NCBI RefSeq assembly: GCF_000473085.1
Contig: NZ_AXBA01000035.1
Span: forward strand, 1 to 55,036
DNA from: Azorhizobium doebereinerae UFLA1-100
GTDB lineage: Bacteria > Pseudomonadota > Alphaproteobacteria > Rhizobiales > Xanthobacteraceae
Length of the DNA stretch: 55,036 bases
Direction: 5' to 3'
This document shows, one piece after another, positions 1 to 55,036 of the stretch (position 1 is its first letter; every line of letters starts with the position of its first letter). The notes under the pieces were generated by a model. It was not told where the DNA came from and did no database searches. It saw nothing but the letters and a program-made list of their open reading frames with translations. A program made the position numbers and the translations under genes.

Positions 1-217
1 AGACCCCGAGCCGGCTCCAGCGGATGAAGCGGTTGTACAGCGTCTTGTGCGGGCCGTAGTCCTTGGGGGCATCCTTCCACTGCAACCCGTTGCGGATCAC
101 ATAAACGATGCCACTCACCACCCGGCGGTCATCGACGCGCGGCACGCCATGGGCCAAGGGAAAGAAGGGCGAGATCCGAGACATCTGCCTTTCGCTCAGC
201 AGGAACAAATCGCTCAT
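1..217 (-). CDS. IS5-family transposase, N-terminal part (partial)
   Basis: The reading frame begins at ATG 217 (MSDLFLLSERQM) and leaves the window after about 72 residues. Near positions 25-55 it shows the N-terminal signature of IS5/IS427 transposases: R-V-D-D-R-R-V followed by S-G-I-V-Y-V, then a W-x-D-A-P segment and GPHKTLYNRF. These precede the DDE catalytic domain, which is off the edge. The RBS GAGGAGG lies 5-7 nt upstream and is partly buried in a hairpin (217-243). The protein differs at many positions from the copy at the right edge, so they are two related elements and not one recently duplicated IS. Confidence 0.85.
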   Translation of the reverse strand, partial: MSDLFLLSERQMSRISPFFPLAHGVPRVDDRRVVSGIVYVIRNGLQWKDAPKDYGPHKTLYNRFIRWSRLGV

Positions 218-243
218 CACAGCCTCCTCAATGGAGACTGTGA
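217..243 (-). promoter_or_regulatory. Stem-loop covering transposase RBS and start codon (left IS)
   Basis: On the minus strand TCACAGTCTCC and GGAGGCTGTGA pair over 11 positions, ten Watson-Crick and one G-U, around a 5-nt loop. The 3' arm contains the Shine-Dalgarno core and ends on the first base of the start codon. The right-hand IS has a hairpin at the same place with different middle pairs, which supports a conserved structure limiting transposase translation. Confidence 0.7.
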
Positions 244-326
244 ATCACAACTCAAGGCAAATTAATAGGTCCTGAGCCTAGTCTCCTGCCCGTCAATCGC
301 ATCAGCCGCATCGTGAAGGATATGCC

Positions 327-1103
327 GTGCCGCCCTCAACTCGCCGAACCTCCAGGATCCTGGAGAACAAAGTTCCCGAGATCACCGCTGTCTTCTGGGT
401 CATCAAGATCCTGGCCACCACAGTCGGGGAGACTGGAGCGGATTATCTTGCCGTGAACGCCGGGCTGGGAACGGGCCTGACTACTGGATTGACGTGCGCG
501 GTGCTGCTCGCGCTGCTGTGCATCCAGGTGGCCATGCCTCGCTACGTCCCCGCGATCTATTGGTTGACGGTGGTCTTCGTCAGCGTCGTCGGAACCCAGC
601 TCACCGATGTGCTCACGGATCGCATGGAAGTGAGCCTCTATTACAGCACGGCAGCCTTCGCGTTTCTGCTGCTGGTGGCCTTTGCAGTCTGGTACGCGGT
701 CGAGCGGACCCTCTCCATCCACGCCGTCGATACGACGCGGCGGGAACTGTTCTACTGGCTGGTGGTGCTGCTGACCTTCGCCCTTGGCACGGCGGCGGGC
801 GATCTGGCGACGGAAGCGCTGGGGCTCGGCTTCACCTTGGGCGTGCTCGTCTTCAGCGGGGCGATCGCCTTCATCGGTCTGCTCTACTTCGCGAACATGA
901 ACGGCGTCCTGGCATTCTGGCTCGCCTACGTCCTGACGCGGCCCCTGGGGGCCTCGCTCGGAGACCTGCTCTCCCAATCGCAGATCTACGGCGGGCTGGG
1001 GCTCGGTGCCGTGAATACAAGCCTCATCTTCCTTACGATCATCCTGATGCTTGTGGTCTATCTCACCCTCGCGCGCGCCGGACGCACGCAGCGCCCCGCC
1101 TGA
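327..1103 (+). CDS. COG4705-type multi-pass membrane protein
   Basis: A 258-residue integral membrane protein starting at GTG 327, chosen because GAAGGA lies 6 nt upstream and the frame matches the family start (residues 14-35, KVPEITAVFWVIKILATT). About eight hydrophobic segments are visible. Two internal repeat motifs, TTVGETGAD near residue 31 and GTAAGDLATE near residue 155, suggest a duplicated fold with conserved acidic residues in the membrane. Homologues are annotated only as membrane-anchored proteins of unknown function, so no substrate is proposed. It is followed by a small exported protein and a two-component system on the same strand, which may sense or control it. The IS ends only about 50 bp upstream. 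Confidence 0.8.
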   Translation: MPPSTRRTSRILENKVPEITAVFWVIKILATTVGETGADYLAVNAGLGTGLTTGLTCAVLLALLCIQVAMPRYVPAIYWLTVVFVSVVGTQLTDVLTDRMEVSLYYSTAAFAFLLLVAFAVWYAVERTLSIHAVDTTRRELFYWLVVLLTFALGTAAGDLATEALGLGFTLGVLVFSGAIAFIGLLYFANMNGVLAFWLAYVLTRPLGASLGDLLSQSQIYGGLGLGAVNTSLIFLTIILMLVVYLTLARAGRTQRPA

Positions 1104-1141
1104 CCGCGCCCATCACCCTCTGACTTCGCAGGATAAACAAA

Positions 1142-1558
1142 ATGGCTCGGACCAAACTGCTCAGCGTCTGTTGCATCGTCACCACTCTTGCTCTGCCCCA
1201 GGTCGCCCTGGTGACGGCCGGAATGTCGGTGCTGTCCATATCCGGCGTCACGGCTGCCGCCGCGGCGCCCTCGAAGCTCGGGGACCTGTCGTCCTTCCGT
1301 GCCATCGTGGTGGATACCGCCGGCCTTGTGGATCAAGGCAACCTTCCGGGGGCGACCCTGCGGATCAAGGACCTCGAAACCAGTTGGGATGCCGCCGAGG
1401 CGGGCCTGAAGCCGCGTGCGGCAGCCGACTGGCACGTGGTGGACAAGGCGATCGACAAGGCCCTCACGGCCCTGCGCGCCCCGAAGCCGGATGCGATCGA
1501 ATGCAAGAAGACCCTGTCCGACCTTCTGGCTGTGATGGATAATCCGGCGGCGCGGTAG
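1142..1558 (+). CDS. Small exported helical protein of unknown function
   Basis: 138 residues with a signal peptide: K5, a hydrophobic stretch from about residue 7 to 40, and an Ala-rich probable cleavage region near TAAAAAPSK. The mature part of roughly 95 residues looks all-helical, with conserved-looking segments [24 protein letters not shown] (seen as two blocks) and [13 protein letters not shown], and one cysteine (ECKKTL). It begins 38 nt after the COG4705-type gene and precedes the response regulator, so it probably belongs to the same transcription unit. It could be a periplasmic partner of the membrane protein or an input to the sensor kinase. I do not recognise a named family. Confidence 0.75.
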
Positions 1559-1641
1559 GGGCGGCTGCCGGGGCCGCCGCCCGCCGGTCCAGGCGGCTGT
1601 GCTTCGTGTGAAGCGTGCAAAAAGATGCAGATGTGTGTGCG

Positions 1642-2328
1642 ATGAAGGTGCTGCTGATCGAGGACGATGCCGAAACCGCGGACTACATTCTGCGGGGACT
1701 ACGTGAGCACGGGCATTCGGTCGATCACGCGCAGGACGGGCAGGACGGATTGCTCCTGGCCATGCGCGACATCCACGACACGCTTGTGGTGGACCGGATG
1801 CTGCCGGAACTGGACGGCATCGCTTTGGTCCGCCGCCTGCGCGCCTCCGGCATACGCACGCCGGTGCTGTTCCTCACGGCGTTGCGCGGGGTGGGGGACC
1901 GGGTGCGCGGACTTGAGGCGGGAGGCGACGACTATCTCGTCAAGCCCTTCGCATTCGCGGAATTGCTGGCCCGCCTGAACGCCCTTGCGCGCCGGCCGCC
2001 GCTTGCCGAGACGCCCTTGATCTTGCGGCTCGCGGATCTTGAGGTCGATCTGCTCAAGCGTTCGGCCATGCGTGGAGGCGAGCGCATCGACCTGCAGCCG
2101 CGGGAGTTCCTCCTCTTGGAATTCCTCCTGCGGCACGCGGACCGGATCGTGACCCGGACGATGCTGCTGGAAGGGGTCTGGGACTTCCATTTCGACCCCA
2201 AGACCAACATCGTCGAAAGCCACATGAGCCGCCTGCGCAGCAAGATCTCCCGGGGCGGCAGGGATCCCGAACTGATCCATACGGTGCGCGGGGCGGGCTA
2301 TCTCCTCCGCGGCCCGACGGAATCGTGA
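1642..2328 (+). CDS. OmpR/PhoB-family response regulator
   Basis: 228 residues if started at ATG 1642, which gives the canonical MKVLLIEDD opening. A GTG at 1615 is possible in frame but adds a non-homologous extension. The receiver domain has the acidic pair D8-D9, phosphoacceptor D51 in VVDRMLPELDG and K near 101 in YLVKPF. The C-terminal winged helix (about residues 130-225) carries LQPREFLLLEFLL and the recognition segment NIVESHMSRLRSKI. Its stop overlaps the start of the kinase gene by 4 nt (GTGA), so the pair is translationally coupled. It closely resembles the lone regulator at 11199. Its target is unknown; the two genes upstream are candidates. Confidence 0.93.
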   Translation: MKVLLIEDDAETADYILRGLREHGHSVDHAQDGQDGLLLAMRDIHDTLVVDRMLPELDGIALVRRLRASGIRTPVLFLTALRGVGDRVRGLEAGGDDYLVKPFAFAELLARLNALARRPPLAETPLILRLADLEVDLLKRSAMRGGERIDLQPREFLLLEFLLRHADRIVTRTMLLEGVWDFHFDPKTNIVESHMSRLRSKISRGGRDPELIHTVRGAGYLLRGPTES

Positions 2329-3716
2329 AGGTGGCGATCCGTGCTCCGACCCGGCGCGTGCCGGCCCGCCTCGCTGCGCTCTATGTCCTCGTATTCGCGG
2401 TTTCCTCGGTCATCCTCGGCGCGGCTGTCTTCCTGACGGCACGCAAGGTGCTCGAGCATCAGATGGAAACCCGGATCCGGGCCGAGACGGCCCTCTTGCG
2501 GGAGGAGTTCGAGCATGGCGGCATGGCGCGACTGGCGGACGTCGTCCGCATAAGGGGACGGGGCGCGAGTGCGCTGGACTATCTCCTGCAAGCCGGCGAC
2601 GGCCGGCATCTTGCCGGCGAGATGCCGGCCGTCGGAACCGACGTACGCTTCGGCTGGAAAATCATGGATGTCCCGCAGGCATCGGAGGATGACGGCAAGC
2701 CCGAGCAGGTGCTGGCGCTGGTCACCGATCTGGGGGGAGGGATGTTGCTCGCCGTCGGGGATGACCTGCGGCGGATCCGCGAGGTGCAGGAAGCAATCCT
2801 GACCGCGTTGGCTTGGGCCGTGGGGCTGGCTGCCCTGCTGGCCATTGCCGGCGGTGTGGTGGTGAGCCGGATATTCCTCGCCAAGGTCGAAGCGATCTCC
2901 CGGACCGCGGAGGCGATCATCGCCGGCGACCTGTCGCGGCGCATTCCGCTCCGCGGTTCAGCGGATGATCTCGATCATCTGGCCGAGACGCTGAACCGCA
3001 TGCTCGACCGCACCGAGCGCCTCATGGACAGCCTGCGCCAGGTCAGCAGCGACGTGGCCCACGACCTGCGCACGCCACTTGCCCGCCTCTTGCAGAAGCT
3101 GGAGCGCGCGGGGGATGGCTCGGCTTCCGCGAGCGAGACCCGGCATCTGATCGAAGCCGCCACGCATGAAGCGGAGGGACTGCTCGACACCTTCGCGGCT
3201 CTGCTCAGGGTGGCGAACCTTGAAGGGGCGGCGTCCCGGGACAGTTTCGAAGCGATCGCGCTGGATACGATCCTGGAAGCCGTGGCCGATGCCTATCGCC
3301 CGGATGCGGAGATGGACGGCCGGTTCATCGCTTTGCACATCTCGGCCGGCGCCACAGTGCTCGGCGACAAGGAATTGCTGACGCAGGCGATCGCCAATCT
3401 GGTCGAGAATGCGATGCGTCACACGCCGGCCGGTACCCGCATCTACCTGGACCTCGCGCCCGATCGCGCGGACGAAAGACGGGTGTGCGTGAGCGTCCGG
3501 GATGATGGATCGGGCGTGCCGGAGGCGGACCTCCATCGTCTGACGCATCGCTTCTTTCGCAGCGAGCGGTCCCGGAGCAGCCCGGGAAACGGCCTCGGCC
3601 TGACCCTGGCCGCGGCCGTCGTCGAGTTCCATGACGGCACGCTGGTCGTGGAAAATGCTGCCCCGGGTCTTAAGGTGACCCTCAGCCTTCCGCTGTGGCG
3701 GGCTGGACCGGGTTAG
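2325..3716 (+). CDS. Sensor histidine kinase
   Basis: 463 residues starting at GTG 2325 inside the stop of the regulator gene. Transmembrane helices lie at about 18-39 and 158-182 and enclose a periplasmic sensor region of about 120 residues with no recognisable fold. A HAMP domain follows (about 183-235). The H-box is VAHDLRTPL with phosphorylated H246. The ATPase domain shows the N-box LVENAMRHTPAG, DDGSGVP and GNGLGLTLAAAVV. It should phosphorylate the preceding response regulator. The gene ends in a 4-nt convergent overlap with the minus-strand small membrane protein gene, so the two transcription units meet tail to tail. No ligand can be deduced. Confidence 0.93.
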   Translation: MKVAIRAPTRRVPARLAALYVLVFAVSSVILGAAVFLTARKVLEHQMETRIRAETALLREEFEHGGMARLADVVRIRGRGASALDYLLQAGDGRHLAGEMPAVGTDVRFGWKIMDVPQASEDDGKPEQVLALVTDLGGGMLLAVGDDLRRIREVQEAILTALAWAVGLAALLAIAGGVVVSRIFLAKVEAISRTAEAIIAGDLSRRIPLRGSADDLDHLAETLNRMLDRTERLMDSLRQVSSDVAHDLRTPLARLLQKLERAGDGSASASETRHLIEAATHEAEGLLDTFAALLRVANLEGAASRDSFEAIALDTILEAVADAYRPDAEMDGRFIALHISAGATVLGDKELLTQAIANLVENAMRHTPAGTRIYLDLAPDRADERRVCVSVRDDGSGVPEADLHRLTHRFFRSERSRSSPGNGLGLTLAAAVVEFHDGTLVVENAAPGLKVTLSLPLWRAGPG

Positions 3717-3931
3717 CCTTTGGGTTTCTTCCGGGCCGCGCGGTTGACGCTTTCGAGCAGGATCGCCAGACACCCGACCAGCAGCAGTGCGCCGCCAGCG
3801 AGCGGCGGCGTTCCGGCCGCCTTGACCGCCATGGCGACGAGCGCAATCAGGACGACGCTGGCGAGGGCCAGCGCACCGTCGTCGATGAACATCCCGAGCA
3901 CTTCGGAGATGACGCCGCGGAGAAATTTCAT
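3713..3931 (-). CDS. Small two-helix membrane protein coupled to the COG4280-type protein
   Basis: 72 residues (MKFLRGVISEVLGMF start) with two hydrophobic helices, about 20-40 and 46-60, and a basic C-terminus ending ARKKPKG. The start codon overlaps the stop of the upstream membrane protein gene by one base (TGATG on the minus strand), which indicates translational coupling. The two products probably work together. The family is not recognised; the size and pairing suggest a small accessory subunit. The stop overlaps the kinase gene end on the other strand. Confidence 0.7.
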   Translation of the reverse strand: MKFLRGVISEVLGMFIDDGALALASVVLIALVAMAVKAAGTPPLAGGALLLVGCLAILLESVNRAARKKPKG

Positions 3932-4680
3932 CACGAGGCCCTTGCGGTGGTGGGGGTGAGTTGGCGCAGCCACTGGACAGCGGCCAGCGCCACGAGCGTG
4001 AAGATAGCGAAGATGGCCAGCAGCGCGAGATCCGCGCCGGGCCAGTCCACGCCCAGTCCTTCGCCGACCCAGAACACGCCAAACGTACTCAGCATCAGGC
4101 CGACGGTGAACTTGAGCGTGTTCTCGGGGACGCGCGACAGCGGGCGGTGCACCGCGAGGCCGACAAGGATGACGAGCAGGCAGGCGGCAAGGGCACCGAG
4201 ACTGGCATAGACCATCAATCCACGGCCGGCACCCACCGCGATGACGATGAAAACCACCTCCACGCCTTCCAGCAACACTGCCTTGAAGGCGGCGGACGCG
4301 GCGAGGAAGTCGGCCCGTCGATCCGTGCTCTGCCGTTTCAGCAAGTCGCTTTCGGTGGTGAACGCCTGATCCTCGTCATGCAGCGGAATGAAGCCGGACG
4401 TGCGCAGGATGGCTTTGCGCAGCCAGCGCATGCCGAACAGGATCAGCAGCGTGCCGATCACGAACTGCATCAGCTGGAGGGGAATGAGGCTGATCAGTGG
4501 GCCGAAGACGAGAACGAGGGCGGCCAGCACCAGAAGTGCGAGGCCGGTGCCCACGAAGGCCGGCTTCCAGCCACGCGAGAGGCCGACCGCGAGAATGATC
4601 GTGAAGGCCTCAACGACTTCCACGAAGGAGCCGAGAAAGGCGGCCGTCACGGTGGATCCGATTGTGGTCATCGTCGTCAT
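3931..4680 (-). CDS. COG4280-type polytopic membrane protein, possible ion permease
   Basis: 249 residues from ATG 4680 (MTTMTTIGST). This start was preferred over the long upstream extension because that extension has no membrane-protein character. About seven hydrophobic segments are visible. Two similar motifs sit inside membrane helices, SFVEVVEAFTI near residue 18 and LLEGVEVVFIV near residue 140. This paired E-x-x-E arrangement resembles the REGLE motifs of FTR1-type iron permeases, though I cannot claim membership. The homologous group (COG4280) has no established function. The gene is divergent from an iron-transport operon across a 0.5 kb regulatory region, so a metal-related role is an inference. 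Confidence 0.75.
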   Translation of the reverse strand: MTTMTTIGSTVTAAFLGSFVEVVEAFTIILAVGLSRGWKPAFVGTGLALLVLAALVLVFGPLISLIPLQLMQFVIGTLLILFGMRWLRKAILRTSGFIPLHDEDQAFTTESDLLKRQSTDRRADFLAASAAFKAVLLEGVEVVFIVIAVGAGRGLMVYASLGALAACLLVILVGLAVHRPLSRVPENTLKFTVGLMLSTFGVFWVGEGLGVDWPGADLALLAIFAIFTLVALAAVQWLRQLTPTTARAS

Positions 4681-5179
4681 GGGCGTGCGTCCCTTGCGTG
4701 CCTCAGGGGTGGCGCCGTCCGGCATCGGGCTCCGCGGCGCCGGGCGCCTCGCAGTGGTTCCGACGAAAAATCTGGCCGGCGTTTGCGTCTGTAGCAAATG
4801 CAACATGAGTGAATTATAGGAAGTAAATGCTTCAGGGAAGCCCCTTACGTTGGGGCGTATGGCGAAAAATGCATCCGCCCGTGCGGGGGAACAGGAGGGC
4901 GACATATGACAAGCGGGGGCGTTCCTGCGACGATTTCGGTGGCGCACTTTCACGTATTCCGGAGAAGTGCCTTCCGTGGGATAAAATTTATCTTTTCGAG
5001 TGAGCGCGAATTCTTGCGCATTTGCGGCTCACAACTGCCGTTTAATAAATGGAACGTAGCGTAATTTGAGATAAATTTGATTGATTCTAAATCATAAATG
5101 TTGACGTTTGATGCTGAAGTGGCGGATGGGAGAGATGTGTCGCAGGCGCGATGCAGGTTTTACTTTGTGCAGGTGCACT
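4681..5179. other. Divergent intergenic regulatory region before the iron operon
   Basis: About 0.5 kb without a convincing gene between the COG4280-type gene (minus) and fbpA (plus). Its base composition drops to AT-rich near 4990-5100, typical of promoters. It contains the inverted repeat TTTGC-N7-GCAAA at 4782-4798, on the COG4280 side, and an Irr-like box at 5075-5091, on the fbpA side. Short open frames here have no SD or protein character. Confidence 0.7.
5075..5091 (+). promoter_or_regulatory. Candidate Irr/ICE iron-control box upstream of fbpA
   Basis: The 17-mer ATTTGATTGATTCTAAA matches the alphaproteobacterial iron control element TTTAGAA-N3-TTCTAAA at all 7 positions of the right half and 4 of 7 in the left. 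It lies in an AT-rich stretch about 90 bp before the fbpA start, where an iron-responsive operator is expected. It also contains the short inverted repeat TGATT-CTA-AATCA (5083-5095). The match is by eye only. Confidence 0.5.
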
Positions 5180-6208
5180 ATGAAATTCGCTATCACCGCG
5201 CTCGCTGGTGCGGCGCTGCTGGCCGGGCTGGCCATCGCCCCCGCAGCCTCCTTTGCCCAGTCCGGGATCAAGCCGAGCGCAGACGGCATCGTCGTCTACA
5301 ATGCCCAGCACCAGAGCCTAGCCAAGGAATGGGCTGACGCATTCACGACGGAAACGGGCATCAAGGTGACGCTTCGCAATGGCGGCGACACCCAGCTCGG
5401 CAACCAGATCGTGCAGGAGGGAGCCGCCTCGCCGGCGGATGTCTTCCTGACCGAAAACTCACCGGCCATGGCGCTGGTGGAGAAGGCGAAGTTGTTCGCG
5501 CCGTTGCCGGAGGACGTTCTGGCCGAAGTGCCGGCGCAATATCGCCCGGCCAATGGCACATGGATCGGCATCGCCGCCCGTGCCACCGTGCTGGCCTATG
5601 ACAAGACCAAGCTGAAGGAAGCCGACCTGCCGAAGTCGCTGCTGGATCTCGCCCTGCCGGCCTGGAAGGGGCGCTGGGGGGCGGCGCCGGGTGGTGCGGA
5701 CTTCCACGCCATCGTCGCGGCCCTGCTGGAGCTGAAGGGCGAAAAGGAAACGGCGGCCTGGCTCAAGGCGATGAAGGAGAATGCCGTTCCCTTCAAGAGC
5801 AACAGCATCGCTTTGAAGGCGGTGAACGACGGGCAGGTGCCGACCGCCATCATCTACCATTATTATTTCGTGGGCGATCAGGCCAAGACCGGGGAGAACT
5901 CCAGGAACGTCGCGCTGCATTATTTCAAGAATGGGGATCCGGGTGCGTTCGTGAGCATCTCTGGCGGCGGTGTCCTCGCCTCCAGCAAGCACAAGGAGGA
6001 GGCCGTCGCCTTCCTGAAGTGGATCGCCGGCAAGGGCGGGCAGGCCGTTCTGCGCACCGGAACCTCCTATGAATATGCGGTTGGCGTCGGTGCGCCGTCG
6101 AACGATCGTCTGGTGCCCCTCACCGAGCTCGGCGCGCCGAAGGTCGAGCCGTCCGCGCTCGACAGCAAGAAGGTGATGGAGCTGATGCTGGCTGCCGGCA
6201 TCCTGTAG
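5180..6208 (+). CDS. fbpA: Ferric iron ABC transporter, periplasmic binding protein
   Basis: 342 residues from ATG 5180 (MKFAITALAGAAL), preferred over the upstream in-frame ATG at 5108 because it gives a clean signal peptide (cleavage near SFA-Q27) and has AGGTG 6 nt upstream. It binds Fe3+ in the periplasm and delivers it to the FbpB/FbpC importer. The body begins IVVYNAQHQSLAKEWADAF, typical of the FbpA/SfuA/AfuA family (type 2 periplasmic binding fold). The tandem tyrosines that coordinate iron appear as IIYHYYF, Y228-Y229. It is first in a three-gene operon and is separated from fbpB by a strong hairpin. An Irr-like box upstream suggests iron regulation. Confidence 0.93.
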   Translation: MKFAITALAGAALLAGLAIAPAASFAQSGIKPSADGIVVYNAQHQSLAKEWADAFTTETGIKVTLRNGGDTQLGNQIVQEGAASPADVFLTENSPAMALVEKAKLFAPLPEDVLAEVPAQYRPANGTWIGIAARATVLAYDKTKLKEADLPKSLLDLALPAWKGRWGAAPGGADFHAIVAALLELKGEKETAAWLKAMKENAVPFKSNSIALKAVNDGQVPTAIIYHYYFVGDQAKTGENSRNVALHYFKNGDPGAFVSISGGGVLASSKHKEEAVAFLKWIAGKGGQAVLRTGTSYEYAVGVGAPSNDRLVPLTELGAPKVEPSALDSKKVMELMLAAGIL

Positions 6209-6220
6209 CCTCCCCGACAG

Positions 6221-6261
6221 GCATCGGCCCCGCGGTGAGGATGAAGCCGCGGGGCCGATGC
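6221..6261 (+). repeat. Perfect 15-bp stem-loop between fbpA and fbpB
   Basis: GCATCGGCCCCGCGG and its exact complement CCGCGGGGCCGATGC flank an 11-nt loop just after the fbpA stop. No T-tract follows, so it is not a classical terminator. In binding-protein transporter operons such hairpins protect the upstream mRNA and lower permease expression, and that role fits here. Confidence 0.8.
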
Positions 6262-6280
6262 GCCATCCCCAAGACGGTAC

Positions 6281-7906
6281 ATGCGTTTCGTGACCACGAC
6301 AGACAAGATGATGCCGGTCCCCGCGCCCAGCCCCGATACCGGAGGGATGTCGTGGCCCCGGCGTGGCCTCGCTCGCGTCCGGACCTGGCGCCGCGGCTTG
6401 TCGCCGATGGGCATGGCCGCCGTCGTGGTCTCCTTCTTCTCGCTGCTGCCGCTGGTCTTCGTGGCGTGGGTCACGATCCAGGCCGGCTGGGCGACGGTGT
6501 CACTCCTCGTCTTCCGGCCGCGGGTCGCAGACCTCCTGCTCAATACGACGGCGCTGATCGTTCTCACGGTGCCGGTCTGCGCGGGCCTCGCGGTGGCTCT
6601 GGCCTGGCTGACCGAACGCACTGATCTGGCCGGGGCCCGCGTCTGGGCCTGGGTATGCGTGGCGCCGCTGGCCGTGCCGGCCTTTGTCCAGAGCTATGCC
6701 TGGATCAGCCTCGTCCCCGCCTTCCATGGCCTGTTCGCCGGCGTGACGGTGTCGGTGCTGGCCTATCTTCCCTTCCTCTATCTGCCCGTGGCGGCGACGC
6801 TGCGGCAGATGGACCCCGCGCTCGAGGATGTGGCGGCCTCCCTCGGCCACGGCCCGTGGCGGGTTTTCCGGCGCGTGGTGGTGCCCCAGCTCCGGCTGGC
6901 CATCCTCGGCGGATCCTTGCTGGTCGCGCTGCATCTGCTGGCCGAATACGGCCTCTACGCCATGATCCGCTTCGATACCTTCGCCACGGCGATCGTCGAG
7001 CAGTTTCAGACCGCCTTCGACGGGCCGGCGGCCAACATGCTGGCGAGCGTGCTGGTGGTGTGCTGCCTGCTGCTGCTCCTGCTCGAAGGTGGCGTGCGTG
7101 GCCGCGCCCGCTATGCCCGGGTGGGGTCCGGTACGCCCAGCCGGTCCCGCACGGTCGCGCTCGGCCGCTACGCTCCCGGTGCAGCCGTTCTGCTCGCGGC
7201 GACGGCCTTGCTCTCCATCGGCGTGCCGATGCTGACGCTGGGGCGCTGGCTTCTGGTCGGCGGGCGGGACGTCTGGCGCATGGGCGAGATCCTCGGCGCG
7301 CTCTGGCAGACGCTGGCCTTCGCTTTGGCCGGCGGCCTGCTGGCGACGTTGGCGGCCTTTCCGGTGGCCTGGATCGCGGTACGCCATCCGGGCCGCTTCC
7401 AGCGGTTCCTGGAGGGATGCAACTACATCGCGGGCGCCTTGCCGGGCGTGGCCGTCGCCCTTGCGCTGGTGATGGTTACCGTGCGGGTCGCCCTGCCGCT
7501 CTATCAGACGGTTTTCACCATATTGGTCGCCTACGCCATCATTTTCCTGCCCCGGGCGCTGGTCAGCCTGCGGGCAGCGATCGCGCAGACCCCGGTGGAG
7601 CTGGAGCAGGCCGCCGGCAGTCTCGGGCATTCCCCCTTCGGGGTCATGCGGGTCATCACGCTGAGGCTCGCCGCTCCCGGTGCGGCGGCGAGCCTGGCGC
7701 TGGTAGGGCTCGGGATCTTCAACGAGCTGACCGCGACCCAGATGCTGGCGCCAAGCGGCACGCAGACCCTCGCCATGCGCTTCTGGGATCTCTCCGGCGA
7801 GCTGGATTACGCCGCGGCGGCCCCTTACGCCGTCATCATGGTGGCGGCGTCCCTGCCATTGACTTGGCTTCTGCATGTACAGGCCAGACGGAGAAGCGGG
7901 CGATGA
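6281..7906 (+). CDS. fbpB: Ferric iron ABC transporter, two-domain permease
   Basis: 541 residues with about 12 transmembrane helices. Two homologous binding-protein-dependent permease halves are fused in one chain, as usual for FbpB/SfuB. Each half carries the EAA cytoplasmic loop that contacts the ATPase: [20 protein letters not shown] near residue 180, and a second, [20 protein letters not shown], near 440. The start at ATG 6281 is the first in frame after the hairpin; the N-terminal 40 residues are poorly hydrophobic, so a start further in is possible. The gene overlaps fbpC by 4 nt (ATGA). Confidence 0.92.
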
Positions 7907-8967
7907 GCTTTCTGGTTCTGCAAGGCCTCACCAAGCACTATGCGGCGGCACGGGCGACGGACGCTATCGACCTTGTCGTTGCGCGCGGCAGCCGCACCTC
8001 CATTGTCGGCCCCTCGGGGTCGGGCAAGTCGACGCTCATGCGGCTGATCGCGGGTTTCGAGGCGCCCGATGCGGGAACCATCCGGCTCGACGGGACGGTT
8101 CTCGCCGAGGGTGGGATCTCCATGCCCGCCCATCGGCGCGGCATCGGCATCGTAGTGCAGGATGGGGCCCTGTTTCCCCACCTCAGCGTCGCCGAGAACG
8201 TGGCCTTCGGTCTTCCGCCGCGCGACGCGGGACGGGCGGCGCGGGTGCGGGATCTCATGGCCATGGTGGATCTCGACATCAGTCTTCTCGATCGGCGGCC
8301 GGATCAGATTTCCGGCGGCCAGCAGCAGCGTGTGGCGCTGGCACGGGCCCTGGCGCCCAATCCGCGGCTGCTGCTGCTGGATGAGCCGTTCTCCGCCCTG
8401 GACACGGCGCTGCGCATCAGCACGCGCAAGGCGGTGATCGCGCTTCTGGCCGCCACGGGTGTGACGGCGCTGCTCGTGACCCATGATCAGGCGGAAGCGC
8501 TGTCCTTCGCCGATCAGGTGGCCGTCATGCACAAGGGGCGGCTGGCGCAGGTGGGGCCGCCTCACAGGCTCTACCGGCAGCCGGTGGATCGCATGGTGGC
8601 CGAATTCCTGGGCGAGGCCATCATTCTTTCGGCGGTGATTGAAGGGCGCGCCGCCACCTCCATCCTCGGCCCGCTTGCGGTGGCCGAGGGGCATCCGTCC
8701 GGTCGCGCGGAGGTGATGCTGCGTCCGGAACAGGTCCGTGTCCACGTGCTTTCGGCGGAGGCCGGGGTGCACGGCGCCGGTGTCTTCGGCCGCGTGATGG
8801 AGATGGAGTTCGCGGGGGCCTCGTGCGCCATGGTGGTGGAGGTGCCGGGCGGTGCGCCGGCAGCCCCGGCCCGGCGCATCGCCCTGCAGCGTTCGTCCAT
8901 GGACGCGCTGCCGGTGGGCACGCAGGTGCAGATCTCCGTTGCCGGCGAGGCTCATGTGTTCGGCTGA
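7903..8967 (+). CDS. fbpC: Ferric iron ABC transporter, ATP-binding protein
   Basis: 354 residues starting at ATG 7903 in a 4-nt overlap with fbpB. It energises iron import on the cytoplasmic face. Walker A is GPSGSGKST (about 34-42), the Q-loop is [10 protein letters not shown], the signature ISGGQQQR, Walker B LLLLDEP and the H-loop [13 protein letters not shown]-terminal TOBE-like region from about residue 240 carries [10 protein letters not shown], as in FbpC and related importers. It ends 9 bp from the convergent histidine kinase gene, with no clear terminator between them. Confidence 0.93.
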
Positions 8968-8976
8968 CGGGGCCGA

Positions 8977-10332
8977 TCAGGCGTCCGGCGCCTTCGAAAG
9001 CGTGATCCTGCACCCGGGCTCGTTGTCCGCCAGCACCAGTTCCATACCATGGAGGCCCGCTATGCCGGCGACGAGGCTCAGGCCAAGACCGCTGCCCGGC
9101 GTGCTCCGGCTTTTTTCCGTCCGATAAAATCGGCGGAGCACGGCCTCCCACTCGGCCGGTGGAATGCCTGGCCCGTCGTCGGCGACCGCGACCCCCACTG
9201 CGGTCGCGCAAGAGAACAGCGTGACCCGCACATGGCCGCCGGGCGGCGTGAACTTGATGGCATTGTCCAGCAAGTTGCCCACGGCCTCGAATAGCAGGCT
9301 GGCATCGCCCATGAGCGGCAGGCGCACGGGCTGCCCGCTCAGGCTCAGGGCGATCTGCTTCTCATCGGCCAGCGGTTCGTAGAAATCGACGGCATCCTGC
9401 ACGATGGCGGCAAGATCGACGCTGACGAAGCCGGATCGCCGCGCGCCATCCTCCACCTCGGAGATGCGCAGCAAGGCGGCGAAGGTCTTCAGGATGCCCT
9501 TGGTTTCGGCAATGGCGTCGTCCACCGCAAGGCCGTACTCCTCCTTGGACGGGTCATGCCGGCGCACCCGTTCGAGTCCGCCGAGGAGCCGTGTCAGGGG
9601 CGTGCGAAGATCATGGGCGATGTTGTCGCACACGCCCTTCACCTCGCGCATGAGGCGGTCGATCTCCTCCAGCATGCCGTTGACCACATGGATGAGCCGG
9701 TCCACGTCGTCGAGCGTGCCCCGGGTCGGCAGGCGGTTGGACAGGTCGCCGGCGACGATCTTGCGGATGGCCAGCGTCACCGCATCGAGGCGCCTGACCG
9801 CGCCGATGCCGACGAAGACCGCGCCACCGAGCGCGAGCACGATGGTGAGCGCGCCGCCGATCAACATCGCTTGGACGAGCGCTTCGTTGAATTCGTCGGT
9901 CTCGTGAAGGCTTTGGGCGATGAGAAGCGTATCGCCGGTCTCCAGCCGGCGGGCGAGGCCGCGATATGTCTCCCGCTTGCCGTTCAGGGCGATGGCGAAG
10001 TCGAAGGGCACATCCCAGGCGGAGATCGTGGCGGGAGCGGGCAGCTCCGTGCCGTCGAGGCGCCGGCCGGCGGGATCGAAGACGGCCATGGCCCGCTCGA
10101 GGCTGGGATCGACGAGGGCGCGGGCCTCAAGGCGCGTGCGCAGTTCCTCGGGGCTGTAGCGCGACAGGTCGGTGCGCTCGCGCAGCAGCCATTCGTCGAC
10201 GCGGGCGACGAGGAAGCCCTGCATCTGCACATACAGCACGCCGAAGAGCGCGCTGGAGGCGCCGCCGAACAGCAGCAGGAAGAAGACCGCGAGGCGGAAG
10301 CTCGTGGTGCGCGGGAGTTCACGAAGCCGCAT
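8977..10332 (-). CDS. Sensor histidine kinase downstream of the iron operon
   Basis: 451 residues from ATG 10332. Transmembrane helices are at about 12-34 and 155-178, with a periplasmic domain of about 120 residues between. HAMP follows, then the H-box DNIAHDLRTPLTRLL with H240. N-box LLDNAIKFTPPGGHV, DDGPGIP and GSGLGLSLVAGIA mark an intact ATPase domain. The start lies 14 bp inside the end of its response regulator gene, so the pair is coupled. It converges on fbpC. A role in sensing iron or siderophore status is plausible from position only. Confidence 0.92.
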   Translation of the reverse strand: MRLRELPRTTSFRLAVFFLLLFGGASSALFGVLYVQMQGFLVARVDEWLLRERTDLSRYSPEELRTRLEARALVDPSLERAMAVFDPAGRRLDGTELPAPATISAWDVPFDFAIALNGKRETYRGLARRLETGDTLLIAQSLHETDEFNEALVQAMLIGGALTIVLALGGAVFVGIGAVRRLDAVTLAIRKIVAGDLSNRLPTRGTLDDVDRLIHVVNGMLEEIDRLMREVKGVCDNIAHDLRTPLTRLLGGLERVRRHDPSKEEYGLAVDDAIAETKGILKTFAALLRISEVEDGARRSGFVSVDLAAIVQDAVDFYEPLADEKQIALSLSGQPVRLPLMGDASLLFEAVGNLLDNAIKFTPPGGHVRVTLFSCATAVGVAVADDGPGIPPAEWEAVLRRFYRTEKSRSTPGSGLGLSLVAGIAGLHGMELVLADNEPGCRITLSKAPDA

Positions 10333-11002
10333 TGAGGATATATCCGGCGCCCCGAATGGTCTGGATCATGGGCGAGGCCCCCTCCGGATCGATCTTGCGG
10401 CGCAGCTTGCTGATATGCACGTCGATGACATTGCTGGATTCCGGATAGTGGTACTTCCAGACCTCCTCGAACAGCATGGTGCGGGTGACCACCTGTCCTG
10501 CCTGCCGCATCAGATATTCCAGCAGTTCATATTCGCGCGGCAGCAGGTCGAGCGGGCGTCCGGCACGCGTGACCTGGTGGGTGATGAGGTCCAGGTCCAG
10601 ATCGCCTACTTGCAGGCGGCTGGCCCGCGCCGGCGTCGTCCGGCGTCGGAGGAGGGCCTCGACCCGCGCGGTGAGTTCCACGAACTCCACCGGCTTGACG
10701 AGATAGTCGTCGCCGCCCGCTTTCAGGCCTCGTACGCGTTCGTCGACGGCGGAGAGGGCGCTCACGATCAGCACCGGAACCTCCACACCGACCGCCCGCA
10801 GGGTGGACAGGATGCCGAGGCCGTCCAGTTCGCCCGGCAGCATACGATCGAGAATGATCGCGTCATAGCCGCCGGTCGCGGCCTTGAGGAGACCGCCCTT
10901 GCCGTCGGCGGCAAGGTCGACCTCAAAACCGTGGTCCTCCAGTGCCGCGCAGAGTTCCCGTGCGGTGGCGGTGTCGTCTTCGACCACGAGCACGCGTGTC
11001 AT
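10319..11002 (-). CDS. OmpR/PhoB-family response regulator (partner of adjacent kinase)
   Basis: 227 residues from ATG 11002 (MTRVLVVEDD), with AGGGAAAA upstream; an in-frame start at 11077 would add an unrelated 25 residues. The phosphoacceptor is D52 in IILDRMLPGELDG and the conserved lysine is in YLVKPVEFVEL. The C-terminal winged helix carries LLPREYELLEYLMRQ and SNVIDVHISKLRRKI. It is first in a two-gene unit with the kinase and is divergent from a second response regulator at 11199. The 196-bp gap between them holds two palindromes. Confidence 0.92.
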   Translation of the reverse strand: MTRVLVVEDDTATARELCAALEDHGFEVDLAADGKGGLLKAATGGYDAIILDRMLPGELDGLGILSTLRAVGVEVPVLIVSALSAVDERVRGLKAGGDDYLVKPVEFVELTARVEALLRRRTTPARASRLQVGDLDLDLITHQVTRAGRPLDLLPREYELLEYLMRQAGQVVTRTMLFEEVWKYHYPESSNVIDVHISKLRRKIDPEGASPMIQTIRGAGYILNAAS

Positions 11003-11128
11003 TTGTCCGTTTTCCCTACGCGGGCCGCGTCCTGCCGGCCGATGAGGCGGTGCATCGCTGGAAGCGGCGGGGTTCAACTCTGCTAAATAGGTTTAGCCCA
11101 GGGAAGATGCCGGGCAGGTCGCCGGAAG

Positions 11129-11144
11129 ATGAAACATATTTCAT
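11129..11144. promoter_or_regulatory. Inverted repeat ATGAAA-N4-TTTCAT between divergent regulators
   Basis: ATGAAA-CATA-TTTCAT is a perfect 6+4+6 palindrome in an AT-richer patch between the two divergent response regulator genes. It is 55 bp before the start at 11199 and about 130 bp before that at 11002. It could be an operator for either. No T-tract or other terminator feature is present. Confidence 0.4.
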
Positions 11145-11168
11145 GTTCCTTCCCGACCGGGCGAAGGG

Positions 11169-11182
11169 GGCGCCATGGCGCC
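11169..11182. repeat. 14-bp perfect palindrome before lone response regulator
   Basis: GGCGCCATGGCGCC is self-complementary over 14 bp and lies 16 bp before the ATG of the regulator at 11199, in its leader. It could be a protein-binding site or a leader RNA structure. High GC makes chance palindromes more likely here. Confidence 0.4.
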
Positions 11183-11198
11183 GTGAAATGGGTCGGGC

Positions 11199-11891
11199 AT
11201 GCGCATTCTGGTGGTGGAAGACGATGACCGGACGGCCCAGCATCTTGTTCGCGGGCTGTCGGAGAGCGGCCATGTGGTGGATCGCGCGGCGGATGGCGCT
11301 CTGGGGCTGGCAATGGCCCTGGAGGACATTTACGACATTGCGGTCGTGGACCGGATGCTGCCCGAGCTGGATGGCATCAGTCTCGTGAGGCGGCTGCGGG
11401 ACGAGAACAGGCATCTGCCCGTCCTGATACTGAGCGCTATCGCTTCGGCACGGGATCGGGCGGAGGGCCTGCGCGCCGGTAGTGACGACTACCTTGCCAA
11501 GCCCTTTCAGTTCTCCGAGCTGCTGGCCCGGCTGGAGGCGCTGGCGCGCCGAGCGGACCGGGCGCGGGGGCAGGCCGTGCTCCGCGTGGGCGATTTGAGC
11601 CTCGACCTGCGCGCCCGGCTCGGGATGCGCGGCGCGCAGGACATCGGCTTGCAGCCGCGTGAATTCCTTCTGCTCGAAACCCTGATGCGGAACGCCCATC
11701 GCGCGGTGAGCCGCGGCATGCTGCTGGAAGCGGCGTGGGACTATGACTTCGAGCCGAAGGGCAACATCATCGACATGCATATGCACCGCCTGCGCCGGAA
11801 GGTTGACGGCGATACGAACACGCCCCTGATCCATACCATCGCCGGCGTAGGGTATATGCTGTCGGATGTGCCTCCACGCAAACGGTCCTGA
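11199..11891 (+). CDS. Orphan OmpR/PhoB-family response regulator
   Basis: 230 residues with receiver (acidic D8-D9-D10, phosphoacceptor D51 in VVDRMLPELDGISLV, YLAKPF) and winged-helix domain (LQPREFLLLETLM, NIIDMHMHRLRRKV). No kinase gene follows on this strand. Its sequence is clearly closer to the regulator at 1642 than to its divergent neighbour: both share VVDRMLPELDG, LQPREFLLLE and the N-I-[VI] helix. It may be a duplicate of that regulator that shares or has lost a kinase. The start is set at ATG 11199, which gives the canonical MRILVVEDD. Confidence 0.9.
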   Translation: MRILVVEDDDRTAQHLVRGLSESGHVVDRAADGALGLAMALEDIYDIAVVDRMLPELDGISLVRRLRDENRHLPVLILSAIASARDRAEGLRAGSDDYLAKPFQFSELLARLEALARRADRARGQAVLRVGDLSLDLRARLGMRGAQDIGLQPREFLLLETLMRNAHRAVSRGMLLEAAWDYDFEPKGNIIDMHMHRLRRKVDGDTNTPLIHTIAGVGYMLSDVPPRKRS

Positions 11892-12029
11892 CGGCATCCT
11901 GGACGCCGGCTTTCCCTTGCCGCCGCTGCGTCAAGGTGAACGTGCCCCGTGATCTCTGCGGTCCCGTCCAGATGTGCTGTCGCCCTGCGCTTGCGTCTCC
12001 GGTCTGTGCGCCCGCCTCGGTGCCAGTCC

Positions 12030-12515
12030 TCATGTCTCCTGTTGTTGGGAGAAGCCACGGGACTTCACATGGGCGTCGCGCGTCAAACGAAATGAATACC
12101 CCCGCTCGCTGAGCCAGAGAGACACTTCGATCACGGTGACCGCGCCCACGCCGGGCTCGTTGGAGAATTCTTCTTCGGTGTAGTGGCTGGCAATGTCGGC
12201 CAGCCTCTGGGTTCGTTCGGCCAGCGTGGCACCGCCTCTTATCGCGTGACGACCGTTCAGAAGGGCGATCAGCGCCCGCCGCGGGAGGAGGGACGACGTG
12301 GCTTTCTTGCGGGGGGTGGGGCATAGGGCCCGCACATCTCTAAGGTCGATTTCCAGAACACTGGCGATCTCTTCCCGCTTCAACCCGAACGCATGAAGTA
12401 TCTCGACCTCTTCCCGCAATTTTGCGAAAAGCCCGCGCCGCGTGTCCACTTCAGGGATAGTCGAGGCAAATTGGCCCCGTGCTGGTCGTCCGGCGTCTGC
12501 CTTGGCCCGTGTCAA
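12030..12515 (-). CDS. Small protein with HTH and alpha-CTD-like helix-hairpin-helix region
   Basis: 161 residues; no named family recognised. The TTG start at 12515 is supported by GGAGGTGATC, a ten-base match to the 16S rRNA anti-SD sequence, placed just before it. Residues about 30-65 (LREEVEILHAFGLKREEIASVLEI) look like a helix-turn-helix. Residues about 105-145, ending EPGVGAVTVIEVSLWLSERGY, resemble the C-terminal domain of RNA polymerase alpha, where a P-x-[LV]-G motif leads into a helix ending in L-x-E/R-R-G. This suggests a DNA-binding regulator, possibly of plasmid or integrative origin. It stands alone between the orphan regulator and the RpiR gene. Confidence 0.65.
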   Translation of the reverse strand: MTRAKADAGRPARGQFASTIPEVDTRRGLFAKLREEVEILHAFGLKREEIASVLEIDLRDVRALCPTPRKKATSSLLPRRALIALLNGRHAIRGGATLAERTQRLADIASHYTEEEFSNEPGVGAVTVIEVSLWLSERGYSFRLTRDAHVKSRGFSQQQET

Positions 12516-12942
12516 TGATCACCTCCACCGCAGAGGGCAGGGGGAGAAGCCACGACCAGACGGGTTCCTTGCTGGTCACGCGGTCGAATGCCTGACGATG
12601 GATGGTCCTGCGGCATCCTGCATCTCGGATTTGCATGCGGCCTGCGCCGCCGGCTCGGAAACGCCTTGCCGGTGACAGCCTCTCGCATGGGCTCCGCTGA
12701 GCCTGCGATGTTTGTGGCACGATATTGGTAGTGAATACAACGGAATTTTCAGTTCGTGTAGTGTATGAAACATGGCTTGGCACGCGGCCATGCGCGCCCT
12801 CTCATCCGCCCCGGCGTGGGCCTGCGGGAAGGGCCGGTTAACGGGGCGGACGGCCAGAATGCCTTGGCCATGAAGCCTCGGAGGGGGCTGCCCAGGGGGT
12901 ATAGTCGATGTGCGCAGACGGCGAATCGGTGAAGCTGCAATC
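12516..12942. other. Intergenic region before the RpiR-family regulator
   Basis: 427 bp with no convincing gene; open frames here lack RBS and protein character. An AT-rich promoter-like patch lies at about 12715-12775. Within it TGAA-N12-TTCA (12732-12751) is a loose inverted repeat of the kind RpiR/MurR regulators bind, so autoregulation is possible but unproven. The rest is GC-rich and featureless. Confidence 0.5.
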
Positions 12943-13842
12943 ATGAGCACAAAGACAATGCCCAGACGTGGTGCGCCCAAGCCGCTTACGTTGAGTGACC
13001 GGGTCGCCGGGGTCATCGGCAGCTTGCGTCCGGCCGAACGGCGCATGGCGCGGTTCTTTGTGGAACAAAGATCGGTCGTCCTCCTGAACTCCGCTGCCGA
13101 GATTGCCGACAGGGCCGGCACCAGCGACGCGACGGTCGTGCGGACCGCGCGGGCCCTCGGTTTCGATGGCCTCGCTAGTTTGCGGGAGGCGATCCTGTCG
13201 GACATCACCGGGCCTGCGCCCGCGGATCGGCTGACGAAAACGCTGCAGGATGTGAGCGCGACGTCAGACGGTGTTCTGGCGCATGTTCTGAGGGAACATT
13301 ACTCTAGCCTGGAAACGATGACGTCGCCAACATTCGGCGCCGCTTTCGAGCGGGCAGTCGATATGCTGTTCGCAGCGCGGCGCCGCTATGTTTTCGGCAT
13401 CGGGCCATCCGGCAGCGTCGCCGAATATGCCGCTCTGCAGTTCAACCGGATCGGTCTTCGCAGTTCGGCGCTCTCCCGCAGCGGCATCGGCCTTGCCGAT
13501 GGCCTCCAGGACATGGAAGCGGGGGATGCGGTCCTCATGCTCGCCTATGCCCCGATCTATCGGGAGGTTTCCGTTGTTCTGGAGCGCGCCGGCGAACTCG
13601 GAGTGCCGACCGTGCTCATCAGTGACAGCCTGGGCTCGGTAGGTGGGGTCGTCGAGATCCTTCCCGTCGCGAGAGGCCGGGCCGACCATTTGGCTATGCA
13701 TGGAGCCACTCTGGTGCTGATTGAGGCGATGATCGTGGCGCTCGCGGCCAAGGACAAGAGCGCGGCGGTCGATGCTCTCCGGCAGTTTGGTACCCTGCGT
13801 GGCGCCATCGACAAATCCTGGCTTAAACGCCGCAGCAGCTAA
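12943..13842 (+). CDS. MurR/RpiR-family transcriptional regulator
   Basis: 299 residues from ATG 12943 (MSTKTMPRRG), preferred over the GTG at 12910. The N-terminal HTH_6 domain (about 15-90) contains LRPAERRMARFFVEQ and AAEIADRAGTSDATVVRTARALGF (seen in blocks), typical of RpiR HTH. The C-terminal SIS sugar-phosphate-binding domain (about 120-270) begins VFGIGPSGSVAEYAAL. Such proteins sense phosphosugars or related metabolites and control adjacent catabolic genes, but none lies next to this one. The regulon is therefore elsewhere or was lost when this accessory stretch was reorganised. Confidence 0.9.
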   Translation: MSTKTMPRRGAPKPLTLSDRVAGVIGSLRPAERRMARFFVEQRSVVLLNSAAEIADRAGTSDATVVRTARALGFDGLASLREAILSDITGPAPADRLTKTLQDVSATSDGVLAHVLREHYSSLETMTSPTFGAAFERAVDMLFAARRRYVFGIGPSGSVAEYAALQFNRIGLRSSALSRSGIGLADGLQDMEAGDAVLMLAYAPIYREVSVVLERAGELGVPTVLISDSLGSVGGVVEILPVARGRADHLAMHGATLVLIEAMIVALAAKDKSAAVDALRQFGTLRGAIDKSWLKRRSS

Positions 13843-13849
13843 ACCCGGA

Positions 13850-13969
13850 GATGATCCGGTATCATCTGTCCGATCCCCAGGTGTTCAGTCTCGGAGTGTG
13901 GGGGCTTCAGCGAAGCCGGTCCCGTATTCCTGGAGGCGTCATGGGCCAGGTGCTTCGCCGTAGCGAAGC
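13850..13969. repeat. Cluster of three short hairpins after the RpiR gene
   Basis: Three perfect inverted repeats lie within 120 bp: GATGAT-N5-ATCATC at 13850-13866, GGCTTC-AGC-GAAGCC at 13903-13917 and GCTTCGC-CGTA-GCGAAGC at 13952-13969. None has a T-tract. The first could slow transcription leaving the regulator gene. Together they look like debris or intergenic repeat sequence before the GNAT remnant. Confidence 0.5.
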
Positions 13970-14039
13970 GCCACGCCCGCCATCCCAGGGACCAGCGGTC
14001 AAGGTGGAGCGGATGAATCGAACGCGCAAGGAGGCCACC

Positions 14040-14354
14040 ATGCGGCACCGTCATTATGAAACCCCGCCGCTTCACGATCGCCTCGCCGCGTTCCTCGACG
14101 CCTGCCACTTCGCAAGAGCGCCTGACCTCGGGACTGAACACATCGGCGGGCTGCTGCTCGCCGATGCCCTGAAGCGGCTGGCGCGCGTCTCCCGGCAATT
14201 GGGGCTCGCGGTGATCCTGCTGGATGTCCTCGATTGCGGCGATGCCGGACGAACCGCGAGACGCAAGGCGCTCTATGAGAGCTACGGCTTCCGGCCGCTT
14301 CCCAGCCGGTCCTTGCGCCTGTTCCTGCCGATGGCCGACGCGCTCAAGCTCTAA
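14040..14354 (+). pseudogene. Truncated GNAT acetyltransferase (TacT/AtaT-like C-terminal half)
   Basis: The frame from ATG 14040 has a strong RBS (AAGGAGG, 5-nt spacing) and encodes 104 residues. From about residue 30 it matches the C-terminal half of small GNAT acetyltransferases of the toxin type: GGLLLADALKRLARVSRQLG, then VILLDVLD, YESYGFRPLPS and LRLFLPMADAL. The N-terminal half is missing, and the acetyl-CoA motif R/Q-x-x-G-x-G/A has degenerated to LGTEHIGG. It is probably a dead remnant of a TacT-like toxin, although the good RBS means a short product could still be made. No antitoxin gene is seen upstream. Confidence 0.65.
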
Positions 14355-14364
14355 GCCCGGCCCG

Positions 14365-14736
14365 TTAGCGCGACGGCCGCGTCACCATGAACACCGCCAA
14401 AGCGGCGAACAGGAGGCCGAGGCCCCACAGCACATAGATGGGGGCGCCGAAATACCACGCGCCGGTCCAGCTGCCGATGAAGCTCATGAGCGCGAAGGCC
14501 TTGGCGACCAGGGGGATGGCGCCGGTCTCCTGCCAGCGCCTGACGGTGGGGCCGAGGTAACGGTGGTTGAGCAGCCACGCCTCGAAGCGCGGCGAGGACC
14601 GGGCGAAGCACCAGGCGGCGCCGATCAGGAACACCGTGCCCGGCATCATCGGCACCACCATGCCGATGGCCCCCAGCGTCAGGAAGAAGACGCCGCAGGA
14701 GAACAGCACGCGCTGCATCACCACCTGCCGGAACAT
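14365..14736 (-). CDS. ybaN: YbaN/DUF454 inner-membrane protein
   Basis: Taken from ATG 14736 (MFRQVVMQRVLF), giving 123 residues, close to the 125 of E. coli YbaN. A TTG at 14811 is also in frame and would add a Pro-rich tail. Hydrophobic helices lie near 10-45 and at the C-terminus (75-118). The hallmark PMMPGTVFLIGAAWCFARSSPRFEAWLL (two blocks here) is intact. The function of the family is unknown. It follows recG on the minus strand and is likely co-transcribed with it. Confidence 0.8.
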   Translation of the reverse strand: MFRQVVMQRVLFSCGVFFLTLGAIGMVVPMMPGTVFLIGAAWCFARSSPRFEAWLLNHRYLGPTVRRWQETGAIPLVAKAFALMSFIGSWTGAWYFGAPIYVLWGLGLLFAALAVFMVTRPSR

Positions 14737-14820
14737 GGCGGCGGCATAAGGCGGGCGCGGCGGCAGGTCGGGCGGCACGGACAACCTCGGACAGCGTGGC
14801 GAGGCGCCCAACTTCGCGCC

Positions 14821-16917
14821 TCAGCCGGCGGAGAGCAAGCGCACCGCCGCATCGCGCTCATGCACGTAGAGCAAGGTGCGCACCCGCTCGCCCTCGGGGC
14901 CTGACAGATCCGGATTGCCGGGAACGAGCCGCCCCGCCAGGTCGCGCGCCTGCGCCACCAGGGCGCCATGGACATCGAGCCGGGCGATCTTGAAGCCGGG
15001 AAAGCCGCTCTGACGCGTGCCCAGCACGTCGCCCTCGCCGCGCAGGCGCAGGTCCTCCTCGGCGAGGCGGAAGCCGTCCTCGCTCTCGCGCAGGATGGCG
15101 AGGCGGGATTTCGCGGTCTCGCTCAAGGGGCCGCGATAGAGCAGCAGGCAGGTGGAGGCCTTCTCGCCGCGCCCGACGCGCCCGCGCAACTGGTGCAACT
15201 GGGCAAGGCCGAAGCGCTCGGCATGCTCGATCACCATGATGCTGGCGTTGGGCACGTTCACCCCCACCTCCACCACCGTGGTCGCCACCAGGATGCGCGC
15301 CGCGCCGGAGGCGAAGCGGGCCATGGCGGCGTCCTTCTCGCTCCCCGACAGGCGGCCGTGCACCAGCTCCACCGCCTGTTGCCCGAACACCTGGGCGAGA
15401 TGGGCCGCCCGGTCGGTGGCGGCGGCGAGGTCCGAGGTGTCGCTCTCCTCCACCAGCGGGCAGATCCAATAGGCCTGGGCGCCCTGGGCGAGGGCCCGGC
15501 CCACGGCGGCGACCACCTCGTCCAGCCGCTCCAGAGAGATGGCGCGGGTGTCCACCGGCAGGCGGCCGGGCGGCTTCTCGCGCAATTCGGAACTGTCCAT
15601 GTCGCCGAACAGGGTCAGCACCAGGGTGCGCGGAATGGGGGTGGCGGTCATCAGCAGCATGTCCACCGCGCGGCCCTTGCGGGAGAAGGCGAGGCGCTGC
15701 TCGACGCCGAAGCGGTGCTGCTCGTCCACCACCGCCAGCGCCAGATCGGCGAAGGCGACGTCGTCCTGGATCAGCGCGTGGGTGCCGACGATGAGGCCGA
15801 TGCGGCCTTCCCTGAGGTCGTCGAGGATGGCGGCGCGGGCGCGCCCCTTCTCGCGTCCGGTGAGCAGCGCCACGCCGATGCCGGCGGCGGCCGCCAGCGG
15901 GGCGATGGTCTCCAGATGCTGGCGGGCGAGGATTTCGGTCGGCGCCATCAGCGCCGCTTGCCGGCCGGTTTCGATGACGCCGGCGGCGGCGAGCAGCGCC
16001 ACCACCGTCTTGCCCGAGCCCACGTCGCCTTGCAGCAGGCGCAGCATGCGGGTGTCCGCCGCCAGATCGGAGCGGATGGCTGAAAGCGCCGCCTCCTGCG
16101 CGCCGGTCAGCGAGAAGGGCAAAGCGGCGAGAATGGCGGCGGCCAGATGCCCGTCGCCCCGGCTGGAGCGCCCGCCCGCCTTCACCTGGGTCTGGCGCAC
16201 CAGGGCCAGCGTCACCTGATGGGCATAGAGCTCGTCGAAGGCGAGGCGGCTCCAGGCGCGGCCGGTGGGCAGCGCGTCCACCGGCGTCTCCGGCTGGTGG
16301 ATGCGGGTGAGCGCCGCCTTGAAGGCGGGCCAGTCCTCACGCGCCAGCAGGTCCGGCGGGATCGCCTCGGGCAATTCGGGCAGGCGGGCGAGGGCGGCGT
16401 CCATGGCCCGGCGTACATGGCCGGCGGCGAGGCCCTCCACCAGCCGGTATTTGGTCTCCACCGGCGGCAGCCTGGCGAGGCCGGCCGCATCGAGGATGCG
16501 GTCGGGATGGGTCATCTGCCGCATGCCGTCATAGAGCGTGATACGCCCGCACAGCCAGCGCGTCTCGCCCACCGGCAGCTGGCGCTCGATGCGGGCGCGC
16601 TCGGTCTTGAAATGCACCACCTGCATGTCGCCGCTGGCGTCCGAGACGAAGGTGCGGTGCGGCGCGCGTCGCCCCGGCGGGGGCGCCTGGTGGCCGTCCA
16701 CCCGCACCTCCAGCGTCACGTCGGTGTCTGGCAGGGCCTCGAAGATGGTCGGCCGCGCCCGCCGGTCGATGAGGCCGGAGGGCATGTGGAACAGGAGGTC
16801 GATGACGCGCGGGTTCTCCCGCCCCAGCAGCCGGGCGAACGGGCGCACCATCTTGGGGCCGATGCCCGGAAGCGAGGTGAGGGGGGCGAAGAGCGGATCG
16901 AGCAAAGCCGGGCGCAT
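14821..16917 (-). CDS. recG: ATP-dependent DNA helicase RecG
   Basis: 698 residues from ATG 16917 (MRPALLDPLFAPLTSLPGIGPKM), the usual RecG start; the open frame further upstream is unrelated. RecG reverses stalled replication forks and branch-migrates Holliday junctions. An N-terminal wedge/OB-fold region (about 60-200) is followed by the helicase: Walker A GDVGSGKTV, DEQH in VVDEQHRFGVEQ, motif III TATPIPRTL, then ARILVATTVVEVGVNVPNA (two blocks) and QLRGRVGRGEK. The length is normal. The gene points away from pcm. In many alphaproteobacteria recG sits beside sdhE-mfd, whereas here about 12 kb separates them. Confidence 0.96.
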   Translation of the reverse strand: MRPALLDPLFAPLTSLPGIGPKMVRPFARLLGRENPRVIDLLFHMPSGLIDRRARPTIFEALPDTDVTLEVRVDGHQAPPPGRRAPHRTFVSDASGDMQVVHFKTERARIERQLPVGETRWLCGRITLYDGMRQMTHPDRILDAAGLARLPPVETKYRLVEGLAAGHVRRAMDAALARLPELPEAIPPDLLAREDWPAFKAALTRIHQPETPVDALPTGRAWSRLAFDELYAHQVTLALVRQTQVKAGGRSSRGDGHLAAAILAALPFSLTGAQEAALSAIRSDLAADTRMLRLLQGDVGSGKTVVALLAAAGVIETGRQAALMAPTEILARQHLETIAPLAAAAGIGVALLTGREKGRARAAILDDLREGRIGLIVGTHALIQDDVAFADLALAVVDEQHRFGVEQRLAFSRKGRAVDMLLMTATPIPRTLVLTLFGDMDSSELREKPPGRLPVDTRAISLERLDEVVAAVGRALAQGAQAYWICPLVEESDTSDLAAATDRAAHLAQVFGQQAVELVHGRLSGSEKDAAMARFASGAARILVATTVVEVGVNVPNASIMVIEHAERFGLAQLHQLRGRVGRGEKASTCLLLYRGPLSETAKSRLAILRESEDGFRLAEEDLRLRGEGDVLGTRQSGFPGFKIARLDVHGALVAQARDLAGRLVPGNPDLSGPEGERVRTLLYVHERDAAVRLLSAG

Positions 16918-17074
16918 GGCGCGCCGAAGGTGGCGGACGCGGGCGGCGGAGGCAAGCGCCCCTGTGCACAGCCGCGCCGCGTCCACCGCCGGCATCGCGC
17001 CGGGCGGCCCATGAACGGGTTGCAGGTGCAATCCCGCGCGGCACGGTAGAGTTGACGTCGGGGGGCAGAGCACG

Positions 17075-17728
17075 ATGAGCGACAGCGAGGCCGAACGCGC
17101 GGAACGCGCCGCCTTCATCCTCGGGCTGCGGCGGCGCGGCATCCGCGATCTGGCGGTGCTACGGGCGCTGGAGCTGGTGCCGCGCGCCCTGTTCGTCGAT
17201 CCGACCCTGCGCCGCCACGCCTATGAGGACGTGGCCCTGCCCATCGCCTGCGGCCAGACCATGTCGCAGCCGAGCCTGGTGGCGATCATGACCGAGGCCC
17301 TGGCGCTCAATGCCGAGCACACCGTGCTGGAGATCGGCACCGGCAGCGGCTATCAGGCCGCCGTGCTGTCGCACCTCGCCTCCCAGGTGGTGACCATGGA
17401 CCGCTACCGCGCGCTGGTGAGTGAGGCGCAGGTGCGCTTCAAGGTGCTGGGGCTGCGCAACGTGGCCGCCTTCGTCGGCGACGGCATGGCCGGCCTGCCG
17501 GGGCGGGGGCCTTATGACCGCATCATGGTCACGGCCGCCACGCCCGAGGTGCCCCCGGTGCTGGTCGACCAACTGAAGCCCGGCGGCATCCTGGTGGCGC
17601 CCATCGGCGAGCCGCAGCAGGTGCAGACGCTGCGCAAGTTCACCAAGACGCCGGAGGGGCTGGCGGCCGCCGACCTCATGCCGGTCCGCTTCGTGCCGCT
17701 GATTTCCGGCGTTGCCGTAACATCGTAG
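17075..17728 (+). CDS. pcm: Protein-L-isoaspartate O-methyltransferase
   Basis: 217 residues. It uses S-adenosylmethionine to methylate isoaspartyl residues and start repair of aged proteins. The family motif ACGQTMSQPSLVAIM (about 58-72) and the SAM-binding VLEIGTGSGYQAAVL (about 87-101) are intact, and the post-II segment YDRIMVTAATPEVP is present. In relatives pcm commonly sits next to surE and nlpD. Here it precedes a lipoprotein hydrolase and the nlpD-like gene, while surE is 10 kb away, so the usual order is rearranged. The start at ATG 17075 follows a weak GGGGGC-type RBS. Confidence 0.94.
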   Translation: MSDSEAERAERAAFILGLRRRGIRDLAVLRALELVPRALFVDPTLRRHAYEDVALPIACGQTMSQPSLVAIMTEALALNAEHTVLEIGTGSGYQAAVLSHLASQVVTMDRYRALVSEAQVRFKVLGLRNVAAFVGDGMAGLPGRGPYDRIMVTAATPEVPPVLVDQLKPGGILVAPIGEPQQVQTLRKFTKTPEGLAAADLMPVRFVPLISGVAVTS

Positions 17729-17795
17729 CGCGCGCCCTCCATTGCGCGGTTGCGGCGCGTGCTTTACCAAGCCGGGCAGGGGCTGGAGCGCGGGG

Positions 17796-19070
17796 ATGGG
17801 TCTGGTGTCTGCACGCAAAGCGTTCATTCTGGTGGCGACGCTGGCGCTGGCCATGGCCGTGGGATCGTGCGCCGGACGCCCGCCGGGCGTGCTCATTCCG
17901 GTCCAGGCGGCCGACGTGCCCGGCACCAGCAAGGTGGCGATGATCGTCGCCACCACCCGCGCCAGGGCCACCACGCCCGACATGTTCTCCGGTGACCGCG
18001 GCAAGACGCCGAGCTTCGCCGAGATCACCGTCTCCCTGCCGCCCGATGCCGCCCGGCAGGCGGGCGAGGTGCAGTGGCCGCGCAGCGTGCCGGGCAATCC
18101 GCAGACCGACTTCGTCGTCACCGGAGCCGAAGATCTCAGCCGTGACCAGGCCATCGCCTGGCTGCACAAGGATGTCAGCCGGCGGCCGAAGCATCGCGTG
18201 CTGGTGTTCATCCACGGCTACAACCAGCGGTTCGACGACGCGGTGTTCCGCTTCGCGCAGATCGTGCACGATTCCGGCGCGGACGTGACGCCGGTGCTGT
18301 TCACCTGGCCCTCGCGCGGCAGCCTGCTGGCCTATGGCTATGACCGCGAGAGCGCGGTCTATTCCCGCGACGCGCTGGAAACCCTGCTGACCGCGCTGGC
18401 CAAGGACCCGGCGGTGGGCGAGGTGTCGGTGCTGGCGCATTCCATGGGCAATTGGGTGACGTTCGAGGCGCTGCGCCAGATGGCCATCCGCAACGGCCGC
18501 GTGCTGCCCAAGATCAAGAACATCATGCTCGCCGCCCCGGACGTGGACGTGGACATCTTCCAGTCGCAGTGGGCCGATCTCGGCACGCCGGCGCCCAACG
18601 TCACCATCTTCGTGTCGCAGGACGACAAGGCGCTGAAGGTCTCCCAGCGGGTGTGGGGCTCGCGCGCCCGGCTCGGGCAGATCGATCCGGCGCAGGAGCC
18701 GTTCCGCAGCGAGTTCGAGACGCGCAAGATCAATGTCTACGACCTCACCAAGCTGAACACGCCGGACGGGCTCAACCACGGCAAGTTCGCCGAGAGCCCC
18801 GAGGTGGTGCAGATGATCGGCAAGCGGATCGCCTCGCAGGCCACCATCACCGACAGCCGCGAGGGCGTCGGCGACCGCATCGTCCAGGTGACCACGGGCG
18901 CCGCCTCCACCGTCGGGCAGGCGGCGGGGCTGGTGATCGCCGCGCCGGTGGCGGTGATGGACCAGCACACCCGCGACCATCTCGGCGAGCAGGTGGAGAG
19001 CCTGGGCGGCACGGTGTCCGGGACGGTGACCTCCACCACCGGGCTCGTCACCACGGCGCCCCAGAACTAG
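17796..19070 (+). CDS. DUF900 alpha/beta-hydrolase lipoprotein
   Basis: 424 residues from ATG 17796. The signal peptide ends in a lipobox (AVGSC, Cys near residue 25), so it is probably membrane-anchored on the periplasmic side. The DUF900 hydrolase core has the oxyanion segment VFIHGYNQRFDDAV (near 140), the nucleophile motif LAHSMGNWV (near 215) and a late D/H region (NTPDGLNHGKF). A C-terminal tail of about 70 residues rich in Ala, Gly and Thr follows the catalytic domain. Substrate unknown; esterase or lipase activity is likely. It lies between pcm and the nlpD-like gene, so a cell-envelope role is plausible. Confidence 0.85.
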   Translation: MGLVSARKAFILVATLALAMAVGSCAGRPPGVLIPVQAADVPGTSKVAMIVATTRARATTPDMFSGDRGKTPSFAEITVSLPPDAARQAGEVQWPRSVPGNPQTDFVVTGAEDLSRDQAIAWLHKDVSRRPKHRVLVFIHGYNQRFDDAVFRFAQIVHDSGADVTPVLFTWPSRGSLLAYGYDRESAVYSRDALETLLTALAKDPAVGEVSVLAHSMGNWVTFEALRQMAIRNGRVLPKIKNIMLAAPDVDVDIFQSQWADLGTPAPNVTIFVSQDDKALKVSQRVWGSRARLGQIDPAQEPFRSEFETRKINVYDLTKLNTPDGLNHGKFAESPEVVQMIGKRIASQATITDSREGVGDRIVQVTTGAASTVGQAAGLVIAAPVAVMDQHTRDHLGEQVESLGGTVSGTVTSTTGLVTTAPQN

Positions 19071-19239
19071 CGGTTCCGGCCGGCTCGCATGGCGGGCCGT
19101 GCCGGGGCGGGCTCGGGGCGAGGCTGTGGCATAAACATCACAGCGCCGCAATTGTTGTGGCCGGCGGCCATACTTAAGCGGTCGTTTACCCGTACGGCCT
19201 TTACTCCACGACATGTTCGGTGCGTGCGAGTTAGGTCAC

Positions 19240-20463
19240 ATGGCAACCTCCAGCGAAACCTTGGGACGTATTGTGATCGCTCGCTTTGCCGCGGTCGGCC
19301 TGGTGGCCGTTGGGCTGGCGGGCTGCAGTGCGGACGTGACGCGGTTTTCCGATGCCGGGGGCACCGCCCCCACGGCGGCGCTGCCGCGCCAGGCCTCGGC
19401 TGACGTAACGGGATCGCTCGGCTCGGCCCCCACCTCGCGGGTGGATGCGGCGCCCATCGGCGCGCCCACGGCCTCCCAACCGGTGGCCTATGCGCCGGCC
19501 AACGCCCCCTATGCCAACAATGCCGGCCAGCCGATCTACGGCTCGGCGGGCTATGCCGCCGCGCCGCCGGCCCCGGCCGTGCCGGCCGCTCCGCCCGCCG
19601 TCGCGGCCGCCGGCACCACCCATGTGGTGACCTCGGGCGAGACCATCAGCTCGATCGCCCGCCGCTACAATCTGACCCGCGCCCAGGTGGCCGCCGCCAA
19701 CGGCCTCGCCCCCGACGCGCCGCTGCGCATCGGCCAGTCCATGGTCATCCCCGGCGCCGGCAGCTCCACCGTGGCCCAGGCCCGTCCGGCCGCGCCTGCT
19801 CCGGGCACCCCGGCGCCCGCGCCGCTCGCGGCGGCGCCGGTGCCCGCCACCGGAGCCAAGCCGCAACAGCTCGCCGCCGTGACCCCGGCGCCCGGTCCCG
19901 CGCCGCTGGCCCCGCCGAAGGCGAACCAGCTCGCGGCGCCCGCCGCCGCGCCGGCGAAGACCGCCGCCGTGACCCCGGCCGCCGCCAGCCCGGCGCCGGT
20001 GGCGGCGACCACCGCCAAGGTCGAGACCGCCGCCAAGGTGACGCCCGCCGACGATGCGGACGAGGCCCGCTCGCCCGGCACCGGCCCGCAGTTTCGCGCC
20101 CCGGTCCGCGGCCGTGTCATCTCCGGCTTCGGCCCGAAGCCCGGCGGCACCCGCAACGACGGCGTGAACTTCGCCGTGCCGGAAGGCACCGGCGTGCGCG
20201 CCGCCGAGGACGGCACCGTGGCCTATGCCGGCAACGAGCTGAAGGGCTACGGCAACCTCGTCCTGATCAAGCATGCGGACGGCTACGTCACCGCTTATGC
20301 CCACAACAGCGAGATCAGCGTGAAGCGCGGCGATACCGTGCGGCGCGGCCAGATCATCGCCAAGGCGGGCCAGAGCGGCGGCGTCGGGACCCCGCAGTTG
20401 CACTTCGAGATCCGCAAGGGCTCGCAGCCGGTCGATCCCAGCCAGTATGTGGCGGGGCTCTGA
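19240..20463 (+). CDS. nlpD: NlpD/EnvC-like LysM-LytM lipoprotein, catalytically degenerate
   Basis: 407 residues from ATG 19240; an ATG at 19213 is also in frame. The lipobox is VGLAGC (Cys near 29). A LysM peptidoglycan-binding domain lies at about 127-172 (THVVTSGETISSIARRYNL). A long Pro/Ala-rich linker (175-280) follows, then an M23 LytM fold (about 285-405). The zinc ligands of active LytM enzymes are altered: the HxxxD motif reads NDGVNF and the HLH motif reads QLH. Such degenerate LytM proteins (EnvC, NlpD) activate cell-wall amidases at division, so that role is inferred. A terminator follows at 20498. Confidence 0.88.
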   Translation: MATSSETLGRIVIARFAAVGLVAVGLAGCSADVTRFSDAGGTAPTAALPRQASADVTGSLGSAPTSRVDAAPIGAPTASQPVAYAPANAPYANNAGQPIYGSAGYAAAPPAPAVPAAPPAVAAAGTTHVVTSGETISSIARRYNLTRAQVAAANGLAPDAPLRIGQSMVIPGAGSSTVAQARPAAPAPGTPAPAPLAAAPVPATGAKPQQLAAVTPAPGPAPLAPPKANQLAAPAAAPAKTAAVTPAAASPAPVAATTAKVETAAKVTPADDADEARSPGTGPQFRAPVRGRVISGFGPKPGGTRNDGVNFAVPEGTGVRAAEDGTVAYAGNELKGYGNLVLIKHADGYVTAYAHNSEISVKRGDTVRRGQIIAKAGQSGGVGTPQLHFEIRKGSQPVDPSQYVAGL

Positions 20464-20497
20464 GGTACCTTTAGGTTTCTCCCCGAGACCACTCGCG

Positions 20498-20526
20498 ACG
20501 GCCGGGCTTGCCCGGCCGTTTTCTTT
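20498..20526 (+). terminator. Rho-independent terminator after the nlpD-like gene
   Basis: ACGGCCGGG and CCCGGCCGT form a perfect 9-bp GC-rich stem around CTTG, followed directly by TTTTCTTTG. It lies 35 bp past the stop codon and should separate nlpD from the nagZ-scp-tat transcription unit. Confidence 0.88.
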
Positions 20527-20586
20527 GTGTTCCCGCGTCCCCATGCCCGGCTTGACGCCTGGGGCGCGCGCCGATAGGCCCGTTTC

Positions 20587-21615
20587 ATGACTTCTGCCCC
20601 TGCTGGAACCCGCGCGCTCATCGTCGGTCTCTCGGGCCATCGCCTCACCCCGGGCGAGCGCGCCTTCCTGCGCGACGTCAAGCCGTGGGGTCTGATCCTG
20701 TTCGCCCGCAACGTGGATACGCCCGAGCAGGTCGCCGATCTGGTGGCCGAGGGCCGGGCCGCGCTCGGCTGGGACGCGCCGGTGCTGATCGACCAGGAGG
20801 GCGGCCGGGTGCAGCGCCTGCGCCCGCCATTCTGGATCGACTACCCGCCGGCCGAGCAGTTCGGCGCCATCTACAAGGCCGACAAGGCGCGGGCGCTGAC
20901 GGCGGTGCGCCTCAATTCCCGCCTCATCGCCGCCGACCTCGCCACGCTCGGCATCGACGTGGACTGCCTGCCGGTGGCGGACCTGCGCCTGCCGGAAGGC
21001 CACGGCATCATCGGCAACCGCGCCTATGGCAGCGAGCCGTCCACGGTGGCGGCGCTCGCCAGCGCGGCGGCGCGCGGGCTGCTGGACGGCGGCGTGCTGC
21101 CGGTGGTCAAGCACATGCCCGGCCATGGCCGCGCGCCGCTGGACAGCCACGAGCACCTGCCCACCGTCACCGCCAGCCGTTCGGTGCTGGAAGCGAGCGA
21201 TTTCGCCGCCTTCATGGCGTTGAACACCCTGCCGCTCGGCATGACCGCCCACGTGGTCTATGCCGATCTCGACAAGCACAATCCGGCCACCACCTCCAGG
21301 CTGGTGCTGGACGAGGTGGTGCGCGGCTTCATCGGCTTCGACGGCGCGCTGATGAGCGACGATCTGTCCATGAACGCGCTGTCCGGCTCGCTCGCCCAGC
21401 GCGCCCGGGCCTCCGTCGCCGCCGGCTGCGACCTGCTGCTGCATTGCAACGGCAAGCCGGACGAGATGGACGCGGTGGCCGGCGAGGCGCCGGTACTGGC
21501 GGGGACCGCCGCCAGCCGCGCCGCCCGCGCCCTGGCGCTGCGCGTCACCCCGCCGCCGTTCGACATGGAGCAGGCCCGCCACGAGCTGGCGGTGCTGCTC
21601 GAACTGCCGGTCTGA
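20587..21615 (+). CDS. nagZ: Beta-N-acetylhexosaminidase NagZ
   Basis: 342 residues, a cytoplasmic GH3-family enzyme that removes N-acetylglucosamine from anhydromuropeptides during wall recycling. The hallmark KHMPGHGRAPLDSHEHLP carries the catalytic His on its flexible loop, and the nucleophile Asp lies in GALMSDDLSMNAL. DQEGGRVQRL is also conserved. It has no signal peptide, as expected. It opens the run nagZ-scpA-scpB, a common alphaproteobacterial order; scpA starts 6 nt after its stop. In some relatives the sugar-peptides it makes signal beta-lactamase induction, which cannot be judged here. Confidence 0.95.
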   Translation: MTSAPAGTRALIVGLSGHRLTPGERAFLRDVKPWGLILFARNVDTPEQVADLVAEGRAALGWDAPVLIDQEGGRVQRLRPPFWIDYPPAEQFGAIYKADKARALTAVRLNSRLIAADLATLGIDVDCLPVADLRLPEGHGIIGNRAYGSEPSTVAALASAAARGLLDGGVLPVVKHMPGHGRAPLDSHEHLPTVTASRSVLEASDFAAFMALNTLPLGMTAHVVYADLDKHNPATTSRLVLDEVVRGFIGFDGALMSDDLSMNALSGSLAQRARASVAAGCDLLLHCNGKPDEMDAVAGEAPVLAGTAASRAARALALRVTPPPFDMEQARHELAVLLELPV

Positions 21616-21620
21616 CCCCG

Positions 21621-22451
21621 GTGTCCGGCGCGCCCTCCGCCGAAGGGGACGGCCCGGCCGGGCCGGGCGCGCCGGATTTCGTCGAGGATCAGCTGCCCGC
21701 CGCCGGGGAGGGGGCCTTCGTGGTCGACCTGGACGGCTTCGAGGGGCCGCTCGACCTCTTGCTGGCGCTGGCCCGCACCCAGAAGGTGGACCTCACCCGC
21801 ATCTCCATCCTGGCGCTGGCCGACCAGTATCTCTCCTTCATCGAGGAGGCGCGGCGGGTGCGGCTGGAACTGGCCGCCGACTATCTGGTGATGGCGGCGT
21901 GGCTGGCCTACCTGAAGTCCCGCCTGCTGCTGCCGGCGCCGCCCAAGGAGGACGGGCCGAGCGCCGAGGAACTGGCCGCCGCCTTCACCCGGCGCCTGCG
22001 CCACCTGGAGCGCATCCGCAAGGCGGCCGAGGCCCTGATGGCCCGCGACCGGCTGGGCCTGACCGTCTTCCCGCGCGTGGTGCCGGACGACAGCGTGCCG
22101 GAGACCCGCCCCGTGGTGTTCACCGCCACGCTCTATGACCTGCTCTCGGCCTATGCCACCCAGCGGCAGAAGCAGGCGCTGTCCTATGTCACGCTGAAGA
22201 CGCGCATGGTCTGGTCGCTGGCGGATGCCCGCGAGCGGCTGGAACGGCTCCTGGGCACGGCGGTGGGCGACTGGATGCGCCTCGACCAGTTCCTGATAGA
22301 GTATCTGACCACGCCGGAGCAGCGGGCGACCGCCATCGCCTCCAGCTTCTCGGCGACCTTGGAGATGGTGAAAGAGGGCCTCTTGGACATCCGCCAGGAC
22401 GAGCCGTTCGCGCCGCTGTGGCTGCGGCCCCGCACGGAGCGGCGGGAATGA
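21621..22451 (+). CDS. scpA: Segregation and condensation protein A
   Basis: 276 residues from GTG 21621, 6 nt after the nagZ stop; no nearer ATG fits. ScpA is the kleisin that bridges SMC heads in the chromosome condensation complex. The family opening FVVDLDGFEGPLDLLLALAR is at about 34-53, followed by DLTRISILALADQYL and the helical block AADYLVMAAWLAYLKSRLLL. The C-terminal winged helix is near VTLEMVKEGLL-type residues (ATLEMVKEGLLDIRQDEPF). It overlaps scpB by 4 nt (ATGA). The N-terminal 30 residues are low-complexity Pro/Gly-rich. Confidence 0.94.
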   Translation: MSGAPSAEGDGPAGPGAPDFVEDQLPAAGEGAFVVDLDGFEGPLDLLLALARTQKVDLTRISILALADQYLSFIEEARRVRLELAADYLVMAAWLAYLKSRLLLPAPPKEDGPSAEELAAAFTRRLRHLERIRKAAEALMARDRLGLTVFPRVVPDDSVPETRPVVFTATLYDLLSAYATQRQKQALSYVTLKTRMVWSLADARERLERLLGTAVGDWMRLDQFLIEYLTTPEQRATAIASSFSATLEMVKEGLLDIRQDEPFAPLWLRPRTERRE

Positions 22452-23173
22452 ACCGCGCCGCCCCCCGCGTCGACCTGTTCGACGTCCGCCCGGACGACGA
22501 GCGCGCCGTCGCGCTGGCGCGCGACCTCCGGGTGATCGAGGCGCTGCTGTTCACCTCCGGCGCGCCGGTGGATGGGGCGGCGCTGGCCGCCCATTTGCCG
22601 GAGAAGACCGACGTGGACGCGCTGATGGAGATCCTCGCCGCCGACTATGCCCGGCGCGGGGTCAACATCGTCAAGGTGGCCGGCGGCTACATGCTGCGCA
22701 CCGCGCCGGACCTCGCCCCGGTGGTGTCGAAGGGGGCGGTGGAGACCCGCAAGCTGTCCCGCGCCGCCGTGGAGGTGCTGGCCATCGTCGCCTACCATCA
22801 GCCGGTCACCCGCGCCGAGATCGAGGAGATTCGCGGCGTCTCCACCTCCAAGGGCACGCTGGACGTGCTGCTGGAGAGCGGCTGGGTGCGCCTGCGCGGC
22901 CGCCGCAAGGCGCCGGGCCGGCCGGTCACCTACGGCACCACGCCCGCCTTCCTGGTGCATTTCGGCCTGGACGCCCTGCAGGACCTGCCGGGGCTCGACG
23001 AACTGCGCGGCGCCGGCCTGCTGGACGGCCGCATCCCGGCCGGCTTCTCCATCCCGCTGCCCTCCGACGACGCCGGCCTGCGCGAGGACGAGGAGCCGCT
23101 GGAGAAGGAGCCGCTGGACCTCTCCCTGGCGCCGCTGCTCGATTATGCGGAGCGGGACGGGGATGACGAATGA
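22448..23173 (+). CDS. scpB: Segregation and condensation protein B
   Basis: 241 residues from ATG 22448 inside the scpA stop. ScpB dimers bind the kleisin ScpA in the SMC complex. Two winged-helix domains are visible: RVIEALLFTSGAPVDGAALA (about 30-49), and the second with LSRAAVEVLAIVAYHQPVTR and IEEIRGVSTSKGTLDVLLE. The GRPVTYGTT segment is a strong family mark. The acidic C-terminal tail (about 200-241) is not conserved. It overlaps the next ABC ATPase gene by 4 nt, which is unusual for scpB and suggests tight co-translation. Confidence 0.94.
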   Translation: MNRAAPRVDLFDVRPDDERAVALARDLRVIEALLFTSGAPVDGAALAAHLPEKTDVDALMEILAADYARRGVNIVKVAGGYMLRTAPDLAPVVSKGAVETRKLSRAAVEVLAIVAYHQPVTRAEIEEIRGVSTSKGTLDVLLESGWVRLRGRRKAPGRPVTYGTTPAFLVHFGLDALQDLPGLDELRGAGLLDGRIPAGFSIPLPSDDAGLREDEEPLEKEPLDLSLAPLLDYAERDGDDE

Positions 23174-24258
23174 CCATGGCCGGTCCCGCCATGCGTAGCC
23201 GCACGCCCGCCGCCTTCGCCAAGGGCCTGCGGTTCGAGGCGGTGCGCCTGTCCTACGGCGCGGTCGAAGCGGTGCGCGGCATCACGCTCGCGGTGGAGCC
23301 CGGCGAGGTGCTGTGCCTGCTCGGCCCGTCCGGCTGCGGCAAGACCTCGCTGCTGCGCCTCGCCGCCGGCATCGAGCAGCCCGACGGCGGGCGGCTGTGC
23401 GTGGACGACAGGGAAGTGGCCGGCCCGTCCGCCTTCGTGCCGCCGGAGCGGCGCGGGGTGGGGCTGGTGTTCCAGGACTATGCCCTGTTCCCGCATCTGA
23501 CCAATCTGGAGAACGTCATGTTCGGCCTGTCGCGCCTGAAGCGCGGCGCGGCGGAGGCGGAGGCGCGCCGGGCGCTCGACCGGGTGGGCCTGGCGGCGCT
23601 CGCGGCGGCTTATCCCCATGAATTATCCGGCGGCCAGCAGCAGCGCGTGGCGCTCGCCCGCGCGCTGGCGCCGCGCCCCGGCATCCTGCTGCTGGACGAG
23701 CCGTTTTCCGGCCTCGACCGGCGGCTGCGCGACCAGGTGCGGGCGGACACGCTGGCGGTGCTGCGCGAGGCCCGCGCTACCTGCATCATCGTCACCCACG
23801 ACCCGGAGGAGGCCATGCGCCTCGCCGACCGCATCGCTCTGCTGCGCGGCGGGGAGCTGGTGCAGCTGGGGGCGCCGGACGTGCTCTACCGCACTCCGGC
23901 GGACCTTGGTGTCGCGCGCTTCTTCTGCGAGCTGAACGAGCTGCCGGCGGTGGTGGCGGACGGGGTGGCGGACACCCCGCTCGGCCGCGTCCCGGCGCCG
24001 CATGTGGCGGCCGGGCCGGCCATCGCCGCCATCCGCCCGCAGGGGCTGGGCTTCACCGCCGCGGGCGGCGGCGTGCCGGGGCGGGTGATCGAGCGGCGCT
24101 TCCTCGGCGAGGTCGATCTCCTGGAAGTGATCATCGAGGGTTTCGAGCGCCCGCTGGTGGCGCGGGTACGGCCCGGCGGGGATCTGGCGCGCGGCAGCGA
24201 GGTGGGCATCCACGTGGACCCTGCGGAAGTCCTTGTTTTCGCCGCTTCCGGGTCCTAG
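23170..24258 (+). CDS. FbpC/PotA-type ABC transporter ATPase without nearby permease
   Basis: 362 residues from ATG 23170, overlapping the scpB stop by 4 nt. All ATPase motifs are present: GPSGCGKTSLLRL, Q-loop [38 protein letters not shown] and THDPEEAM. A C-terminal TOBE-like region begins near residue 235 (AAIRPQGLGF). The sequence resembles the ferric or spermidine importer ATPases, and a full Fbp set exists at 5.2-9 kb. No permease or binding protein lies here, so it must pair with subunits encoded elsewhere or have another role. It is followed by tatA after about 78 bp. Confidence 0.88.
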   Translation: MTMAGPAMRSRTPAAFAKGLRFEAVRLSYGAVEAVRGITLAVEPGEVLCLLGPSGCGKTSLLRLAAGIEQPDGGRLCVDDREVAGPSAFVPPERRGVGLVFQDYALFPHLTNLENVMFGLSRLKRGAAEAEARRALDRVGLAALAAAYPHELSGGQQQRVALARALAPRPGILLLDEPFSGLDRRLRDQVRADTLAVLREARATCIIVTHDPEEAMRLADRIALLRGGELVQLGAPDVLYRTPADLGVARFFCELNELPAVVADGVADTPLGRVPAPHVAAGPAIAAIRPQGLGFTAAGGGVPGRVIERRFLGEVDLLEVIIEGFERPLVARVRPGGDLARGSEVGIHVDPAEVLVFAASGS

Positions 24259-24336
24259 TCTCGCGCCTCGAATGGGGTGGCATGCGAAATCCGTCTCCGC
24301 ATGCGTCCTTTGGAAGATCCTCACGGAGGGTGAGTT

Positions 24337-24567
24337 ATGGGTTCGTTGAGCATCTGGCACTGGATCGTGGTGCTGGCCGTGGTGCTCCTGCTGTTCGGTC
24401 GCGGCAAGATCTCCGACCTGATGGGCGACGTGGCCAAGGGCATCAAGTCCTTCAAGAAGGGCATGGCGGACGACGACGAGACGCCCGCGCCGAAGGCCTC
24501 CGAGCCGCCGCGTCCGCTGCCGCATCAGGCCAGCCCCGCGCCGGAAACGGAAAAGAAAGCCGTCTGA
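24337..24567 (+). CDS. tatA: Sec-independent translocase subunit TatA
   Basis: 76 residues with the TatA plan: short N-terminus, one transmembrane helix (about 5-20, [18 protein letters not shown]), the hinge [20 protein letters not shown] as amphipathic helix, and a charged, Pro-rich tail. The RBS GGAGG precedes ATG 24337. TatA oligomers form the passage for folded proteins with twin-arginine signals. It is the first of tatABC. At least one probable Tat substrate is encoded in the window (41779). Confidence 0.95.
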
Positions 24568-24621
24568 CGGTCCGCATCGCGCGAGAGAGGGCCGCGGTTC
24601 CGCCGCAGGCAGTGAGCCGTC

Positions 24622-25254
24622 ATGTTCGATATCGGCTGGTCTGAACTGATGCTGATCGGCGTTGTGGCGCTGATCGTCATCGGACCCAAGGAATTGCCCG
24701 GCGTGCTGCGCACGGTGGGGCGCACCGTCACGAAGCTGCGCCGCATGGCGGGCGAGTTCCAGGGGCAATTCAACGAGGCGTTGCGCGAGGCCGAATTGTC
24801 GGACATCCGCACCGACATCGGCAACATCGTCGGCGGCGTGAAGGACAGCGTCAGCAAGTCCTTCCCCGGCACCGAGGCGTTCGACCCCCTGCGCAGCATC
24901 CGCGAGGACATCCGCGCCAGCGTGGAGGGCGCCACGGCGCCGCCCGAGACGCCGGTGGTGCCGGCCTATGACCCGCACCGCGAGATGCGCGAGGCCATCG
25001 CCGCCTCGGTGGCCAAGGCCACCGGCGGGACTGCCACTATTGCCGCTGCGGCATCGGTGGATCAGGCCATCGCCGCGCCGACCGGCGCGGTGGAGCGCGC
25101 GCCGCTGCCACACCCGTCTCCCGTGTCCGAGCCTTTGGTTCCCTTGCCGGGCCCGGCGGCGGAACCTGTGCTCGACACCGGCCCCGATCTGTCGCAGAAC
25201 CAGCCCGTGACCGCGCCGATCGAGCCGAAGCCCGCCACCGGCGGCGCGGCCTGA
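24622..25254 (+). CDS. tatB: Sec-independent translocase subunit TatB
   Basis: 210 residues. The N-terminus MFDIGWSELMLIGVVALIVIG (in two blocks), with the FDIG-[WF]-SE mark of TatB and not TatA, is followed by GPKELPGVLRTVGRTVTKLR and a long amphipathic helix. The remaining 120 residues are a low-complexity Ala/Pro-rich tail, longer than usual for TatB but common in alphaproteobacteria. It works with TatC as the receptor for twin-arginine signals. It lies between tatA and tatC, each separated by 54-82 bp. Confidence 0.95.
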   Translation: MFDIGWSELMLIGVVALIVIGPKELPGVLRTVGRTVTKLRRMAGEFQGQFNEALREAELSDIRTDIGNIVGGVKDSVSKSFPGTEAFDPLRSIREDIRASVEGATAPPETPVVPAYDPHREMREAIAASVAKATGGTATIAAAASVDQAIAAPTGAVERAPLPHPSPVSEPLVPLPGPAAEPVLDTGPDLSQNQPVTAPIEPKPATGGAA

Positions 25255-25336
25255 GCGCGGTGGACGCAACCGCGCGCACGCACCCGTGCGCCAGTCACCC
25301 GCCGCGAGCCAGTCAACTGTGAACCATGGACCGGAC

Positions 25337-26134
25337 ATGAGCCAGGAGGACATCGACGCCTCGAAGGCCCCTTTGATCGAGCACCTGATCGAGCTGCGCT
25401 CGCGGCTGATCAAATCGGTGATCGCCTTCCTGGTGGCCTTCTTCCTGTGCTTCATGCTGGCCAAGCAGATCTACAATATCCTGCTGTGGCCCTATGAGTT
25501 CGCCTCCGGCTTCTCCGGCGGGGTGAAGCTCATCTACACCGCGCCGCAGGAATTCCTGTTCACCCAGATCAAGCTCGGCATGTTCGGCGCGGCCTTCCTG
25601 TCGTTCCCCGTGGTGGCGACACAGATCTACATGTTCGTGGCGCCCGGCCTCTACAAGCACGAGAAGAACGCCTTCCTGCCCTATCTGGTGGCGACCCCCA
25701 TCTGCTTCCTGATCGGCGCGGCCTTCGTCTATTTCGTCGCCATGCCGCTGGCCATGACCTACTTCCTGAACATGCAGCAGGCGGGCGGCGACGGGCGGGC
25801 GGAAATCTCGCTGCTGCCGCGGGTCTCGGAATATCTCTCGCTCATCACCACGCTGATCCTGGCGTTCGGCATCTGCTTCCAGATGCCGGTGATCCTGACG
25901 CTCTTGGGCCGCATCGGCATCATCACCTCCGAGCAGCTCAAGAAGGCGCGGCGCTACGCCATCGTCGGCGTGTTCGTGCTGGCGGCGGTGCTGACCCCGC
26001 CGGACGTGGTCAGCCAGCTCTCCCTTGCGATCCCGACGCTGCTTCTCTACGAAATCTCCGTCTATCTGGTGCGCATCGTGGAGAAGCGCCGGGCGGCGGA
26101 AGAAGCGGCGCGCGACGCGGCCTCCGCCTCCTAA
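25337..26134 (+). CDS. tatC: Sec-independent translocase subunit TatC
   Basis: 265 residues from ATG 25337 (MSQEDIDASKAPLIEHLIELR); an ATG in frame at 25286 adds a non-homologous stretch. Six transmembrane helices are visible. Signature residues include HLIELRSRLIKS, FVAPGLYKHEK and the loop with FGICFQMPVIL. TatC recognises the twin-arginine motif. The C-terminus is Ala/Glu-rich. It closes the tat set; serS follows after a 196-bp gap that contains a palindromic repeat. Confidence 0.96.
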   Translation: MSQEDIDASKAPLIEHLIELRSRLIKSVIAFLVAFFLCFMLAKQIYNILLWPYEFASGFSGGVKLIYTAPQEFLFTQIKLGMFGAAFLSFPVVATQIYMFVAPGLYKHEKNAFLPYLVATPICFLIGAAFVYFVAMPLAMTYFLNMQQAGGDGRAEISLLPRVSEYLSLITTLILAFGICFQMPVILTLLGRIGIITSEQLKKARRYAIVGVFVLAAVLTPPDVVSQLSLAIPTLLLYEISVYLVRIVEKRRAAEEAARDAASAS

Positions 26135-26182
26135 GCCTTCGCGGGACGCGCCTTTCGGGTTTTAGCGATGAACTGGCGGCCC

Positions 26183-26226
26183 GCTCGGGCCGTCATGGCC
26201 GGGCTTGTCCCGGCCATCCACGGGAC
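26183..26226. repeat. Hyphomicrobiales-type intergenic palindrome between tatC and serS
   Basis: ATGGCCGGG-CTTGT-CCCGGCCAT is a 9+5+9 perfect inverted repeat within a longer GC-rich element (starting near GGGCCGTCATGGCC). Repeats of this sequence are, from general knowledge, widespread between genes in Bradyrhizobium-like genomes. A terminator role is possible but no T-tract follows. Confidence 0.6.
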
Positions 26227-26330
26227 CGGGTGCCGCCAGGCGGGCGGAGCGGCGTGGATGCTCGGCACGAGGCCGGGCGTGACGGCGGGCAAGGCGGCCA
26301 GTCCATCCGGTCTGCGGCGGAGCCGGTTTC

Positions 26331-27800
26331 ATGCATGACATCAAGTGGATTCGCGACGAGCCCGAGGCTCTGGTGCGCGCGCTCGTCCGCCGCCAGGTGG
26401 CGGAAGCCGAGGCCTTGGCCCTGCGCGACAGGATCCTCGCCCTCGACACCGCCCGCCGCGAGACGCTGACCAAGCTGGAGGGCCTGCTGGCCCGCCGCAA
26501 TGCCGCCTCCAAGGAGATCGGCCAGGCCAAGGCGGCCAAGGACGAGCCCCGCGCCGCCGCCCTCATGGCGGAAGTAGCGAAGCTGAAGGAGGACGTGCCG
26601 GCGCTGGAGCAGGCGGCCAAGGCCACCGAGGCGGAGCTCAACGCCATCCTCGCCGCCGTCCCCAACGTGCCGCTCGACACCGTGCCCGAGGGCAAGGATG
26701 AGCACGACAATGTGGAATTGAAGACCTGGGGCGCCAAGCGGACCTACGCCTTCACCCCGAAGCAGCATTTCGAGCTGGGCGAGGGGCTCGGCCTGATGGA
26801 TTTCGAGACCGCCGCCAAGCTGTCCGGCGCGCGGTTCGTGGTCAACAAGGGGCCGCTGGCCCGGCTGGAGCGGGCGCTCGGCCAGTTCTTCCTCGACGTC
26901 CACACCGGCGAGCACGGCTATACGGAAGTGAACCCGCCGCTGCTGGTGCGCGACGAGGCCATGTTCGGCACGGCGCAATTGCCGAAGTTCCGCGACGATC
27001 AGTTCAGCGCCCAGCGGCTGCTGTCCGACGAGGAGCGGCACGCCATCTTCAAGCAGGTGGTGGCCGAGGACGCCGAGCATGTGGCCCGCGACGGCGTGCC
27101 GAGCCACTATCTGGTGACACGCGACGGCCTGTACGGGCTGAACGAGCAGGGTCTCGCCCGCTTCGACGAGCTGGCGAGCGCCCTGGGCGCGCTCTGGCTC
27201 ATCCCCACCGCCGAAGTGCCGCTCACCAACCTCGTGCGCGAGAGCATCCTCGCTGAAGCCGAACTGCCGCTGCGCCTCACCGCCTGCACGCCCTGCTTCC
27301 GCGCCGAGGCGGGCTCGGCCGGGCGCGACACCCGCGGCATGATCCGCCAGCACCAGTTCACCAAGGTGGAGCTGGTCTCCATCACCACGCCGGAACAGTC
27401 GCAGGAGGAGCATCACCGCATGCTCGCCAGCGCCGAGGCGGTGCTGCAGAAGCTGGACCTGCATTATCGCGTGATGACGCTGTGCACCGGCGACATGGGC
27501 TTCGCCTCGCAGAAGACCTTCGACATCGAGGTCTGGCTGCCGGGCCAGAACGCCTATCGCGAGATTTCCTCCTGCTCGGTGTGCGGCGACTTCCAGGCCC
27601 GCCGCATGGATGCCCGCTACCGCCCGGCGGAAGGAAAAGGCCCGCGCTTCGTCCACACGCTCAACGGCTCCGGCGTCGCCGTCGGCCGCGCCTTGGTGGC
27701 GGTGCTGGAAAACTACCAGCAGGAAGACGGCTCCATCGTCGTCCCCGACGTGCTGCGGCCCTACATGGGCGGCGTGAGCGTGATCGAAAAGGCGAAGTGA
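26331..27800 (+). CDS. serS: Seryl-tRNA synthetase with an extra segment in the catalytic domain
   Basis: 489 residues against about 425 in typical bacterial SerRS. The N-terminal coiled-coil tRNA-binding arm (about 25-110) is normal. The class II core has motif 1 ([11 protein letters not shown]), motif 2 [21 protein letters not shown] (two blocks) and motif 3 ([16 protein letters not shown]). The additional residues lie at about 225-287, between [10 protein letters not shown] and [14 protein letters not shown], where relatives have only a short link. The insert reads as in-frame, helical, charged sequence of normal composition, so it is unlikely to be an error. All catalytic segments are intact, so charging of tRNA-Ser and tRNA-Sec should be retained. 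Confidence 0.94.
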
Positions 27801-27861
27801 GGCCGGGCGCCGGCGCGCGGCGCCTGGCTTTGCGTCGCCCTTGCCGCCCGCGTGACAGGTC

Positions 27862-27898
27862 CCCTCTCCCGCTTGCGGGGGAGGGATAGGGTGGGGGC
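27862..27898 (+). repeat. Intergenic palindromic repeat, copy 1
   Basis: CCCTCTCCCGC-TT-GCGGGGGAGGG (one mismatch in the 11-bp arms) followed by a GGGTGGGGG tail. The same unit recurs in the opposite direction at 27994-28030, and the core arm appears again at 43684. Such CCCTCTCCCGC units are common between genes in GC-rich proteobacteria. Confidence 0.65.
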
Positions 27899-27993
27899 CG
27901 AAGCGCAGCTTCGGAAACGCTTGTTCCATCCGCACGGCCGCTGCGGTCCCGGAGCGCGCACCCACCCCGCGACCTGTTCCGCGCTGACGCGCG

Positions 27994-28030
27994 GCCCCCT
28001 CCCAACCCTCCCCCGTAAGCGGGAGAGGGC
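27994..28030 (-). repeat. Intergenic palindromic repeat, copy 2 (inverted)
   Basis: Read on the minus strand it starts CCCTCTCCCGCTTACGG and keeps the GGGGGAGGG core and G-rich tail, differing from copy 1 at only a few bases over 37 nt. Head-to-head placement of two units about 95 bp apart resembles BIME-type repeat pairs. A TTTT run follows at 28031, so it may act as a terminator for plus-strand transcripts. Confidence 0.6.
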
Positions 28031-28161
28031 TTTTCCGCCGCTCCGGCGGTCTGACCGTCTGCCCGCGCCCCTACGACCTTCGTTGCAGTCTCCCCCGCCA
28101 GATTGTAAGCACCCCCTGCGCCTCCGCTGCGGCCGGGGCGGTGGTCGGACGGAGGGGTCCC

Positions 28162-28929
28162 ATGCGTATCCTGGTCACCAATGACGACGGCATCCATGCC
28201 CCGGGCCTGGAGGCCTGCGCCCGCATCGCCGCCGCTCTGTCCGACGACGTGTGGGTGGTGGCCCCCGAGGCCGACCAGTCCGGCGTCGCCCATTCGCTCT
28301 CGCTCAACGATCCGCTGCGGCTGCGCAAGGTGGACGACCGGCGCTTCGCGGTGAAGGGCACGCCCACCGATTGCGTGATCATGGCGGTGCGGCACCTGCT
28401 GATCGACAATCCGCCCGACCTCGTGCTGTCCGGCGTCAACCGCGGGCAGAACATCGCTGAGGACGTGAGCTATTCCGGCACCGTGGCGGGGGCCATCGAG
28501 GGCACCATCCTCGGCATTCCCTCCATCGCCCTGTCCCAGGCGTTCGGCCCCAAGAGCCGGGACAATCCGTCCTATGTCACCGCCGAGGCGCACGGGCCGA
28601 AGGTGATCCGCACGCTGCTGGAGGAAGGCATCCCGGCCGGCATCCTGATCAATGTGAACTTTCCCGACCGCGCGCCGGGCGAGGTGGCCGGCATCGCCGT
28701 GGCCGCCCAGGGCAAGCGCGACCAGAAGCTCATGCGCATCGATCCGCGCAAGGACGGGCGGGGCCACGACTATTTCTGGATCGCCTTCGAGCGGCGGGCG
28801 AGCGAGACCGCGCCGGGCTCCGATCTGCGGGCGCTGGACGAGGGCCGCATCGCGGTGACGCCGCTGCGCGTCGACCAGACCGACGAGCCGCTGATGACCC
28901 GCCTCGCCCAGGTGTTCGAGGCCATCTGA
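28162..28929 (+). CDS. surE: 5'/3'-nucleotidase SurE
   Basis: 255 residues from ATG 28162 (MRILVTNDDGIHAPGL) with GGAGGGG upstream; an ATG at 28141 adds seven unrelated residues. SurE is a metal-dependent phosphatase acting on nucleoside monophosphates and polyphosphate. The metal ligands D8 and D9, the S in APEADQSGVAHSLSL and N in LSGVNRGQNIAEDVSYSGT (blocks) are intact. It commonly lies with pcm and nlpD; here pcm and nlpD are about 8-11 kb upstream on the same strand. Confidence 0.95.
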   Translation: MRILVTNDDGIHAPGLEACARIAAALSDDVWVVAPEADQSGVAHSLSLNDPLRLRKVDDRRFAVKGTPTDCVIMAVRHLLIDNPPDLVLSGVNRGQNIAEDVSYSGTVAGAIEGTILGIPSIALSQAFGPKSRDNPSYVTAEAHGPKVIRTLLEEGIPAGILINVNFPDRAPGEVAGIAVAAQGKRDQKLMRIDPRKDGRGHDYFWIAFERRASETAPGSDLRALDEGRIAVTPLRVDQTDEPLMTRLAQVFEAI

Positions 28930-29095
28930 CCGGCCCGCGTGGCGGCGCGGCCGACAGGCCATGCTTTCGCCGCCGGCGCTTTGCTTCTATAAGCGCGCCC
29001 GACGGACGGGCCTCGCGGCCCGGCCGCATTCGCGTTTGCCGCGCGCCGTCCTCGGCCGCGCGTCGGCGCCTGTCGCGCTGGAGAGGAGACCGCCC

Positions 29096-29407
29096 ATGTC
29101 GGGAACCGTGAAGTCGAGCGCCGGGCTGGACGTGCGCCGCCGGCGCATCCTGTTCCGCGCCTGGCACCGGGGCACGCGGGAGATGGACCTGATCATGGGC
29201 CGCTTCGCGGATGCTGAGATCGAGGGCCTGAGCGAAGCGGAGATCGACGTGTTCGAGCACCTGCTGGAGGTGGAGGACCCGGACCTGTTCGCCTGGGTCA
29301 GCGGCTCGCTGCCGGTGCCGGCCGCGCTCGACACCCCCTTCTTCCGCAAGATCCAGGCCTGGCATCTGGCCGGCGGCTCCATGCCGGACGCCAACGCGCC
29401 GCTCTGA
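29096..29407 (+). CDS. sdhE: FAD assembly factor SdhE
   Basis: 103 residues from ATG 29096, with GAGAGGAG upstream. It promotes covalent attachment of FAD to succinate dehydrogenase. The RGTRE motif (R25-E29, in RAWHRGTREMDLIMG) matches the RGxxE signature. The helical bundle residues SEAEIDVFEHLLEVEDPDLFAWV (as two blocks) are typical. It precedes mfd by 123 bp, a conserved alphaproteobacterial pairing. Confidence 0.93.
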   Translation: MSGTVKSSAGLDVRRRRILFRAWHRGTREMDLIMGRFADAEIEGLSEAEIDVFEHLLEVEDPDLFAWVSGSLPVPAALDTPFFRKIQAWHLAGGSMPDANAPL

Positions 29408-29530
29408 CCGCGCCCGCCCGATCCCGCCGGGGACCCGCTGCGCCGCCGGCGCCGGCGCCGGCGTCCGTCCCGGCCCTCCGTTCCCGCCCGCGCCCGGCCG
29501 AGGCGCGCGGCCTTTCGATGGAATGTCCCC

Positions 29531-32500
29531 GTGAAGCGTCCCCGCTCCGTCGCCGAAGACCTCGCCCCGGGCCGTCCCCTGACCCTCGCCCGCGTGCCCG
29601 AGGGCATGGAGGGGCTGGTGGTGGCCGATCTCGCCCGCAGCGCCGCCGCCGCCAAGGATGCGCCGTGGCCTTCGCTGGCGGTCATCTGCCGCGACGGCCG
29701 GCGCCTGGCGGCGTTGGAGCGCGGGCTCGCCTTCTTCGCCCCGGAGCTGGAGGTCTACAGCTTCCCCTCCTGGGACTGCCTGCCCTATGACCGCGCCTCG
29801 CCCAACGCCGCCATCACCGCGCGGCGCATGGCGACGCTGGCCCGCCTCGCCCGGGTGAAGGGCGGGGGGCCGAGCGTGCTGCTGACCACGGTGAACGCCA
29901 CCGTGCAGCGCGTGCCGTCCAAGGCGCTGCTGGCGGCGCAGTCGCTCTCCGCCGCGCCGGGCAACGCCATCGCTTTGGAGGGCGTGGTGGAATGGGCCGA
30001 GCGCAACGGCTACCTGCGCACACCCACCGTGCGCGACACCGGCGAATATGCGGTGCGCGGCGGCCTCATCGACCTTTATCCGCCGGGCCTCGACGCGCCC
30101 ATTCGCCTGGATTTCTTCGGCGACACGCTGGAGACCATCCGCGCCTTCGATCCGGAGACGCAGCGCTCATCCGGCACGCTGCGCGCGCTCGACCTCGTGC
30201 CCATGGCCGAGTTCCAGCTGACCACCGACACCATGCGGCGCTTCCGCATGGCCTATCTGGCGGAATTCGGCGCCGCCACGAAGGGCGACACGCTCTATGA
30301 GGCGGTGAGCGAAGGCCGCCGGCATGCGGGCATGGAGCACTGGCTGCCGCTGTTCCACGAGGGGCTGGACACGCTGTTCGATTATATCGAGCGCACGCCG
30401 CTGGCCATCGAGGCGCAGGCCGAGGACGTGGCCGCCGAGCGCATCACCCAGATCGGCGACTATTACGCCGCCCGCAGGGAGGCGCTCGCCTCCGGCGCGC
30501 CGGGCGCGGTCTATAAGCCGCTGCCGCCGGACCGGCTCTATCTCACCGAGAGCGAATGGCGCGGGCATCTGGCCGCCAGCCGGGTGGCGCGCATCACCCC
30601 CTTCCTGGTGCCGGAGAGCGGGGCCGGAAAGGTGGTGGACATCGGCGGCGTCGAGGGCCGCTCGTTCGCCGCCGAGCGGGCCGACCCCGACGCCAACGTG
30701 TTCGACGCCGCCATCGCCCATGTGCGCGAGCTGCAAGGGCAGGGGCGCAAGGTGATCCTGGCCGGCTGGAGCGAGGGCTCGCGCGAGCGGCTCGCCACGG
30801 TGCTGGCCGACCACGGGCTGAAGGATCTGGCGCCGATCTCCAGGTTCGCCAGCATCGAGGCCATGCCGCGCACCAAGGCGACGCTGGCCATCTATGGGGT
30901 GGAGCGCGGCTTCGAGACGCCGGACTTCGCCGTCATCGGCGAGCAGGACATCCTCGGCGACCGCCTGGTGCGGCCCAAGCGCAAGGCGCGCCGGCCGCAG
31001 GACGTGATCTCCGAACTGACCTCGCTGACCGCCGGCGACCTCGTGGTGCATGTGGACCACGGCATCGGCCGCTTCGTCGGCCTCAAGGCCATCGAGGCCA
31101 TGGGCGCGCCGCACGACTGCCTGGAGCTGCACTATGCCGGCGGCGACAAGCTGTTCCTGCCGGTGGAGAACCTGGAGCTGCTGACGCGCTACGGCTCGGA
31201 GGACACCGAGGCGCAGCTGGACAAGCTGGGCGGCGGCGGCTGGCAGACGCGCAAGGCGCGGATGAAGAAGCGCATCCGCGAGATGGCCGGCGAACTGATC
31301 AAGATCGCCGCCGCGCGCCACCTGTCCGAGGCGCCGCGCCTGGTGCCCGCCGCCGGGCTCTATGACGAGTTCCGCGCCCGCTTCCCCTACGAGGAGACCG
31401 ACGACCAGGAGGCCGCCATCGACGCGGTGCTGGACGATCTCGGCTCCGGCCACCCGATGGACCGTCTGGTGTGCGGCGACGTCGGCTTCGGCAAGACCGA
31501 GGTGGCGTTGCGCGCCGCCTTCGCGGTGGCGCTGTCCGGCAAGCAGGTGGCGGTGGTGGTGCCCACCACGCTGCTCGCCCGCCAGCATTTCCGCACCTTC
31601 TCCGAGCGCTTCAAGGGCCTGCCGGTGAACGTGGCGCAGGCCTCGCGCATGGTCACCGGCAAGGACCTGACGGCGGTGAAGAAGGGCCTTGCCGACGGCA
31701 CGGTGGACATCGTGGTGGGCACCCACGCGCTGCTGGGCAAGGCGATCCAGTTCCGCGACCTCGGCCTCGTCATCGTCGACGAGGAGCAGCATTTCGGCGT
31801 CGCCCACAAGGAGCGCCTCAAGGCGCTGCGGGCGGCGGTGCACGTGCTCACTTTGACCGCCACCCCGATCCCGCGCACGCTGCAACTGGCCATGACCGGG
31901 GTGCGTGAGCTGTCGCTCATCGCCACCCCGCCGGTGGACCGCCTGGCGGTGCGCACCTTCGTCACCCCGTTCGATCCCTTGATCGTGCGCGAGGCGCTGC
32001 TGCGCGAGCGCTATCGCGGCGGGCAGAGCTTCTACGTGGTGCCGCGCATCGAGGATCTCGCCGAGGTGCGCGAGTTCCTGGAGAAGCAGGTGCCGGAGGT
32101 GAAGGTGGCGGTGGCGCACGGCCAGATGGCCGCCACCACGCTCGAAGACATCATGACCGCCTTCTACGACGGGCAGTACGACGTGCTGCTGTCCACCACC
32201 ATCGTCGAGAGCGGGCTCGACGTGCCCAACGCCAACACGCTGATCGTCCACCGGGCGGACATGTTCGGCCTGTCGCAGCTCTACCAGCTGCGCGGCCGCG
32301 TCGGGCGGGCCAAGGCGCGCGCCTACGCCATCTTCTCGGTGCCGGCGACCAAGCCGGTGACGCCTCAGGCTGAGCGGCGGCTCAAGGTGCTCCAGTCGCT
32401 GGAGACGCTGGGCGCCGGCTTCCAGCTGGCCAGCCACGACCTCGACATCCGCGGCGCCGGCAACCTGCTCGGCGACGAGCAGTCCGGCCACATCAAGGAG

Positions 32501-33046
32501 GTGGGCTACGAGCTCTACCAGGAGATGCTGGAGGAGGCGATCGCCCACCTGAAGGCCGGCATCACCGACTATGTGGACGACAAGTGGTCGCCCAACATCA
32601 CCATCGGCATGCCGGTGCTGATCCCGGAGGCGTATGTCACCGACCTGCATGTGCGCCTGGCGCTCTACCGGCGGCTGGCGGACATCACCGAGGATGCGGA
32701 GCTGGATTCGTTCGGCGCCGAGCTGGTGGACCGCTTCGGCCCCGCCCCGGACGAGGTGACGCACCTGCTGCGCCTGTCGCAGATCAAGACCCTGGCCCGC
32801 AAGGCCAATGTGGAGAAGGTGGACGCCGGGCCGAAGGGCGTGGTGCTGGCGTTCCGCGAGAACCAGTTCGCCGACCCGGCAGGCCTGGTGCAGATGATCA
32901 ATGCGGAGGGCCCGCAGGCCAAGGTGCGGCCGGACTTCAAGGTGGTGTTCCTGAAGGACTGGCCCACCGCCGAGGCGCGGCTGAAGGGCACCTTGCAGGT
33001 GCTGCGCAAGCTCGCCGGGCTGGTGGAGAAGCGCAAGGTCTCGTAA
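29531..33046 (+). CDS. mfd: Transcription-repair coupling factor Mfd
   Basis: 1171 residues from GTG 29531, near the usual 1150-1170. Mfd removes stalled RNA polymerase from lesions and recruits UvrA. The UvrB-homology N-terminal module (about 1-350) has FPSWDCLPYDRASPN. The RNA-polymerase-interaction domain (about 490-560) has LVVHVDHGIGRFVGL. The RecG-like helicase has Walker A GDVGFGKTEVALRAAF (near 649), DEEQHFGV, TATPIPRTLQLAM, SGLDVPNANTLI and QLRGRVGRAKARAY. The C-terminal autoinhibitory domain follows (about 1010-1171). No strong terminator is visible after the stop. Confidence 0.97.
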   Translation: MKRPRSVAEDLAPGRPLTLARVPEGMEGLVVADLARSAAAAKDAPWPSLAVICRDGRRLAALERGLAFFAPELEVYSFPSWDCLPYDRASPNAAITARRMATLARLARVKGGGPSVLLTTVNATVQRVPSKALLAAQSLSAAPGNAIALEGVVEWAERNGYLRTPTVRDTGEYAVRGGLIDLYPPGLDAPIRLDFFGDTLETIRAFDPETQRSSGTLRALDLVPMAEFQLTTDTMRRFRMAYLAEFGAATKGDTLYEAVSEGRRHAGMEHWLPLFHEGLDTLFDYIERTPLAIEAQAEDVAAERITQIGDYYAARREALASGAPGAVYKPLPPDRLYLTESEWRGHLAASRVARITPFLVPESGAGKVVDIGGVEGRSFAAERADPDANVFDAAIAHVRELQGQGRKVILAGWSEGSRERLATVLADHGLKDLAPISRFASIEAMPRTKATLAIYGVERGFETPDFAVIGEQDILGDRLVRPKRKARRPQDVISELTSLTAGDLVVHVDHGIGRFVGLKAIEAMGAPHDCLELHYAGGDKLFLPVENLELLTRYGSEDTEAQLDKLGGGGWQTRKARMKKRIREMAGELIKIAAARHLSEAPRLVPAAGLYDEFRARFPYEETDDQEAAIDAVLDDLGSGHPMDRLVCGDVGFGKTEVALRAAFAVALSGKQVAVVVPTTLLARQHFRTFSERFKGLPVNVAQASRMVTGKDLTAVKKGLADGTVDIVVGTHALLGKAIQFRDLGLVIVDEEQHFGVAHKERLKALRAAVHVLTLTATPIPRTLQLAMTGVRELSLIATPPVDRLAVRTFVTPFDPLIVREALLRERYRGGQSFYVVPRIEDLAEVREFLEKQVPEVKVAVAHGQMAATTLEDIMTAFYDGQYDVLLSTTIVESGLDVPNANTLIVHRADMFGLSQLYQLRGRVGRAKARAYAIFSVPATKPVTPQAERRLKVLQSLETLGAGFQLASHDLDIRGAGNLLGDEQSGHIKEVGYELYQEMLEEAIAHLKAGITDYVDDKWSPNITIGMPVLIPEAYVTDLHVRLALYRRLADITEDAELDSFGAELVDRFGPAPDEVTHLLRLSQIKTLARKANVEKVDAGPKGVVLAFRENQFADPAGLVQMINAEGPQAKVRPDFKVVFLKDWPTAEARLKGTLQVLRKLAGLVEKRKVS

Positions 33047-33121
33047 TTCCGCCCCGGCTTGCGCCGGAGGTATTTAAGTGGTTTATTCGTTTATTCCGTT
33101 TTGGTGGCGTTCTTTGCAAGA

Positions 33122-33170
33122 ATTGATGATCCTTACCGATCGTCAATGCGATGAAGCTGCAGGTTGCAGC
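33122..33170. promoter_or_regulatory. Two palindromes in the promoter region of the EAL gene
   Basis: ATTGATGATC-CTTACC-GATCGTCAAT (33122-33147) is a 10-bp inverted repeat with one G-T position. GCTGCA-GGT-TGCAGC (33156-33170) follows directly. Both lie in the AT-richer 207-bp gap upstream of the EAL gene at 33254. They could be operators or leader structures. No known motif is recognised. Confidence 0.45.
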
Positions 33171-33253
33171 GTCAGGAGTATGCCGGGACGCGTGTATTAG
33201 TCATAGGCCCGACCATCACGCGTGGGGTGGCGGCGGCATAGCGAGCACCGTCG

Positions 33254-34717
33254 ATGATGAAGTGGGGGGACGATACGTCCGGGCGGATCGCCGTCGCCTA
33301 TGTTCTTGTGCTGGCCTGCCTGTTCGGGCTGTATCTCGCCTTCGACCTGCAGCGCTCGCGGCGCGATTCCCTTCAGCGGATCGAGACCCATGCCACCGCC
33401 GCCCTGCGCTGGGCCGAGAAGGGCATGGACGCCATGTCGGTGGCCATGGGGCAGGCGGCCGAGGCCGGGGCGGGGGCCTGCAAGGGCGGCTCGGTGGCGC
33501 CGCAGGTGCTCGCCCGGCTGCTCAACGTGCCGGTCGGCGGCATCACCATCAGTTCCGGCGACCGGCCGCTGTGCGAATGGGCGGCGGGGGAGATCGCCGG
33601 CACGGCGGTGTGCGGCGGCGACAGCGGCCCGGCCATGCTGATCACCCGTACGCAGGGCAACGTCTCGGCGGAGGCCCGCATCTATCCCGCCTGCATGCTG
33701 GCGCCGTTCTCGCTGGCCATCGAGGACATCCAGCTCCGGCTGATGGACCTGAAGCCGCGCGAGCCCGCCGCCGGCCCGGCGCCGATCGTCGTCATCCGCT
33801 CGGCGCACTGGCCGATCAAGGTGGAGGTGACGGCGCAGGAGAGCTGGCTGTTCCGCCGCTGGGTGGCCGACCTGCCGCTCCAGGTGGCGCTGTTCGCGGT
33901 CGCGGCCCTGGTGCTGTGGTTCGGCCCGCTCGCCATGCTGCGCCGCCGCCTGTCGGTGGAGGGGCAGGTGCGCGCGGCGCTGCGCCGGGGCGAGTTCTTC
34001 CTCACCTATCTGCCCACGGTGGAGATCAATACCGGCGACTGGCTGGGGGTGGAGGCGCTGATGCGCTGGCGCCACGGCCGCCACGGCCTGCTCCAGCCGG
34101 CGGCCTTCATTCCCTGGATCGAGCGCAGCCCGCTGATCCACGAGACCACCAGCTGGGTGCTGCACCAGGCGGCCGATGACCTGGCGCGCATGAACGAGCT
34201 GCACGGCGAACTGTACGTGGGCATCAACCTGCCGCCGACCCAGCTCGGCGACGAGCGGGTGGTGGATGCGGCGCTCGCCGCCTTCGGCGACGACCGGCTC
34301 AGCCTGTGCCGGGTGATGTTCGAGCTGACCGAGCGCGAGGCGGGCGATTATGCCTCGCCGGTGGTGCAGCGGGTGGTGGCGCGGCTGCGCGAGCGCGGCG
34401 CGCAGTTCGCGCTGGACGATTTCGGCATCGGCTTCTCCAACCTCTCCTCGCTGCACGTGCTCGACGTGGATTTCATCAAGGTGGACAAGACCTTCATCCA
34501 GGAGCTGGAGCGTCGCGGCAGCGAGCCCAACGTGGTGGACAGCATCGTGCTGCTGGCGCGGGAGTTCGGCGTCGGCATCATCGCCGAGGGCATCGAGACC
34601 GAGCGCCAGCTCGACCGCATCCGCCGCATCGGCATCCGCATGGCGCAGGGCTTCCTGTTCTTCCGGCCGATGGAGCTGGAGGCGACGCTCGCCCAGTTGC
34701 GGCTGCGCGCCCAATAG
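33254..34717 (+). CDS. Cyclic-di-GMP phosphodiesterase with periplasmic CSS-like domain and EAL domain
   Basis: 487 residues with transmembrane helices at about 10-30 and 205-230. The periplasmic part between them has four cysteines (GACKGG, PLCEW, AVCGG, PACML) and resembles the CSS-motif sensor domain, although CSS reads CEW. The cytoplasmic EAL domain (about 240-480) has VEALMRW, INLPPTQL, MFELTERE, ALDDFGIGFSNL, KVDKTFI and EGIETERQ. All metal and catalytic residues appear present, so it should hydrolyse c-di-GMP, with redox or disulphide control through the periplasmic cysteines as in CSS-EAL relatives. It ends 18 bp from the convergent peptide-binding protein gene. Confidence 0.9.
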   Translation: MMKWGDDTSGRIAVAYVLVLACLFGLYLAFDLQRSRRDSLQRIETHATAALRWAEKGMDAMSVAMGQAAEAGAGACKGGSVAPQVLARLLNVPVGGITISSGDRPLCEWAAGEIAGTAVCGGDSGPAMLITRTQGNVSAEARIYPACMLAPFSLAIEDIQLRLMDLKPREPAAGPAPIVVIRSAHWPIKVEVTAQESWLFRRWVADLPLQVALFAVAALVLWFGPLAMLRRRLSVEGQVRAALRRGEFFLTYLPTVEINTGDWLGVEALMRWRHGRHGLLQPAAFIPWIERSPLIHETTSWVLHQAADDLARMNELHGELYVGINLPPTQLGDERVVDAALAAFGDDRLSLCRVMFELTEREAGDYASPVVQRVVARLRERGAQFALDDFGIGFSNLSSLHVLDVDFIKVDKTFIQELERRGSEPNVVDSIVLLAREFGVGIIAEGIETERQLDRIRRIGIRMAQGFLFFRPMELEATLAQLRLRAQ

Positions 34718-34735
34718 GGCCCGGCCTCCACCGGC

Positions 34736-36613
34736 CTACGGCACCCGCCACCAGGTCTCCGGCAGGGTGCCGTAGAGCGAGGGCCGCGCGGGATGGGCGA
34801 TGCGCGTCCAGCGCGCCAGCCACTGGCCGGGAGCATGGAACAGCGGCACGCCGTAGGCGCCGGAAATGAGCGCCCGGTCAAGGGCGCGCGCCGCCGCCGT
34901 CACGTCGGCCTTGGTATAAGCGGATGTCAGCGCCGCGATGGCGGCGTCGATGGCGGGCGACTTGGCGCCCATGTAGTTGCGCGTGCCCGGCATGTCGGCG
35001 GCGGCGGAGCCGAAATAGAATGCCTGCTCATTGCCCGGCGAGAGCGACTGGCTCCAGGTGAAGGGCACCATGTCGAACTCATAGGCGTTGCGGCGGGCGT
35101 CGAACTGCACCGCGTCCACCACCCGCACGTTCACCGTCACCCCGGCGCGCTGCATCTGCGAGGCGAAGCCCAGCGCCAGGCGCTCCTGCTCGCGGCTGGT
35201 CACCATAAGCTCGAACGCGAACGGCGCTCCGCTGCCCACCTGCCGCAGCTTGCCGGCCTTCAGCTCCCAACCGGCCTGCGCGAACAAAGCGAGGGCGGCC
35301 TTCAGCCGCGCGCGGTCGCGGCCGGAGCCGTCGGCCACCGGCGGGGCATAGGTGCCGGCCAGCACGTCCGCCCGCAGCGCCTCGCCATGGGGCGCCAGGA
35401 TCGCCATCTCGGCGGCGTCGGCCTTGCGGCCGAGGCTGGAGAGCTCCGAGCCGTCGAAGAAGCCGGCGGTGCGGCCATAGAGATTGTAGTAGAAGTTGCG
35501 GTCGAGCCACTCGAAGTCGAACAGCTCGATGAGCGCGCGGCGCACCCGCACGTCGGCGAAGATCGCCCGCCGCGTGTTGAACACCAGGGCATAATGCGGC
35601 CGGGGCAGGCCGGTGGGGATGGTCTCCTTCACCACCAGCCCCGCGCGCACGGCGGGAAAGTCGTAGCCGGTCTGCCAGCGCCCCGGATCGGTCTCGAACC
35701 GGGCATCCACCAGCCCGCGCTTGAACGCCTCGAACTCGGTGTTGGCGTCGCGGAAATAAGTGAAGCGCAGCTCATCGAAATTGAACAGGCCGCGCGTCAC
35801 CGGCAGGTCGCGGGCCCAATAGTCGGGGTTGCGGACGAGGGTGATCTCGGCGCCGGCATCCACCTTGGCCACGCGGTAGGGTCCCGAGCCGATGGGCGGG
35901 GCGAGGCTGGTCTGGTCGAAGCTCTCCGCGTCCACCGCGTGGCGGGGGAGGACGGGCATCAGGCCCATGATGAGCGGCAGCTCGCGATCCGGCTCGGTGA
36001 AGGTGAAGCGCACGCGGCTGCCGTGCGCCGTCGCGGTGGCCACCTTCGTGTAATAAAGTCGCATGTTCGGCCGCCCCTTGTCGCGCAGCAGGCCGAAGGA
36101 GAACAGCACGTCGTCGGCGGTCACCGGCGCGCCGTCGGAGAAGCGGGCGCGGGGGTCGATGTCGAATTCCACGAAGCTGCGGGCGTCGTCGGTGGTCACC
36201 GTCCGGGCCAGCAGGCCGTACAGCGTGAACGGCTCGTCATAGCCGCGCACCATCAGGCTCTCGATCACGTAGCCGCGCGTGACCGGCGCCGCCGAGCCCC
36301 TCACCACCAGGGGATTGAGGCTGTCGAAGGTGCCGAGGACGGAGAGCGTGAGGCGCCCGCCCTTGGGCGCGTCCGGGTTCACATAGCCGAAATGGCTGAA
36401 GCCCGGGGCGGCCAGCGGCCGGCCGTGCATGGCGAGCGCGGCGTCCTGCGCGCCGGCGCCGGACGGCGCCAGCAGCACCGCCGCGATGAGGGCGAGGAGG
36501 CCGGACACGAGGCCGTGGCGGGACCGGCGGGGAGGCCTGCCGGACGGGAAGGGGCGGCGCGGCAGCGCGGGGCCATGCGGAAACGCATTGCTGGATCCGG
36601 TGGTTTCTGCCAT
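34736..36613 (-). CDS. Family 5 extracellular solute-binding protein (YejA-like)
   Basis: 625 residues. The N-terminal signal region is long, with basic stretch RRSRHG near 29-34 and a hydrophobic core to about 55 (ending SGAGAQ). The mature protein is an SBP_bac_5 fold: FSHFGYVNPDAPKGGRLTLS, then FDSLNPLVV, YGLLA, FSDGAPVTADDVLFSF and IGSGPYRVAKVD. This pattern fits YejA-type oligopeptide or microcin C transporters. No permease or ATPase genes lie nearby, so its transporter partners are elsewhere. RRSRHG is a poor twin-arginine match. The upstream gap of 262 bp is shared with the divergent ialB gene. Confidence 0.9.
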   Translation of the reverse strand: MAETTGSSNAFPHGPALPRRPFPSGRPPRRSRHGLVSGLLALIAAVLLAPSGAGAQDAALAMHGRPLAAPGFSHFGYVNPDAPKGGRLTLSVLGTFDSLNPLVVRGSAAPVTRGYVIESLMVRGYDEPFTLYGLLARTVTTDDARSFVEFDIDPRARFSDGAPVTADDVLFSFGLLRDKGRPNMRLYYTKVATATAHGSRVRFTFTEPDRELPLIMGLMPVLPRHAVDAESFDQTSLAPPIGSGPYRVAKVDAGAEITLVRNPDYWARDLPVTRGLFNFDELRFTYFRDANTEFEAFKRGLVDARFETDPGRWQTGYDFPAVRAGLVVKETIPTGLPRPHYALVFNTRRAIFADVRVRRALIELFDFEWLDRNFYYNLYGRTAGFFDGSELSSLGRKADAAEMAILAPHGEALRADVLAGTYAPPVADGSGRDRARLKAALALFAQAGWELKAGKLRQVGSGAPFAFELMVTSREQERLALGFASQMQRAGVTVNVRVVDAVQFDARRNAYEFDMVPFTWSQSLSPGNEQAFYFGSAAADMPGTRNYMGAKSPAIDAAIAALTSAYTKADVTAAARALDRALISGAYGVPLFHAPGQWLARWTRIAHPARPSLYGTLPETWWRVP

Positions 36614-36682
36614 TCAGCCGCTCGCACCTTTTCTGTCACGCTGTCTCGGCTCGGCCGCATTCGTGGGCAAGGTAGCACGTCA

Positions 36683-36699
36683 CACACGATCGGCGTGTG
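36683..36699. promoter_or_regulatory. Inverted repeat CACACG-N5-CGTGTG upstream of the YejA-like gene
   Basis: A perfect 6+5+6 palindrome in the divergent gap between the YejA-like gene and ialB, about 70 bp before the former's start. Candidate operator; regulator not identified. Confidence 0.35.
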
Positions 36700-36821
36700 C
36701 GGCGCGCGACGGCGGCCACGGTCTTGCCTCAATTGACACCGAACAGAGCGGCGTTACGAGAGGTGGACTCGCCGCCACCGCGTGAGTCTTGCGCGTGGCG
36801 ACAGGCCGCGTGCGGCGACGA

Positions 36822-36855
36822 ACATTGCTTGGCGACAGACATTGCTTGGCGACAG
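36822..36855 (+). repeat. 17-bp tandem repeat (two exact copies) upstream of ialB
   Basis: ACATTGCTTGGCGACAG occurs twice with no spacer, 20 bp before the ialB start. Degenerate copies of the GGCGACAG part are seen just upstream (36797-36804). It lies in the ialB leader or promoter and could be a regulator-binding array or a replication-slippage product. Confidence 0.7.
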
Positions 36856-36875
36856 GCATCACAGGGAAGACGGGA

Positions 36876-37661
36876 ATGACAAAAGCCACCACTCTGCGTC
36901 GCGCGAGCGCACTCGCCGCCGCCGCGATCACGCTCGGTGCCGCTGGCGGGGCCTTCGCCCAGACCGCGACCCCCGCGAAGCCCGCGCAGGCCAAGCCCGC
37001 CCAGGCGCAGCCCGCCGCTCCCGCGCAGCAGCCCGCCCAGGCGCAGCAGCAAGGCGCCCCTCAGTCCGTCGCCGTGCCCGGCATCAACACGCCGTGGACC
37101 AAGGTGTGCGGCACCGACCAGGGCACCAAGAAAGAAATCTGCATGACCACGCAGGATTTCACGGCGGAAACCGGCCAGCCTTTGGCCTCCGCCGCGATCC
37201 GCGAGGTGAAGGACGATCCGAACAAGAAGTTCATCGTCTCCGTGCCGGTGGGCATGCTGCTCCAGCCCGGCACCCGCGTCATCATCGACCAGCAGCCGCC
37301 GCTGTCGCTGAAGTACGAGATCTGCTTCCCCAACGGCTGCTTCGCCGGCATGGACGTGAATGCCGAATTCGTGACCAAGCTGAAGAAGGCGCAGAACATC
37401 ACCGTCCAGGCGCTGCAGATGGGCGGCCGGACGCTGAACTTCATCCTGCCCGCGAAGGACTTCGCCAAGGCCTATGACGGCCCGCCGTCCGACCCGAACG
37501 TGGTCGCCGCCGAGCGCCAGAAGCTGGCCGAGGAACTCCAGAAGCGCGCGCAGAAGATGATGGAGGAGCGCGGCGGCGCCCAGCCCGGCGCGACGCCCGC
37601 CGCCGGCGCGCCCGCCACCCCGGCGGCTCCCGCCGCCCCGGCCGCTCCGGCCAAGCCCTGA
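36876..37661 (+). CDS. Invasion-associated locus B (IalB) family exported protein
   Basis: 261 residues from ATG 36876, with a signal peptide (cleavage near AFA-Q29). A Pro/Ala/Gln-rich linker (30-60) is followed by the IalB domain (about 65-205): TPWTKVCGTDQ, EICMTTQDFTAETGQ, IVSVPVGMLLQPG and YEICFPNGCFAGM. Four cysteines fit two disulphides. The C-terminus is an Ala/Pro tail (from about 235) after a helical segment. Homologues in Bartonella affect erythrocyte invasion, but the family is widespread in free-living alphaproteobacteria with unknown function, so no pathogenic role is implied. A bidirectional terminator follows. Confidence 0.9.
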   Translation: MTKATTLRRASALAAAAITLGAAGGAFAQTATPAKPAQAKPAQAQPAAPAQQPAQAQQQGAPQSVAVPGINTPWTKVCGTDQGTKKEICMTTQDFTAETGQPLASAAIREVKDDPNKKFIVSVPVGMLLQPGTRVIIDQQPPLSLKYEICFPNGCFAGMDVNAEFVTKLKKAQNITVQALQMGGRTLNFILPAKDFAKAYDGPPSDPNVVAAERQKLAEELQKRAQKMMEERGGAQPGATPAAGAPATPAAPAAPAAPAKP

Positions 37662-37718
37662 TCCTTCTGTCCTGATCCTCCGGCCCGCGCAGGCGCGCCG
37701 GGGGGCGCCAGAAAACGA

Positions 37719-37747
37719 AACGGCCCGCCGATCCGGCGGGCCGTTTT
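37719..37747. terminator. Bidirectional rho-independent terminator between ialB and the chemoreceptor gene
   Basis: AACGGCCCGCCG-ATC-CGGCGGGCCGTT is a perfect 12-bp stem with TTTT on the right and AAA plus AAAA on the left. It can end ialB (plus) and the minus-strand chemoreceptor gene. Confidence 0.9.
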
Positions 37748-37800
37748 GCGTTCAGGGGGCGTGTTTCGGGAAGCGGGCCGGGCGTGCGCCCGGCGCCGCG

Positions 37801-39885
37801 TCAGGCGCTGCGGATGCGGGCGACGAAGGCGTCGGTCGCTACGCGCAGCTCGCCGGAGGTGCGCGACAACTCGGTGGAGGCGCCCAGCACCTGGTTGGCG
37901 GCAGTGCCGGTCTCGGCCGCCGTCTGGTTGACCTGGAGCATGTTGTCGTTGGCGTCGCGGGTGCCTTCCGAGGCGCGGGCGATGGAGCCGGCGATCTCGG
38001 AGGTCGCCGCCTGCTGCTCGCCGACCGCCGCGGCGATGCTGCCCGAAATCTCGTTCATGCGGCCGATGGTGCTGGCGATGCCGGTGATGGCGGAGACCGC
38101 GCCGTCGGTGGCCCGCTGCACGGCGGAGATCTGGGTGTCGATCTCGGCGGTGGCCTTGGCGGTCTGGTCGGCGAGGTTCTTCACCTCGGTGGCCACCACG
38201 GCGAAGCCCTTGCCGGCCTCGCCCGCGCGCGCCGCCTCGATGGTGGCGTTCAGCGCCAGCAGGTTGGTCTGGCCGGCGATGTCGGTGATCAGGCGCAGGA
38301 TGTCGCCGATCTTGCGGGCGGCGTCGGACATGGCGGTCACCTTGGCGGCGGCGTCATTGGCCTCGTCCACCGCCACCCCGGCGATGCGCGCGGATTCCTT
38401 CACCTGGCTGCCGATCTCGTTGACCGAAGCGGACAGTTCCTCGGCCGCGGCGGCCACCGCGCCCACCATGTCGCTGGCCAGATGCGAGGCCTGCGAGGCG
38501 AGGGAGGAGCGGTCGGAGGTCTGGTCGGCCATGACCGACATGCCGCGGGCGGAGGCCTGGAGCTCTTCGGAGGTGGCCGACACCGCGCCGGCGATCTTGC
38601 CGACCACGCTGTCCAGCTCGTCCGCGACCTCCTGGAACGCCCTGCGGCGGTCTTCCTCGGCCTGGATGCGGATGGTGACCTGCTCCTCCTGGAGGCGGAC
38701 CATCTCCAGGCTGTTGCCGCGCAGGATCTCGACGGCGCGGCTGATCTCGCCCACCTCGTCCTTGCGGCCGGCGCCGGGCACGTCCACGTCGAGCACGCCG
38801 TTGGCGATCTGCTCGATGCCCCGCGTCAGGCCCTGGATCGGCTGGATGAGGCGGCGGGTGATGAACAAGGTGAAGCCGCCGACGATGGCGAGGATGAACA
38901 CCACCACCGCGCCGGCGATGAAGAAGCCGGTGCGGGCGGCGGCGATATTGGCCTCCGACTGGGCATTCGCGGCGGTGAAGGCGGCATCGCGCGGGGCCAG
39001 CGCCGCCAGCAGCGCCTGGCTAATCTGGCCGCGCCATTCCGCCACCGTGAAGGGCGGCGGCGTCTCGCCCTTGGCGGCGGCGAGCACCTTGCGGGTGATC
39101 TCGTTGCCGGTGCCCATGAAGCGGCTCTTGGCAGCTTCCATGGCGGCGGAGATGCCGGGGACGTCGGAGAGGTCGTTGCCGGCGTGGGAGAGCACCGCCC
39201 AATAGGCCGCCACCTGGCCGTCGAGCTGGAAGAACTGCTCGGCCTGGGCCGGGGTGAACGGCGTGCCGGAGCCCAGATAGGTGGTCAGCATGGTGGAGCG
39301 CCGCCCGCCGGCGTCGCGCAGGGTGGCGGAGATGCGGGCGAAGGAGGCGAGGCGGCCGATGGAGGTGTCCTGGTCGCCGGCCTTCAGCTCCAGCGTGGCG
39401 GAGATGCGGGCCATGGCCTGGAGCAGGTCCTGCGCCTTGGGCACGTAAGCGGAGACGAAGGCGGTGTCGCGGCCGGAGCGGGGCTTGCGCCCCTCGGCCC
39501 AGGCGGCCTCGCGCAGCTGCTGGATGGCGGCGGCGGTCTTGGCGATGGGGCCGTCCACGGCGGCGCGGTCGGCGGCATCGAGTTCGGCGGCATAGGTCTG
39601 CGCCGCCTTCAGCGCCTCATCGGTGCGCGCGCTGTTGGCCTTGGCGGTGTCGGTGAGGGCGGCCGTGACCGGCTCTTCGGCCAGCAGCATCTGGTTGAAG
39701 TCGCCGCGCTCGATGGAATAGCGCTCGCTGGCATGCGCGAGGTTCGCGAACACCTGCATCAGCTCCTGCGCGTCCATGGCCGACTGCCACTGCCGCCATT
39801 CCTTGACCGCGAACACGGCGCCGGCGGCCAGGGAGACGGCGCCGAGGGTCGAGATACACAGCAGGATCATGCCGCGAATGCGCAT
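37801..39885 (-). CDS. Methyl-accepting chemotaxis protein
   Basis: 694 residues from ATG 39885 with GGAGG 6 nt upstream; 16 residues further upstream are not homologous. TM1 is at about 5-27, a large helical periplasmic sensor region lies at about 28-325, and TM2 is near 325-347. HAMP (about 350-400) and the MCP signalling domain follow, with the hairpin tip [20 protein letters not shown] and [16 protein letters not shown] intact. The chain ends without a CheR-docking pentapeptide. The ligand is unknown; the all-helical sensor could be a four-helix or longer double-bundle type. A palindrome identical to that before the CitE-like gene lies 45 bp upstream. Confidence 0.92.
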
Positions 39886-39929
39886 CCTGTCCTCCGAAGA
39901 TGGAAAATCCAGGATCGCAATGTGAATGG

Positions 39930-39939
39930 GCAAGCTTGC
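39930..39939. promoter_or_regulatory. Palindrome GCAAGCTTGC upstream of chemoreceptor gene
   Basis: Self-complementary 10-mer 45 bp before the chemoreceptor start (minus strand). It occurs three times in the window, the other two being adjacent copies at 41657 and 41670 upstream of the CitE-like gene. It may mark a shared regulator site. Confidence 0.4.
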
Positions 39940-40007
39940 GCCGGGCTGGGACGCTGCCGCACCAAGGTACGGCTTTGACGTCGCGTCCGCCGGGCGTGGC
40001 GGGGCGC

Positions 40008-40454
40008 TCAGTTCAGGAGGTCGCGCCGCACCCGCCAGCCGCCGGTGCCATCCTCCGCCAGCGCCTCGGCGACGCGGGGATGGCGCACCGGCTCCTCGGA
40101 GGTGTCCGCCTCCAGATTCTGCTCGGAGACGTAGGCGACGTACTCATTCTCCGCATTCTCGGCCAGCAGGTGGTAGAAGGGCTGGTCCTTGCGCGGGCGG
40201 ATCTCCTCGGGGATGGACTGGTACCATTCCTCGGTGTTGTCGAACACGGGATCGACGTCGAACACCACGCCGCGGAACGGGAAGTGGCGGTGGCGCACCA
40301 CCTCGCCGATGCGGAACTTGGCGGTGCGCATGCGGCTCTCGGCGTGCGGGGCCTCCTGCGGCAGGGCGCGGGCCGCGGCCAAGTTGCGGGCGGTCGCCCG
40401 GGCCTTCGCACCCGGCTCGCCAGCCCGCGCCTGCTCCTTGACGGTCCTCGCCAT
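40008..40454 (-). CDS. hspQ: Heat shock protein HspQ (YccV-like)
   Basis: 148 residues from ATG 40454 ([10 protein letters not shown]). The HspQ/YccV beta-barrel domain occupies about 40-135: [22 protein letters not shown] (in blocks), [30 protein letters not shown]. HspQ affects DnaA stability and Lon specificity in enterobacteria; alphaproteobacterial homologues carry a longer N-terminus, as here (about 45 extra charged residues). It stands alone between the chemoreceptor and the CitE-like gene, on the same strand as both. Confidence 0.9.
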
Positions 40455-40559
40455 CCGCTGATTCCCTTTTGTCGTCTTGTGCGCGTCACATATCGCAACG
40501 GGCCGCTGTTCACCACCCATTTACCATGCCGGGCCGCCGGAGGGGACCCGGCATGGCGC

Positions 40560-41600
40560 TCACAGGCCGTAGACGGCGGCCATGTCCGCATCCTTGGCGG
40601 CGACGATGCGGGCGAGATCGACGATGACCTTGGCCTGCTTCCAGGTGGCGTCGTCCTGCATCTTGCCGTCGATCATCACCGCGCCGGCGCCGTCCGGCAT
40701 GGCTTGGAGGATCTTCAGCGCGAAGGCGACCTCGCCCGGATCGGGGCTGAACACGCGCTTGGCGATGTCGATCTGTGTCGGGTGCAGCGACCATGCGCCC
40801 ACGCAGCCTTGCAGGAAGGCGTTGCGGAACTGGCTCTCGCAGGCCGCCAGATCGGCGAAATCGCCGAACGGGCCATAGAACGGCTTGATGCCGGCGGAGG
40901 CGCAGGCGTCCACCATCTTGCCGACGGTGTAGTGCCAGAGGTCCTGCTGGTAGCCGGCGCGCGGATTGTCGCCGTCCGGGTCCGCCAGCACCTTGTATTC
41001 GGGATGGCCGCCGCCGACGCGGGTGGTCTTCATGGCGCGCGAGGCGGCCAGATCCGCCGGGCCGAGGCTCATGCCGTGCATGCGGGGCGAGGCGGCGGCG
41101 ATGGCCTCTACATTCTTCACGCCCTCGGCGGTCTCCAGGATGGCGTGGATGAGGATCGGCTTCTCCACCTTGTGCCGGGCCTCCAGCTGGGCCAGCAACT
41201 GGTCGAGATAATGGATGTCCCAGGGGCCATCCACCTTGGGCAGCATGATGACGTCCAGCTTGTCGCCCACCGCGCCGACGATCTGCGTGATATCGTCCAG
41301 CGCCCAGGGGCTGTTCAGCGCGTTGATGCGGGTCCACAGGCCGGTGGTGCCGAAGTCCACCGCCTTGGCCATTTCGATGAAGCCGGCGCGCGCGGCCTCC
41401 TTGGCGTCAATCGGGATGGCGTCTTCCAGGTTGCCCAGCACCACGTCCACCTGGCGGGCGAGGTCCGGCACCTTGGCGCGCAGCTTCTCCAGGTGCGGCG
41501 GCACGAAATGGATCATGCGCTCCAGCCGCACCGGCAGGTCGCGGTACGGGGCCGGCGCGCCGATGGCCAGCGGCTTGAAGAAGTTGCGCGGCAGCTTCAT
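40560..41600 (-). CDS. CitE-like CoA-ester lyase (HpcH/HpaI aldolase family)
   Basis: 346 residues from ATG 41600 ([14 protein letters not shown]). The TIM-barrel aldolase/citrate-lyase fold is recognised from [16 protein letters not shown], the acidic metal site [40 protein letters not shown] and [13 protein letters not shown], where conserved acidic residues bind Mg2+. It likely cleaves or forms malyl-CoA-type esters, but closeness to a named enzyme such as malyl-CoA lyase cannot be claimed. A tandem palindrome upstream suggests regulation. An AEC-family organic-acid transporter gene lies about 1.1 kb away on the opposite strand. Confidence 0.85.
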
Positions 41601-41656
41601 GAGGTCCCCCCTTTGTTGTGGAGGCAGAATGGACAGCCGGCGGGGCAGGGGCAAGA

Positions 41657-41679
41657 GCAAGCTTGCGGTGCAAGCTTGC
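41657..41679. promoter_or_regulatory. Tandem palindromes before the CitE-like gene
   Basis: GCAAGCTTGC occurs twice with a GGT spacer, making a 23-bp near-symmetric array in the 178-bp gap between the CitE-like gene (minus) and the Tat-exported protein (plus). Its layout suits two dimers of a regulator. It carries TTGC-GGT-GCAA at the centre, which is reminiscent of short-chain-fatty-acid regulator sites in alphaproteobacteria, but the match is weak. Confidence 0.45.
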
Positions 41680-41778
41680 CGTGCAGCATGGCCCTGCGGC
41701 AGTGCAGCGCGGCCAGCCCGCTCCCGCGCCTGCTCGTGACTTGACCTCTCACGCCCGCGCCCTAACGTCCGCCGCTCC

Positions 41779-42579
41779 ATGGCGGGAGGATCACGCGTGC
41801 TGTCACGGCGCAACCTGATGGCGGGACTGGCCGGAGCCGGGCTCGCGATGGCGGCGGGCGGGCGTCCGGCGCGCGCGCGGATGGATGTGTCCGGCCTGCC
41901 GGGCGATTTCCTGATCGGCTACGGCAGCCTGATCGACGCCGACTCGCGCGCCGGCACGGCGGGCGCGCGGCTGGAGGCGGTGCCGGTGCGGGTGTCGGCG
42001 GATTTCGGCTACCGCCGGGTGTGGAACCTCCTCGCCGGCAGCGGCTTCACCGCGCTCGGGCTGGAGCGCGGCGGCGGCGAGGCGCCGGCGGAGACCATCA
42101 ACGGCGTGATGTTCGCCGTGGACGGGCCGACGCTGGCCCGGTTCGACCGCCGCGAGGCGGGCTATGACCGGGTGGCGGTGCCGGCGGCGCTGGTCCGGTC
42201 GCTGTCCTGGCTGCGCCTGCCGGACACCGGCACCGCCTGGATTTACGTGCCCAAGCCCGGCGCGCGCTCCGCCGTGCCGGATGCCGGCCATCCCATCGTG
42301 CAGTCCTATGTGGATCTCGTGCTGTCCGGCGCCCTGGCCTATGGCGAGCCGTTCGCCCGCGAGGTGGTGGAGACCACCTTCGGCTGGGACACCTTCTGGC
42401 TCAACGACCGCCCCTTCGCCCGCCGGCCCTGGACCGCCAATCCCGCCGCCGGGACCATCGACCGCCTGCTGGCCGGCACCCCGCCGGCCGCCGCCGCCTT
42501 CCCCAAAAGGCTGCTCAGCGAGGAGTATGCCGCGCGCCATCTGATGCCGGCGCGGGCGGCGGAGCCGGCCCGGCCCTGA
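41779..42579 (+). CDS. Tat-exported gamma-glutamylcyclotransferase-like protein
   Basis: 266 residues with a clear twin-arginine signal (SRRNLMAG at 9-16, hydrophobic AGLAMAAGG, Ala-rich end near 35). The mature protein has a gamma-glutamylcyclotransferase/AIG2-like fold: FLIGYGSLI (44-52), which binds the gamma-glutamyl group, and [11 protein letters not shown], with E126 as likely catalytic acid. Members are normally cytosolic, so a Tat-dependent periplasmic form is unusual and could act on gamma-glutamyl peptides or glutathione outside the cell. The start is at ATG 41779; GTG 41797 is an alternative that shortens the region before the RR to three residues. It is divergent from the CitE-like gene. 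Confidence 0.82.
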
Positions 42580-42692
42580 GCCCTACCGCAGCGCACCGCG
42601 CATAGGTTCGCGCGCCGCCTTGCGTCCCGCGCGTCTTGCGGGGCGCCAGCGAACATCGTCTGTTCGCGGCTTGCCTCATTCGCGCTGGTGCC

Positions 42693-43652
42693 ATGACGGA
42701 CCTGTTCGGCCTCGCCTTCCCCTTCTTCGGCCTGATCTTCCTCGGCTTCGCCTGCGGGCGCTTCGTGCGCCTGCCGGAGGAGGGGCTGGCGTGGCTGTCC
42801 TTCTTCATCATCTACGTGGCGCTGCCGGCGCTGTTCTACCGCATCGTGGCGCAGACCCCGTTCGCGGAACTGGCCAACGGCGGCTTCATCCTGGCGGCGG
42901 TGGTCTCCACCGCCACCACGGCGGCGCTGGCGCTGGCCATCGCGCTCTGGTTCCGGCGCGGCAACCTCGCCGAATCCGCCATCGCCCTGAACGTGGGCGC
43001 CTATGCCAATGTGGGCTACATGGGCCCCGGCCTGTCGCTGGCGGCGCTGGGGGCGGAGGCGGCGACCCCGGCGGCGCTGATCTTCGCCTGCGACAGCCTG
43101 CTGTTCTTCACCCTGGTGCCGCTGCTGATCGCCGTGCACGGGCGCGGCGGCCATATCGGGGCGACGCTGCTGACGGTGGTGAAGCGCGTGGTCACCCATC
43201 CGTTCAACATCGCCACCTTCCTCGGCGTGCTGGCGGCGGCATCCGGCTTCCACGCGCCCGGCGCCGTGGAGCGGATGCTGGATTTCCTGAAGAATGCGGC
43301 GGCCCCCTGCGCCCTGTTCACGCTCGGCGTCACCGTGGCGCTGCGGCCGCTGAAACGGGTGCCGCCCGAATTGCCGGCGCTGCTGGGGCTGAAGCTGGTG
43401 GTCCATCCGGCCATCGCGCTGGTGGTGTTCAGCGCCTTCGGGCCGTTCGCGGACCATTGGATGGAGACGGCGGTGCTGATGGCGTCCCTGCCGCCGGCGC
43501 TCAACTGCTTCGTGCTGGCGCGGCAGTACCGCGTCTATATGGAGCAGGCCTCGGCGGGCGTGCTGGTGGGCACGGTGCTGTCGGTGGCCACCGTCACCGG
43601 GCTTTTGTACCTGATCCAGCAGAAACTGCTGCCGCTGCACCTGCTGCATTGA
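42693..43652 (+). CDS. AEC-family transporter (auxin efflux carrier/MdcF-like)
   Basis: 319 residues from ATG 42693 with about ten transmembrane helices in the two-half AEC arrangement: ALPALFYRIVAQTPF in helix 2, then NVGAYANVGYMGPGL, FACDSLLFFTLVPLL, and in the second half AAPCALFTLGVTVAL and MASLPPALNCFVLARQY. Bacterial AEC proteins carry malonate or other organic acids. Its position after the exported cyclotransferase and near the CitE-like lyase is consistent with an organic-acid role, but the gap from its neighbour (114 bp) gives only weak support for an operon. Confidence 0.85.
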   Translation: MTDLFGLAFPFFGLIFLGFACGRFVRLPEEGLAWLSFFIIYVALPALFYRIVAQTPFAELANGGFILAAVVSTATTAALALAIALWFRRGNLAESAIALNVGAYANVGYMGPGLSLAALGAEAATPAALIFACDSLLFFTLVPLLIAVHGRGGHIGATLLTVVKRVVTHPFNIATFLGVLAAASGFHAPGAVERMLDFLKNAAAPCALFTLGVTVALRPLKRVPPELPALLGLKLVVHPAIALVVFSAFGPFADHWMETAVLMASLPPALNCFVLARQYRVYMEQASAGVLVGTVLSVATVTGLLYLIQQKLLPLHLLH

Positions 43653-43683
43653 GCGGCAAGGCGGCGTTGCGCCCTCCGCCCCG

Positions 43684-43709
43684 GCCCTCTCCCGCGGGCG
43701 GGAGAGGGC
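43684..43709 (+). repeat. Perfect palindromic repeat after the AEC transporter gene
   Basis: GCCCTCTCCCGC-GG-GCGGGAGAGGGC is a 12-bp perfect stem, the same CCCTCTCCCGC core as the pair at 27862 and 27994. No T-tract. It lies between convergent genes (AEC transporter and Gly-rich protein), where it could stop transcripts from both sides. Confidence 0.7.
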
Positions 43710-43762
43710 TTCGCGTCGCGCCGGCGCCAACCGGCGTTCAGGGAATGAAACGTGCTCCCGGC

Positions 43763-44143
43763 TCAGTAATAGCCGGGGCCGCCGCGATAGCCCCAGCCGT
43801 AGGACGGGCGCGGGGGCGGGGGGGCGCCGTAGAAGCCGGCGCCGCCGTAGGGGCCGGGGCGGCCATAGCCGGGGCCGCCGCCCCAGCCGCGATCCACCCA
43901 GACCTGGCGGCAGCGCTCGACCATATATTGCTGGCCGTAGCGCCAGCGGGGCACGGTGCGGCACACCGTCCGCCAGCCCACGGTCTCCACCGGGACGCCA
44001 AGCTCCGTCCGGCCAGCGGGCGATTCGTCGTCCGCCTGCGCCATCCCGCCAGCATTCGCGAGCGGCATCGCAGTGGCGCCGGTTGAAATGGCGGAAAGGC
44101 CAAGAATTGCTGCGCCGCACACACCAAGAAGAACCCGTTTCAT
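43763..44143 (-). CDS. Gly/Tyr/Pro-rich exported small protein
   Basis: 126 residues from ATG 44143 (MKRVLLGVCGAAI) with a signal peptide of about 27 residues (cleavage near ATA-M). A short conserved-looking core, VGWRTVCRTVPRWRYGQQYM, VERCRQVWVDRG, has two cysteines, and a low-complexity tail is rich in Gly, Pro and Tyr. Similar proteins are common in Bradyrhizobium relatives and are annotated only as hypothetical. Likely periplasmic or surface. The upstream gap of 277 bp is shared with parC and shows no clear motif. Confidence 0.75.
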   Translation of the reverse strand: MKRVLLGVCGAAILGLSAISTGATAMPLANAGGMAQADDESPAGRTELGVPVETVGWRTVCRTVPRWRYGQQYMVERCRQVWVDRGWGGGPGYGRPGPYGGAGFYGAPPPPRPSYGWGYRGGPGYY

Positions 44144-44420
44144 GAGACCTTCTCCTTCAGAACTCTTTGTGCCTATTTGCACTGTGCTCTAAGGATAAGG
44201 ACCAGATTGTCTCCATTATGTTCCCCAGCGGCGCCCGAGGTTAATTAATCCGCATCTTTATGGTATTCCGATGCTTCTGGTCTAAACAGGTGTTCATGTA
44301 CCTAAACGGCCGGGGCCTCGCCGTTCATCCTTGGGTCAGGGGCAAGGCCGGGCGGCGACAAAGCTGTGCAGCGGCCTTCCGCGCCTTGTCTGGCGCCGGC
44401 GGGCGCGCTACTCGGAAGCC

Positions 44421-46658
44421 ATGGCCACGAAAACCCTGCCCCCCGGCGAAGGCTCCATCGAGCCGGTCGAACTGAAAGCGGCGCTCGAGGAGCGCTATCT
44501 GGCCTATGCCCTGTCCACCATCATGCATCGGGCGCTGCCGGATGCGCGCGACGGGCTGAAGCCGGTGCACCGCCGCATCCTGCACGCCATGCGGCAGCTC
44601 AAGCTCGATCCGGGGCAGGGCTTCAAGAAGTGCGCCCGCGTCGTCGGCGACGTGATCGGCAAGTTCCACCCGCACGGCGACCAGGCGGTCTATGACGCTC
44701 TGGTGCGCCTCGCCCAGGAGTTCGCCCAGCGCTACCCGCTGGTGGACGGGCAGGGCAATTTCGGCAATGTGGACGGCGATAACGCCGCCGCCATGCGCTA
44801 CACCGAGGCCCGCCTCACCGAGACCGCCCGCCTGCTGCTGGACGGCATCGACGACGACGCGGTGGACTTCCGCCCCACCTATGACGGCTCGGAAGAAGAG
44901 CCGGTGGTGCTGCCCGCCGCCTTCCCGAACCTGCTCGCCAACGGCTCGCAGGGCATCGCGGTGGGCATGGCCACCTCGATCCCGCCGCACAATGCGGCCG
45001 AACTCTTGGACGCGGCGCTGCACCTTTTGGAGCACCCCAACGCGCCGGCGTTCGACCTGCTGCAATTCGTCCCCGGCCCGGACTTCCCCACCGGCGGCAT
45101 CCTGGTGGAGGACCCCGTCGGCGTGGCGGAGGCCTATGCCACCGGGCGCGGCGCCTTCCGCGTGCGGGCGCGCTGGGAGAAAGAGGAGACCGGGCGCGGC
45201 ACTTATGTGGTGGTGGTCACCGAGATCCCCTACGGCGTGCCGAAGTCGCGGCTGGTGGAGAAGATCGCCGAGCTGCTGACCGACAAGAAGCTGCCGCTGC
45301 TGGCCGACGTGCGCGACGAGAGCGCCGAGGACATCCGCCTGGTGCTGGAGCCGCGCACCGGCAAGGTGGACCCCGAGGTGCTGATGGAGAGCCTGTTCAA
45401 GCTCACCGAGCTTGAGGCCCGCGTCTCGCTGAACATGAACGTGCTGGTGCGCGGGCAGGTGCCCAAGGTGCTGTCGCTGGCCGACGCGCTGCGCGAGTGG
45501 CTGGACCACCGCCGCGACGTGCTGCTGCGCCGCTCGCGCCATCGCCTGGGCGAGATCGCCCACCGGCTGGAGGTGCTGGGCGGCTATCTCATCGCCTATC
45601 TCAACCTCGACGAGGTGATCCGCATCATCCGCGAGGAGGACGAGCCGAAGGCCGAATTGATGCGGACCTTCGAGCTGACCGACCTCCAGGCCGAATCCAT
45701 CCTCAACATGCGCCTGCGCTCGTTGCGCCGCCTGGAGGAGATGGAGCTGCGCAAGGAGCACGACAAGCTGAGCAAGGAGCAGGACCAGCTCAACAAGCTG
45801 GTGGCCTCCGAAGGCGCGCAGTGGAAGGCCATCGGCAAGGAGATCCGCGAGACCCGCAAGGTCTACGGCCCGGAGACCGAGCTCGGCCGCCGCCGCACCT
45901 CCTTCGCGCCGCTGCCGCAGCTGCGCGAGGATGCCTTCACCGAGGCGCTGGTGGAGCGCGAGCCGGTGACCGTCGTGGTCTCCGCCAAGGGCTGGATCCG
46001 CGCGCTGAAGGGCCATGTGCCGGACGTCACCGGCGTGCCGTTCAAGGGCGACGACACCCTCGCCCACGCCTTCTTCGCCGAGACCACCTCCAAGATCATG
46101 GTGCTGGCCTCCAACGGGCGCTTCTTCACCCTGGAGGCGAGCAAGCTGCCGGGCGGGCGCGGCCATGGCGAGCCCATGCGGCTGATGTTCGAACTGGAGC
46201 AGGAGGCGGAGATCGTCTGCGTCTTCGCCCACCGGCCCGGCCACAAGCTGGTCGTCGCCTCCCGCGAGGGGCGCGGCTTCGTGGTGGCCGAGGACGACTG
46301 CCTCGCCACCACGCGCAAGGGCAAACAGGTGCTGGGCGTCGATCCGCCCGACGCCGCCGTGCTGGCGGTGCCGGCGGATGGCGACACGGTGGCGGTGATC
46401 GGCGACAACCGCAAATTGCTGCTGTTCCCGCTCAACCAGGTGCCGGAAATGACGCGCGGGCGCGGCGTGCGCCTCCAGCGCTACAAGGAGGGCGGGCTCT
46501 CCGACCTCAAGGTGTTCACCCGCGACGAGGGCCTGACCTGGGAGGACAGTTCCGGCCGCACCTGGACCGTGACTGAGCTGCTGGACTGGCAGGGCGAGCG
46601 CGCCTCCTCCGGCCGCCTGCCGCCCAAGGGCTTCCCGCGCAACAACAAGTTCGCCTGA
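44421..46658 (+). CDS. parC: DNA topoisomerase IV subunit A
   Basis: 745 residues from ATG 44421; upstream in-frame sequence is non-homologous. With ParE it decatenates chromosomes. The breakage-reunion domain shows [36 protein letters not shown] and active-site Y127 in [12 protein letters not shown]. The C-terminal beta-pinwheel contains [24 protein letters not shown] and [10 protein letters not shown]. At the position equivalent to E. coli ParC Ser80 it has Gln (Q88), and Asp (D92) replaces Glu84. As far as I recall this is the normal alphaproteobacterial state. ParE is not in the window. The next gene starts 4 nt after its stop. Confidence 0.96.
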
Positions 46659-46662
46659 GGCC

Positions 46663-48432
46663 ATGACGGCGGCCGGCGAAGCCTCGGTGCCGGACGTCGC
46701 CGCGGCGCCCGGCCTGCTGTCCCGCCTGAGGACCCTGGCGCGGGCGCGCGAGGTGTCGCTGGTGGTGCTGGCGGCGCTGGTCGGCCTTGCCGCCGGCGTC
46801 GGCGTCACCGCCATCAGCCGGGGCGCGGAACTGCTGCACCTGCTGCTCTACGGCGCCGCGCGCATCAGCTCCATCCCGGTGCTCAAGCCCTCGCTGCTGC
46901 TGTGGCCGGCGGTGGGCGGGCTGATCATGGGCGCCGTCATGCTGGCGCTGAAGCGCTGGCGGCCGCACGCCATCGTCGATCCGATCGAGGCCAATGCGCT
47001 GCACGGCGGGCGCATGTCGCTCACCGACAGCCTCATTCTCTCCGCCCAGACCCTGCTGGCCAACGGCTTCGGCGCCTCGGTGGGCATGGAGGCGGGCTAT
47101 ACCCAGACCGGCTCGGGCCTCGCCTCCAAGCTCGGCCAGGCCCTGCGCCTGCGCCGCACCGACCTGCGCGTGCTGGTGGGCTGCGGCGCGGCGGGCGGCA
47201 TCGCGGCGGCGTTCCAGGCCCCGCTCACCGGCGCCTTCTACGGCTTCGAGCTGATCATCGGCGTCTATGCCATCCCCGCCGCCGCGCCGGTGATGACGGC
47301 GGCCATCGTCGCCTATCTCACCGCCGGCCAGTTGGGCGCGGTGTCCTCGCCCATCATCGTGCCGCCCACCGGGGAACTGCTGCCCTCCGCCTTCCTGCCG
47401 TTCCTGCTGCTGGGGCTGATCGCCGGCGGCGTGTCCGTCGGCATCATGCGGCTCGTCACCCTGGTGGAGCGGGGCTTTTCGGCGAGCGGCCTGCCGGCCT
47501 ATGTGCGCCCGGCCGCGGGCGGGCTGGGTGTCGGCGCCCTGGCCTATGTCTCGCCGCAGGTGCTGGCGAGCGGGGAGGGGGCGCTGCACATCCAGGTGGG
47601 CACCGGCGTCACCAGCGCGGTGGCCCTCGTGTTCGCGCTGAAGGTCTGCGCCTCGGCGCTGTCGCTGGGCGCGGGGTTCCGCGGCGGGCTGTTCTTCTCC
47701 TCGCTGTTCATGGGCTCGCTGCTGGGCAAGTTGTTCGCCGGCGGGGCGGCGCTGCTGGCCCCCGGCCTTGTGCTCGACCCGGTGATCGCCGCCGTGGTGG
47801 GCATGAGCGCGCTGGCGGTGGGGGTGGTGGGCGGCCCGTTCACCATGACCTTCCTGACCCTGGAGATCACCGGCGACCTGCATATCGCCGCTCTGGTGCT
47901 GACCGCCTCCATCGGCTGCTCGCTGCTGGTGCGCGAGACCTTCGGCTATTCCTTCTCCACCTGGCGCCTGCACCTGCGCGGCGAGACCATCCGCAGCGCG
48001 CTGGACATCGGCTGGCTGCGCGCGCTCACGGTGGAGCGGATGATGCGCACCGACGTCGCCGCCTTCGGCCCCGACGCCGACCTGAAGACCTTCCGCGCCG
48101 CCTTTCCGCTCGGCGCGGTCAAGCAGGTGGTGCTGCGCGACGAGGAGGGCCGCTACGCCGGTCTGGTCTCGGTGGCGGAGGCGCATGCGGCGCTCTACGG
48201 CCCGGAGGAGCGGGTGCGCACGCTGGCCCGCCATCTCGACACGGTGCTGCTGCCGGAGATGAACGTGAAGCAGGCCGCCGCCCTGTTCGACCGCACCCAG
48301 AGCGAGGAACTGGCGGTGGTGGACGCCCCCGACGACCGCCGCGTGGTGGGCCTGCTGGGCGAGGCCTTCGTGCTGCGCCGCTATGCGGAGGAGCTGGACA
48401 AGGCCCGCCGCAGCGTCGCCGGCGACGGCTGA
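46663..48432 (+). CDS. ClC-family chloride channel/transporter with CBS domains, divergent filter
   Basis: 589 residues: a ClC membrane domain (about 30-440) plus two C-terminal CBS-like halves (about 455-575). The usual ClC filter motifs are altered: GSGIP is not seen (IEANALHGG region instead), GREGP reads GMEAGYT, and GGIFxP reads RGGLFFSS. This fits a subgroup of ClC-like proteins with unclear ion preference. It starts 4 nt after parC and may be co-transcribed. Its last 11 codons and stop lie in the 42-bp direct repeat described separately. Confidence 0.86.
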   Translation: MTAAGEASVPDVAAAPGLLSRLRTLARAREVSLVVLAALVGLAAGVGVTAISRGAELLHLLLYGAARISSIPVLKPSLLLWPAVGGLIMGAVMLALKRWRPHAIVDPIEANALHGGRMSLTDSLILSAQTLLANGFGASVGMEAGYTQTGSGLASKLGQALRLRRTDLRVLVGCGAAGGIAAAFQAPLTGAFYGFELIIGVYAIPAAAPVMTAAIVAYLTAGQLGAVSSPIIVPPTGELLPSAFLPFLLLGLIAGGVSVGIMRLVTLVERGFSASGLPAYVRPAAGGLGVGALAYVSPQVLASGEGALHIQVGTGVTSAVALVFALKVCASALSLGAGFRGGLFFSSLFMGSLLGKLFAGGAALLAPGLVLDPVIAAVVGMSALAVGVVGGPFTMTFLTLEITGDLHIAALVLTASIGCSLLVRETFGYSFSTWRLHLRGETIRSALDIGWLRALTVERMMRTDVAAFGPDADLKTFRAAFPLGAVKQVVLRDEEGRYAGLVSVAEAHAALYGPEERVRTLARHLDTVLLPEMNVKQAAALFDRTQSEELAVVDAPDDRRVVGLLGEAFVLRRYAEELDKARRSVAGDG

Positions 48433-48440
48433 GGCGGGGG
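48399..48440 (+). repeat. 42-bp direct repeat, copy 1 (end of ClC gene)
   Basis: Covers the last codons and stop of the ClC gene plus 8 bp. It is identical over 42 bp to 49098-49139 (starts CAAGGCCCGCCGCAGC and ends GGCTGAGGCGGGGG). The toxin-antitoxin pair lies between the copies. Removing one repeat unit would leave the ClC gene intact and directly convergent with phzF. Confidence 0.95.
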
Positions 48441-48442
48441 TT

Positions 48443-48724
48443 TTACGCGCCGGGCGGCCATTGGCGGGCGGTGTGCACCAGCGCCAGCACCCAGACGGTA
48501 CCCTCCTTCACTTCATAGACGAGGCGATAGCTCTCGTGCGGCAGCAATTCGCGGGTTCCGGCGATCCGGCCGGCGGGGCCCAGCAAGGGAAATTCCGCCA
48601 GCCGGGCCGCGGCCGCGCTGAACAGGCGGTCCATGCGCAGCGCCGCGGAGGGAGCGTCGGCGGCGATATGATCGAAGATCGCGGCGCGATCCTGCTGCGC
48701 GGCTGCTGTCCAGCGGACGCTCAC
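48443..48724 (-). CDS. ParE/RelE-superfamily toxin
   Basis: 93 residues from GTG 48724, inside the antitoxin stop (4-nt GTGA overlap). The ParE/RelE fold is recognised from RWTAAAQQDRAAIFDHIA, LAEFPLLGPAGRIAGTREL, and the C-terminal strand YRLVYEVKEGTVWVLALVHTARQWP with the typical H-x-x-R-Q-W end. ParE types block gyrase and RelE types cleave mRNA on ribosomes; the G-T-R-E-L and A-R-Q-W marks favour ParE. The pair sits within a 42-bp direct repeat, suggesting acquisition as a unit. Confidence 0.9.
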   Translation of the reverse strand: MSVRWTAAAQQDRAAIFDHIAADAPSAALRMDRLFSAAAARLAEFPLLGPAGRIAGTRELLPHESYRLVYEVKEGTVWVLALVHTARQWPPGA

Positions 48725-49014
48725 CTCTCGGAGGCGCCGTCATCGCGCGCCAGCGCCGCGCGGCGGGCGGCGAACGCGGCTTCCACCTCATCGTCCGCGG
48801 CGCCGAGGTCGGCCCGCATCTGCTCGCGTGCCGTCTCCACCTTCCGGGCCAGGAAGGCGTCATAGGCGCGGGCCTCCCGGCGCTGGCGCACATAGTCCCG
48901 CATCATCTCCCGCACCACCTGGGAGGCCGGCCGATGGTCCGCCTCGGCCTCGGCCATGAAGGCGTCACGCAATTCCGGTTCGAGCTTCATGGTGAAGACG
49001 GCGGCCTTGGGCAT
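48721..49014 (-). CDS. ParD-like/ribbon-helix-helix antitoxin
   Basis: 97 residues from ATG 49014. The N-terminal ribbon-helix-helix (about 5-45: AVFTMKLEPELRDAFMAEAE, then PASQVVREMMRDYV) binds its own promoter and the helical C-terminus (about 50-97) should wrap the toxin. It is upstream of the toxin gene in the usual antitoxin-first order. An autoregulatory operator is expected within 49015-49097, where the AT-richer GGTATATACGCC patch lies. Confidence 0.9.
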   Translation of the reverse strand: MPKAAVFTMKLEPELRDAFMAEAEADHRPASQVVREMMRDYVRQRREARAYDAFLARKVETAREQMRADLGAADDEVEAAFAARRAALARDDGASER

Positions 49015-49097
49015 GGATCGGTCCCATAGCGTAAGGACAAGGTATATACGCCGTCAGTATAGCGCGGCCCGGTGAGGCGGGACAATCCCGGCCGGCG

Positions 49098-49139
49098 CAA
49101 GGCCCGCCGCAGCGTCGCCGGCGACGGCTGAGGCGGGGG
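49098..49139 (+). repeat. 42-bp direct repeat, copy 2
   Basis: Exact copy of 48399-48440 located just upstream (on the plus strand) of the phzF stop codon. It carries an out-of-context fragment of the ClC coding end, so it is a duplicate and not conserved coding sequence. The unit between repeat starts is 699 bp. Confidence 0.95.
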
Positions 49140-49146
49140 GCGCCCC

Positions 49147-49977
49147 TCAGATCTCCGCCGTGCCGTCCAGGAAGAAGACGCAGGCGCCTTCCAGCAGCAC
49201 GCGGTCGTCCTTCAGCGTGCAGGTCATCTCGCCGCCGCGCGCGGAAGCCTGGAACGCGGCGAGCCGTGCCTTGCCGAGCCGCGCCGCCCAATAGGGGGCG
49301 AGCGTGGTGTGGGCGGCGCCGGTGACCGGATCCTCGTCGATGCCCTTGGCCGGGGCGAAATAGCGGCTGACCATGTCGAAGCCGCCAGCCTCGTTCCCCG
49401 CCGCTCCGCTTCCCTGCGCCTCTTGCCCCGGCGCGGTGACAATGAGGCCGGGCCGGTCGAGCCGCTTGACGGCGGCGAGATCGGGAGCGAGGGCGCGCAC
49501 CTGCGCCGCGCTCTCCAGCACCGCCAGATAGGTGAAGGCATTGGCCCGCACCTCCTGCGGCACCACGCCGAGGGCGGCGGCGATGCGGGCGACGACATCC
49601 GCCTCGGCCACCGGCTCGGACGGGCGGGCGGGAAAATCCAGCACATAGCCGGCGGGCGTGCGCGCCACCGGCAGCGGGCCGCTGGCGCCGTGGAAGGTGA
49701 CGCTCGTGCGCCCCGGCTCCAGGCGCTCCATCACCACGGCGGCGCTGGCGAGCGTGGCGTGGCCGCACAGCGGCACTTCCACGGCGGGGGTGAACCAGCG
49801 CAGGCGATAATCGGCGCCGTCCCGCACCAGGAAGGCGGTCTCGGACAGGTTGTTCTCCGCCGCGACGGCGCGCAGCACGTCGTCCGCCGGGTAGGCGTCC
49901 AGCAGCATGACGGCGGCGGGATTGCCGGCGAACCGCCGGGTGGTGAAGGCATCGACCTGGAACAGGGGGGCTTTCAT
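49147..49977 (-). CDS. PhzF-family isomerase/epimerase-like protein
   Basis: 276 residues from ATG 49977. The PhzF diaminopimelate-epimerase-like fold is seen from FQVDAFTTRRFAGNPAAVML, the catalytic E46 in NNLSETAFL, the loop EVPLCGHATLASA and the second-domain signature GIDEDPVTGAAH. PhzF proteins isomerise phenazine precursors in producers, but most relatives have unknown substrates and no phenazine genes are here. The 108-bp gap to the HxlR gene, on the same strand, is G-rich. Confidence 0.92.
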   Translation of the reverse strand: MKAPLFQVDAFTTRRFAGNPAAVMLLDAYPADDVLRAVAAENNLSETAFLVRDGADYRLRWFTPAVEVPLCGHATLASAAVVMERLEPGRTSVTFHGASGPLPVARTPAGYVLDFPARPSEPVAEADVVARIAAALGVVPQEVRANAFTYLAVLESAAQVRALAPDLAAVKRLDRPGLIVTAPGQEAQGSGAAGNEAGGFDMVSRYFAPAKGIDEDPVTGAAHTTLAPYWAARLGKARLAAFQASARGGEMTCTLKDDRVLLEGACVFFLDGTAEI

Positions 49978-50085
49978 GGGGAGGACCGGGGGTGGGGGAT
50001 GGGGGGAAGGGGACTTTCGCTCCCTGCGCAGGAGCGGACCCCAGGGTGGGAAACGGTGTTTCGACCCAACAGGGGCATGTCGGGC

Positions 50086-50556
50086 TCAGGAGCGCGTTTG
50101 ATCGGCATCCGTCCTTCGCGCGACACAAAAATCCTGAGGTTCCAAGACCCGGCCGTCCTGAGCCACAAGCTGAAGCGGTGGCAGCGGCTGCCGGTTCAGC
50201 TTGTCCACGACCGCGTAATCCAGTTCCCCGGGCGCGAAGCAGTGCTGCTCGCCCCACTGCCAGAGCGCGACCAGTATGACGCCCAGCTCCTGCCCCTTGG
50301 CCGTCAGGACGTAGAGATGGCTCAGGCCGGATTGGGGATCCGGCTCTACTGTAAAAATGCCTTCGTCGACAAGTTTTCGCAGCCGCGCCGACAGGATGTT
50401 GCGGGCGACGCCGAGGTTCTTCTGGAATTCGGAAAACCGCCGGCGGCCGTTGAAGGCATCCCGGATGATGAGCAGCGACCACCAGTCGCCCACGACCTGC
50501 AACGTGCGCGCGATGCCGCAACCGGCGCCCGCCAGATCCGTCCGCTTGCCCTTCAT
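50086..50556 (-). CDS. HxlR-family transcriptional regulator
   Basis: 156 residues from ATG 50556. The winged-helix HxlR domain (about 15-110) has CGIARTLQVVGDWWSLLIIRDAF and RRFSEFQKNLGVARNILSARLRKL in the usual blocks. The conserved N-terminal Cys (C13), which senses electrophiles or redox stress in YodB/HypR relatives, is present. It is divergent from the gene at 50668 across a 111-bp AT-rich promoter with repeated AAACC sites, so control of that gene and of itself is likely. Confidence 0.92.
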   Translation of the reverse strand: MKGKRTDLAGAGCGIARTLQVVGDWWSLLIIRDAFNGRRRFSEFQKNLGVARNILSARLRKLVDEGIFTVEPDPQSGLSHLYVLTAKGQELGVILVALWQWGEQHCFAPGELDYAVVDKLNRQPLPPLQLVAQDGRVLEPQDFCVARRTDADQTRS

Positions 50557-50590
50557 GCCTCGGCACGCTCCATCAAAATACGAGTTGCAA

Positions 50591-50637
50591 AATTAAACCT
50601 GTTCGGGATATGTGTCTATAGGTTTCAAATTTAAACC
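50591..50637. promoter_or_regulatory. Repeated AAACC/GGTTT sites in HxlR divergent promoter
   Basis: AATTAAACC (50591-50599) recurs as ATTTAAACC (50629-50637) with 38-bp spacing, and the latter forms GGTTT-N7-AAACC (50621-50637). They lie in the AT-rich gap between hxlR and its divergent neighbour and are good candidates for HxlR binding. Confidence 0.5.
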
Positions 50638-50667
50638 ATTATCGGCAGGGGCCGGCATGGCTGGGAG

Positions 50668-51444
50668 ATGAATGAAATGAACGACTTAGTGGATCTGGCC
50701 ATCAAGGCGCATGGCGGCTGGGAGCGTTGGGCGCAGCTCAGTGACCTGCGCGCCCATGCCAATATCGGCGGGGGCATCTGGGCTTTGAAGGGCTGGCCGG
50801 GCGCCTATGCCGACGTCGACGTGACCGTATCGACACGCCGCCCGCACGCCGAATACGCGCCCTTTCCACGGACCGGACAGCGCGGCGTCTGGGAGCCCGA
50901 GCGGACGGCGATCGTCACCGACGACGGCGGCATCGTCGAGGAGCGCACGGCGCCGCGGTCCTTCTTCCACGGTCACGCCATCCCGACGCCCTGGGATCAG
51001 CAGAACCTGATCTATTTCGCCGGCTATGCCATCTGGACCTATCTGACCACGCCGTTCCTGTTCCGGCTTCCGGGCTTCGAGGCCGAGGAAATCGAGCCAT
51101 GGACCGAGAACGGCGAAACCTGGCGCCGGCTCAAGGTGACCTTCCCGGCCACCGTGCCCAGCCATTCGCCGGTGCAGACCTTCTATTTCGACGCCGCCGG
51201 CCTGCTGCGCCGGCACGACTACAGCGTCGACATCATGGGCGGCACGGCCAGCGCCAATTATGCCAGCGACCATAAGACCTTCTCGGGGCTGGTGATCCCG
51301 ACGAAGCGCCGGGTCTATGCCACGCGCCCGGACAACACCCCGATCCTCGATCGTGTCGCCGTCGCGATCGACATCCTGAACGTCGAGGCCATCGACCGCA
51401 CGGGCTCCCGGACACCGGGCGAGGCCGGGGCATGCGCGATCTGA
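50668..51444 (+). CDS. Uncharacterised protein divergent from HxlR
   Basis: 258 residues; ATG 50668 or ATG 50677 may be used. No signal peptide or membrane segment. It opens LVDLAIKAHGGWERWAQLSDLRAHANIGGG, which resembles lipoprotein-localisation (LolA/LolB)-like beta folds seen in cytosolic proteins of unknown role, then LKGWPGAYADVDVTVSTRRP, FPRTGQRGVWEPERTAI and YFAGYAIWTYLTTPFLF. Similar proteins are often found beside oxidoreductase and HxlR genes. It is followed after 168 bp by a frameshifted short-chain dehydrogenase that may belong to the same regulon. Confidence 0.75.
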   Translation: MNEMNDLVDLAIKAHGGWERWAQLSDLRAHANIGGGIWALKGWPGAYADVDVTVSTRRPHAEYAPFPRTGQRGVWEPERTAIVTDDGGIVEERTAPRSFFHGHAIPTPWDQQNLIYFAGYAIWTYLTTPFLFRLPGFEAEEIEPWTENGETWRRLKVTFPATVPSHSPVQTFYFDAAGLLRRHDYSVDIMGGTASANYASDHKTFSGLVIPTKRRVYATRPDNTPILDRVAVAIDILNVEAIDRTGSRTPGEAGACAI

Positions 51445-51612
51445 CCGCCCCGGCCGCAACGCCTTTCCCGGACTGAACCGGCGCCTGGAATGGCCGAGAC
51501 GATACAGCGCTCGCGCAGCCCCCGCGATGCCCAGCCCTCCCGGATCGATGGGTGACGTTCACCCGCCGGCGCGGGCGCAGGGCTTCCTTCACCAACACAT
51601 AGGAATCGAAAC

Positions 51613-52412
51613 ATGTCGAATGACTCAAAGGGCCTCGCGATCATCACGGGCACTTCCACCGGCATCGGCGCGGTCTATGCCGATCGCCTCGCGCGCAGGG
51701 GGTATGATCTCCTGCTGGTCGCCAGGACCGAAGCCCGCCTGTCCGCCGTGGCGGAGCGCATCGCGCGGGACACCGGCCGGTCAGCCGCGATCCTCCGCGT
51801 CGATCTGGCTGATCCGGCGCAACTGGCGGCGTTCGCCGCGCGCGTCGAGACTGACCCCGACCTCACGCTTTTCGTCAACAACGCCGGCATGAGCCTGCAC
51901 GGCACGCTGGCCTCCTCGATGAAGCGGAAGTGCTCCAGCTCCTGGCCCTGAACGTCGTTGCCCCGACGCTTCTCGCCCGGGCGGCGGCCCGCTCCCTGGC
52001 CAGGCGCGGCGGCGGCGGCATCATCAACCTTTCGTCGGTTCTGGCCCTCGCGCCCGAACGGTTCGAGGGCACGTACAGCGCCAGCAAGGCGTTCATCCTG
52101 AACCTGACGCAAGGCCTGGCGGAAAATCTGAAGGACAGCGGCGTTCACGTGCAGGCCGTCCTGCCAGGCGCCACGCGCACGGAGATTTGGGAGCGCTCCG
52201 GCAAGGACATCAATTCCTTCCCGCCCGATTGGGTGATGGAGGTCGATGATCTTGTCGACGCTGCTTTGGCCGGCTTCGACGCCGGCGAAACGGTCACGAT
52301 TCCCCCGCTGGCCGATGAAGCGCAGTGGACGGCCCTGCAGGCCGCGCGCCACGCCATGCTGCCCAACCTGTCCCGCCGCGACGTCGCCGCGCGCTATCGC
52401 ATTCGGGCGTGA
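51613..52412 (+). pseudogene. Short-chain dehydrogenase/reductase split by a -1 frameshift
   Basis: The frame from ATG 51613 encodes the NAD(P)-binding half (TGTSTGIGAVYADRLA, LFVNNAGMSLHGTLASS) then breaks near 51918. The second half continues in another frame (from about 51918, EAEVLQLLALNVVAPTLLARA) with SSVLA, the catalytic YSASKAF and the normal C-terminus to 52412. One base is missing: TCCTCG-GATGAAGC is expected and TCCTCGATGAAGC is present. Restoring one G gives a full SDR of about 266 residues. This is either a real inactivating mutation or a sequencing error; an 18-G tract nearby suggests the local read quality deserves caution. Confidence 0.88.
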
Positions 52413-52705
52413 CGGCGGGGAGCGAACGGCCGGGGGGGGGGGGGGGGGGCATCGATCTGGAAGAGGGGGGCTCTCATTTGGAGGGGAGTGGGGGAGGCAA
52501 AAACGCGCCAGGAGCCGACATTCTTGGAAGCGTTCATGAAGGTCTGCTCCCGACCCCATTGCGGACATTGAGCCAAACCCGGCGGTATCCCAAGCGCGGA
52601 CATACGGTATGATCGAAGACTGCGCGGCGGTGGGTGGTTTGCCGAAGGCCCTTGCAACCCCGGATCACTTACATAACAATACCATTGTTGGCAGGGGGAT
52701 TTTCA
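52413..52705. other. Intergenic junction with long poly-G tract
   Basis: 293 bp separating the high-GC SDR gene from the lower-GC ATPase-HNH island. It contains 18 consecutive Gs at 52432-52449, followed by a further G-rich strand to about 52500. From 52600 the composition drops, and an RBS (AGGGGG at 52693-52698) serves the ATPase gene. It is probably the acquisition boundary. Confidence 0.7.
52432..52449 (+). repeat. 18-nt poly-G homopolymer
   Basis: Eighteen Gs in a row, then ATCGATCTGG and several shorter G runs. Such a length is unstable in replication and prone to base-call artefacts. It is outside any gene start that would be switched by it, about 255 bp before the ATPase start. Confidence 0.9.
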
Positions 52706-54454
52706 GTGCGAATAGCCTATGTGGGCTCCAGCAAGGAATTGCGGCAAAGCTGGCTCAGCAAGAAGGGAGACATCTTACTTCTCCTGCGCGACCGTTGGGA
52801 CGACTTCGGCTACAAGACACGCTTCCCAACTATTTGCAGGGTCAAGGGAGAGGTGGTCGAACTTGGCGCTATTCGAATACTATTCGATAAGCAGCATGCC
52901 TCGCACACCTTCTTGGCTAACCTGCGCGAACAGGACTGGGACGGAAATTTCCCAATTGACGATGCCAACTATATCTCCGTTCCCGAGGAGATCACGTTTT
53001 GCGAGCACCTCCGAGACCTGCTTGACCCTCAAGATGCCGTGGACATTGCGCTGGCGCTAAGGGACGCCAGCCATCTGGTGTTCTCTCTTGAAGATGAGCG
53101 GGCGATAAAGCTCGTCGATACGGAAGGATTTCGGACATCGCTGCAACGAGAGAGATCGTCACAGAACAGCTTTGAGGACGGATGGCGTAAGCTAGGCGGA
53201 GAAGAGCTTGGGGTCAGCGATCTGAAGTTCACATTTCGCGATACATTCGATGATCTGTCCGAGCTGGCGTTGAAGTTTGTTTCTCGCTCGCCCCTGCCGC
53301 ATGATATTAATGTGATCATCGGACCGAACGGTGTCGGGAAGTCATCGGCACTTCGGCAGATGATCAGAGCATGGATACAGCCGAAGGCCGATCATCCAGA
53401 GCTTGAGGGGGCTCTCTTCTATTCAAGGCCAAATCTCAGCCAACTGGTCGCAGTTTCGTACAGCCCGTTCGAACGCTTCCCGGTAGATACCGACGATGAA
53501 CCGAGCTTAGAGAAGGCCTTAAAAGACAAGGATATATATCGGTTCTTCGGCTTCCGGGGGCGCCATTTATCCCAGAACACTCGTCGGCCTACCAGTATCA
53601 GAAACAGTTTAGCAGTGCCAAGGACCAATGCCTGTCTCTCGCTTATCCAGTGCCTTGTCGACGACAGACGTTACGGAACCATCAAAGCTTGGGCCAATAA
53701 ACTGAGGACATTGGAAAATGTTCTCAGTAGTGCGATCGACTTCGACACCGCAGCAGTCAGATTGCAGCAGGATGCCGAGCTGCACGAGATCATTGGCGAC
53801 GATCCCCCCGAGCAAGCGCAAGTCTTCGAGCTAGATGCCACAGGATCAGATGGCGAGGATCTGTTGGAGCGCTACCTCGCGATTTCCCCAGGCAACGACA
53901 TGATCAACATCGCCGCTCTCCAGAAGCATGTCGATCTTGAAGGTGGCGTCGCATTTTTTCGCGATGGCAGCCACGTTGAACTCAGCTCGGGCCAAAGGCT
54001 GTTTTGCTACATAGTGGTGAATGTGCTCGGAGTCATGCGGCGCAATAGTCTCGTAGTGGTCGATGAGCCAGAGCTGTTTCTGCATCCGACGCTAGAGATC
54101 CAATTTGTGTCGATGCTCAAGCAACTTCTTCGCACCTACGGTTCCAAGGCACTGGTGGCCACGCACTCGGTGGTTACGGTTCGCGAAGTTCCCAGTCGGT
54201 GTGTGCATGTGTTCGAGCACACAGACGACGGCCTGCGTATCACCAACCCACCATTCGAGACATTCGGCGGAGACGTGCAACGAATTTCCAGCTACGTGTT
54301 CGGCGATCGTTCGGTTTCAAAGCCGCACGACGCTTGGCTCAAGGATCTCCTGCGGCAGTACGGGACCGCTGACGCGGTGATCGAAGCACTCGATGAGGAT
54401 CTCAATGAGGAGATTATCATCCAGCTCAACGCGATGGAGCGTGGCAAATGGTGA
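52706..54454 (+). CDS. ABC-type AAA ATPase of a putative anti-phage ATPase-HNH pair
   Basis: 582 residues from GTG 52706, supported by AGGGGG 7 nt upstream; the open frame extends further but has no RBS. An N-terminal region of about 200 residues (IAYVGSSKELRQSWLSKKGD... at its start) has no recognised fold. The ATPase follows: Walker A IIGPNGVGKSS (about 204-214), ABC-like signature ELSSGQRLFC (near 423), Walker B VVVDEPELFLHP (near 450), and switch ALVATHSVVTVRE (near 483). This order matches the OLD/PtuA-type SMC-like ATPases of defence systems; no TOPRIM domain is seen. The gene is lower in GC than its neighbours, consistent with transfer. It overlaps the HNH gene by 7 nt. Confidence 0.88.
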   Translation: MRIAYVGSSKELRQSWLSKKGDILLLLRDRWDDFGYKTRFPTICRVKGEVVELGAIRILFDKQHASHTFLANLREQDWDGNFPIDDANYISVPEEITFCEHLRDLLDPQDAVDIALALRDASHLVFSLEDERAIKLVDTEGFRTSLQRERSSQNSFEDGWRKLGGEELGVSDLKFTFRDTFDDLSELALKFVSRSPLPHDINVIIGPNGVGKSSALRQMIRAWIQPKADHPELEGALFYSRPNLSQLVAVSYSPFERFPVDTDDEPSLEKALKDKDIYRFFGFRGRHLSQNTRRPTSIRNSLAVPRTNACLSLIQCLVDDRRYGTIKAWANKLRTLENVLSSAIDFDTAAVRLQQDAELHEIIGDDPPEQAQVFELDATGSDGEDLLERYLAISPGNDMINIAALQKHVDLEGGVAFFRDGSHVELSSGQRLFCYIVVNVLGVMRRNSLVVVDEPELFLHPTLEIQFVSMLKQLLRTYGSKALVATHSVVTVREVPSRCVHVFEHTDDGLRITNPPFETFGGDVQRISSYVFGDRSVSKPHDAWLKDLLRQYGTADAVIEALDEDLNEEIIIQLNAMERGKW

Positions 54455-54766
54455 CGAAATTGCCATTGCCGGAAACTTGCAGCCTTGCTTTGATGGATGT
54501 GGTTGTTGCGGAACGTGCCAATGGACCAAACGCCAAATACTTCAATGGCATCTCCGCAGAATGGCGTAGTCGTATCGAGACCTACATCGTGGAGCACGGA
54601 AATCCAGAATCTGTCCCGAAATGGCCCGCTATTCATGCGCACCGTACGCGGTTTCACACGCTGTACAACACTCCGCAAGAGCACCATTCGCAATATGCCG
54701 TCCTCAAGGGCCTTCGGGATCGCAAGCTTCAGTTTTGTCCATCATGCGGGGAAGAGGGCAGCCCTA
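54448..54766 (+). pseudogene. HNH nuclease (PtuB-like) truncated by IS insertion
   Basis: The frame starts at ATG 54448 within the end of the ATPase gene (7-nt overlap). It encodes about 106 native residues, including FNGISAEWRSRIETYIVEHG, and reaches the zinc motif CPSCGEEGSPR, where IS sequence begins at 54767. After the insertion the frame runs 14 codons into the IS and stops at 54810. In PtuB-like HNH proteins the C-x-x-C is followed by a D-H-x-x-P-K catalytic stretch and a second zinc-binding part; these are absent, so this copy should be inactive. The remainder, if kept, lies beyond the right edge. Confidence 0.85.
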
Positions 54767-54811
54767 GGGTTCAGACCCATAAAATGATTTGCGTTGGCAG
54801 CGTGTTGTGAT

Positions 54812-54838
54812 TCACCAGATCCATGGAGGATCTGGTGA
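54812..54838 (+). promoter_or_regulatory. Stem-loop covering transposase RBS and start codon (right IS)
   Basis: TCACCAGATCC and GGATCTGGTGA form a perfect 11-bp stem around ATGGA. The Shine-Dalgarno GGAGGA spans loop and 3' arm, and the last stem base is the A of the ATG. Compared with the left IS, four consecutive stem pairs are changed on both arms while pairing is kept. Confidence 0.75.
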
Positions 54839-55036
54839 TGAGCGGAGACTGTTTCTGGCTGACGGATGGACAGTTCGCACGGCTTGAGCCGCATCTGCCC
54901 AAGGACACGCGTGGTAAGCCGCGCGTCGATGACCGACGGGTGATCAGCGGCATCGTGCATGTTCTGAAATCGGGCGGCCGATGGATCGACGCGCCGCCTG
55001 AATATGGGCCGCGTAAGACGCTCTACAACCGCTTTG
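54838..55036 (+). CDS. IS5-family transposase, N-terminal part (partial)
   Basis: From ATG 54838 (MSGDCFWLTDGQFARLEPHL), 66 residues to the edge. It shows the same family segments as the left copy: KPRVDDRRVISGIVHVL, then RWIDAPPEYGPRKTLYNRF. An in-frame ATG at 54823 lies in the hairpin loop and would add five residues; 54838 aligns with the left copy's start and is preferred. The two proteins share the conserved blocks but differ elsewhere, so they belong to different IS species of one group. Confidence 0.85.
   Translation, partial: MSGDCFWLTDGQFARLEPHLPKDTRGKPRVDDRRVISGIVHVLKSGGRWIDAPPEYGPRKTLYNRF

Follow-up and report, generated by a model that had tools for sequence, protein, structure and literature searches.

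The window analysed here, meaning the whole stretch of 55,036 nucleotides from Azorhizobium doebereinerae UFLA1-100, ends in a lower-GC segment with two overlapping genes, the second of which runs into an insertion sequence (IS). The features of the segment are as follows.

52432 to 52449, + strand: run of 18 G upstream of the lower-GC segment (run count)
52706 to 54454, + strand: intact long-form PtuA-like ABC ATPase of 582 aa with a GTG start, PADLOC PDC-M01A (ORF call, PADLOC profile, model fold)
52706 to 53209, + strand: N-terminal domain of the ATPase, residues 1-168, common to long-form relatives (profile and structure searches, with no Pfam, PDB or BFVD match)
53321 to 53344, + strand: Walker A, GPNGVGKS, ATPase residues 206-213 (motif)
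53981 to 53995, + strand: ABC signature, LSSGQ, ATPase residues 426-430 (motif)
54053 to 54073, + strand: Walker B, VVVDEPE, ATPase residues 450-456 (motif)
54158 to 54169, + strand: ATHS, ATPase residues 485-488 (motif)
54448 to 54766, + strand: surviving native 5' portion of the HNH nuclease gene (PtuB / PDC-M01B), coding for some 106 of about 280 residues and for the first CxxC only (PADLOC profile, comparison with relatives)
54448 to 54810, + strand: stub ORF of 120 aa from the ATG at 54448, its final residues IS-derived (ORF call)
54765 to 54766, no strand: TA at the insertion point, the probable target, preceding the IS end at 8 of 8 places (comparison of IS ends)
54767 to 55036, + strand: one end of an IS4/IS5-family element truncated where the contig stops, with a DUF4096 transposase ORF starting at 54823 (Pfam, genome matches)

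The ATPase and nuclease reading frames share 7 nt (54448-54454). The longest mechanical ORF for the ATPase begins upstream at 52634 and has 606 aa, but the GTG start at 52706 is supported because the protein that starts there aligns with the PDC-M01A profile over the whole of its 564 positions. The ORF list, the motif positions and this end-to-end alignment agree with the initial annotation on the reading frames, motifs, overlap, positions and start. The compositional break it described is equally evident, with a GC content of 54.1% in the ATPase and 53.3% in the native nuclease stub against 69.3% in positions 1-52700. The G-rich junction it noted corresponds to the 18-G run, which is the sole G or C run of nine or more in the window and lies between a short-chain dehydrogenase gene and the lower-GC pair. 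The ATHS of the ATPase corresponds to the ABC switch-histidine motif. The dehydrogenase gene (51613-52412) is broken over two frames, the first ORF covering positions 3-92 of Pfam adh_short and the following ORF 103-193, which is a frameshift or a sequencing error.

The ATPase is recognized as PtuA-like by PADLOC profiles and by its predicted fold. PDC-M01A scores 745 bits, aligning residues 1-582 with profile positions 1-564 of 564 and covering the N-terminal region, and the PADLOC PtuA profile PDLC00282 matches at E 1e-44. An AlphaFold2 model of the whole protein built from 25 sequences reached a pLDDT of 84.8 and a pTM of 0.81. A fold search with this model in the PDB gave 91 matches at E<=0.001, of which the best 50 were all PtuA, Septu or retron I-A chains (best E 1.9e-10), with low TM-scores to PtuA chains of 0.26-0.36 by query length and 0.33-0.47 by target length. 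The best PDB match by sequence is a retron I-A protein (E 3.2e-7). In NCBIfam, the PtuA model scores 41 bits, far under its 500-bit cut-off, and the best match, TIGR04435, represents another ATPase and is also below its cut-off (50 bits versus 300). The initial proposal of a Septu-like ATPase-HNH pair finds support in both PDC-M01 profiles, in PDLC00282 and in the fold matches.

The nuclease gene is interrupted before its catalytic part. PDC-M01B matches the stub with 123 bits over stub residues 1-111 and profile positions 1-112 of 280. CPSCGEEG, initially described as an HNH-type motif, is only the first cysteine pair, and the rest of the motif found in relatives (DHYLPK...N...C) is missing from the stub. 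DNA homology with L010, a relative with an intact pair, begins at 52910, runs at 73.6% identity and ends at 54767. The sequence after 54766 is common to seven other places in the 104-contig draft genome at 99-100% identity, and TA precedes GGGTTCAGACC at each of these seven IS ends. Each of the seven lies no more than about 22 nt from a contig end, and the window contig ends inside the IS as well. The IS4/IS5-family element has probably expanded recently, and its copies probably also fragment the assembly. The initial annotation suggested that the nuclease might have become costly; with eight places sharing an IS end at 99-100% identity, random insertion of an IS that was active recently suffices to explain the interruption. 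The far IS junction was not found in the assembly. Matches to the upstream flank in other relatives were confined to 8 of 20 and were short or diverged, too little for an empty-site comparison.

A contig that stops inside a multi-copy IS and lacks a far junction could also reflect an assembly artefact, with the strain keeping an intact nuclease gene beyond the repeat. This is quite improbable given that the junction falls inside an ORF at a TA, as at seven other IS ends. Furthermore, the C-terminal 174 aa of the L010 nuclease match nothing in the 104-contig draft genome at E<=10, although the same query recovers its own source, and a query with the N-terminal 106 aa recovers the stub at 63% identity. 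The distal half of the nuclease is therefore lost or unassembled. With the ATPase intact and the nuclease truncated by the IS ahead of its HNH residues, the module should be inactive in A. doebereinerae UFLA1-100, in line with the interrupted nuclease gene and probably silent copy proposed in the initial annotation.

Intact relatives show what the pair looks like when complete. L010, from a Rhizobiales isolate, shares 79% identity with the window ATPase, and L012, from a Rhizobium leguminosarum plasmid, shares 53% and is matched full-length by the PDC-M01 profile in both genes. Further intact pairs are found as distant plasmid copies (L013-L015), and the 7-nt overlap recurs in L010, L012 and L018-L021. 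Among 37 tabulated loci with a long N-terminus, which were collected by ATPase or N-domain searches and not by the nuclease, the HNH gene lies directly downstream in 34, and the remaining three have 0-2 nt of contig left. HNH residues are present in the 34 relatives with a partner. Some of the 34 are near-copies, and clustering them at 80% identity leaves 28 representatives. This count took in the first four of 101 plasmid records and left out L045-L054 (10 of 37 viral loci, with short or cut ATPases) as well as L073, a 100-aa fragment. Outside the count, L050 has no HNH partner and L045 ends at a contig edge. Intact homologues without an HNH partner, which the initial annotation had named as evidence against its reading, do not occur among the 34 long-N loci whose contigs extend far enough beyond the ATPase. 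One relative, L036, has no canonical Walker A by the pattern used.

The long form is patchily distributed. A search with the whole-ATPase alignment A1 recovered 37 viral loci, 27 of them with a long N-terminus, and a scan with the single window sequence recovered only L010 among genome contigs and nothing among viral contigs. The N-domain was found in 6 of 397 other genomes of the phylum at E<=1e-6, comprising five complete ATPases, each followed by an HNH gene, and one 100-aa fragment. At E<=1e-60, the window ATPase had no match in 100 relatives or in 384 class genomes (its own genome aside), absences that are soft because scoring was limited to 12 and 3 candidates per genome, respectively. 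A tblastn search of phages gave 19 matches, 17 of them lambda-type Ea59 or homologues over residues 178-532 and the other two over residues 426-562 or less; as all are confined to residues 178-562, none covers the N-domain. In a tree of ATPase cores, 8 short and 27 long forms are separated with support of 88/95, which is under the star threshold of the tool, and long-branch warnings were raised for L054 and L038.

The genomic neighbourhoods of the relatives are mixed. Neighbour scans covered hand-picked genes. PADLOC matched none of the four neighbours scanned in the window or the four in L010, and among five neighbours of L070-L072 it matched one, an HNH gene in L070; L072 has a HipA-type gene downstream by Pfam. 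The pair on plasmid L012 lies among genes for a TIR protein, a GajB-like helicase and E1-E2-like proteins. In L068 (6158-15596), a long-form pair sits directly beside GajA (808 bits), GajB (793 bits) and a BsuBI/PstI-type restriction pair. The association with defence genes is real in some relatives, with no background rate to set it against, and the window neighbours scanned carry no PADLOC match. The initial annotation would have been refuted by an N-terminal match to a known PtuA in a setting free of defence genes. Such a match exists (PDLC00282, see below), and the scans of the window and of L010 showed no defence neighbours, but these are present in L068 and L012.

Phage genomes provide another setting. 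On the phage contig L018 (5093-17297), the pair lies between a tape-measure gene and minor tail/J-fibre genes, and L019 has a similar ORF layout. The L026 pair is beside an integrase and the L021 pair beside a phage DNA polymerase. With viral contigs contributing 27 of the 37 tabulated long-N loci, the long-form pair could be a selfish or phage-serving module used by temperate phages for superinfection exclusion or inter-phage competition, with host defence only secondary. The viral share is biased, however, because the whole-ATPase alignment was run against viral contigs alone. Pairs are also carried by plasmids and cellular genomes, in one case next to Gabija and a restriction system, and the same mechanism would operate with only the beneficiary differing. 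We consider a primarily phage-serving role possible but the less likely reading. A function in DNA repair or housekeeping is far less credible. The AAA_21/AAA_15 superfamily, to which the window ATPase belongs by Pfam, also holds repair proteins, and no defence neighbours were seen in the window or L010. Yet a repair complex would sit poorly with the patchy occurrence of the N-domain across the phylum, with carriage by plasmids and phages, with a GC content lower than the flanks in both the window and L010 pairs, and with the tolerated loss of the nuclease in the window copy.

The N-terminal domain is shared across the long-form family. The initial annotation had regarded roughly 200 N-terminal residues as unusual and unrecognized, a view that is not supported in that form. 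Residues 1-190 alone match PDC-M01A with 191 bits and PDLC00282 at E 8e-9 (positions 19-166 of 520), and a W[DN]D[FY] motif of the region occurs in 30 of 37 tabulated long-N relatives and is absent from 7. Judged from these sequence matches, the region is part of PDC-M01A and not peculiar to the window ATPase. Residues 1-168 modelled alone gave a pLDDT of 93.8 and a pTM of 0.90. Foldseek with this model found no match in the PDB or BFVD at E<=0.001, and a profile search of PDB sequences reached only E 0.23. Pfam had no match at E<=1 in the N-terminal region of the window protein or three homologues, and a fourth homologue had a sub-threshold match at E 0.23. In the literature searched, which excludes most subscription journals and bioRxiv, no paper was found that mentions 'PtuA' together with 'N-terminal extension'.

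Two further comparisons were set aside. PDC-S34 was considered as a second home of the N-domain on the basis of a single weak match (L014, E 0.01); in the 14 of 289 class genomes that have PDC-S34, matches got no further than positions 260-286 of the 416 in the profile, and it was dropped because they fall short of the relevant part. An hhalign comparison of alignment A5 with L031 was circular because A5 already contains L031.

The N-domain appears to vary more than the ATPase core. Non-synonymous proportions are 0.171 against 0.098 in the comparison with L010 and 0.371 against 0.308 with L012, synonymous sites of the ATPase being saturated for dN/dS. Two such comparisons are suggestive at best. 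With no Pfam, PDB or BFVD match, a new sensor is possible. More specifically, the N-domain might have a new fold and serve as the infection sensor (or as a nuclease lock) of a distinct long-form Septu branch, answering another trigger than classical Septu and working without a retron. We put this forward tentatively, as an idea with less than even prospects.

Taken together, the locus very likely represents an anti-phage module of two genes and of PDC-M01 type that was gained by horizontal transfer, falls in the long-form branch within the Septu (PtuA-PtuB) superfamily and had its nuclease gene inactivated by an IS. By analogy with Septu and retron I-A, the ABC ATPase of intact copies would assemble with the HNH nuclease and restrain it. 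An infection signal, read by the N-domain, the ATP state or both, would then release the HNH domain, which would cut DNA or tRNA and halt phage propagation. Such release of the nuclease upon infection is the most likely mode of action of an intact long-form pair if it behaves like these counterparts. Activity of PtuAB in other systems is described in the portions available of PMC13096335 and PMC11555353. The window copy is ordinary as a locus, and the N-domain common to the long-form family is its one point of moderate interest. The confident N-domain model without structural relatives in the PDB or BFVD, the HNH partner in all 34 loci with room downstream, and the carriage in a phage tail cluster make the long-form branch a clear target for trigger tests of Septu-like ATPases.

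Among known systems, the PtuAB of retron I-A (Ec78/Eco7) provides the best PDB matches of the window ATPase by both sequence and fold. In this type of retron, a reverse transcriptase precedes ptuA (PMC8565338, in the text available). The upstream side of the window pair holds the split dehydrogenase gene, a protein without a Pfam match and an HxlR regulator. Membership in a retron is unsupported because no reverse transcriptase was recognized among four upstream genes scanned and no Rfam match was found in 50000-55036; the region downstream of the pair lies outside the contig.

The window pair resembles Septu (PtuA-PtuB) in its ABC ATPase followed by an HNH nuclease, in its adjacent or overlapping genes and in the ATPase fold. 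PDLC00282 and the fold matches identify a PtuA-type ABC ATPase, while the stricter NCBIfam cut-off for PtuA is not reached. Septu is usually characterized by a short PtuA with Walker A near the N-terminus. The window ATPase differs in its extra N-terminal domain of about 168 aa, which places Walker A at residue 206, although the PADLOC PtuA set itself includes a long profile, PDLC00282. The Walker A lysine of Septu EcB88 PtuA is K43 (PMC13096335, from the part available). Nucleases of the long form are also larger, with 278-311 aa in 33 of 34 tabulated loci versus 207-244 aa in seven short-PtuA loci among L046-L053. The intact HNH residues of a PtuB are missing from the window, where the stub stops before DH...N...C.

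The closest counterpart is PDC-M01, a candidate system listed in PADLOC, and the pair is already known as a type. In the portions available of the literature on 'PDC-M01' (a survey of the Bacillus cereus group and a single-genome description), with most subscription journals and bioRxiv outside the scope, no experimental test was found. The 41 PDC-M01 calls in the B. cereus group duplicated Septu calls, according to the text available of PMC11811056. Both genes of the window match PDC-M01 in the same order and with the N-terminal region included, and they differ from it in the truncated nuclease. The window copy is a member of this candidate defence system by descent, now broken.
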